Source of the DNA: Deltaproteobacteria bacterium
Lineage (GTDB): Bacteria; Desulfobacterota; Desulfuromonadia; Geobacterales; Pseudopelobacteraceae
Length of the DNA: 33,793 nucleotides
Direction: 5' to 3'
Assembly: GCA_021778115.1 (NCBI GenBank)
Contig: JAJYCS010000021.1
Coordinates: 1-33,793, forward strand
Shown: piece after piece, positions 1-33,793 of the stretch
How positions within the stretch are numbered: position 1 is the stretch's first letter
How the letters are laid out: each line of letters opens with the position of its first letter
The notes under the pieces: model-generated
Databases searched by the model: none
The model's input: the letters and a program-made list of their open reading frames with translations, nothing else
What the model was told of the DNA's origin: nothing
Program-made: the position numbers and the translations under genes

Positions 1-42
1 CTATTAATGTACACGTAAAAACTCACTTGCCAGGTGAAGTGC

Positions 43-1386
43 ATGAAGCGTTTTGTCATTGAGCAGTCCGTTGATGAGTTCTACACCACCCATGCCGGGC
101 TCGCCTTCATCGGACCCGCCTTGAACCGTTTCACCACCCTTGCTTCTGCCTTGAGTGCCTTTGATGCTCCTGCTGACACCTATAGTGGCAAGGATGTCAT
201 CTTCAGCTTCTGTGCCCTGCTTGCAGAAGGCAAAAACGACTTTGTTGCCATCGAACAACATCGTAAGGACACCTGCTTCAGGGAGTCATTGGGCATCAAG
301 GCCGTGCCGTCTGAATCAACCCTGCGCCAGCGGATGGATGACCTGGCCTCTCAGTATCGTGCTCCTGTGTCCTGGGCCTCGGTCGAATTCCTGGAAAAGG
401 TCAAGGCGCCCGTTGGTCATCTTGCAACCGGCCATGTGCCGCTGGATGTTGATGGTTTTATCATGGACAACTCCGGCAGCAACAAAGAACAGGTCAGTTG
501 CACCTACCAGAAGGTGGACGGCTATCTGGCACTACCTGCCTACCTTGGTACCGAGGGTTGGATGATCAACCTGCACCTGCTACCCGGTTCACAACATCCC
601 CAGAAGGAGTTTTCCTTCTTCATCCGGGAAACACTGGGGCGTGTACGTCAGTTCTGCAAGAAAAAGCTCCTGTTGCGTATGGATTCTGCCCATGACGCCA
701 TTGACAACCAGCATGAGCTGTCACGGCATGACAAGCTTGACTGGATCATCAAATGGAATCCGAGAAAGCAGGACCTTGCCGCCTGGGCTGATCGTGTCTT
801 CACTGCAGGCGAAGTCACCATACCCCGTCCCGGCAAACGGATCGGTACCATGAGCATCAAAGAGAAGCAGAGCTTCACCGATTCAGACGGCATTGAACGA
901 AAGGTTACGCTCCGTCGTGTCATCCGGGTTACTGAGCGCAAAACCGATAGAAAAGGCCAACAGCTCATGTTTCCCGATATTGAGCTTGAAGGCTGGTGGA
1001 CCAGCCTTAAGGTTTCAGACCAGGAGGTGATTGACCTGTACAAGGGACATGCCACCTGTGAACAGTACCACGCCGAGATAAAGACCGACATGGACCTTGA
1101 GCGGCTACCGTCAGGCAAGTTTGCCACCAATCAGTTGGTGATGGCCTGCGGCGCCTTGGTCTACAATATCCTGCGCTTCATGGGTCAGAGCGCTTTGGTA
1201 AACGCAAGCGGTATCATCAGGCACAATGCCAAACGCAGACGGATCAAGACGGTCATGCAGGAATTGATCTACTGTGCCGGAAGGTTAATCAGCAGCGGCC
1301 GACGCCTGAAGCTTCGGTTCAGTTGTCATATGCAGGCCCATGCGCACGTGTTTGCCGTTTTGTACCAACGACTTGCCTACGGGTAG
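43..1386 (+). CDS. IS1380-family DDE transposase
   Basis: This is a cut-and-paste transposase of about 447 residues, the normal length for IS1380. Using numbering from an upstream in-frame GTG at 34, the likely catalytic acidic residues are D138/D140 in PLDVDGF, D217 in LLLRMDSAHD and E343 in GHATCEQYHAEIK, which gives the DDE order and spacing of the DDE_Tnp_1 group. The ATG at 43 is preferred because AGGTGA lies 5 nt upstream; the GTG at 34 has no such site. The frame is uninterrupted, so the enzyme is probably functional. A TTGCCTA-CGGG-TAGGCAA hairpin overlaps the stop codon. Family assignment is from motif recognition. Confidence 0.85.
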   Translation: MKRFVIEQSVDEFYTTHAGLAFIGPALNRFTTLASALSAFDAPADTYSGKDVIFSFCALLAEGKNDFVAIEQHRKDTCFRESLGIKAVPSESTLRQRMDDLASQYRAPVSWASVEFLEKVKAPVGHLATGHVPLDVDGFIMDNSGSNKEQVSCTYQKVDGYLALPAYLGTEGWMINLHLLPGSQHPQKEFSFFIRETLGRVRQFCKKKLLLRMDSAHDAIDNQHELSRHDKLDWIIKWNPRKQDLAAWADRVFTAGEVTIPRPGKRIGTMSIKEKQSFTDSDGIERKVTLRRVIRVTERKTDRKGQQLMFPDIELEGWWTSLKVSDQEVIDLYKGHATCEQYHAEIKTDMDLERLPSGKFATNQLVMACGALVYNILRFMGQSALVNASGIIRHNAKRRRIKTVMQELIYCAGRLISSGRRLKLRFSCHMQAHAHVFAVLYQRLAYG

Positions 1387-1390
1387 GCAA
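1373..1390. repeat. Small perfect hairpin at the transposase stop codon
   Basis: TTGCCTA and TAGGCAA form a 7-bp perfect stem around a CGGG loop, and the stop codon TAG sits inside it. No T-tract follows, so it is not a clear intrinsic terminator. It could protect the mRNA end or limit read-through. Confidence 0.5.
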
Positions 1391-1624
1391 AACACTGACT
1401 ACAAACAGCACCGAGCGTGGTCAGACAAGCAGGCCGGGATGACGCACGCCCCAAGGCGACAAAAAGGGGCAGAAAACGGTTCAGTTGTCAAAGAAACAGG
1501 CTTACAGGCCAATTTAAGAGACCACTTTTCACCAAAACAGGACAACAGGAACGAAATTCGAGGTGTTTCACCCCGGCAGCCAACCTGTCAGCAAAAAGAC
1601 GCTACGGATTCAGGATTTTTAGCA

Positions 1625-1748
1625 ACCTAACGTTTACGAGATAACCGACTTGGGCAATCGAAGCGGATTGACTTTTTGCCCTTCCGGCGAGAACCATTTG
1701 CCACCTGCCTGCACCCTGCCCAAGTTCGCGTTAATTGAGCCGTTAGGG
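1625..1748 (-). other. attC recombination site of cassette 2 (about 124 bp)
   Basis: Read on the minus strand, the outer boxes CCTAACG and CGTTAGG are exact complements. The inner boxes ACTTGGGC (1648-1655 on +) and GCCCAAGT (about 1720-1727) form a perfect 8-bp pair. Between them is a long imperfect palindrome, as integron integrases require for folded single-strand attC. The outer box next to the gene overlaps the antitoxin stop codon TAA. The site shares CTAACGGCTCAAT and GGTTATC with the attC at 2453-2584, as expected in a chromosomal array. Confidence 0.85.
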
Positions 1749-1985
1749 GTACAGGCGGTCGAATGGTTCTGGTTCTACATTTGGAACCGTAGACATGGCC
1801 TTAAGAAACTTTTCCTTTGAGCCTTTTTGAGCACGCTCTTCAAGATAACGCTCTGTTGTTAATGCAGATATTTTTTCTGCCACAGCAGAAGCTATGAACT
1901 GGTTTAGTGATATATGGTCTTGCGTGGCAACAGTCTTTGCCATCTGATGCAGTGAGTCTGGAAGCCTTACATTTATCGCTGTCAT
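1743..1985 (-). CDS. Ribbon-helix-helix antitoxin of a PIN toxin-antitoxin cassette
   Basis: An 80-residue protein. The N-terminus (TAINVRLPDSLHQMAKTVA) matches a CopG/HicB-type ribbon-helix-helix: a short DNA-binding strand followed by helices with LNQFIASAVAEK. The C-terminal tail should bind and block the partner toxin. Its ATG overlaps the PIN gene stop by ATGA, so translation is coupled. It is the second gene of the cassette, the reverse of the common antitoxin-first order. The TAA stop lies inside the attC outer box. The family is inferred from pattern; the exact antitoxin class is uncertain. Confidence 0.75.
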   Translation of the reverse strand: MTAINVRLPDSLHQMAKTVATQDHISLNQFIASAVAEKISALTTERYLEERAQKGSKEKFLKAMSTVPNVEPEPFDRLYP

Positions 1986-2389
1986 GGCAGTTCTCCTATG
2001 TGCTGTAAAAATTCCTTTGGTGTCATAACGATTACGCCGAAGCGAACAGCTTTCCTGAAGTCATTAATATTCCAAGTAACTATGATCGCATTGCATTTAA
2101 CAGCCAGTTCAAGAATGAAGTCATCGTCCGGGTCTTTCAACACTGGGCGCCACAAGAAGAAAATTTTGTGCCGGTTTGCAATGGTGCAAAGGTAGTCAAC
2201 AACGTCTGTAGCGTTAATGTGCGGTATTTCTCGTCGCAAAACCTCTTCGTATTCAGCGACCAAAGGCGTGGAGACGTTCAGTTGAAACGTGCCGACGTCA
2301 ATAAGAGACAACAGGCGGTATGAAGCTCCGCGTGAAGACTTAAAAGCTGCGATAAGAACATTGGTGTCGAGGATTATCTGAGTGCCCAT
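1982..2389 (-). CDS. PIN-domain ribonuclease toxin (COG1569-like)
   Basis: A 135-residue single PIN domain. The first acidic residue is in IILDTNVLIAAF, the middle acidic cluster is VLKDPDDDFILELA, and the end has VTWNINDF, so the metal-binding carboxylates of the family are present. PIN toxins cleave RNA and are held inactive by the partner antitoxin. It is the first gene in integron cassette 2 and reads away from attI. It has no Shine-Dalgarno sequence; the ATG lies 6 nt after a TATAAT box, so the mRNA should be leaderless. The length is normal and no key residue is missing. Confidence 0.8.
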   Translation of the reverse strand: MGTQIILDTNVLIAAFKSSRGASYRLLSLIDVGTFQLNVSTPLVAEYEEVLRREIPHINATDVVDYLCTIANRHKIFFLWRPVLKDPDDDFILELAVKCNAIIVTWNINDFRKAVRFGVIVMTPKEFLQHIGELP

Positions 2390-2395
2390 AATGGT

Positions 2396-2423
2396 ATTAT
2401 ATATGGTGCAATATTGCTGTCAA
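2396..2423 (-). promoter_or_regulatory. Consensus sigma-70 promoter of the PIN toxin-antitoxin cassette
   Basis: On the minus strand TTGACA (2418-2423) and TATAAT (2396-2401) are separated by 16 bp; both hexamers match the consensus exactly. The toxin ATG begins 6 nt after the -10 box, so transcription should start at or next to the A of the ATG. This is a cassette-internal promoter, typical of toxin-antitoxin cassettes that do not depend on the integron Pc. Confidence 0.8.
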
Positions 2424-2452
2424 TGGGAAGATTGAATGACGTGAGTTACTAA

Positions 2453-2584
2453 CCCTAACGCGCATGGGATAACCGGCTGGCGATGCCGGAGTGGTGCTGC
2501 CTGACTGACCGACCAACTGACGACCTGAACACTGCTGAAATTGCGCGCACAGTAAGCCAGTCCGAGTTGATTGAGCCGTTAGGG
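2453..2584 (-). other. attC recombination site of cassette 1 (about 132 bp)
   Basis: The outer boxes CCCTAACG and CGTTAGGG are perfect complements at the two ends. The inner boxes GGCTGGC (+ strand, about 2483-2489) and GCCAGTCC (about 2556-2563) pair through CTGGC/GCCAG with an offset of the kind that produces extrahelical bases in folded attC. The brnA stop codon TAA (2579-2581) lies within the outer box. No gene is present here. Confidence 0.85.
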
Positions 2585-2854
2585 ATTGGTTGATGGCGAG
2601 TGGTTTTTGAGCCAGTCACGTAGGGCGTTATTCATGCGGGTTTGCCAGCCTTTGCCGGTGGCCTTGAAGGCCTCCAGAATGTCGACGTCAAACCGGAGCG
2701 TGGTTGATGCTTTTGTGCTACCTGCTGGCCGACCACGCCTGACAAGTTTGGTGCCTTTATGCAGGTCTGCCTTTTCAAACCAGGCATCCGTCAACTCAGG
2801 TGCGTCGTCCGGGTCAACCCAGGTGTTTTTTGTAGCGGCTGATTTCGCGCTCAT
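2579..2854 (-). CDS. brnA: BrnA antitoxin
   Basis: A 91-residue DNA-binding antitoxin. The hallmark BrnA segment is seen near residues 50-85: STTLRFDVDILEAFKATG followed by GWQTRMNNALRDWL, a ribbon-helix-helix that binds DNA and neutralises BrnT. The preceding WVDPDDAPELTDAWFEKAD segment is also typical of the family. The start at 2854 overlaps the brnT coding region by about 41 nt, the usual arrangement for this pair. It is the last gene of cassette 1 and its TAA stop is inside attC. Confidence 0.88.
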   Translation of the reverse strand: MSAKSAATKNTWVDPDDAPELTDAWFEKADLHKGTKLVRRGRPAGSTKASTTLRFDVDILEAFKATGKGWQTRMNNALRDWLKNHSPSTNP

Positions 2855-3086
2855 TTGCGTACCTCATGGAAATAATTCTGCGTGCATCTCCTCTGGTTGT
2901 CCAAACCACCACGACAACACGCTTTAGCAACAAGCCGACAGTGAAAAAACGTGGCTCACCATAGTCTATTCTGTCGTCTGGTGCAGTAAAGTGCACACCT
3001 TTGAAAACTATGGGCGCATCGCAGAAGTCGATGCCGCGTTCTTCAAGTGTCTTCTGGCGTTTGGCAGAGTCAAATTCGATGAGCAT
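2814..3086 (-). CDS. brnT: BrnT toxin (RelE-like ribonuclease)
   Basis: A 90-residue toxin of the BrnT/DUF497 family. It begins LIEFDSAKRQKTLEERGIDF, then has the DRIDYGEPRF segment, the VVVVVWTTRGDARRIISMR strand with catalytic-type arginines, and the terminal ANEREISRY motif. BrnT cleaves RNA and halts translation until BrnA binds it. The ATG at 3086 is the only start that keeps the conserved N-terminus. There is no ribosome binding site because the -10 box ends 6 nt upstream. It is the first gene of the cassette next to attI, where the most recently acquired cassette normally sits. Confidence 0.88.
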   Translation of the reverse strand: MLIEFDSAKRQKTLEERGIDFCDAPIVFKGVHFTAPDDRIDYGEPRFFTVGLLLKRVVVVVWTTRGDARRIISMRYANEREISRYKKHLG

Positions 3087-3092
3087 AGATTA

Positions 3093-3121
3093 AATGTACC
3101 AACAAAAAATGCGAGAGTCAA
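3093..3121 (-). promoter_or_regulatory. Sigma-70 promoter of brnT-brnA
   Basis: On the minus strand TTGACT (3116-3121) and TACATT (3093-3098) are 17 bp apart, each a 5/6 match or close to consensus. The brnT ATG follows after 6 nt, the same geometry as in the neighbouring PIN cassette, so the transcript should be leaderless or nearly so. Confidence 0.7.
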
Positions 3122-3141
3122 TAATTGTTACTACATTAAAT

Positions 3142-3176
3142 CCCTAACCGTTTATTAGACGCCCTAAATTTTAGGG
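3142..3176 (-). other. attI recombination site of the integron
   Basis: The core site reads CGGTTAGGG on the minus strand (CCCTAAC at 3142-3148 on +), the same GTTAGGG core as both attC sites. It lies between intI and the first cassette. Next to it is a perfect palindrome CCCTAAA-T-TTTAGGG (3162-3176), which contains a core-like CCCTAA arm and may be the second integrase contact. Location and core are clear; the outer limit towards intI is not. Confidence 0.75.
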
Positions 3177-3177
3177 G

Positions 3178-3281
3178 AAAACGTCATTTTGTCGTTTTTC
3201 CCGATTTGATATTTTTTAACATGCTGTTATTGTTTATTTAACTAAAATCAAAAACGTCCTAAAATCCTGGTTAAAAACGAC
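3178..3281. repeat. Four AAAACGWC boxes between attI and intI
   Basis: AAAACGTC occurs at 3178-3185 and 3251-3258, AAAAACGAC at 3273-3281, and its complement GTCGTTTTT at 3191-3199. Four copies lie within 104 bp of AT-rich DNA. They could be accessory integrase-binding repeats of attI or operators for a regulator of intI or the cassette promoter. The function is inferred only from position. Confidence 0.5.
3206..3233 (+). promoter_or_regulatory. Candidate intI promoter
   Basis: TTGATA (3206-3211) and TATTGT (3228-3233) are 16 bp apart, pointing towards intI with a leader of about 105 nt. The -10 box is only a 4/6 match. The AAAACGWC boxes flank it on both sides, so regulation there is plausible. 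I see no LexA box that I can name with confidence. Confidence 0.35.
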
Positions 3282-3345
3282 ATTGGCAATCCCGTCGCTG
3301 GATGCTGGGAGAGTAGCATAATTTCCGTAAAATGAGGTGTGTTTT

Positions 3346-4319
3346 GTGGGTGATCAATCAGGCAAGCCAAAGTTGCTCGACCAGCTGAGAGACCGCATCC
3401 GCCTGAAACACTACAGCAGGCGCACCGAAGATGCCTATCTGGATTGGACCAAGCGGTTCATACTGTACCATAACAAGCGGCACCCGCAAGAGATGGCAAG
3501 CCGGAGATAGAGTCGTTTTTGACGTATCTGGCGGTTGAGCGCAAGGTGGCGGCAGCTACTCAGAATCAGGCGCGATCGGCGTTGTTGTTCCTCTACAAAG
3601 AGCTGCTCGCAATTGATCTGCCGTGGCTCAACGATGTGGAGCCGGCCAAGAAGCCGAAGAAGATGCCGGTGGTGTTGACCGAGCAGGAGGTGCAGCGCCT
3701 GCTGGCCAAGCTGCCTGAAAGCTGGTCGCTGCTGGGACGACTGCTATACGGCACCGGCATGCGGCTGTTGGAGGCGCTACGCTTGCGGGTGCAGGATATT
3801 GATTTTGAACGCTGCGAGGTGATGATCCGCGATGGCAAGGGTGGCAAGGACCGGGTGACGATGCTGCCACACACGCTGGTGCAGCCGCTTCAGCAGCAGT
3901 TGACGTTTGTGCGCCGGTTGCATGCGCGTGATCTTGCCGACGGCTATGGTGAGGTCTGGCTCAGCGAGAGCCTGACCCGCAAGTATCCCAAGGCCGGCCG
4001 CGAGTGGCGCTGGCAGTATGTCTTCCCTTCGATGCGGTTGTCGGTTGATCCCGCTTCTGGCATGACCCGGCGGCATCATCTGGATGAGAAGGGGCTGCAA
4101 CGGGCCATCCGCCAGGCTGCCGATGATGCTGGTCTGACCAAACGGGTCACCCCCCATACCCTGCGGCACTCCTTTGCTACCCATCTATTGCAGGCGGGGT
4201 ATGATATCCGTACGGTGCAGGAACTGCTGGGCCACAAGGATGTGCAGACCACCATGATCTATACGCATGTGTTGAACAAAGGCGGCAGGGGCGTGACGTC
4301 GCCCTTGGATAGAATATGA
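3346..4319 (+). pseudogene. intI: Integron integrase intI, frameshifted near codon 50
   Basis: A tyrosine recombinase that inserts and excises gene cassettes at attI and attC. The GTG at 3346 (GAGGTG upstream) gives the N-terminal SAM-like domain (KPKLLDQLRDRIRLKHYS, then [18 protein letters not shown]). The frame then runs into TAG; the protein continues one frame away from 3498 ([19 protein letters not shown]). One missing G in a presumed ATGGGCAAG at 3493-3500 explains it. The rest is intact: arginine in [16 protein letters not shown], the IntI-specific insert [37 protein letters not shown] and the nucleophile tyrosine in MIYTHVLNK. An internal start would lack the N-terminal DNA-binding domain. 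A sequencing error is the alternative. Confidence 0.88.
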
Positions 4320-6733
4320 CTATGACGAGCGGTCTTCCGATTGATGATAGCCTGCCGCAGCTGCTGGCCACGCTGGGCGAGCATCCCAATACCGTGCTTT
4401 CGGCCCCGCCCGGCGCTGGCAAGACCACCCGCGTGCCGTTGGCGCTGCTGGCAGTGATCCCCCCTGAGGCGGGCAGGATCGTCATGCTTGAGCCACGACG
4501 CATCGCCGCGGCCGCAGCGGCCCGCTACATGGCTGTATCCCTGGGGGAATCGGTAGGGCAGACCGTGGGCTATGCCATTCGTTTTGAGCGCAAGGTGACC
4601 AGTCGCACCCGCATCGAGGTGGTGACGGAGGGTATCCTGACCCGGCGGCTGCAGGACGATCCTGATCTCACGGGCGTTGCCTGCGTGATCTTTGACGAGT
4701 TTCATGAGCGCAGTATCCATGCCGATCTGGGGCTTGCGCTGTGCCTTGAGTCGCAGGCAGCGTTGCGCCCTGATCTGAAGCTCTTGGTGATGTCGGCCAC
4801 GCTGGATTGTGCCCCGCTTGCCCGCCTGTTGGGGGATGCGCCGGTAGTCGTTTCCCAGGGGCGTTCTTTTCCGGTGGAACTCCGTTACCAAACAGCCACT
4901 GATCGCCTGCCGCTGCCCCGGCGGATGGCGGCGGCAATCAGACAGGCGTTGGGTGAGGAGGAGGGCGATCTGCTGGCCTTTCTGCCCGGCAGTGGCGAGA
5001 TTCGTGCGGTGCAGCGCGAGTTGGCGGGGATGCCGGCGATTGCCGTCTGCCCGTTGTATGGCGATCTGCCCTTTGAACAGCAGCAGCAGGCCATGCAACC
5101 CGGCCCGCAACGCAGGGTGGTGCTGGCCACCAACATTGCCGAGACCAGTCTGACCATTGACGGGGTGCGGATTGTGCTGGACAGCGGGCTGACCCGGCGT
5201 ATGCAACTCGATCCAGCCACCGGCCTGGAACGGCTGGTCACGGTGCGGGCCTCCCGCGCCTCGGCCGTGCAGCGTAGTGGCCGGGCAGGCCGCACCGCTG
5301 CTGGTGTCTGTTATCGCCTGTACAGCGAACATTCCTTCCAGGCCATGACCCCCTTCAGCCCCGCCGAGATCATGACCGCCGACCTGGCGCCGTTGGTGCT
5401 GGAGCTGGCAGTCTGGGGTGTTGGCGCCTCGGCGCCGCTGGCCTGGCTTGATCCGCCGCCCGCGGCCCATCTGGCTGCGGCTGGCGAGCTGTTGCGGCTG
5501 TTGGGTGCCGTGGGAGCGGAAGGGGCGATCACCCCGCTGGGGCGGAAAATGGTGCGCCTGCCGGTGCATCCCCGTCTGGCCCGTCTGCTGCTGGAGGCCG
5601 GGCAACGCGGCCTGCTGCCCGCTGCCTGCCGGTTGGCGGCACAGCTCTCAAATCGCCCCACTGCGCTGTCGGCAATAAAGCGGACTGAGCAACAACTGCT
5701 GCAGTTGATGGGAGTGCGCGGGGAAAACGCTGCTGGCGTTGGTGATGATGCCCTGCTGGCCCCCCTGTACCTTGCGGCCTGGCCTGACCGGATTGCCCAG
5801 CGCCGTCCTGGCGATGGGGGCCGCTATCTGCTGGCCTCAGGGCGTGGGGCGGTGCTGGCCAGATCCTACGACAGCCGAAGTGGGCTGGCGGTTGCCCTGC
5901 AGGTGGATGGCGGACTCGGTGCCGACGGGGTGATACACCAACTGGCAGCGGTTACGGAGGCCCAGATCCGCCAGACGGTGCCGCAGCTGGTGGTGCGCCA
6001 GCGTCAGGTCGGCTGGGATGATGCTGGCGGGCGGGTTGCGGTGACCGAGCAGGAGCGGATCGGTGCGGTGGTGCTTGTCTCCCGGCAGGTGGCAGCCACG
6101 GACGAGGAGGCGTTGCCGCTGTTGCTGGATCAGGTTGCGCGGCGCGGCGTCGCCGGCCTGAACTGGTCCGCTGCGGCCAGGCAGATGCAGGGCAGGGTAG
6201 GGCTGGCGGCCCGGCTTGTGCCGGAAGAAGGCTGGCCAGAACTGTCCGATGACCGGCTGGCTGAACGATTGGCCGACTGGTTGGGGCCGCAGCTGTCTGG
6301 GGTCCGTTCCTGGCAGGAACTGCAGAAGGTTGATCTGCAGCAGGCCTTGCAACAGCAGCTTGGCTGGCGGCTGGCGCAGGAGCTTGACCGGGTTGCGCCG
6401 TCCCAGCTGCTGATACCCAGTGGCCGTCGGGTCAATCTGGATTATACTGCTGGAGAAGGACCGGTACTTGCCGTGAAACTGCAAGAGCTGTTCGGGCTGG
6501 CCACATCCCCCACGGTCTGCCGCGGCAGGCTGGCCGTGCTGGTGCATCTGCTCTCGCCGGCCGGCCGACCGGTGGCGGTGACCCGCGATCTGAAGGGGTT
6601 TTGGGAACGAGGCTACCCGGAGGTGCGCAAGGAGTTGCGCGGCCGTTACCCCAAACACCCCTGGCCGGACGACCCCTGGAACGCCCCGGCCACAGGGCTT
6701 ACCAGACGGCGGCTCGAGGCGTCGGCCAGGTGA
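4316..6733 (+). CDS. hrpB: ATP-dependent RNA helicase HrpB
   Basis: An 805-residue DEAH/RHA-type helicase of normal HrpB length. Motif I is [16 protein letters not shown], motif II is the DEFH variant in [10 protein letters not shown], motif III is VMSATLD, motif VI is [19 protein letters not shown], and the C-terminal HrpB-specific domain ends with [37 protein letters not shown]. The ATG overlaps the intI stop codon (ATGA), so the two are joined translationally. A second ATG at 4322 is equally usable. The cellular role of HrpB is not well defined. A terminator hairpin overlaps its stop. Confidence 0.93.
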
Positions 6734-6760
6734 GCCGGGTGATCAGCGCGGCTCTTTTTT
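6732..6760 (+). terminator. Intrinsic terminator of hrpB
   Basis: GAGCCG (6732-6737) pairs with CGGCTC (6749-6754) around an 11-nt loop, followed directly by six T residues. The hairpin begins within the hrpB stop codon. It separates hrpB from the convergent kinase gene. Confidence 0.7.
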
Positions 6761-6770
6761 CCCGGCACGG

Positions 6771-8516
6771 TCAGCTGTAGCAGGGTGCCTGGTCGGTCAA
6801 CCGGGCCAGTTCGTCGCGCAGTTCATTGATATCCAGCGGCTTGCTTAGATAACCGTCGAACCCCTCAGCCAGCAGGCGCTCCCGGTCGCCCTGCATGGCA
6901 TAGGCGGTGACGGCGATGATCGGGATATGGCCCCCTACGGCCTGTTCTTGTTGGCGGATGGTGGCGGTTGCCACCCGTCCATCCATCACCGGCATCTGGA
7001 TGTCCATCAGGATACCGTTCCAGGCAGCCTCGCGCCAGCGTTCAAGGGCCTGACGCCCATCCTCCACCACCTGACTCCGGTGTCCCAGACGATGCAGGAT
7101 CTTCTGGAGGGTGCGGGCGTTCAGCGGGTTGTCTTCAGCAATCAGCAGGTTCAGCTGGTTTTCTGCCGGTGGCGCCCCTGCCGTATCGGATTGTGACATA
7201 TCGCGGCGCTCTTTGGGGTCGGGGAGCAGGAACGGCAGTTCCACCGTAAAGGTGCTCCCCTGGCCAGCGACACTTTCAGCCCAGATGCGGCCTCCCATAA
7301 GGTCTGCCAGACGGCGGCAGATGGCCAGCCCCAGCCCGGACCCTCCGTATCGGCGCGTCGATGAATTGTCTGCCTGCTCAAAGGGGTCGAATATCCGGGC
7401 AAGGACCTGCGGCGGCATGCCGATGCCGGTGTCCGCGACCTCCAGACGGATGGTGACACGGCCGGCATCGTGGGCCACCAGGTGTGCCGCAACGCTGACG
7501 CTCCCCTGTTCCGTAAACTTGATGGCGTTGCCTAGCAGGTTGAACAGGATCTGCTTGAGCCGCAGCTGATCGCCGATCAGTTCGTCAGGGATCTCGTCGG
7601 GCAGATGGAGGTTCAGTCCCAGCCCTTTCTGGGTGATGCGGGTCAGCTGGTTGGTGAGCACCTCCTGCAGGGTGCGGTGCAGGCTGAAGACGGCGGTTTC
7701 CAGGTCCAACTTGCCTGCCTCGATTTTCGACAGGTCCAGGATGTCGTTGATCAGGGTGATCAGGTTGTTGCCGGATAGCTCAATGTTGTCGAGATATTCG
7801 CACTGTTCGCCGGTCAGCGGGGTAAAGCGGAGCAGTTGGGCCATGCCGATGACGCCGTTCATCGGGGTGCGGATCTCGTGACTCATATTGGCCAGAAACT
7901 CGCTTTTTGCCCGGTTGGCCGCCTCGGCCGCCTGGACCGCCTGTTCCAGCTCCGCAGTCCGCTCAGCCACCCGCTGTTCCAGTTCCTGGGCCTGTTGTTC
8001 TATCTGGCGGAAACTCAAGGCGTTTTTGAGGGCCAGGGCGATCATCGGGGTCAGCGGTCTGATGGTGGTGTCGATCTCATCGATCCGGTTCAGTCCGGGT
8101 AGATCGAACAGCACCAGCAGCCCCACCAGTTCACCGGCCGCCTTGAGGGGATAGCGGATGCAGGACTGGACGCCGCAACGCCGTAACGGCGGATAGAGCG
8201 GATGGTCGACGGCAAGCTGGGCCGTGTGGGCCGGGAGGTCGCCGGGGGTCCGTTCCGGGCAGAACAGTACCAGCTCCTCGGCGCGCAACAGCGTACGGCG
8301 CCGTGTAGGGCTGACGTCCAGCAGTTCATGCCGGGTCGGCTGCCGCAGATGCGCCAGGATCATCACCGTCCGGGCCCCGGTCAGCTCCCGTAACTGCTCG
8401 GTCAGCACCTGTCCCAGCCGATGGGGTGAGGTGGAGGCCAGCAGCTCGGCGATCACCTCCAGGGTCATGGATTGTGCGGCGGTGGTGATGGGATTCAAGG
8501 TGGGTGCGATGGTCAT
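6771..8516 (-). CDS. Soluble GAF-domain hybrid sensor histidine kinase
   Basis: A 581-residue cytoplasmic kinase with no membrane segment. Residues about 16-165 look like a GAF sensor domain; about 165-205 is a coiled coil ([26 protein letters not shown]). HisKA follows with the phospho-acceptor H213 in [14 protein letters not shown]. The HATPase has [20 protein letters not shown] and [11 protein letters not shown]-terminal receiver (about 450-575) has AEDN, the acceptor aspartate in [10 protein letters not shown], and the KPLD lysine. Its ATG overlaps the DUF1638 stop (ATGA), so it is co-translated with the corrinoid module and probably senses a ligand related to it. No partner regulator lies nearby; the internal receiver may be a phosphorelay step. 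Confidence 0.9.
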
Positions 8517-9118
8517 GGACGGTCCGTCCCGGCACGGAGGTGGGCATCCGCCTCAGCGGTCAGCAGCAGCTGGAGCATGGTGTCCAGGGTCACCGTCTCA
8601 ATGCGCCACGGCAGGCCGCTGTAGGCAGAAAAATCGGTCATCTGGCGGTGCGGCACCGGCACCAGGCCGGTGTCCAGGTAAACGAGGGAACTGCGATGCT
8701 CACGCATCAGGTCTTGGGCTATCGGGTGCGTCAGCCCCAGTTCGTCCTGCATGATCCGCTCCCAGCGGTCCGCCCATTCCGGTAATACCAGAAAGGCCCC
8801 CTCGCGCATCAGGTGGCGGTAGCGGTCCCGTCCCAGCAACAGTTGGGCGCAGTTGATCGCGTCAATCCTGCCCACCCGGTACGACGTGACCAGATCCAGC
8901 ATCCGGCTGCAGCAATCGCCATAGACCAGGACCAGGCAGGCCGGTGTCTGGAGGCGCTGCTCCAGGGCGGCGGTCAGGGCTGTCTCCAGTCTGGGGGGGT
9001 CCATATGCAACATGGAGTCGAGAAAGTGCAGCCGACCCCGGATCAGTCCCTGACGGTGCAACGCCTCAAGCTCGGCCCGCACCACCCCGCAACTGAGCCA
9101 GACCGTACCGTTGTTCAT
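8513..9118 (-). CDS. DUF1638 protein of a corrinoid methyl-transfer operon
   Basis: A 201-residue protein of unknown biochemical role. It carries the DUF1638 pattern: an N-terminal [12 protein letters not shown], then [17 protein letters not shown], then [32 protein letters not shown] and [14 protein letters not shown]. The conserved cysteines (SCG, YGDCC, INC) could bind a metal or take part in thiol or methyl chemistry; that is inference. DUF1638 genes are, to my knowledge, often beside corrinoid proteins and MtaA-like methyltransferases in methanogens and anaerobes, and that is the case here. Start and stop overlap both neighbours by ATGA. Confidence 0.82.
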
Positions 9119-10149
9119 GCTGGGCAGCCCTTCCCCGCCGCGTAATCGCTGCTGGCGGCAAGCAGGGCGTGCAGGTTTTCGGGTGGTGTCGTCAAGGCGA
9201 TATCGGCGCCGGCATTGGCCAGGATGTAGTGACCGGCCGGTGCGGCACTGCGCAGGCAGGCCATGGCCTTGTGGTAGAGCTCATCTGCAGACAACGACGA
9301 GAAGCTCAGGTTGTCCAGATTGCCGATCAAGTTTAGGTCGGGGCCAGCCAGGGTACGGGCCTGGGCCAGGTCATCCTTCGAACCGATCGCCACCGCTGCC
9401 AGCCCTGCCAGGCCAGGCAGCAGATCAAGGGTATGGTTGATGCTGCCGCCGGTCTGGTGCATGACCTTGGGCCCCTGCACCTGGGCGAAGGTGCTGCGCA
9501 GGTGGGGCAGGGCCAGCTCGGCAAACAGGCTGCGGGGGGCAATCTCGGCGGCCGCCATCCCCTCGGTCACCACCAGACAGTCGGCGCCGGCCTGGAGCAG
9601 CGCGTTGCACCAGGCCACAAAAAACGGGCCGGTATGCTCCAGCAGCTCCCGGGCGGTTGGCTGGTCAAAGAGGATGGTCTCCATCCACGGCCCCAGGCCG
9701 ATCACCAGCGACGGCAGTATGGCCGGCCCAGGCACCACACCGATGATCGGCACCGTTTCCTTGTACTGCGTTGCCAGCATCCTGGTGGAGGCGAGGATTG
9801 CCGGCAACCTGCCGCTTCGGGCAGGGTCGGGCAGGGGCAGTTTGAGGGCCGCCTGCGCGTTGTCCACAGCCGGCCGTTTCATGTTGGGGGGCTGGTCGTC
9901 AAACCAGGTCACCGTGCCGCCGAAGGCCTCGGCAATGGCGCTGTAGTCGAACGGGGACATCACCAGGTCGAAGCCAAAGGACTCCTGTGCCGCCTGCTGG
10001 CCGGCCAGCCAGGCCGCCGGGTCTCGGTACAGCGTGGGGAGGCCGGTATTGGTCAACTTCCCACCGTAGGCCCCCAGCACCGCCAACACCGGCACCCGAT
10101 CCACCGGTTGCCCCGTCAGGGTGCCCATCAACCGTTGATAGGCGTTCAT
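9115..10149 (-). CDS. Uroporphyrinogen decarboxylase/MtaA-family protein
   Basis: A 344-residue TIM-barrel protein of the URO-D superfamily, which includes corrinoid methyltransferases such as MtaA and MtbA. The start MNAYQRLMGTLTGQPVDRVPV is characteristic, and its ATG is 1 nt after the corrinoid gene stop. GPAILPSLVIG, GADCLVVTEG and TPPENLHALL also fit the family. The zinc-binding HxC of MtaA is HQT here (231-233), and the later GC is NAGAD (312-316), so two expected cysteine ligands are absent. It may therefore use another ligand set, bind no zinc, or have a binding role. True haem biosynthesis (HemE) is unlikely given the partners. Confidence 0.8.
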   Translation of the reverse strand: MNAYQRLMGTLTGQPVDRVPVLAVLGAYGGKLTNTGLPTLYRDPAAWLAGQQAAQESFGFDLVMSPFDYSAIAEAFGGTVTWFDDQPPNMKRPAVDNAQAALKLPLPDPARSGRLPAILASTRMLATQYKETVPIIGVVPGPAILPSLVIGLGPWMETILFDQPTARELLEHTGPFFVAWCNALLQAGADCLVVTEGMAAAEIAPRSLFAELALPHLRSTFAQVQGPKVMHQTGGSINHTLDLLPGLAGLAAVAIGSKDDLAQARTLAGPDLNLIGNLDNLSFSSLSADELYHKAMACLRSAAPAGHYILANAGADIALTTPPENLHALLAASSDYAAGKGCPA

Positions 10150-10150
10150 G

Positions 10151-10813
10151 TCACCCTCCGGCCTGGGCCGCGGCCTGGAGCCGCGTGCAGAGCTCGTCGG
10201 CCCCCACGGCGTTGCGGGCAGTGCCGTCGCCCCCCACCTCGGCCACCAGTTCCGGCCGCCAGTTGAAGACCGCCCCACCTACCCCCAGCTTTATCCGCTG
10301 CTGCAGACCGCGGGCATCTATCAGTTCACGCAGGTTACGGATGTTCAGGGCGGTGGTCTGCATCATGGCCGACGCGGCCACCACCCGGGCCCCCACCGCC
10401 AGCGCCGTGTCAATGAACCGCTCGGCCGGCACGTCATTGCCCAGATCGTGGACCTCCCAACCGGCAGCGGTCAGAAACAGGGTGACGATACGGCGGCCGA
10501 GGCTGTGAAAGTCGTCTTCAATATTGCCGATGACCACGGCCCCTTTGGTAGGGGGAGAATCCCCGGTTTCCGGGATGCAGCGCAGCATGACATCTTCGGC
10601 GATCTTGGCCGCGACAAACCCCTGAGCCAGGGAGAGGGTCTCCTCTTCCCAGCCATGGCCGAGTCGGATCAGGGCCGGATCGAGGATCCCGCTGATGACC
10701 TGTATCGGGGGGATGCCCGTCTCCAGGGCCTGCTCGATGACGGCTGCAGCCGCCATGCGATCGGAGACGATCATGGTTTCCAACAGCCTGTCGCTCCAGT
10801 CCTGAAGCGCCAT
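10151..10813 (-). CDS. Corrinoid (B12-binding) protein, MtbC/MttC-like
   Basis: A 220-residue protein that would carry a methyl group on cobalamin between methyltransferases. Residues about 5-85 form the helical cap (B12-binding_2: MIVSDRMAAAAVIEQALETGIPP, ILDPALIRLGHGWEEETLSLAQ). A Rossmann-like domain follows with the cobalt-ligand motif DFHSLG (DxHxxG), HDLGNDVPAERFI, ASAMMQTT and VGGAVFN. The ATG at 10813 has GGAG upstream; longer in-frame extensions to 10966 have no family similarity. It is the first gene of a four-gene operon with the UroD-like, DUF1638 and kinase genes. No substrate-specific methyltransferase (MttB, MtaB type) is next to it. Confidence 0.88.
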   Translation of the reverse strand: MALQDWSDRLLETMIVSDRMAAAAVIEQALETGIPPIQVISGILDPALIRLGHGWEEETLSLAQGFVAAKIAEDVMLRCIPETGDSPPTKGAVVIGNIEDDFHSLGRRIVTLFLTAAGWEVHDLGNDVPAERFIDTALAVGARVVAASAMMQTTALNIRNLRELIDARGLQQRIKLGVGGAVFNWRPELVAEVGGDGTARNAVGADELCTRLQAAAQAGG

Positions 10814-10882
10814 AGAGGAGGCTCCTTTCCCTGGTGGAGGCGGCTCTCGCCGGTCAGGCGGGCTGCCGTCCGTTCCCAGCAC

Positions 10883-10910
10883 TATATAGCGCAGCCGCTG
10901 CCAATTGCAA
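10883..10910 (-). promoter_or_regulatory. Candidate promoter of the corrinoid operon
   Basis: On the minus strand TTGCAA (10905-10910) and TATATA (10883-10888) are 16 bp apart, with TATAGT overlapping at 18 bp. The leader to the corrinoid ATG is about 65-70 nt. The divergent rubrerythrin promoter also uses TTGCAA as its -35 box. Confidence 0.45.
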
Positions 10911-10951
10911 CTACAGAGGCGGCCGACGCCCCGACGTTGGGCAACTGAGGC

Positions 10952-10979
10952 TTGCAACCTTCGCAAACTGTGGTAAGAT
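10952..10979 (+). promoter_or_regulatory. Candidate rubrerythrin promoter
   Basis: TTGCAA (10952-10957) and TAAGAT (10974-10979) are 16 bp apart, about 33 nt before the GTG start. No peroxide-regulator box could be named with confidence. Confidence 0.5.
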
Positions 10980-11011
10980 TTTCGAACATGTCATGATAAA
11001 GGAGTCATACC

Positions 11012-11590
11012 GTGTCCAAGTCAGTCAAAGGTACCACGACCGAACAGAACCTGCTCAAGTCGTTCGCCGGTGAGAGCCAGGCCCGTAACCGTTACACCTA
11101 CTTTGCCGGGGCGGCCCGGAATGAAGGGTATGTCCAGATCGCCGATATCTTCGAGGAGACCGCCAACCAGGAGAAGGAGCATGCCAAGCGGTTCTTCAAG
11201 TTCCTGGAGGGGGGCGATCTGGAGATCACCGCCTGTTTCCCGGCCGGAAAGGTCGGCACCACCGCCGAGAATCTGCTGGCAGCGGCCAACGGCGAGCGTG
11301 AGGAGTACAGCGACCTCTACCCGGCCTTTGCCGCAGTGGCCAAGGAGGAGGGGTTTGCCGAGATCGCCGCGGTCTGGAACGCCATTGCGGTGGCCGAGAA
11401 GCAGCATGAAAAACGGTACCGTGACCTTTTGGCCAACATCGAGGCCGGACGGGTCTTTGCCCGTGAGCAGGTGGTGGTCTGGCGCTGCCGCAACTGCGGC
11501 TACCTGCACAGCAACAAGTCGGCCCCGGAGCTCTGTCCGGCCTGCGCCCACCCCAAGGCCCACTTTGAGCTGCTGGGGGAGAACTGGTAG
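11012..11590 (+). CDS. rbr: Rubrerythrin
   Basis: A 192-residue cytoplasmic peroxide reductase of anaerobes. The N-terminal four-helix domain carries the di-iron ligands in FAGESQARNRY, EETANQEKEHAKRF, EREEY and AVAEKQHEKRY. The C-terminal rubredoxin-like domain has two CxxC pairs (CRNCGY and CPACAHPKAHFE). This is the full-length classical architecture. The GTG at 11012 is preceded by AAAGGAG at good spacing. It is divergent from the corrinoid operon and convergent with hppA. It protects oxygen-sensitive enzymes, which fits an anaerobe with low-potential corrinoid chemistry. Confidence 0.95.
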   Translation: MSKSVKGTTTEQNLLKSFAGESQARNRYTYFAGAARNEGYVQIADIFEETANQEKEHAKRFFKFLEGGDLEITACFPAGKVGTTAENLLAAANGEREEYSDLYPAFAAVAKEEGFAEIAAVWNAIAVAEKQHEKRYRDLLANIEAGRVFAREQVVVWRCRNCGYLHSNKSAPELCPACAHPKAHFELLGENW

Positions 11591-11616
11591 CCGCTCCTCC
11601 TGCCGCTGGTCACAAA

Positions 11617-11650
11617 AAACGGCCGCTCCCTCTTCAGGGGGCGGCCGTTT
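11617..11650 (-). terminator. Terminator between rubrerythrin and hppA, probably bidirectional
   Basis: AAACGGCCGC (11617-11626) pairs perfectly with GCGGCCGTTT (11641-11650). On the minus strand the hairpin is followed by six T residues, so it should end the hppA transcript efficiently. On the plus strand only TTT follows, giving weaker termination of rubrerythrin. Confidence 0.8.
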
Positions 11651-11680
11651 GCATGTCAGACAGCGTCGGTACCGTTGGGA

Positions 11681-13732
11681 CTACATCCTGCTTAAGAGCG
11701 GCACGATCAGGAGCGACACGATGTTGATGATCTTGATCATCGGGTTGACGGCCGGGCCGGCGGTATCTTTATAGGGGTCGCCAACGGTGTCGCCGGTTAC
11801 GGCTGCCTTGTGGGCATCGCCGCCCTTGCCGCCGAAGTAGCCGTCTTCGATGTATTTCTTGGCGTTATCCCAGGCACCGCCGCCAGTGGTCATGGAGATG
11901 GCTACGAAGATGCCGGTCACGATGGTGCCGACGATTACACCACCCAGGGCTTTGGGACCCAGGGTGAAGCCGATGACGATCGGCGCGGCGATCGGGATGA
12001 TGCCGGGGATGATCATCTCTTTGAGGGCGGTCTTGGTGACGATATCCACGCAGGAGGCGTAGTCCGGCTTGCCGGTGCCTTCCATGATGCCCGGAATCTC
12101 GCGGAACTGTCGACGGACCTCTTCAACCACCGAGCCGCCGGCCTTGCCAACCGCTTCCATGCACTGGGCAGCGAAATAGTAGGGTAGCATGCCTCCCAGG
12201 AAGAGGCCGACGATGATGTACGGGTCGGAGAGGCTGAAGTCGATCATCCGGCCCGCTGCCTTGAGCTCATCCACATAGGAGGTGAACAGGATGACGGCGG
12301 CCAGTCCGGCGGAGCCGATGGCGTAGCCCTTGGTCACCGCCTTGGTGGTGTTGCCCACGGCGTCCAGGGGGTCGGTGACGGCCCGGACCGTGTCATCAAG
12401 CTCCGCCATCTCGGCGATGCCGCCGGCGTTGTCGGTGATCGGGCCGTAGGCGTCCATGGCCACCACGATGCCGGTGAGCGAGAGCATGGAGACGGCGGCG
12501 ATGGCGATGCCGTACACCCCGGCGCAATTGAAGGCCACGATGATACCGGCGGCGATGACGATAACCGGCAGGGCGGTCGACTTCATGGAGACTCCCAGGC
12601 CGGCGATGATATTGGTGGCGTGGCCGGTGGTGGAGGCCTGGGCGATATGCTTGACCGGGCCGTACTCGGTGGCGGTGTAGTACTCGGTGATCCAGAAGAT
12701 GGCGCCGGTCACCACCAGGCCGACGATGGCGGAGATGAAGATGCTCATGGCGGAGAAGGTCTGACCGTCGGTGTTGGTAAGCCCCTGCGGGAACATCTGG
12801 TTGGTCACGACGTAGAAGGCGATGCAGGCCAGGACGCCGGAGGCGATGAGCCCTTTGTAGAGGGCCGGCATGATTTTTTTACTGCTCCCCAGTTTCACGA
12901 AGAAGGTGCCGATGATGGAGGCGATGATGGAGATGCCCCCCAGGATCAGGGGATAGCTGGTTGCCCCCGGCGTGCTGCCGAAGGCGATGGCCCCCAGTAG
13001 CATGGCGGCGATCAGGGTCACGGCATAGGTCTCGAACAGGTCGGCGGCCATGCCGGCGCAGTCGCCCACGTTATCACCTACGTTGTCGGCGATCACGGCC
13101 GGGTTGCGGGGGTCGTCCTCGGGGATGCCGGCCTCCACTTTGCCTACCAGGTCGGCGCCGACGTCGGCCCCCTTGGTGAAGATGCCGCCACCCAGACGGG
13201 CGAAGATGGAGATCAGCGAACCGCCGAAGCCCAGGCCCACCAGCTGGCTCACCACCTCTTTAACCGGTGCATCCGGCATCAGCCGCTGTAGTACGAAGTA
13301 GTAGCCGGCCACCCCGAAAAGGCCCAGACCCACCACCAGCATGCCGGTGATGGCACCCCCCCTGAAGGCGACGTTCAAGGCCTTGTGGATGCCTGATTTG
13401 GCGGCCTCGGTGGTGCGGATGTTGGCGCGGACGGAGACGAACATGCCGATGAAGCCGGTGAGGCCGGAGAAGAGGGCGCCGATGGCGAACCCGATGGCGG
13501 TCTTCATACCCAGGGTTGCCGCCAGAGCCACGAACATGATCACGCCCACTACGGCGATGATGGTGTACTGACGCCTCATGTAGGCGCTGGCCCCTTCCTG
13601 TACCGCTGCGGCGATCTGCCGCATCCGCTCGTTACCCTGGGGCAGCCCCAGGATCCACTGTGCCGAAATCAGACCGTAGGCAACGGCTGCCACGGCGCAG
13701 GCCAGGGCAAAATAGACTGCGTACTGTTCCAT
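11681..13732 (-). CDS. hppA: Membrane-bound proton-translocating pyrophosphatase
   Basis: A 683-residue integral membrane enzyme that couples pyrophosphate hydrolysis to proton (or sodium) export. The PPi/Mg site is seen in [36 protein letters not shown] and [12 protein letters not shown], and again in [14 protein letters not shown] with [14 protein letters not shown] near the end. The segment [10 protein letters not shown] has Lys where K+-dependent enzymes have Ala, and Thr where they have Gly, so a K+-independent, proton-pumping form is expected. The start MEQYAVYF (13732) has GGGAG upstream; the longer frame is unsupported. It stands alone with its own promoter. Confidence 0.95.
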
Positions 13733-13825
13733 GCTCTGAATCTCCCTCGGTTGGATTGAAATGGGCGGCCCGGGTGTGGAGGCCACGTATGGATTCGATC
13801 AGCAGTGTACACAAAAAAACAAATT

Positions 13826-13854
13826 TTTTTAGTGCAATATGCCAGTGCTGTCAA
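13826..13854 (-). promoter_or_regulatory. Sigma-70 promoter of hppA
   Basis: On the minus strand TTGACA (13849-13854) is an exact -35 match. It is followed after 17 bp by TAAAAA (13826-13831), a weaker -10. The leader to the hppA ATG is about 88 nt. Confidence 0.6.
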
Positions 13855-14282
13855 CCATTTTGTGGATGATGCAGCGCGGTCAAGGCATGGTGCCGTGGTG
13901 AGAGGTGTAAGCAGTAGTTGCAACAGTTGACCGGATGAGTTCAGGGCTGCATGCAGAGGAACGAGTGTTCAATATCAGCTCTGACTGGCAAACTGTTGCC
14001 AGGCTCGAGCCGTACGGGAACATGTTTTGGAGGCCTCGCATCGGTTCGGATCATTTTTCAGTGCCCAAGAAAACCGGGGCCGCTATAAAAATTAAAACAA
14101 CGTATTAAATAATGCTTGATTTTTACCCTGATAACCGGATATGTTTTACGCAGATGCAAGGATAAATTCGACAGTCCGCACAGCTAAACAAACCATATTT
14201 GTTAAATAAATTTATGTAGATAAAATTAAATATTGTTATTTATAGTCAGGCAAAATAAACAATGATATAAAAAGACAGGATT
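13855..14282. other. Long intergenic region, AT-rich in its right half
   Basis: About 430 bp with no gene I can support. A perfect inverted repeat CTGGCAA-ACTG-TTGCCAG lies at 13985-14002. From about 14080 to 14280 the DNA becomes clearly AT-rich compared with the GC-rich genes around it, with runs such as TTAAATAAATTTATG. It may hold regulatory sites for the doubtful ORF to the right or be a trace of transferred DNA. Confidence 0.4.
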
Positions 14283-14657
14283 ATGCGCGAGTTACAACAG
14301 GACAAGACACGGAAGCTGTTAGCGGCACTGATTATGCTGGCCGTGCCCTTTCTTGTCGTGCTCGGCATGCGCATTCCATACATCAAGGGGGATTTTGAGA
14401 AAGTAAAACAGCAGCCTCGGGCAATCTTTAAAGACACGCAAAAACAATGTATCAAACTCGTCATAGTAAAAAAACCTGAGAGTAGTCCGATCCCGTCCGA
14501 TAACATACAAGGCACAGAAATCACACTATGTCTTTTGGTACAGGCCATTAAACCGGCAGATCCAGTAGACTATCCCGTCACCTTGTATAACCTTTGCCGT
14601 ATCCCTCCACGCGCTTCGCCTCTTTCTGTCTCCACACATCCCTACTTTACTGTCTAA
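14283..14657 (+). CDS. Doubtful small ORF with an N-terminal membrane helix
   Basis: A possible 124-residue protein that I do not recognise. Residues about 10-30 (LLAALIMLAVPFLVVLGM) form one hydrophobic helix after a charged start; the rest shows no domain. AGGA lies 4 nt before the ATG, a poor ribosome site. The last third (PPRASPLSVSTHPYFTV) has a composition typical of non-coding frames. A minus-strand frame (14246-14548) overlaps it. It may be a real orphan membrane protein, a decayed gene, or chance. Confidence 0.3.
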   Translation: MRELQQDKTRKLLAALIMLAVPFLVVLGMRIPYIKGDFEKVKQQPRAIFKDTQKQCIKLVIVKKPESSPIPSDNIQGTEITLCLLVQAIKPADPVDYPVTLYNLCRIPPRASPLSVSTHPYFTV

Positions 14658-14792
14658 CACTACACCATTCTGCAGTTGGATCGTTATTAGGCGCTTAACC
14701 TTCAACGCCAGTGGCAGCAAGTACGCTATGCAGTGCGCGGCGTATCGTGGCATGATACTCAAGGTATACTGTTGGTATTGCTTTGAACTAAT

Positions 14793-14812
14793 GTGATCCA
14801 TCACGCGGTGAT
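14793..14812. promoter_or_regulatory. Possible IclR operator
   Basis: GTGAT-CC-ATCAC is a 5-bp inverted repeat, with a third GTGAT 3 bp further on. It ends 18 bp before the IclR start codon. IclR-family regulators often bind their own promoters, so autoregulation is a reasonable guess. Confidence 0.35.
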
Positions 14813-14830
14813 TCTCATACGGGGGTATTC

Positions 14831-15598
14831 ATGTATGACAACAAAAGAATGTCGCTTTTAATCATTGAAAAAACTTTCCACGCGTTGGAACTGATCTCTT
14901 CTGCAGCGGAGCCACAAACAGTTCAGTCGCTAGCCAGCCAACTGCACATGGGACAAGATCGAACTCATACCTTGTTGAACCACTTAACGAAGCGAGGTTT
15001 TTTAGATAAGGACAAGGGAAATAGCAGCTATCGAATCGGGGTCCGCTGCATAAGTTTTGCCCAGATTATTACCAGCAACCTGACCTTTCTCAAATATGCA
15101 CGACCCATAATGCAGAGCCTCGAAAAAGAACATGATGAGGCAGTCTATATCGCTGTACTGAAAGAAACGGATGTGATCTTCCTTGACATGGTTGATACCG
15201 AACAACCGGTCAAGGTACCGGCCCTGGTGGGCCGCCGTTTCCCCTTTTTCTCAAATGCTGCTGGCAAGGTCATAGCAGCATGTGAACCACGCGATTATCT
15301 ACAGCGATACCTGGAAAAAATTGGTCGTAAACGTCCAGCAGTTGATTTTGATAACTTTCAGCAGGAACTGCTCACGATCAGGAACTTGGGGGTGGCGGTG
15401 GACAACGATGGATTGGGTGAACAGATTACCAGTGTCGCGGTTGCCATTAAAGACTATGCCGGCAAGGTACTCGGGGCCTTAGCCTTAATCGGACCAACGG
15501 CTCGTATGGTTGGTGAACGGCTCGAACGGGAAATAATTCCTTCCATGGTTACCAGCACCCAGTTGCTTTCATCCCGCTTTGGTTATGCTGCACCATAA
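14831..15598 (+). CDS. IclR-family transcriptional regulator
   Basis: A 255-residue regulator of usual family length. Residues about 8-70 form the winged helix-turn-helix (LIIEKTFHALELISSA, TVQSLASQLHMGQDRTHTLLNHLTKRGFL). Residues about 80-250 form the IclR effector domain, with the signature segment around PALVGRRFPFFSNAAGKVIAA and VAVDNDGLGEQITSVAVAIKD. GGGGG lies upstream of the ATG at suitable spacing. It lies just before an acetate permease pair on the same strand, so it probably controls that permease in response to a small carboxylate; the ligand is inferred from context. Confidence 0.92.
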   Translation: MYDNKRMSLLIIEKTFHALELISSAAEPQTVQSLASQLHMGQDRTHTLLNHLTKRGFLDKDKGNSSYRIGVRCISFAQIITSNLTFLKYARPIMQSLEKEHDEAVYIAVLKETDVIFLDMVDTEQPVKVPALVGRRFPFFSNAAGKVIAACEPRDYLQRYLEKIGRKRPAVDFDNFQQELLTIRNLGVAVDNDGLGEQITSVAVAIKDYAGKVLGALALIGPTARMVGERLEREIIPSMVTSTQLLSSRFGYAAP

Positions 15599-15634
15599 AA
15601 AAATCAGAAGCTTACTTCGACGAAAGGAGGTGTG

Positions 15635-15699
15635 ATGATTTTCAAAGGTAGTACATGAGGCGCAACATGAAAAATGCAGGCCAATGTTCAAACCTATGA
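15635..15699 (+). CDS. Two tiny overlapping leader ORFs before the permease genes
   Basis: AAAGGAGGTGTG, a near-perfect Shine-Dalgarno, precedes an ATG at 15635 encoding MIFKGST and a TGA (15656-15658). A second ATG (15655) overlaps that stop by ATGA and encodes MRRNMKNAGQCSNL, ending at 15699, 13 nt before the DUF485 start. The very strong ribosome site on such a short frame suggests it is translated and may couple or tune the permease genes. It could instead be the decayed 5' end of a longer gene. Confidence 0.4.
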
Positions 15700-15712
15700 A
15701 AAGGAGGAAGTT

Positions 15713-16024
15713 ATGTCAGTAGCAGATAATGCGAAGATTCAAAGTAATCCCAAATTCCATGCCCTTGTTAAACGACGCAATGCACTCGGTTGGATACTTT
15801 CAATCATCGAATGCATCATGTATTTCGGCTTTACCCTGATGATCGCCTTTGCGCCGGACGTTCTGACGGCGCCCATTGCCAGTGACAGCGTCATTCCGTT
15901 CGGCATGATTCTGGGTGTCGGTATCATTGTTGTTTCCTGCGTACTCACCGGTATTTATGTGTATCAGGCGAACAATACGTTTGATCCCATCGTTCACGAA
16001 ATTATCGAGGAGGCATCCAAATGA
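15713..16024 (+). CDS. DUF485 membrane protein, acetate permease partner
   Basis: A 103-residue inner-membrane protein of the DUF485 family. Two membrane helices are seen, about residues 25-50 ([22 protein letters not shown]) and 63-85 ([22 protein letters not shown]), with the family motif FHALVKRRN before the first and [14 protein letters not shown] after the second. Such genes (yjcH in E. coli) stand directly before actP, as here, where the stop overlaps the permease ATG by ATGA. AAGGAGGAAGTT gives a strong start at 15713; the longer in-frame start at 15674 is not needed. Confidence 0.9.
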
Positions 16025-17733
16025 AACAGTTGAAAGCCGCTTTCTCTGCTCTTCTGTCATCAGCTGTACTGTTTGCCGCCCGTACCGGGAGTGCCATGAC
16101 CGTTGACTCCGGCCCTGCAGCGCCGGCCCCGGCAGCGCCTCCCCCCGTCAACTGGCACGCCATCAGCATGTTTGTCATCTTTGTTGGCATTACCCTGGTT
16201 ATTACCTACTGGGCAGCAAAACACACCAAAAGCGCTACCGACTTTTACGCCGCCGGCCGCGGCGTCACTGGCCTCCAAAACGGTATGGCCATTGCCGGCG
16301 ACTACATGTCGGCAGCCTCCTTCCTGGGTATTGCGGCCCTGGTCTACATGAACGGCTTCTACGGCCTGATCTTTTCGGTGGGCTGGCTGGTGGGCTGGCC
16401 GATTATCCTGTTCACGGTTGCCGAGCGTCTGCGTAACCTGGGTAAATATACCTACGCCGACGTGGTTTCCTTCCGCCTCAAGCAGGGGCCGGTACGGACC
16501 ATGGCAGCCATTGGTGCCCTGATCGTCGTGGTCTGGTACTTGATCGGCCAGCTGGTGGGCGCAGGTCAGCTGCTGCACACCCTGGTGCCGCAGATCTCCT
16601 ACCGCATCTCCATCACCATCGTCGGTATCCTGATCATGCTCTACGTTACCTTGGGCGGTATGAAGGCTACGACCTGGGTGCAAATAATCAAGGCCGGCCT
16701 GCTCTTGGGCGGCGCGACGATTATGGCACTGGGGGTTATGTTTCATGAAGGCTTCAGCTTCGCCAAACTCTTTAGCGATGCCGTTGCCCTGCACCCCAAA
16801 CACCTTGCCATCATGAAGTCGGTGGTGCCGATCGGCGCCAAGGCCAACCCGATCGAGTCGATTTCACTTGGTTTGACGCTGATGTTCGGTACCGCCGGTC
16901 TGCCCCACATCCTGATGCGCTTCTTCACCGTGACCGACTCAAAGGCTGCGCGCAAATCAGTGCTCTACGGTACCTGCTTTATCGGCTACTTTTATATCCT
17001 AACCTTCATCATCGGCTTCGGCGCCATAGTACTGGTCGCCAACAACCCACAGTATGTGGTTGATGTGACCAAGAACATCCTGGCCCTGAAAGGCGGCCTC
17101 AACATGCCGGCCGTCTACCTGGCCCATGCCGTTGGCGGCGACTTCTTCCTCGGCTTCATCGCTGCGGTGGCCTTTGCCACCATCCTGGCGGTGGTTTCCG
17201 GCCTGACCATGGCCGGCGCCTCGGCCCTGTCTCACGACCTGTATGCCCAGGTCTTCAAAAAGGGCCAGGCCACTGAGAAGGACGAAGTCATGGTCTCCAA
17301 GATCAGCTGCATCGGCTTCGGTATTCTCTCCATCCTGCTCGGCATCGCCTTTGAAAAGCAGAACGTGGCCTATATCGTGGCGCTGACCTTCTCCATTGCT
17401 GCCTGCACCAATTTCCCGATCCTGGCGCTGTCCATTTTCTGGAAAGGACTGACTACACGCGGCGCCGTGGTTGGTGGCTATGTAGGTATCTTCGGGTCCA
17501 TCATACTGCTGCTGATCGGACCGACGGTCTGGACAAAAATTCTCAAGATGGGTCCGGCCATCTTCCCGTTGGACTTCCCGACCATCGTTATCCTGCCGCT
17601 GGTACTGATTGTTGCCTATGTTGTCTCGGTAACGGATAGCAGTGAAAGCGCCAAGCAGGAGCGGGCTGCCTTTGATGCCCAGAAGCTCCGTGCAGAAACC
17701 GGCATCGGCGCTGAGAAGGCTGCTGTACACTAA
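16021..17733 (+). CDS. actP: ActP-type acetate/cation symporter (SSS family)
   Basis: A 570-residue sodium:solute symporter. The N-terminus has a cleavable-looking or first helix ([22 protein letters not shown]) and a Pro/Ala linker. The SSS core includes the family segments [31 protein letters not shown] cut across about residues 75-105, [17 protein letters not shown], and [13 protein letters not shown]. About 13 helices can be counted. With its DUF485 partner and upstream IclR gene it is the uptake system for acetate or a similar monocarboxylate, the main electron donor of Geobacter-like organisms. A strong terminator follows. Confidence 0.93.
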
Positions 17734-17760
17734 CTGAAGCTGTAGTTCTGTTTGCTGTGG

Positions 17761-17794
17761 AGTGGCTGCCGGATATCTCGGCAGCCACTTTTTT
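17761..17794 (+). terminator. Strong intrinsic terminator of the acetate permease operon
   Basis: AGTGGCTGCCG pairs with CGGCAGCCACT around a short GATATCT-type loop (17761-17789), followed by six T residues. Confidence 0.9.
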
Positions 17795-17979
17795 GGCCTT
17801 GCATCCCCACAAAGCTCAGTTCAGAATGAACATCCGAAGTTGACCCTTTATGGCATCCAAGTTTTGTAATATCATTATGTCAATTTTGGTTGGCAATGCA
17901 GACAGCCGAATATAGGGACTGCTGCACAACTCTAATTAAGGTAGAGATACTTCAAGGCCTTTGATTACACGAGTTAGTT

Positions 17980-19770
17980 ATGAACAGTTCACTAGACCTT
18001 GGACTCATTGGCAACGGCACCATTAGTGCGTTGATTGACAAAAATGCCGAAATTGTCTGGTGTTGCCTGCCTCGCTTTGATGGAGACCCCACCTTCTGTT
18101 CGTTGCTGCGCGAACACACTAACCATGACGGATTCGGTTATTGCGGTATCGAGCTGATAGAACAGATTATCACCGAACAGTATTACGAGCCCAATACCGC
18201 CATCCTTGTCACTCGGCTCACTGACGCCCACGGCGCAGTAGCCGAGGTCATTGATTTTGCTCCACGTTTTCGACAATACGACCGCATCTTCACCCCGATG
18301 ACCTTAATCCGCCAGATCCGCCGACTGCAAGGGACACCGCGTATACGCCTTGTGGTCCGACCAGCTTACGACTATGGCCGAGAACGTTGCACCACCACCT
18401 CCGGCAGCAACCATATCCGTTATATCGGCTCAGGCTTGGTTTTACGCCTTACCACCGATGCCTCACTCACCATGCTACAGGAAGAGCGTCCTTTTTTCTT
18501 GGAGGATACGGTTACCCTGATATTTGGAGCCGACGAAACCATACCGAGTAGCATTACTGAACTGGCTCAACGCTTTCATCAAGAGACAAGTACCTACTGG
18601 CGCGGATGGGTACGTGACCTTGCTATTCCCTATGAGTGGCAGGAAGAGGTCATTCGGGCAGCAATTACCCTAAAATTAAACACCTTTGAGGACACCGGGG
18701 CGATTGTGGCGGCTATGACTACCTCTATCCCTGAAGCAGCCAACACGGAGCGCAACTGGGATTATCGTTACTGCTGGCTCCGGGACGCCTACTTTGTGGT
18801 TAATGTATTGAACCGACTCGGCGCCACCCACACCATGGAGCGCTATCTTAGCTATCTCACCAATCTGGTGGCTGGCGCTCCTGGCGGACGGATTCAGCCT
18901 GTCTATGGAATTAGCGGCAAAGCCAGGCTTGAGGAACAGATGATAGACACTCTGCCAGGTTACCGTGATATGGGGCCAGTACGGGTAGGCAATCAGGCCT
19001 TTGAACAGGTGCAACACGATGTTTACGGCTCGGCAATCCTGGCGGTCACACACATATTCTTCGATCGACGACTGCTACGTTGCGGCGATGTCGCGCTCTT
19101 TCAGCGCCTTGAATCGCTGGGAGAAACCGCCCGGCAGGTCTACGACCAACCGGATGCCGGGCTCTGGGAACTGCGCGGCAGTTCTCGAATTCACACATTC
19201 TCCAGCGTCATGTGCTGGGCAGCCTGTGACCGTTTGGCATTGATTGCACAACAATTAAAACTTAACGACCGGGCCATGTACTGGCGGCACCATGCCGATC
19301 AGATCTACACGGTGATCTATAGTCGCGCTTGGAATGAACGAAAACAGTCATTTGTGGCATCCTTCGATGGTGAGGCCATGGATGCCAGCCTTCTGTTGTT
19401 ACACGACATCGGTTTTCTCTCAGCGGACGACCCCAATTTTGCCGCCACGGTAGCTGCTGTTGAAAAGGAACTCAAACGTGGGGACTATGTCTACCGCTAT
19501 GTTGAGGCTGATGACTTCGGCAAACCGGAGAACGCCTTTGTTGTCTGCACCTTTTGGTATATTCATGCCTTGTCTGCCTTGGGCAGAATAGATGAAGCCC
19601 GTAACCTTTTTGAAAATCTGCTGGCCAAACGCAACCACCTCGGTTTGCTGGCAGAGCATATCAATCCTGTGAGCGGAGAGCAGTGGGGTAACTTTGTCCA
19701 AACTTACAGCATGGTAGGGCTGATTAACGCGGCCATACGGCTGAGCAGACGCTGGGATGTTGCATTCTAA
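17980..19770 (+). CDS. Glycoside hydrolase family 15 (glucoamylase/trehalase-like)
   Basis: A 596-residue cytoplasmic enzyme that hydrolyses alpha-glucosidic bonds. The bacterial GH15 N-terminus (LGLIGNGTISALIDKNAEIVWCCLPRFDGDP) forms the beta domain. The (alpha/alpha)6 barrel has the general-acid region in RNWDYRYCWLRDAYF and the catalytic-base region at LLAEHINPVSGEQWGNF near the C-terminus. It has no signal peptide. It is upstream of otsA and otsB, so the substrate may be trehalose or a glucan linked to trehalose turnover. GH15 enzymes acting as trehalases are known in actinobacteria; the substrate here is inferred. The ATG at 17980 lacks an obvious ribosome site (GAGTTAG upstream). Confidence 0.88.
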   Translation: MNSSLDLGLIGNGTISALIDKNAEIVWCCLPRFDGDPTFCSLLREHTNHDGFGYCGIELIEQIITEQYYEPNTAILVTRLTDAHGAVAEVIDFAPRFRQYDRIFTPMTLIRQIRRLQGTPRIRLVVRPAYDYGRERCTTTSGSNHIRYIGSGLVLRLTTDASLTMLQEERPFFLEDTVTLIFGADETIPSSITELAQRFHQETSTYWRGWVRDLAIPYEWQEEVIRAAITLKLNTFEDTGAIVAAMTTSIPEAANTERNWDYRYCWLRDAYFVVNVLNRLGATHTMERYLSYLTNLVAGAPGGRIQPVYGISGKARLEEQMIDTLPGYRDMGPVRVGNQAFEQVQHDVYGSAILAVTHIFFDRRLLRCGDVALFQRLESLGETARQVYDQPDAGLWELRGSSRIHTFSSVMCWAACDRLALIAQQLKLNDRAMYWRHHADQIYTVIYSRAWNERKQSFVASFDGEAMDASLLLLHDIGFLSADDPNFAATVAAVEKELKRGDYVYRYVEADDFGKPENAFVVCTFWYIHALSALGRIDEARNLFENLLAKRNHLGLLAEHINPVSGEQWGNFVQTYSMVGLINAAIRLSRRWDVAF

Positions 19771-19929
19771 GGCGCATCCTGCGAAAGGGGTTTCGGTTTT
19801 GAATGCGCACCTTCGCCAAATACATCATGAACTGAGAAAGTTGATTTATGTCGAAAAAAGAACAATCGTGTCAAAGAGCCAACAAGTTAACATTGTTACA
19901 GATGTGCAATCAATTTTTACCGGACAGTA

Positions 19930-22176
19930 GTGGTGTTTGACATGAAATCAAAATTTTCGTTGAGATCCCTACATCTTTCACTGCGGTTTGTACTTCCGCT
20001 GGTTATCGCCTTGGGACTGCTGGCCTACGCTATCGTACCGCTGGTTGACCATTTGACCTTGAAATGGGCAGCCAGAGATCTTGACAGCCGTTCTCATCTC
20101 CTGAGCAGCACGCTCCAGGACCCACTGGGCGAACTGGTGATGCAAAAAAACCGCAGCAAAATTATTTCATTACTTCAAAAAGCAACCCAAGATGAACGTC
20201 TCATGGCTTTGGGAGTCTGCGACAGCGATAACAAACTGATCTACCGCACAACTCCCTTCCCCAAACAGATATCTTGTAAACCCGATGAATCCGAACTGAT
20301 ACAGAAAAACCAGCTGATTCGTCTCCCCCAAGGCCCAGTACATATCGTCAGGGACCCTCTTGTATTTGGAAACACTCCCATCGGTTCGCTGATACTGGTC
20401 CACGATATGAGCTACGTTGAACGCCGTAGCGCCGATACAAAGAAATATCTGATCATACTTTTTGTGGTGCTTGGGGTGGTGATCTCACTGATCACGGTAT
20501 TAGTCGCCCACCTGAGCTGGCGTGGCTGGATGGAAGGCGCGCGGGCCATCATGCGGGGAGAGGGAATTTTCCGCCCGTTCAGCCAAACAGCAGCTACCGA
20601 ACTACAGCCGCTAGTTTTCGAGATGCGAACGATGCTCCGCAATCTTGAGGCCGAACGCCGACATGCCGACGATATGACAATGGTCTGGGATCCGGCAGCC
20701 TTGAGAGGGTTATTGCAGAAGCAACTCGCAGGGGACGAAGTGTTGGTAGTTTCCAACCGAGAGCCTTACATTCATGAACAGGGCCCTCAGGGGATTGTGG
20801 TGCATCGGCCGGCCAGCGGTCTGGTGACGGCAGTGGAGCCAGTAATGAGGGCCTGCTCCGGCACTTGGATCGCTCACGGCAGTGGTTCGGCAGATCGTGA
20901 AACCGTTGACAAGAACGACCGGGTGGGCGTCCCCCCACAAAAACCTGAATACAACCTGCGGCGCATCTGGCTAACCCCTGAAGAGGAACAAGGCTATTAT
21001 TATGGCTTTGCCAATGAGGGATTTTGGCCTCTCTGCCACAATGCGCACGTACGGCCCATCTTCCGTAGTACCGATTGGGACTGGTATCAAAAAATCAACA
21101 AACGCTTTGCCGACGCCGTAGTACGGGAAGCACGCAGCGATGATCCGGTAGTTCTGGTTCAGGATTACCACTTTGCTCTGCTGCCGGCACTCATACGGCA
21201 ACGTCTGCCCAAAGCAACCATCATAACCTTTTGGCATATCCCTTGGCCCAACCCTGAATCGTTTGGCATCTGCCCCTGGCGTGAGGAACTGTTGCAAGGA
21301 ATGCTGGGCAGCACCATTCTGGGATTCCACACCCCATTTCACTGCAAAAATTTCCTGGAGACCGTGGATCGTTACCTGGAAACCCGCATCGAACACGAAT
21401 CCTCCACCATCTTCCACAGCGGCCAACTGACAATGGTAGAAGATTATCCGATCTCTATCCAGTGGCCTCCTGAGTGGCAAGGGCTCTTGCCTCCGGCTGA
21501 CCAAACCCGCAATGAGATTCTCGCCGAACTGGAGTTGCCGCAAACCTATCTGTTGGGGATCGGCGTCGACCGGATGGATTACACCAAAGGTATTCTTGAA
21601 CGGTTCACCGCAGTTGAACGGATGTTCGAGTTGCACCCTGAGCTGGTGGGACGGTTTAGCTTTGTTCAAATAGCCGCTCCCAGCCGCTCTGCCCTGGATG
21701 AATACCAAGCCTTTGAACAACGAGTGCATGCCTTGTCCAACCGGATAAATAAGCGCTTCGCACGGGCGATCATACTTAAGGCCGCACACCATACCAGTGA
21801 GCAGGTGACCCGCTACTACCGTGCAAGCAACGTCTGCATGGTGACCAGCCTGCATGACGGCATGAACCTGGTGGCAAAAGAATACGTGGCAGCACGTGAC
21901 GACGAACAGGGCGTGCTGATTTTAAGCCAATTCACCGGCGCGGCCAATGAACTGCATGAAGCACTGATTGTGAATCCATACCATGTGGAACAAACTGCCG
22001 AGGCACTCTATCAGGGATTGACCATGCCAGCATACGAACAGCAGGAGCGGATGCGCAGCATGCGGGCTTTGGTACAAGATTTCAACGTCTATCGCTGGGC
22101 CGGTAGAATGCTCTTGGATGCGGCGCGCGTACGACAACGAGAAAAGCTGGCGGCAAGGATAGGAAGGCCCCTGTGA
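19930..22176 (+). CDS. otsA: Trehalose-6-phosphate synthase fused to a membrane-anchored sensor-like region
   Basis: A 748-residue protein against about 470 for ordinary OtsA. A helix at about 17-40, a 130-residue loop (probably outside the membrane), a second helix at about 172-194 and a HAMP-like linker precede the GT20 domain (about 270-735). GT20 motifs: [77 protein letters not shown] and [11 protein letters not shown]. It makes trehalose 6-phosphate from UDP-glucose and glucose 6-phosphate; a related glucosyl-phosphate product is possible because the usual GGL loop is SGL followed by AHGSGSADR. The start is uncertain: GTG at 19930 or 19933, or ATG at 19942. The otsB GTG overlaps its stop. 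Confidence 0.88.
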
Positions 22177-22925
22177 TATCACTACTAACCCCCGAAGGAC
22201 TGGAAGCACTACTACCCGTGGTGACCCCTAACACCCTTTTTGCCTTTGATCTTGACGGCACCCTGGCCCCGATTGTTGACGATCCGCAAGCGGTAATCGT
22301 ACCTGAAACGATCCGTACCAGCATGATACAACTTGCAGCACGAGTTCCTACTGCGGTCATTACCGGCCGTGCCCGCGGTGACGCCCTATCCCGCTTAGGC
22401 TTTACACCACGCTATCTAATCGGTAACCACGGCAATGAAGGTCTTCCCAACAAAGCAGCTGGTATTACGGAAGAGCAACTCATCAAAAGCTGGTACAGAC
22501 AGCTACAAGCTCTGCTTCCTCCCCCAACTCGTGACGAGATACTTTTTGAAGATAAAGGTAGCTCTCTCGCATTGCACTACCGACATGCATCAGATACGTC
22601 AACAGTCCATGCAGCCTTGCTAACGGCGATAGCACAACTCAAGCCTCAACCTCGAAGAATAGGAGGTGTTTTTGTTGAAAACCTCATCCCCCCGTGGGCT
22701 CCTCATAAAGGTGACGCCTTACTGTATCTCATGGATAACGCAAAAAGCGAACGGGCGTTCTTTCTGGGAGATGACGAGACCGATGAAGATATTTTCCGGC
22801 TTAATGATGCACGCATCTTTTCGGTTTGCGTAGGGACAGGACGTCCCACAGCAGCCCGTTATTACCTTAAGAATCAGTCAGAGACAGCCAACCTACTGCA
22901 GATGCTGCTAAACGTCCTAGTGTAG
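22173..22925 (+). CDS. otsB: Trehalose-6-phosphate phosphatase
   Basis: A 250-residue HAD-family phosphatase that converts trehalose 6-phosphate to trehalose. The nucleophile motif is FAFDLDGTLAPI, motif II is VITGRA, ENLIPPWAPHKGDAL contains the motif III lysine, and motif IV is FLGDDETDEDIF. The start is GTG, overlapping the otsA stop (GTGA), with AGGAAGG upstream within otsA. Translation is therefore coupled and the two enzymes should be made in matched amounts. Confidence 0.93.
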   Translation: MISLLTPEGLEALLPVVTPNTLFAFDLDGTLAPIVDDPQAVIVPETIRTSMIQLAARVPTAVITGRARGDALSRLGFTPRYLIGNHGNEGLPNKAAGITEEQLIKSWYRQLQALLPPPTRDEILFEDKGSSLALHYRHASDTSTVHAALLTAIAQLKPQPRRIGGVFVENLIPPWAPHKGDALLYLMDNAKSERAFFLGDDETDEDIFRLNDARIFSVCVGTGRPTAARYYLKNQSETANLLQMLLNVLV

Positions 22926-22969
22926 AGCAAATCAGCACATTTCTTTTGAAACAAAGGAGAAACTGTAGA

Positions 22970-24337
22970 ATGAAACGACACCTCACCGAGCAGGCGACCC
23001 TCTTTGCCAGCGTCATCAAATGGGCCTGCTACGCCACCATCATCGGCATTCTGGTAGGATGCGGCACCACCATTTTCCTGCAGACGCTTGCCTGGACCTC
23101 GGCCAAGGTAACGACGTTTCCGTATTATTATCTGTTTCTCCCACTGACGCTCCTGGTCTGCAGTGCCCTGATCCGCTGGCTGGCCCCCGATGCCGCCGGC
23201 CACGGTACCGAGAAGGTGATCGAGGCGGTACATAAGCGGATGGGCAAGATATCGTTCGCCGTAATCCCGGTAAAGCTCGTGGCCACCGTAATCACCCTGG
23301 CCGGTGGCGGCTCGGCGGGCAAAGAGGGACCGGCTGCCCAGATCGGCGCCGGGTTGGCCTCTGCCTTTGCCGATCTGCTGCGGGTTGAGGATATCGACCG
23401 TCGTAAAATGGTGATCTGCGGTATCAGTGCCGGTTTTGCCACCGTGTTCGGCACTCCGGTAGCCGGGGCCATCTTCGGGGTGGAGGTGCTGGTGCTGGGT
23501 CAGCTATTCTACGACGTACTGTTCCCCTCCTTTATGGCCGGCATTGTCGGCTATCAGGTGGCACTGCATCTGGGCGGGGTCTACCCCTACTTCACGGCGC
23601 CGCTTCTCCCTATCTTCACCGGCCGCAACCTGCTTGAGGTCATTCTGCTGGGGGTGTGGTGCGGCCTGGTGGCGCTCTTCCTGATTGAGAGCATGGACTA
23701 CGGGCACCGGACCTTTCACAACCTCCGCTGGCATTGGACGGTCAAACCGTTGCTGGGCGGAGTGCTCTTGATCGCCATCGCCCGCCTGATCTCACCAACC
23801 TATCTGGGGCTGGGTCTCGACACCCTGTCAAAAGGTATGAGTGGCGGTGTCATTCCCGCGGGCGCCCTGTTCTGGAAGGGTATCGCCACCTCCATCACCT
23901 TGGGCAGCGGCGGCAGTGGCGGTGTGGTAACGCCGGTCTTTTTTGTCGGCACCTCGGCCGGCAACCTCTTTGCCCAGCTGTTCAACCCCCAGTACCTGGC
24001 CGCCTTTTCCGCCATCGGCATGGTGGCGGTGCTGGCCGGTGCCGCCAATACGCCGATCGCCGCATCGGTTATGGCCATTGAGCTATTCGGCACCGGCATC
24101 GCCTCCTATGCCGCCCTGGCCTGCACCATCAGCTATCTGATCTGCGGCTACCGCAGTATCTACGGCAGCCAGCTGGTAGGCAGCCAGAAGAGCGGGTCAC
24201 TGACTGTCCCCACCGGTGTCGCCGTGGCCGACCTGACCGGTGTCACCTACCAGTCACGGCCTACCTCATTGATCGGCCGCATCAAGGGGATCAAGCGGCG
24301 CAGGAATCAGTCTCCACCCTCTTCCGCACCGTTGTGA
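22970..24337 (+). CDS. clcA: CLC-family chloride channel or transporter
   Basis: A 455-residue CLC membrane protein with no C-terminal CBS domains. The gating glutamate is present in GGGSAGKEGPAAQIG. The usual first selectivity motif GSGIP is replaced by AGHGTEK. In the segment aligned with FIIEEM of E. coli ClcA this protein reads IFGVEVLV, so the inner proton glutamate (E203) is Val, as in vertebrate CLC channels (FSIEVT). It may therefore be a passive channel or a weakly coupled exchanger. The ATG at 22970 has AAAGGAG upstream; the earlier TTG is unlikely. It is 44 nt after otsB, so probably co-transcribed. Confidence 0.9.
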   Translation: MKRHLTEQATLFASVIKWACYATIIGILVGCGTTIFLQTLAWTSAKVTTFPYYYLFLPLTLLVCSALIRWLAPDAAGHGTEKVIEAVHKRMGKISFAVIPVKLVATVITLAGGGSAGKEGPAAQIGAGLASAFADLLRVEDIDRRKMVICGISAGFATVFGTPVAGAIFGVEVLVLGQLFYDVLFPSFMAGIVGYQVALHLGGVYPYFTAPLLPIFTGRNLLEVILLGVWCGLVALFLIESMDYGHRTFHNLRWHWTVKPLLGGVLLIAIARLISPTYLGLGLDTLSKGMSGGVIPAGALFWKGIATSITLGSGGSGGVVTPVFFVGTSAGNLFAQLFNPQYLAAFSAIGMVAVLAGAANTPIAASVMAIELFGTGIASYAALACTISYLICGYRSIYGSQLVGSQKSGSLTVPTGVAVADLTGVTYQSRPTSLIGRIKGIKRRRNQSPPSSAPL

Positions 24338-24370
24338 CGAGAGCCAGGTACATCTAATGGGCGGTAGTGA

Positions 24371-25522
24371 TTATTGTTGTTTTTTAGTTACTCCGACGAG
24401 ACGTCCGGCCACCAGGCCGAGCAATGCCGCCACCAGGCTGAGCATGGCCCCCATCTTTGCCGCCCCCTGGACAAAAGGATCGGTAAAGGCCTCGCCGGCC
24501 ACAAACAGGGCCACGGTAAAGCCGGTGCCGGCGATGACCCCGGCGGTCAGCAGGTCGCGCCGGCCCATGCCGTGGGGCAGGGGAAAACCGAATCGTGTGG
24601 CGAACCAGCCAAGGGTATAAATGCCGCAGGCCTTGCCGACGATCAGCGCAACGAGCACCAGGACGGTCACCGTGCCGATGCTGGAAAACGCCACTCCGGC
24701 GTTGGCCAGGCTGAACAGGAACAGGCCAAAATCCACCACCACCTTCCATTCCTGCTCAAAACGGGCGAGGGGGGTACGATCGTGCCGGTCCTCCTCGAAG
24801 AGGCGTTTGTGTTCCCGTTGTGCGTGGGGGAGGAAGGGGATGATGAACACCAGGGCCAGGGCCGGGTGCAGGTGGGCGTTGTGGAGGCCGAACCAGCTTA
24901 AGGAGCCGCCGAGCAGCAGGTACGGCCAGTAGCTGTGGAGGTGGAGACGGCGCATGAGATAGGCGCTCACCATGCCGGCAGCGGTCAACAACAGCCAGAC
25001 CGGCGCCACCGGGTGGAGGGGATCGGGGTAAAAAATGGCGATGATCGCCAGGCCTATGGCATCATCTGCCACGGCCAGCAGCAGGAGGTAGGAGACCGCC
25101 GGGTGCTTCGCCCCGAACACCAGGCGGGCTGCGAGCCAGGCCAGGGCGATGTCGGTGGCGGTGGGGATTCCCCAGCCGTGATGCAGCGCCGGGCTGCCGA
25201 TGCAGCGGTTCAGGAGGAGGTAGACCGTGATCGGGCCGATGACGCCGCCGATGGTGCCCAGGAGCGGGTTAACCGCCCGGGAGAGCGGATGCAGATCCCC
25301 GCCGGGTAGGCAGCTCTGGGTGATCTCCACCGCGGCGATGCCGAAGAACAGCACCATGAATAGCTCGTTGGCGATGAAATGGAAGGAGAGGCCGCCGACG
25401 AGGGGGGCGTGGTTGAACCGCTCATAGCCGGTGGGGCTCAGGTTGGCCCAGGCGACGGCCACCGCCACTCCGGCCAGCAGGGGGACGGAAAACTCGCGCA
25501 GCAGGTTCAGATGGCGTTTCAT
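24371..25522 (-). CDS. nhaA: Na+/H+ antiporter NhaA
   Basis: A 383-residue inner-membrane antiporter of normal length that expels Na+ in exchange for H+. The ion-binding pair is in LLLAVADDAIGLAII, with PTATDIALAWL before it and the ELFMVLFFGIAAVEI segment near residue 50. The ATG at 25522 follows AGGGGGC; the longer frame to 25564 lacks similarity to the family. It is convergent with clcA with only about 33 bp between stops and no clear terminator, and lies 75 bp downstream of the CBS protein gene on the same strand. Confidence 0.93.
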   Translation of the reverse strand: MKRHLNLLREFSVPLLAGVAVAVAWANLSPTGYERFNHAPLVGGLSFHFIANELFMVLFFGIAAVEITQSCLPGGDLHPLSRAVNPLLGTIGGVIGPITVYLLLNRCIGSPALHHGWGIPTATDIALAWLAARLVFGAKHPAVSYLLLLAVADDAIGLAIIAIFYPDPLHPVAPVWLLLTAAGMVSAYLMRRLHLHSYWPYLLLGGSLSWFGLHNAHLHPALALVFIIPFLPHAQREHKRLFEEDRHDRTPLARFEQEWKVVVDFGLFLFSLANAGVAFSSIGTVTVLVLVALIVGKACGIYTLGWFATRFGFPLPHGMGRRDLLTAGVIAGTGFTVALFVAGEAFTDPFVQGAAKMGAMLSLVAALLGLVAGRLVGVTKKQQ

Positions 25523-25597
25523 GCCCCCTGTTGTACCACAGCCGGCGGCCGGTGAAAAGGCCACTCTGGACCGGGGCCGGTGCCCTGACGGCGGTTG

Positions 25598-26020
25598 TTA
25601 TACTCCGGTGCCGCAGAGGGCCATCAGCGCCTGCATCAGGTTGGTAGTGGTGACCACCCCCACCAGGTTGCCGGAGTGGTCGGTGACGCAGATGCCGTTC
25701 AGCTTCTGGTCGTGCATGACCCGCACCGCCTCGCACAGCGGTGCATCGGGCCTGATGGTGTAGGGATGGGGGTTCATGGCATCGGCCACTGTGGCCTTGG
25801 AGAGCAGGTAGTGTACCTCCCAGGTGTCCAGGGGGGTCGACTTGCCCGGTGTGTATTCCATGAGCATCCGTTCGGTCAACAGCCCGCAGTAGGCGCCGTT
25901 GCAGGTCACCGGCAGGCGGCGGATATCCTTCTCCTTCATCAGGTGGATCGCCTCGATGATGGAGGCGTTGGCCTCGATGGTGATCGGGTCGGGGGTCATC
26001 CAGTCTAAAACCTTGTACAT
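25598..26020 (-). CDS. Small protein with two CBS domains
   Basis: A 140-residue cytoplasmic protein consisting of two CBS domains: the first around residues 7-60 (DWMTPDPITIEANASIIEAIHLMKEKDI broken by RRLPV), the second around 80-135 (VADAMNPHPYTIRPDAPLCE, NGICVTDHSGNLVGVVTTTNL). Pairs of CBS domains bind adenine nucleotides and report energy state. AAAGGA lies upstream of the ATG. It begins 14 nt after livF, as the last gene of the liv-type operon, so it may regulate the transporter in response to ATP/AMP; that is inference. Confidence 0.88.
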   Translation of the reverse strand: MYKVLDWMTPDPITIEANASIIEAIHLMKEKDIRRLPVTCNGAYCGLLTERMLMEYTPGKSTPLDTWEVHYLLSKATVADAMNPHPYTIRPDAPLCEAVRVMHDQKLNGICVTDHSGNLVGVVTTTNLMQALMALCGTGV

Positions 26021-26034
26021 GGTGATGTTCCTTT

Positions 26035-26739
26035 CTACATGCCCAGAAATGCCTTCTTGACATGGTCGTTGCCCAACAGCTCCTGCCCGTCGCCGCTTAA
26101 CACCACCCGGCCGGTCTCCAGCACGTAGGCCCGGTGGGAGATCTTGAGGGACTGGTAGACGTTCTGCTCCACCAGCAGGATGGTAACACCCTGACGGCTG
26201 ATCTCCTGGATGATCTCGAAGATGATCTTGACAAAGAGGGGAGAGAGCCCCAGGGAGGGCTCATCCAGGAGGAGCAGTTTGGGGTTGGCCATCAGCCCCC
26301 GGGCGATGGCCAGCATCTGCTGCTCCCCCCCGGACATGGTGCCCCCCAGCTGTTTTTCCCGTTCCTTCAGGCGTGGAAAGAGGCTGAAGGCCCGTTCGAT
26401 GTTGGCCTGGCGATCCTTGCGGGTACCTTTCAGGTAGGACCCCATCAGCAGGTTCTCCATCACGGTCATCTCCGGGAAGATCTTGCGCCCCTCCGGCACC
26501 TGGACGATCCCCCGTTCCACCACCTGATGGGATTCGAGCCCTTTCAGGTCTTCGCCCAGAAAGGTGATGGAGCCGGACGACGGTTTGACCAGCCGTGAGA
26601 TGTTCTTGAGGGTGGTGGACTTGCCGGCCCCGTTGGCGCCGACCACGGTGACAATCTCACCCTGGTGCACCTCCAGGCTGATATCCCACAGGACCTGCAG
26701 ATCGCCATAGCTGAAGTTGAGTTTGTCGATGATAAGCAT
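26035..26739 (-). CDS. livF: Branched-chain amino acid-type ABC transporter ATPase LivF
   Basis: A 234-residue cytoplasmic ATPase. Walker A GANGAGKST, Q-loop region RGIVQVPEGRKIFPEMTV typical of LivF, signature MSGGEQQMLAIARGL, Walker B LLLLDEPSLGL and switch His replaced by the LivF-type LLVEQNV. With LivG it powers the transport pore. It is fourth of the five transporter genes in the operon order H-M-G-F after livK, 25 nt downstream of livG. Confidence 0.95.
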   Translation of the reverse strand: MLIIDKLNFSYGDLQVLWDISLEVHQGEIVTVVGANGAGKSTTLKNISRLVKPSSGSITFLGEDLKGLESHQVVERGIVQVPEGRKIFPEMTVMENLLMGSYLKGTRKDRQANIERAFSLFPRLKEREKQLGGTMSGGEQQMLAIARGLMANPKLLLLDEPSLGLSPLFVKIIFEIIQEISRQGVTILLVEQNVYQSLKISHRAYVLETGRVVLSGDGQELLGNDHVKKAFLGM

Positions 26740-26764
26740 TGCGGCCTCGTCTGTTGGTGTACGG

Positions 26765-27478
26765 TTAGTCCTGGCCCAGATAGGCCGCTATCACGTCGGG
26801 GTTGCTGACGACTTCGTGGGGGTTCCCCTCGGCCAGTTTCTCCCCCGAGTTGAGCACCACGATCCGGTCGGAGATCCGCATGATCGCCTTCATGTCATGC
26901 TCGATCACCATCTGGGTGATGCCGCGCCCCTTGATATCCAGGATCAGCTGGATGATTTCGGCACTCTCGGCCGGGTTCAGCCCCCCCATCACCTCGTCCA
27001 GCAGGAGCAGCTTCGGCTGGGTCGCCAGCACCCGGGCAACCTCCAGCTTTTTCCGTTCGCCGATCGGCAGGCCGCCTGCCGGGAACCGGGCCTTTTGCTC
27101 CAGACGGACGACCTTGAGCTGTTCCATGGCCAGTTCGCCGGCTATCTTGAGTGAGTTGGTGCGGCACAGGGCCCCCACCATGACGTTGTCCAGCACCGAC
27201 AGTTTGGCCAGGGGGCGTACCTTCTGCCAGGTACGGGCCATGCCCAGCTTGCAGACCTTGTTGGGCTGCAGGCCGTTCATCCGGCGGCCGTCAAAGAGTA
27301 CCTCCCCCTTTGACGGGGGGTAATAGCCGGTGATGCAGTTGAACAGGGTGGTCTTGCCGGCGCCGTTGGGGCCGATCAGTCCCATGATCATCCCCTGCTC
27401 AAGTGCGAAGGAGACATCGGCATTGGCCGCCAGGCCGCCGAAAAACTTGCTGACATGCTTGATCTCCAGGATAGCCAT
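26765..27478 (-). CDS. livG: Branched-chain amino acid-type ABC transporter ATPase LivG
   Basis: A 237-residue ATPase. Walker A GPNGAGKTT, LivG-type CITGYYPPSKGEVLFDG, GMARTWQKVRPLAKLSVLDN at the Q-loop, IGERKKLEVARVLATQPKLL as the degenerate signature region, Walker B LLLLDEVMGGLNP, and VIEHDMKAIM with the switch histidine. It lacks some of the C-terminal tail residues of longer LivG proteins but is of plausible length. The livM stop shares one base with its ATG (TGATG). Confidence 0.95.
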   Translation of the reverse strand: MAILEIKHVSKFFGGLAANADVSFALEQGMIMGLIGPNGAGKTTLFNCITGYYPPSKGEVLFDGRRMNGLQPNKVCKLGMARTWQKVRPLAKLSVLDNVMVGALCRTNSLKIAGELAMEQLKVVRLEQKARFPAGGLPIGERKKLEVARVLATQPKLLLLDEVMGGLNPAESAEIIQLILDIKGRGITQMVIEHDMKAIMRISDRIVVLNSGEKLAEGNPHEVVSNPDVIAAYLGQD

Positions 27479-28560
27479 CAGGCCTCACCCCCTTTGCGGC
27501 GTGCGGTCAGTTTTTTGAGGAAACCCAGTATTCCGTCCGGCATGAAGAGGATCACGATCACCACCAGGATGCCGTATATGAGGGTGTGGGCGTGGGCCAG
27601 GTTGTCGTTGAGAAAACCGCCGAATTTGGAATCCGGGGAGACGAGGCCGATCTTGAAGATGAGGGAGGCGATCAGGTTGCTCCGCAGGGCCTCGGAGAGG
27701 GGCACCAGCACCAGGGCGCCGATCACCGGGCCGAAGATGGTGCCGATGCCGCCGATGATGCAGATCAGCACGATCTGCACCGAGATGTCGAGGGCCATCA
27801 CCGTGGGGGGGTCCACAAAACCGACGTAGATGGCGTAAAAGCTGCCAGCCAGGGAAGTGAGCATGGCGGAGATGACCAGGGCGATGTTCTTGTAGAGGGT
27901 CAGACTGATCCCCAGGGAGTGGGCTGCGTCCTGATCCTCACGGATGGCCTGGAAGAAGTACCCCAGCTTGGAGTGCTGTACCAGCCAGGTGACCAGGATG
28001 GTCAGCAGGGCAAGGGCCAGGCCGATGTAGTAGAAGGGGACCTTGGTGCTGAAGTCGGTGATCACGGTCTCCCCGATGGTAAAGGGGGGCAGCCCGGTGG
28101 CGAGGATCCCTTCGGCGCCGTTGGTGAACGACGGCAGGTTCAGGGTACAGAGCCGCAGGATCTCGGCCACGGCGATGGAGGCCAGGACGAAATAGGGCCC
28201 CCGGAGCCTGAAACAGATGGAGCCGATCACCAGGGCCACCACCAGGGCTGCCGCCAGTCCGACCCAGACTCCGTACCAGGGGGCCACCTGCCGAAACTGC
28301 AGCATCATCATGGTGGCGTAGGCGCCGGTGCCGAAATAGGCGGCGTGACCTACTGAATACTGGCCGGTGTAGCCCCCCAGGATGTTCCAGCTCTCACCCA
28401 TGATGGTGCTGAGGAAGATAAGGATCATGATATGGAGCAGATAGGGGTTGTGGACGAAGAACGGTACGGTGCACAGAGCTGCGCATACCGCCAGTACGGC
28501 GATGATGGTAACGGTGGAACGGCCCGAGGTATCTGCAAAAAGTGTTCTGAGTGTGGTCAT
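27478..28560 (-). CDS. livM: Branched-chain amino acid-type ABC permease LivM
   Basis: A 360-residue permease with about ten helices. Family segments seen are MGESWNILGGYTGQYSVGHAAYFGTGAYAT split across residues 55-85, RGPYFVLASIAVAEILRL, the cytoplasmic coupling loop FQAIREDQDAAHSLGI, and GGIGTIFGPVIGALVLVPL near the end. It pairs with LivH to form the pore. It begins 15 nt after livH. Confidence 0.93.
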   Translation of the reverse strand: MTTLRTLFADTSGRSTVTIIAVLAVCAALCTVPFFVHNPYLLHIMILIFLSTIMGESWNILGGYTGQYSVGHAAYFGTGAYATMMMLQFRQVAPWYGVWVGLAAALVVALVIGSICFRLRGPYFVLASIAVAEILRLCTLNLPSFTNGAEGILATGLPPFTIGETVITDFSTKVPFYYIGLALALLTILVTWLVQHSKLGYFFQAIREDQDAAHSLGISLTLYKNIALVISAMLTSLAGSFYAIYVGFVDPPTVMALDISVQIVLICIIGGIGTIFGPVIGALVLVPLSEALRSNLIASLIFKIGLVSPDSKFGGFLNDNLAHAHTLIYGILVVIVILFMPDGILGFLKKLTARRKGGEA

Positions 28561-28575
28561 TGCGGTGGATCCCCG

Positions 28576-30114
28576 TTACATCCTGGATTTGCCCATAAGG
28601 CCGGAAGGTTTGAACAGCAGTACCAGCAGGAACAGGACGAATACCACCACATCCTTCCAGCCGGAGGAGATGTAGACCGCCCCCATGGATTCGGCTACCC
28701 CGATGATGATCCCCCCCAGGGTGGCGCCGACGATGCTCCCCATCCCACCCAGCACGGTGATGACAAAGGCCTTGAGGGTGAAGGTGCTCCCCACCTGCGG
28801 GAAGATGTAGTAGGTGGGGGAGATCAGCGCCCCGGCGGCGGCGGCCAGGGAAGAGCCGAGGCCGAAGGCGATGATGGACATCCGTTTGACGTTGATCCCC
28901 ATCAACTGCGCCGCCTCGCGGTCCTGCGCCGTTGCCCGGATCGCCTGGCCAGTGTTGGTCTTCATCAGGAACCAGTACAAAAGCAGGGTGATCCCGCAGG
29001 TGATCACAAAGGAGATGGCCAGCGGCGTAGAGACCGATATCCCGGCGCCCCGCTTATCGGGCTTGGCCTTGAAGGGGGGCTGGTAGGCGTCGTAGGCCTT
29101 GGCCAGCAGGGCCCGGGCCGCGGCGCTGCTCGTGCCGGAGAAGTCGGGGGCGGTGCTGTCGTCGCTGGTGGAGGCGGCGGCAATGGCGGCGCCGTACTGC
29201 TCCAGGGCCTTTTTATACTGGGCGTCGGCGGTCGGGCCGCTTTGCTGTTTGGCCAGCAGGTAGTGCAGCAGGGCCGAGCCGTTCAGGCCGGCAACGCTGT
29301 CGGAGTTCGAGTCCAGGCCGGCATCCAGCTTCTGCGCCGCCTCCGTCAGGAGGCGTTGCGCCTCCGCCCCCTGTTTTTGACCGGCCTGGTGCAGCAGGGT
29401 CCGCGCCCAGTTGTACTTGATGTCGAAGTCATCGGGGCTTAGCTTGTCCGCTTCGGTGAATTTGGCGTAGGCCTGCTCGAACAGGCGGTCCGCCGGGTTC
29501 CCCTTCGTCAGGTTTGCCTGGCCATCCAGGGCGATCCCCCAGTTGTTGAGGGCACGGTACTGTTCGGGGTGAATCGACACGGCCTCGGCGAATTTTTCGC
29601 TCGCCCTGGCGTAGAGGGCGGCCTTATCGGTTGCTTGCGCCTTGTGCGCCTTTTCCAGCAGGGCGTTGCCCCGGTTGTAGCGCCGTTCGTATCTGTCGGG
29701 GTTGACGATGGTGGTGAGAGCCTGGAAGCTGGCCGACGAATACTTGGTGGTCAGGATCTTGTAGTCGGAGGTGAACACCAGCATCATGGTATTGCTCATG
29801 ATCAGCCCCAGTCCGATGGTCAGCAGGATCTGGTTCTGGGGGAGGGCGTTCAACACCCGGTTGATGAAGACCTTCTGCAGGAAACCGCCGTACAGGAACA
29901 TGAGCGGGATGATGAGCAGCACGGAGACAAAGGGGTCGATATGGCCCAGGGTGAACAGGTAGTAGGCGAGGTACATGCCGAGCATCAGGATATCGCCGTG
30001 GGCGAAGTTGATCACCCGCATCACGCCGAAGATGATGGTCAGACCAATGCCGATCAGGGCGTAGACGCCGCCGACCAGTACCCCGCTGACGAGGGATTGG
30101 AGAAAGATGGTCAT
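28576..30114 (-). CDS. livH: LivH-type ABC permease with a TPR-like insertion
   Basis: A 512-residue permease; ordinary LivH is about 300. Residues 1-135 give the N-terminal helices (IGIGLTIIFGVMRVINFAHGD, NQILLTIGLGLIMSN). Residues about 136-350 are extra: helical, charged and alanine-rich, with TPR-like units such as ASEKFAEAVSIHPEQYRALN and AYAKFTEADKLSPDDFDIKY. From about 360 the permease resumes (LLLYWFLMKTNTGQAIRATAQD, GINVKRMS, VLGGMGSIVGATLGGIIIGV). The frame is open throughout, and the insert replaces a short loop between helices, probably on the periplasmic side. It may bind the substrate protein or another partner. It lies second in the operon, about 107 nt after livK. Confidence 0.9.
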   Translation of the reverse strand: MTIFLQSLVSGVLVGGVYALIGIGLTIIFGVMRVINFAHGDILMLGMYLAYYLFTLGHIDPFVSVLLIIPLMFLYGGFLQKVFINRVLNALPQNQILLTIGLGLIMSNTMMLVFTSDYKILTTKYSSASFQALTTIVNPDRYERRYNRGNALLEKAHKAQATDKAALYARASEKFAEAVSIHPEQYRALNNWGIALDGQANLTKGNPADRLFEQAYAKFTEADKLSPDDFDIKYNWARTLLHQAGQKQGAEAQRLLTEAAQKLDAGLDSNSDSVAGLNGSALLHYLLAKQQSGPTADAQYKKALEQYGAAIAAASTSDDSTAPDFSGTSSAAARALLAKAYDAYQPPFKAKPDKRGAGISVSTPLAISFVITCGITLLLYWFLMKTNTGQAIRATAQDREAAQLMGINVKRMSIIAFGLGSSLAAAAGALISPTYYIFPQVGSTFTLKAFVITVLGGMGSIVGATLGGIIIGVAESMGAVYISSGWKDVVVFVLFLLVLLFKPSGLMGKSRM

Positions 30115-30166
30115 TGTCGTGTGTCTCCGGGGGAGTTGATAACCGCGCCGCCTGCCGGTTCCCGTG

Positions 30167-30200
30167 CCGGCGGAGGAGGACTGTCCGCCTCCTCCGCCGG
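30167..30200 (-). repeat. Strong hairpin between livK and livH
   Basis: CCGGCGGAGGAGG (30167-30179) pairs perfectly over 13 bp with CCTCCTCCGCCGG (30188-30200) around an 8-nt loop. No T-tract follows on the minus strand. Such hairpins after a substrate-binding protein gene usually stabilise its mRNA end or partly stop transcription, so that LivK is made in excess over the permease. Confidence 0.75.
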
Positions 30201-30221
30201 GGCTACGCAGTTACGTCGGTC

Positions 30222-31382
30222 TTACTTCCAGCGGGGGAAGGGATAGACCGGTTTTTTCGAGGTGAACTGCGGCGGATAGACGGTCTCGTGTTTGCCGTTC
30301 TGGATCTGCTCCACCAGCATCTGGTGGCGGTTCTGGTTGTAGTAGCCGTTGTAGTTGATGAACTGTACCTGCCCCATGATCCCGTTCCATTTGCCGGATT
30401 TGAGGATCTCCCGGAGTTTTTCACGGCTGCCGCCGGCCTTGGCCGCGCTCTCACCCATGATCATCATCGATTCATAGGCGGTTGAGGCGTGATAGGTCGG
30501 TTCCTTGCCGAAGCGGGCCTTATAGCGTCTGCCGAACTCCTTGGCGCCGGGCCAGTTGACGTCAGGGGTCCACTGGGTGCTGGAGAAGACGTTGTTGGAG
30601 ATCGCCTTTTCCTTGGCGAACTGGACCACGGAGAAGCCGGCGCCGGCCCCCAGGAAGGCGTGGGGCTGCAGGCCGATCTCGCGGGATTGCCGCATCAGCA
30701 GGATGGCATCGGCCACGTAGGAGACCATGAAGACCAGATCAGGCTTGAGGGCCTTGATCTTGGTGAGGGTGGAACGGTAGTCGGGGGAACCTTTGGAGTA
30801 GGACTCCTGGAACACCACCTTGATCCCCTTCTGGGCCGCCACCTTGCGGGCCGCCTGGGCTGCCGAGGTGCCGAAGTCGGTGTTCTCGTTGATGATGGCC
30901 ATGGTGTGCTGCTTGCCCAGTTTCATGGCCATGTTGATCAGGATGTCGGCGTAGTCGGTGGTGGTGGCGCTGAGACGGAAGAGCCAGTTGAGTTTCTGCA
31001 TGGTGATCTCATCCTTCGAGGCCACCGGCACCAATAGCGGCACCTGATACTTTTCCGCCACCTTGGCGATGGCATTGGCGCAGGCCGAGGAGTAGGGGCC
31101 CACGACGCCGATCACCTTGTCCCGGGTTGCCAGCTTCTCCATGGCGCTCATGGAGATCTGGGGTTTGCCGGTGTCGTCCTCCTTGATCATCTCGACGTCG
31201 ATCCCCTTCTTCTTGAGGTCCTCAAGTGCCAGGGTAACGCCGTTTGAGAGGTTCTCACCGATGGGGGCCTCGGGGCCGGTGATGGAGTTGATGAAGCCGA
31301 TCTTCACCTTCTGGTTCGCCTGTGCGGAGAGGGGTAGGGCCAGTGCCATAGCCAGCGCCGCTGCTGTGAACTTTTTCAACAT
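30222..31382 (-). CDS. livK: Periplasmic substrate-binding protein of the liv-type transporter
   Basis: A 386-residue type I periplasmic binding protein. The signal peptide is residues 1-22 (KKFTAAALAMALALPLSAQA). The mature part begins NQKVKIGFINSITGPEAPIGENLSNG, with IGVVGPYSSACANAIAKVAEKYQVPLL split over residues 90-120, FGTSAAQAARKVAAQKG, PDLVFMVSYVADAILLMRQ, and a C-terminal FINYNGYYNQNRHQML. AAGGAGG precedes the ATG. The ligand is not certain: Leu/Ile/Val, other amino acids, amides and aromatic acids are all known in the family. It is the first gene of the operon and is expressed from a mixed sigma-54/sigma-70 promoter. Confidence 0.92.
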   Translation of the reverse strand: MLKKFTAAALAMALALPLSAQANQKVKIGFINSITGPEAPIGENLSNGVTLALEDLKKKGIDVEMIKEDDTGKPQISMSAMEKLATRDKVIGVVGPYSSACANAIAKVAEKYQVPLLVPVASKDEITMQKLNWLFRLSATTTDYADILINMAMKLGKQHTMAIINENTDFGTSAAQAARKVAAQKGIKVVFQESYSKGSPDYRSTLTKIKALKPDLVFMVSYVADAILLMRQSREIGLQPHAFLGAGAGFSVVQFAKEKAISNNVFSSTQWTPDVNWPGAKEFGRRYKARFGKEPTYHASTAYESMMIMGESAAKAGGSREKLREILKSGKWNGIMGQVQFINYNGYYNQNRHQMLVEQIQNGKHETVYPPQFTSKKPVYPFPRWK

Positions 31383-31420
31383 GATGCGTTTCCTCCTTTG
31401 GTAAGAGTGTACCGCCGCTG

Positions 31421-31452
31421 TCTGGATACTATATCTCAGAATATCGTTTTAT
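31421..31452 (-). promoter_or_regulatory. Sigma-70 promoter of livK
   Basis: On the minus strand TTGATA is followed after 16 bp by TATAGT, a 5/6 -10 match, about 45 nt before the livK ATG. It overlaps or directly follows the sigma-54 element at 31455-31470. Confidence 0.6.
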
Positions 31453-31454
31453 CA

Positions 31455-31470
31455 AGCAACTGGGATGCCA
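31455..31470 (-). promoter_or_regulatory. Sigma-54 (-24/-12) promoter of livK
   Basis: TGGCAT-CCCAG-TTGCT on the minus strand fits TGGCAC-N5-TTGCW with one mismatch and the exact GG-to-GC spacing. The neighbouring gene encodes a sigma-54 activator, which makes a functional link likely. Confidence 0.7.
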
Positions 31471-31557
31471 AATTTGCCGGTCACCCCCACGGCGCCCTCT
31501 GGGCGGTGCCTTACAGCGAGGGGGGCGCGTGTCGGGCTTTCCAGCGGAGTGTCGAAA

Positions 31558-31596
31558 TGGCGGAAATCGGCCAACGGAGGTGGTCAATTTCCGCCA
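31558..31596 (-). promoter_or_regulatory. Perfect 10-bp inverted repeat, activator site or terminator
   Basis: TGGCGGAAAT (31558-31567) and ATTTCCGCCA (31587-31596) are exact complements 19 bp apart. The second arm is in the last codons of the response regulator gene. As DNA it lies about 115 bp upstream of the livK sigma-54 element, where enhancer sites for NtrC-type proteins are found. As RNA on the minus strand it folds into a long stem with a 7-nt loop followed by only TTT, so it could also end the regulator mRNA. Confidence 0.5.
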
Positions 31597-32975
31597 GGGG
31601 AGGGGGGGAGGTTGAGTCCGTACTTCTCCATCTTGTAGCGGAGGGTGCCGCGGGGGATCTTCAGCAGGGTAGCCGCCTGCAGCACATTACCGTTGGTGGC
31701 GGTCAGGGCCTGGGTCACCAGCTGCTGCTCAACGGTGGCCAGTGTCTGTTCCAGTCCCTGGGCGTCGAGGGGGAGGGGGAGAGCGGTCTCGGATGCGGCG
31801 GGGGAGGGATGGCGGAGATCAGCCGGGAGCTGTTCCGGGGCAAGCAGCGGCCCCTGGGACATGATGGTGATCCGTTCGATGATGTTCTTCAACTCTCGGA
31901 CATTGCCCGGCCAGGGGTAGTCCTCCAACAGCTGCAGGGCCGCCGGGGTGATCCCCTGGAACGACTTGCCGAAGGCTCGGCTGAAGCCATCGAGAAAGAA
32001 TTTTGCCAAAAGACCGATATCCCCATGACGTTCACGCAGCGGCGGCAGGTGGATCGGCACCACGTTTAGACGGTAGTAGAGGTCCTGGCGGAAGCTGCCG
32101 GCCCTGATCCGCTCCTCCAGATCCCGGTTGGTGGCTGCGATCACCCGGATATCCACCGGCAGATCCCGGTTCCCTCCGACCCGTCGCACCGACCGTTCCT
32201 CCAGAACCCGCAGCAGCTTGGCCTGCAGGGTGGCCTGCATGTCGCCGATCTCATCCAGGAAGATGGTGCCGCCGCTGGCCTCTTCGAAGAGGCCGTTTTT
32301 CCGGATGGCGGCGCCGGTGAAGGCCCCCCGTTCATGGCCGAACAGCTCGCTCTCTATCAGTTCCGCCGGGATTGAGGCGCAGTTGATCGCCACAAAGGGA
32401 TGGTCGCGACGGTCCGAGAGGGTGTGGATCGCCCTGGCCACCAGCTCCTTGCCGGTACCGGACTCGCCGGTAATCAGCACCGTGGCGGAGGGGATGCGGG
32501 AGACCTCCCGGACCAGGTCCAGGACCTTGAGAAAGGGGGGGCTGGAACCCAAAAGCCGGGTCTGTTCCCCCAGCTCGCTGCTGCGCCGCAGGCTGCGGAC
32601 CTCGCGACGGAGCTCCTGGGTCTGCAGGGCAAGTTTGACGATCACCCGCAGGGCATCGGCCTTGAACGGCTTTTTCATGTAGTGGTAGGCCCCCCGCTGC
32701 AGCGCCTCCACCGCCGATTCCACGGAACCGTAGCCGGTGATGATGATCACCAGGAGCTCGGGGTTCAGCTCCTTCATGGCGCTCAGCAGGGTCAGCCCCT
32801 GCTCCGGCCCCAGGTTCAGGTCAAGCAGGGTCAGGTCCACCTCTTCAGCGGCCAGGATATCCAGGGCCTGACGGCCATCGGCGGCCTCCAGCACCCGATA
32901 GCCGTCCTCCTGGAGAATCCGCTGGACGTTTTCCCGGATAAACGCCTCATCATCCACAATAAGGATCGTCTCCAT
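31584..32975 (-). CDS. NtrC-family sigma-54-dependent response regulator
   Basis: A 463-residue activator. Receiver at residues 1-120 with D8/D9, acceptor D52 in LLDLNLG and Lys in YMKKPF. The AAA+ domain (about 145-375) has Walker A GESGTGKE, the sigma-54 contact loop ERGAFTGA, Walker B GTIFLDEIGD, and the arginine-finger segment FRQDLYYRLNV. The C-terminal Fis-type helix-turn-helix (about 420-455) is NVLQAATLLKIPRGTLRYKM. It is the last gene of a signalling cluster and lies directly upstream of livK, which has a sigma-54 promoter, so the transport operon is the likely target. Confidence 0.95.
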   Translation of the reverse strand: METILIVDDEAFIRENVQRILQEDGYRVLEAADGRQALDILAAEEVDLTLLDLNLGPEQGLTLLSAMKELNPELLVIIITGYGSVESAVEALQRGAYHYMKKPFKADALRVIVKLALQTQELRREVRSLRRSSELGEQTRLLGSSPPFLKVLDLVREVSRIPSATVLITGESGTGKELVARAIHTLSDRRDHPFVAINCASIPAELIESELFGHERGAFTGAAIRKNGLFEEASGGTIFLDEIGDMQATLQAKLLRVLEERSVRRVGGNRDLPVDIRVIAATNRDLEERIRAGSFRQDLYYRLNVVPIHLPPLRERHGDIGLLAKFFLDGFSRAFGKSFQGITPAALQLLEDYPWPGNVRELKNIIERITIMSQGPLLAPEQLPADLRHPSPAASETALPLPLDAQGLEQTLATVEQQLVTQALTATNGNVLQAATLLKIPRGTLRYKMEKYGLNLPPSPGGN

Positions 32976-32980
32976 CGGGG

Positions 32981-33382
32981 TCAGCGAACCGTGCCCGGCA
33001 ATTTTTTGGGTGGGGCGGCCAGGACCTCGGCCACTACCTGGGAGAGCTGTTCGTAACTGATCGGCTTTGAGAGGACCCGTTCAATCGGCATCCGTGAGGC
33101 CATGGCCAGCAACACCTGCTGGGAGAGGGCCGGCGATCCGCCCGATATGGCGATGATCCTGGGGCGCAGCGGCTGTGAGACCAGGTGGATGATCACCTCA
33201 AAACCGTCCTGCTCCGGCATGACGATGTCGGTCAGCACCAGGTCGAACGGTTCTCCTTGCAGGATCTTGCGGGCCTCCTTGCCGTTGGTGGCGCTCGCCA
33301 CCTGATGGCCGTCATGGCGGAGAAACCCCTCAAGCACCATCCTGACCTGCGTATCGTCATCAATTACCAGAATGCGTGCCAT
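32981..33382 (-). CDS. Stand-alone receiver domain protein (CheY-like)
   Basis: A 133-residue single receiver domain. Acidic pocket D8-D10 in LVIDDDTQ, acceptor D52 in LVLTDIVMPEQDG and Lys in VLSKPIS are present; the usual Thr/Ser is in IAISGGSP. There is no output domain. It lies 5 nt before the NtrC-type gene and overlaps the kinase gene by 23 nt, so it may be an intermediate or phosphate sink between kinase and activator. Confidence 0.93.
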   Translation of the reverse strand: MARILVIDDDTQVRMVLEGFLRHDGHQVASATNGKEARKILQGEPFDLVLTDIVMPEQDGFEVIIHLVSQPLRPRIIAISGGSPALSQQVLLAMASRMPIERVLSKPISYEQLSQVVAEVLAAPPKKLPGTVR

Positions 33383-33793
33383 CCTGCGTCTCCTTCACGG
33401 TTGCTGCAGTCGGAACCGGGCCGTTCGGCCGGCTGGGCAGGTAGATGCTGACCAGTGAACCCTGTGCCGGTTCCGATTCGATCCGGACAAAGCCGTTATG
33501 CTGTCTGATGGTGCCGTAGATCATCGAAAGCCCCAGGCCGGTCCCCCTCCCCACCTCCTTGGTGGTGAAGAACGGCTCGAAGATCCGGTGGCGTATCTCG
33601 TCAGTGATCCCCTGGCCGGTGTCCCGCACCCAGAGGACCGCATAGGGGCCGTCTGCCGCACTGAGGCCGTCAGGGATGGAGGCCTGCTCGACCATCTCCG
33701 TGCCGATAGTGATGACCCCGCCGTCAGGCATGGCATCCCGGGCGTTGGTCACCAGGTTGAAGAGCACCTGTTGGATCAGGGTGGCGTCGGCGG
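33360..33793 (-). CDS. Histidine kinase, C-terminal part only (cut by window edge)
   Basis: About 144 residues of the ATP-binding domain are visible; the sensor and HisKA parts lie beyond 33793. N-box [17 protein letters not shown]1 box VRDTGQGI, F-box FEPFFTTKE and G2 box [13 protein letters not shown] mark an NtrB-type HATPase. The frame is open to the window edge, reading ADATLIQQ just before the N-box. It heads a three-gene signalling cluster with the receiver and the sigma-54 regulator. Confidence 0.92.

Follow-up and report, generated by a model that had tools for sequence, protein, structure and literature searches.

A predicted transmembrane sensor-enzyme joining a Cache-type domain to a GT20 trehalose-6-phosphate synthase

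Introduction

Receptors built from Cache and HAMP parts drive kinases, chemotaxis, and enzymes of nucleotide signaling. In the kinases WalK (YycG), CitA, DcuS, and DctB these parts follow the order TM - Cache - TM - HAMP, where TM is a transmembrane helix. In LapD and the HAMP-coupled GGDEF/EAL receptors, a periplasmic domain is linked through TM and HAMP segments to a cytoplasmic output. Transmembrane receptors with enzyme outputs are already known. Known OtsA enzymes are soluble. To our knowledge there is no earlier example of a metabolic GT20 enzyme as the output of a transmembrane receptor. In the literature searched, in which subscription journals are thinly covered, no bacterial trehalose-6-phosphate synthase is described as bound to the membrane or fused to a sensor.

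The gene described here lies in a 33,793-nucleotide stretch of DNA from a member of the Geobacterales, called the window below. The first-pass annotation of this stretch described a receptor-like N-terminus (a helix, a loop of about 130 residues, a second helix, and a linker) joined to a trehalose-phosphate synthase. Hydropathy, the Pfam GT20 match, and the recurrence of the architecture in 26 of 57 related genomes agree with that description. On the sampled tree, this familiar receptor input was joined to a metabolic enzyme, a glycosyltransferase, a single time, and none of the sampled descendants has lost it. Should the sensor gate the enzyme, the protein would be a direct outside-in switch for compatible-solute production in bacteria. 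It would also offer a simple system for studying how HAMP-type linkers control a non-signaling enzyme, and a candidate for a fast osmotic response in metal-reducing bacteria.

The gene and its enzyme domain

The reading frame is uninterrupted from GTG 19930 to 22176 on the forward strand. ATG 19942 is the likelier start, which gives a gene at 19942..22176 (+) encoding 744 aa; GTG codons at 19930 and 19933 are alternatives. Because relatives align at ATG 19942, residues are numbered from it.

The C-terminal part of the protein, residues 248-744 (20683..22173, +), is a trehalose-6-phosphate synthase domain of GT20 type, which opens with a helix of its own. PF00982 is the sole Pfam domain over cut-off (E 1.9e-110, 370 bits against a cut-off of 32.5) and spans residues 270-730 of the 748-aa reading. 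The GT20 motifs also align with those of the PDB relatives 5jij and 6jbi. In E. coli numbering, we take the catalytic and ligand residues of OtsA to be R9, G22, Y76, W85, D130, H154, R262, K267, D361, and E369. Matched to this set by motif, by eye, R273, G293, Y353, W362, D408, H432, R544, K549, D639, and E647 are invariant in all 27 full-length rows.

Scores against both the OtsA equivalog TIGR02400 (392 bits, cut-off 565) and the GgpS model TIGR02398 (285 bits, cut-off 569) fall short, and the enzyme is therefore assigned to a distinct GT20 group. The motif SNREPY marks this group; the higher-scoring GT20 enzymes of the phylum are mostly SNRLP-like. The adjoining OtsB gene suggests that the product is trehalose-6-phosphate (T6P). 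The window's assembly, which is 99% complete, contains a single GT20 gene. TreS and TreY were considered as other trehalose routes and set aside, as the assembly has no match to the former and none over cut-off to the latter.

The N-terminal sensor region

A simple Kyte-Doolittle hydropathy scan, from which the TM helices were called, finds exactly two hydrophobic helices ahead of the GT20 domain. TM helix 1 comprises residues 17-35 (19990..20046, +) and TM helix 2 residues 170-188 (20449..20505, +). About 130 residues separate them, and a linker of about 60 residues follows.

Most of the loop, approximately residues 39-165 (20056..20436, +), is predicted to form a periplasmic Cache/PAS-like sensor domain. 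Structure prediction of residues 1-265, a check suggested with the first-pass annotation, points to such a fold, with WalK and CitA as its nearest relatives. The AF2 model (4 sequences, pLDDT 71) has helices at 7-68, which contains TM helix 1, at 71-81, and at 211-247, a long helix at 157-204, and strands at 87-94, 99-102, 125-128, 131-142, and 145-155. It thereby shows the long N-terminal helix, short helix, and antiparallel PAS-like sheet that define a Cache fold. WalK ranks first in Foldseek, with a model of the protein and with its extracellular domains, ahead of the LapD orthologue CdgS9 (4u64), KinD, CitA, and DctB. In VIA-align, WalK (4ywz_B) reaches Z 10.9 with an rmsd of 2.5 A over 118 aligned residues, and CitA, LuxQ, and DcuS lie at Z 8.6-9.9.

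Sequence comparison was extended to a more distant group of N-termini, which is homologous to the close group (hhalign 99.8%). A profile of 16 distant members, using sequence only, matches WalK 5is1 (E 1.3e-4) and KinD (0.0055). Single distant members also match Cache families in Pfam: sCache_3_2 in 5 of the 16 (best E 2e-5, under the cut-off) and dCache_3 in 4 (best E 1.9e-8). In the same kind of domain search, neither the window protein nor any of the 27 close members gave a Cache family in Pfam. Searched by sequence against the PDB, the close N-terminus by itself returned one chance match (E 0.85) and otherwise none. Pfam matches to YesK, Adeno_E3B, and SMP_2 were dismissed as chance matches to helices. 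Given the fold matches by AF2, Foldseek, and VIA, the profile matches to WalK and KinD, and the Pfam matches in single distant members, the loop is most likely a Cache-type sensor domain, nearest to those of WalK and CitA.

Cys93 and Cys112 are both kept in 28 of 29 close-group rows (both are missing in L110), and the pair is absent from the distant group. Where present, it fits a periplasmic disulfide. One relative of the same family, L050 (G022:C55), carries an in-frame GSSQIGSSEVGSS-type repeat insertion within the periplasmic domain.

The linker, residues 189-247 (20506..20682, +), was delimited by alignment and is helical in the AF2 model, with low confidence at 208-222 and 245-249. The first-pass annotation had called it HAMP-like. 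Its position fits this name, and by eye the distant group clearly shows two amphipathic helices after TM2 with the P..G..E spacing of HAMP type. In the window group, however, this pattern is degenerate, and the first linker helix of close relatives lacks the HAMP proline. The Pfam HAMP model (PF00672) gives no backing, matching one of the 16 distant members at E 0.028 and being absent from the families of the 27 close ones. Together with TM helix 2, the linker is well conserved in the alignment of relatives. A full-length AF2 model (3 sequences, pLDDT 44) is too poor to give the geometry of sensor and enzyme.

Translation of the N-terminus

A soluble enzyme would result if translation began internally, near residue 248, where sensorless relatives begin. 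The window offers some ground for this reading, since a Shine-Dalgarno-like motif is missing at its 5' start but precedes an internal TTG that lies 13 codons ahead of SNR. The alignment speaks against it. Within the last 50 codons before SNREPY, no in-frame start position is common to more than 16 of 45 sensor-bearing rows. Some internal start with a Shine-Dalgarno-like motif occurs in 17 of the 45, at scattered positions, whereas the 5' start has such a motif in 33, the window being among the other 12.

Protein-level constraint points the same way. Between the window and 20 relatives, pN/pS is 0.24 in TM helix 1, 0.41 in the periplasmic part, 0.26 in TM helix 2, and 0.31 in the linker, compared with 0.18 in the GT20 domain. 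These values indicate that the N-terminal region is translated in this frame. The internal start near the GT20 domain that was to tell against the first-pass reading was accordingly not found as a conserved feature, and an internally started, soluble working enzyme is highly improbable.

Distribution and evolution

The full-length architecture is found in 27 rows from 26 of 57 related genomes, the window included, at 70-84% identity for those outside the window. Three of the 57 have defective matches (two broken, one with an insertion) and 28 have no match. A search with the profile of the close N-termini covered 395 genomes of the window's phylum and matched 34. In four of these (G201, G218, G347, and G328 at C49) the match is confined to the beginning of GT20 and the frame has 506-514 aa; a fifth (G178) is cut by a contig end. 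GT20 itself occurs in at least 165 of the 395 genomes.

A tree was built from GT20 domains with the sensor columns omitted. Its 67 rows, 45 with the sensor and 22 without (6 of them the outgroup), are a chosen, non-exhaustive set. It comprises the window, 60 other loci, and, among the matches listed, 6 of 30 GT20 loci with higher scores (L067-L096). G178, which is cut by its contig, G022, which carries an insert, and G227 are omitted, as are 7 of the 27 full-length rows. All 45 sensor rows form a single clade (support 99/97) with no sensorless row inside it, and the presence of the sensor needs one change on the tree, as it does in 100% of 200 bootstrap trees. On this phylogeny the sensor appears to have been gained once, with no loss among the sampled rows.

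The nearest relatives of the sensor clade are sensorless SNREPY enzymes, and 16 sensorless rows belong to the same GT20 group. Since these enzymes start with the helix that immediately precedes SNREPY, or close to it, the joint of the fusion is placed at about residue 248. Apparent N-terminal extensions of L134 and L151 were rejected as domains, as they resemble upstream frames of high-GC DNA. One genome, G047, holds two sensor-OtsA copies, G047:C2 and G047:C32 (L114 and L115), which come from different branches of the clade.

Among 72,556 plasmid records, none covers 80% of the query. Plasmid pAA02 of Aminobacter aminovorans encodes an SNREPY protein (L065, 3842-5659) with one TM helix, a short linker, and no periplasmic domain. 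This protein is apparently a simpler, membrane-anchored form.

Gene neighborhood

The stop codon of the sensor-OtsA gene is overlapped by a gene for OtsB, the trehalose-6-phosphate phosphatase (22173..22925, +; TIGR00685, 99.5 bits, cut-off 68.05). Beyond it lie a CLC chloride channel or transporter (22946..24337, +; PF00654, E 1.5e-73) and an NhaA-type Na+/H+ antiporter (24371..25564, -; PF06965, E 3.1e-60). Upstream is a GH15 enzyme resembling trehalase or glucoamylase (17980..19770, +; PF00723, E 1.4e-51, with TREH_N), which scores 309 bits against the TreH1 model, less than its cut-off of 820. By their predicted functions, OtsB, GH15, CLC, and NhaA would make up an osmotic or ionic module.

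Parts of this neighborhood recur. OtsB is present in 34 of 40 relatives' loci, in 30 of them on the same strand and at most 400 nt downstream, and GH15 in 14. A CLC, NhaA, CPA exchanger, or MscS gene lies near sensor-OtsA in 18 of the 40 loci and in 15 of the 20 closest, compared with none of 20 similarly sized control windows, taken from 15 of the same genomes and from close relatives only. The Fisher p-values against these controls (2e-4 for 18/40 and 8e-7 for 15/20) flatter the case, because the families were picked after they had been sighted in the test loci.

Other genes were seen nearby. A DUF389 membrane protein, which may be part of the osmotic module, occurs in 8 of the 40 loci and in none of the 20 controls. 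It lies between GH15 and sensor-OtsA in L101 (9048-10733), L102 (8256-9857), and L104 (4380-5972). The window also encodes a membrane ion-translocating pyrophosphatase (11681-13786, -), a further ion-gradient gene near the cluster. Upstream of GH15, at 14831-17733 (+), are an IclR regulator, a DUF485 protein, and an ActP-type acetate symporter; similar genes are found near sensor-OtsA in L109 and L112.

Proposed mechanism and alternatives

The protein is probably a transmembrane one-component sensor-enzyme with a Cache input and a GT20 output. Its architecture, its translation and constraint, the modeled sensor fold, the single sampled origin, and the trehalose and ion-transport neighborhood all back this reading. 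The identity of the signal, the direction of control, and the allosteric coupling are inferred, as is control of the enzyme from outside. The periplasmic Cache-type domain, anchored by two membrane helices, would receive an extracytoplasmic cue and relay its state through the HAMP-like linker to the cytoplasmic synthase. The product of the overlapping gene, OtsB, would then complete trehalose. A cue linked to salt or water stress could in this way change T6P synthesis quickly, with neither a kinase nor new transcription. Cache and HAMP parts act as dimers that shift TM2, and a GT20 enzyme closes around its UDP-glucose. As the N-terminal helix of GT20 directly follows the linker, the shift could be passed on to the first loop of the active site.

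The main rival holds that the N-terminus is a mere membrane anchor, placing the T6P synthase near transporters or OtsB, and that the signaling role of the sensor fold was lost or never present. This is rather unlikely. It would account for the weak HAMP match and for the single-helix Aminobacter relative in the same GT20 group, and it draws on the periplasmic domain being the least conserved part. The periplasmic part evolves faster than TM2 and GT20, as is usual for ligand-facing sensors. A pure anchor need not retain a folded Cache domain, paired cysteines, and a conserved TM2 and linker, yet no loss is seen among the 45 sampled sequences.

A reading in which the fusion senses a non-osmotic cue, such as a small organic acid, an ion, or periplasmic redox through Cys93 and Cys112, is quite possible, if short of probable. 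It overlaps the sensor-enzyme explanation, the one concerning the identity of the signal and the other the mode of control. The nearest folds include sensors of citrate and C4-dicarboxylates (CitA, DcuS, DctB), and the strongly conserved cysteine pair would suit redox sensing. Because the distant group lacks these cysteines, redox cannot be the general signal, and the neighborhood suggests salt and water stress instead. Osmolarity as the signal is a guess from that neighborhood (NhaA, CLC, MscS, Na+/H+ exchanger, OtsB, and GH15). More speculative, and somewhat unlikely, is a whole family of "osmo-enzymes" in this phylum, among Geobacter and its relatives. In such proteins a Cache domain in the periplasm would gate the synthesis of a compatible solute directly from across the membrane, an osmotic response within one polypeptide that uses no kinase, second messenger, or transcription.

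Comparison with known systems

The window enzyme resembles the OtsA/GT20 enzymes of E. coli and Mycolicibacterium and fungal Tps1 in GT20 sequence, conserved motifs, and adjoining OtsB. It differs from known OtsA in its transmembrane sensor module and in its OtsA equivalog score, given above. The Aminobacter protein (WP_083948901.1) shares 54% identity in GT20, the SNREPY motif, and an N-terminal TM helix with it, but has no periplasmic domain, second TM helix, or HAMP-like linker.

With WalK, CitA, DcuS, and DctB the window protein shares the TM - Cache - TM - HAMP-like order, and WalK is its closest match both in fold and by profile. In contrast to Cache sensor histidine kinases, its output is a biosynthetic glycosyltransferase rather than a kinase, cyclase, or chemotaxis module. 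LapD-type receptors are represented among the fold matches of its sensor by CdgS9. LapD and the GGDEF/EAL receptors make, break, or bind signal nucleotides, whereas the window enzyme is predicted to make a sugar phosphate.

Follow-up and report, generated by a model that had tools for sequence, protein, structure and literature searches.

LivH permeases of LivKHMGF importers belong to the PF02653 family, and their coupling segment faces the ATPases. To our knowledge, little is known of how soluble binding proteins locate importers of the Liv type and come to pause on them. In the long form of UrtB, the permease of the urea importer (for example Mitsuaria WP_067283752.1, 536 aa), the same PF02653 family is combined with a helical-repeat segment of ~230 aa which is presumably periplasmic; this extension is N-terminal, has a signal-like start and is weakly HEAT-like (PF13646, below cut-off). 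A long-form UrtB is encoded at L190:1290-2900; its ~230-residue segment is N-terminal and weakly HEAT-like, its start is signal-like, and it is a further example of a helical-repeat domain added to this permease family. In the maltose importer MalFGK2 the P2 loop of MalF contacts MalE all through the cycle, going by the titles of Daus 2009 and Grote 2009 as they appear in PMC3328499.

Here we describe a LivH-type permease encoded in a window of 33,793 nucleotides, by which we mean the whole stretch of DNA that was analysed. It resembles the known LivH/PF02653 permeases in family, in the genes of its operon and in an intact coupling motif, but differs from them by a TPR solenoid of 224 residues in its TM4-TM5 hairpin, where its orthologues have 6-7 residues. 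Long-form UrtB has its added helical domain before TM1, whereas the LivH insert is internal, lies between TM4 and TM5 and is of TPR type, and the two are not homologous by position or family. With MalF P2 it would share, if the proposal made below holds, a large folded periplasmic permease insertion which contacts the binding protein; however, MalF is of another permease family, P2 is another domain, homology is not claimed and contact with LivK is here only proposed. No published description of a LivH with a TPR insert was found in our search, which took in little of the subscription literature, and within the literature searched such a LivH, with its TPR insert predicted to lie in the periplasm, appears undescribed.

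The livH gene and its operon

The genes are arranged in the order livK, livH, livM, livG and livF and constitute a complete livK-H-M-G-F operon.

30222..31382, minus strand: LivK substrate-binding protein (Peripla_BP_6, E 1e-63), 386 aa; proposed docking partner
28576..30114, minus strand: LivH-type permease bearing the TPR insert, 512 aa; a single open frame, PF02653 in two stretches
27478..28560, minus strand: LivM, second permease subunit, without insert
26765..27478, minus strand: LivG ATPase
26035..26739, minus strand: LivF ATPase

The gene encodes the LivH permease of an ABC importer for branched-chain (or other hydrophobic) amino acids. PF02653 (BPD_transp_2) matched it with E 7.4e-42 and 143.8 bits (cut-off 26.8), in two pieces flanking residues ~133-355, and LivM, LivG, LivF and a Peripla_BP_6 protein are encoded in the same operon, as expected of the LivH type. 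The match to the NCBI LivH equivalog NF008011 is split by the insert and reached 130.8 bits, below the cut-off of 379; we therefore call the protein LivH-type and leave its exact substrate unassigned. No solved chain matching the LivH sequence was found by phmmer at E 0.01. The idea that this permease is shared by several binding proteins was rejected, as the three Peripla_BP_6 proteins of the genome sit on contigs (C36, C53 and C92) which also bear LivH-type permeases. Directly upstream of livK, the stretch 31584-33382 (minus strand) holds genes for an AtoC/NtrC-like sigma-54 response regulator and for a CpdR-like receiver. The regulator may control the liv operon; it is found close to that operon in several carriers of the insert and also in several non-carriers.

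Structure and topology of the insert

Insert-free orthologues are ~288 aa long and align cleanly on both sides of the insert, having their short loop where ~230 residues stand here, a net gain of 224 residues. The original prediction had placed an insertion of about 215 residues at 29060-29710; its borders were right to within 10 bases, while its size was slightly low. It had also described a TPR-like domain which replaces a short loop between TM helices, in an open frame, in a class of permease normally lacking such a domain. All of this was borne out by the alignments, in which most orthologues are free of the insert, by the uninterrupted ORF of 512 aa and by the four helix pairs in the AlphaFold2 (AF2) model. 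The parts of the insert and its surroundings are as follows.

29722..29730, minus strand: strand 129-131, first of the two arms of the short beta hairpin bearing the insert (AF2 model)
29050..29718, minus strand: insert, LivH residues 133-355, missing from most orthologues (alignments)
29572..29694, minus strand: TPR helix pair 1, residues 141-181 (AF2 model; invariant Y146, G149, N150)
29440..29559, minus strand: TPR helix pair 2, residues 186-225, the most conserved of the four (AF2 model; invariant R187, N191, G193)
29308..29427, minus strand: TPR helix pair 3, residues 230-269 (AF2 model; invariant N235)
29173..29295, minus strand: TPR helix pair 4, residues 274-314 (AF2 model)
29050..29172, minus strand: variable linker (315-329), capping helix (330-341) and exit segment to 355 with invariant K351 and D353 (AF2 model)
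29029..29037, minus strand: strand 360-362, second hairpin arm (AF2 model)
28879..28962, minus strand: cytoplasmic coupling segment, LivH residues 385-412, KTNTGQAIRATAQDREAAQLMGINVKRM (sequence)

Profile search and structure prediction, which had been suggested as checks, both pointed to TPRs. PF06552 (TPR-type) matched inside the insert with E 2e-5 and 24.9 bits (cut-off 20.6); among the six carriers scanned it was above the cut-off in three (the window, 24.9; G053, 25.2; G232, 24.6) and below it in G220, G051 and L007. With 16 close rows AF2 gave a poor TM region and a mean pLDDT of 60, which was cured by a 43-row alignment (mean pLDDT 89.6, pTM 0.62, mostly above 90 over the repeats). The model obtained in this way has four TPR helix pairs (141-158/161-181, 186-201/205-225, 230-245/249-269 and 274-290/293-314) and the capping helix, all borne at the end of a beta hairpin that joins TM4 to TM5 (AF2 helices 92-114 and 363-385). 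Comparison by VIA-align gave Z ~17 to TPR proteins over 134-174 residues, the listed matches covering mainly the TPR part (137-339), a concentration that leaves the TM fold barely tested by comparison with the PDB. The rmsd to consensus TPR and to the OGT TPR was 1.3-2.5 A over 134-140 residues, and the structural neighbours of the insert include the envelope protein NlpI and also PilF and MamA. The tandem antiparallel helix pairs of the model form a TPR superhelix with a repeat period, taken from the model helices, of ~44 residues and not the 34 of the TPR definition; as modelled, the insert is a long-helix TPR variant, which is 'TPR-like' in the strict sense. Linker 315-329 has zero invariant residues, and the invariant N150, N191, N235 and R187 fall, on mapping by hand, at positions of helix A which in other TPRs form the lining of the groove.

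The TM helix next after the insert (363-385) runs straight into the coupling segment KTNTGQAIRATAQDREAAQLMG; residues 385-412 we take to be this segment from our knowledge of ABC importers. Since the segment that the helix enters faces the ATPases, the insert is expected to be periplasmic. The K and R residues of LivH are concentrated on the predicted cytoplasmic loops and the C-terminus, and topology and charge distribution together indicate that the TPR insert should be located in the periplasm, over the permease mouth.

Distribution, selection and evolutionary history

A search for other LivH proteins with the same insert, also proposed beforehand, was productive and yielded six further assemblies. 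In all seven the insert is at the same site with its frame intact, and one of the seven is a single-contig genome. Identity to the insert of the window was 83% in G071, of the same genus, 56% in G053 (the single contig, from another genus of the family), ~40% in G051 (of that same other genus) and 35% in L007, a Desulfocapsaceae MAG; the carriers G220 and G232 come from two other families of the order. The window is one contig of a 107-contig assembly, which might raise the suspicion of an assembly chimera or of a frameshift artefact. However, GC3 of the insert (0.87) agrees with that of the core (0.89), and the insert recurs at one site in independent assemblies, the single-contig genome among them. 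This rules out an assembly artefact and makes a chimera or frameshift next to inconceivable. The original prediction was to be given up if an artefact at the ends of the insert went together with its absence from all close relatives, and its presence in G071 speaks directly against this.

The inserted form is rare and patchy, in a few soil and sediment bacteria. In the sampled class it was found in 6 out of 41 orthologues, the remaining 35 genomes having a one-piece orthologue (defined by E below 1e-140), and in the order of L007 it occurred in 1 of 258 genomes. None of the Holophagaceae loci examined had the insert, and a second copy was not found in the host genome. Even the genus-level group of the carriers G051 and G053 also holds the insert-free G049, G050, G052 and G054. 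As ~85% of the sampled orthologues do without it, the insert, which is fast-evolving besides, is dispensable for transport.

Identity to the window's insert ranges over 34-83%, whereas the permease cores are 84-98% identical among carriers. The dN/dS was 0.16-0.33 for the insert versus 0.03-0.13 for the core, and length changes preserve the frame; the insert is under purifying selection. These values bear on the view that a once-inserted TPR was merely tolerated in a permissive loop, had little function and was repeatedly lost or replaced by recombination with insert-free alleles. Such a passenger would suit the high divergence and the patchy spread, for which one operon tree demands four changes or more. 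But the dN/dS values, the intact frame and the invariants kept over long divergence imply that the fold is maintained, and a useless domain of 224 residues would be expected to decay, which makes this explanation quite improbable in our judgement.

In a tree of LivF, LivG, LivM and LivK, from which LivH was left out, the carriers stood in four places, requiring at least four changes, and a single clean gain is thus unsupported. The LivH-core tree is compatible with one origin of the insert, and in a larger tree with more rows some carriers joined, leaving about three places near the backbone. Since the inserts are homologous and have diverged far more than the cores, it is unlikely that the insert spread recently by itself. 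Relatives of the insert were not found in viral contigs or plasmids, and a mobile origin is unsupported. An old insert with several losses, perhaps via recombination with insert-free alleles, would fit these observations best.

Elsewhere in the phylum a profile of the insert matched stand-alone TPR proteins (E 3e-27 to 3e-11), so that its TPR flavour is a common one. The stand-alone Desulfobacterota proteins L053-L057 (PF06552-like, ~44-residue repeats) share the flavour NNWG..L...A...G.EA..L...A..KF..A....PD; unlike the insert they have open frames of their own of 576-969 aa, and none lies within a permease. In two of them, L054 and L055, an N-terminal part that by eye is SIR2-like precedes the 44-residue TPR flavour of the insert, and these proteins are possibly defence-related.

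Candidate partners of the insert

The original prediction had offered three functional options side by side: docking of the binding protein, capture of substrate and a link to an envelope partner. We tentatively favour the explanation that LivH gained a periplasmic four-unit TPR solenoid, which most likely serves as a docking platform for the operon's own LivK. LivH would have acquired the solenoid at the tip of the TM4-TM5 periplasmic beta hairpin, where it would stand over the permease mouth and hold LivK, perhaps by the C-terminal tail of LivK lying in the TPR groove; holding LivK would raise the local concentration or the dwell time of loaded binding protein. We favour LivK docking because of the probable periplasmic topology, the position of the loop near the periplasmic face, the analogy with MalF P2, by which binding of LivK by the TPR domain is proposed, and a weak association of the insert with the tail of LivK.

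In every carrier the inserted livH is accompanied by livK, livM, livG and livF. An association scan of all LivF, LivG, LivM, LivH-core and LivK columns, covering 41 operons and then 60 (2446 site/residue tests), gave two outliers, V113 of LivH and the third-last residue of LivK, an Arg, while the next best test stood at 3e-4. Within LivK, the strongest association with the insert is that of a residue in the following feature.

30225..30242, minus strand: LivK C-terminal tail PFPRWK, with the Arg at 30231-30233

This Arg is present in 7 of 7 carriers against 6 of 53 non-carriers (Fisher 4e-6). All seven carriers have the ending PFPRWK, and the others mostly PFPKWK or PFPGWK; PFPRWK is also the ending of four insert-free LivK proteins of the Geothrix clade. 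A Pagel-type test gave LR 18.9 (p 8e-4) for the Arg, the highest LR of the 15 top sites tested, and LR 21.4 (p 2.7e-4) for the strict motif, p values that fail correction for 2446 tests and come from fits whose rates reached the optimiser's bounds. The change from Lys to Arg is conservative, the association could be due to linkage (livK ends ~500 bp from the insert) or to common descent, and Arg-bearing non-carriers emerged in the larger sample. The LivK tail is thus a weak lead, drawn from residue patterns. A carrier-specific C-terminal extension of LivK was looked for and not found. The other outlier, V113 (29776-29778, minus strand; fragment position 112), is at the end of the helix preceding the insert and occurs in 5 of 7 carriers and in none of the 53 others; judged from sequence, it may mark an adaptation of the permease to the insert.

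In a more specific form of LivK docking, a periplasmic TPR clamp would grip the tail PFPRWK-COOH and leash LivK to the channel, tail and clamp co-evolving; this form we regard as unlikely. If true, such a clamp would be a tethering mode for importers.

TPRs being generic protein-protein modules, the domain might instead link the importer to some other envelope protein (an outer-membrane protein, cytochrome, pilus or protease) and so cluster or regulate the transporter without binding LivK. The likeness to NlpI, PilF and MamA and the optional, fast-evolving character of the insert agree with this. Among homologues of the window genes, however, none emerged as a constant companion of the carriers, and the association with the LivK tail would be left unexplained; we consider such a link possible, if somewhat unlikely. 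The groove of a TPR can also bind peptides, and direct capture of substrate (peptides, for instance), broadening the range of the importer, was an option raised in the original prediction. It is very unlikely that the domain acts in this way: the operon retains an ordinary Peripla_BP_6 protein with no strong carrier-specific change beyond its tail, and we know of no TPRs that are small-molecule scavengers. Docking of LivK, our preferred reading, would make the insert an optional, natural and well-folded candidate dock with insert-free orthologues as controls, so that the effect of a dock on affinity and transport rate is directly testable.

Other genes in the window

Near the start of the contig there are a DDE transposase (34-1386, plus strand) and a tyrosine integrase (3519-4319, plus strand), mobile-element genes without a link to the liv operon. 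A DUF1638 protein adjoins a URO-D family protein at 8513-10278 (minus strand), followed by a hybrid histidine kinase at 6771-8516.
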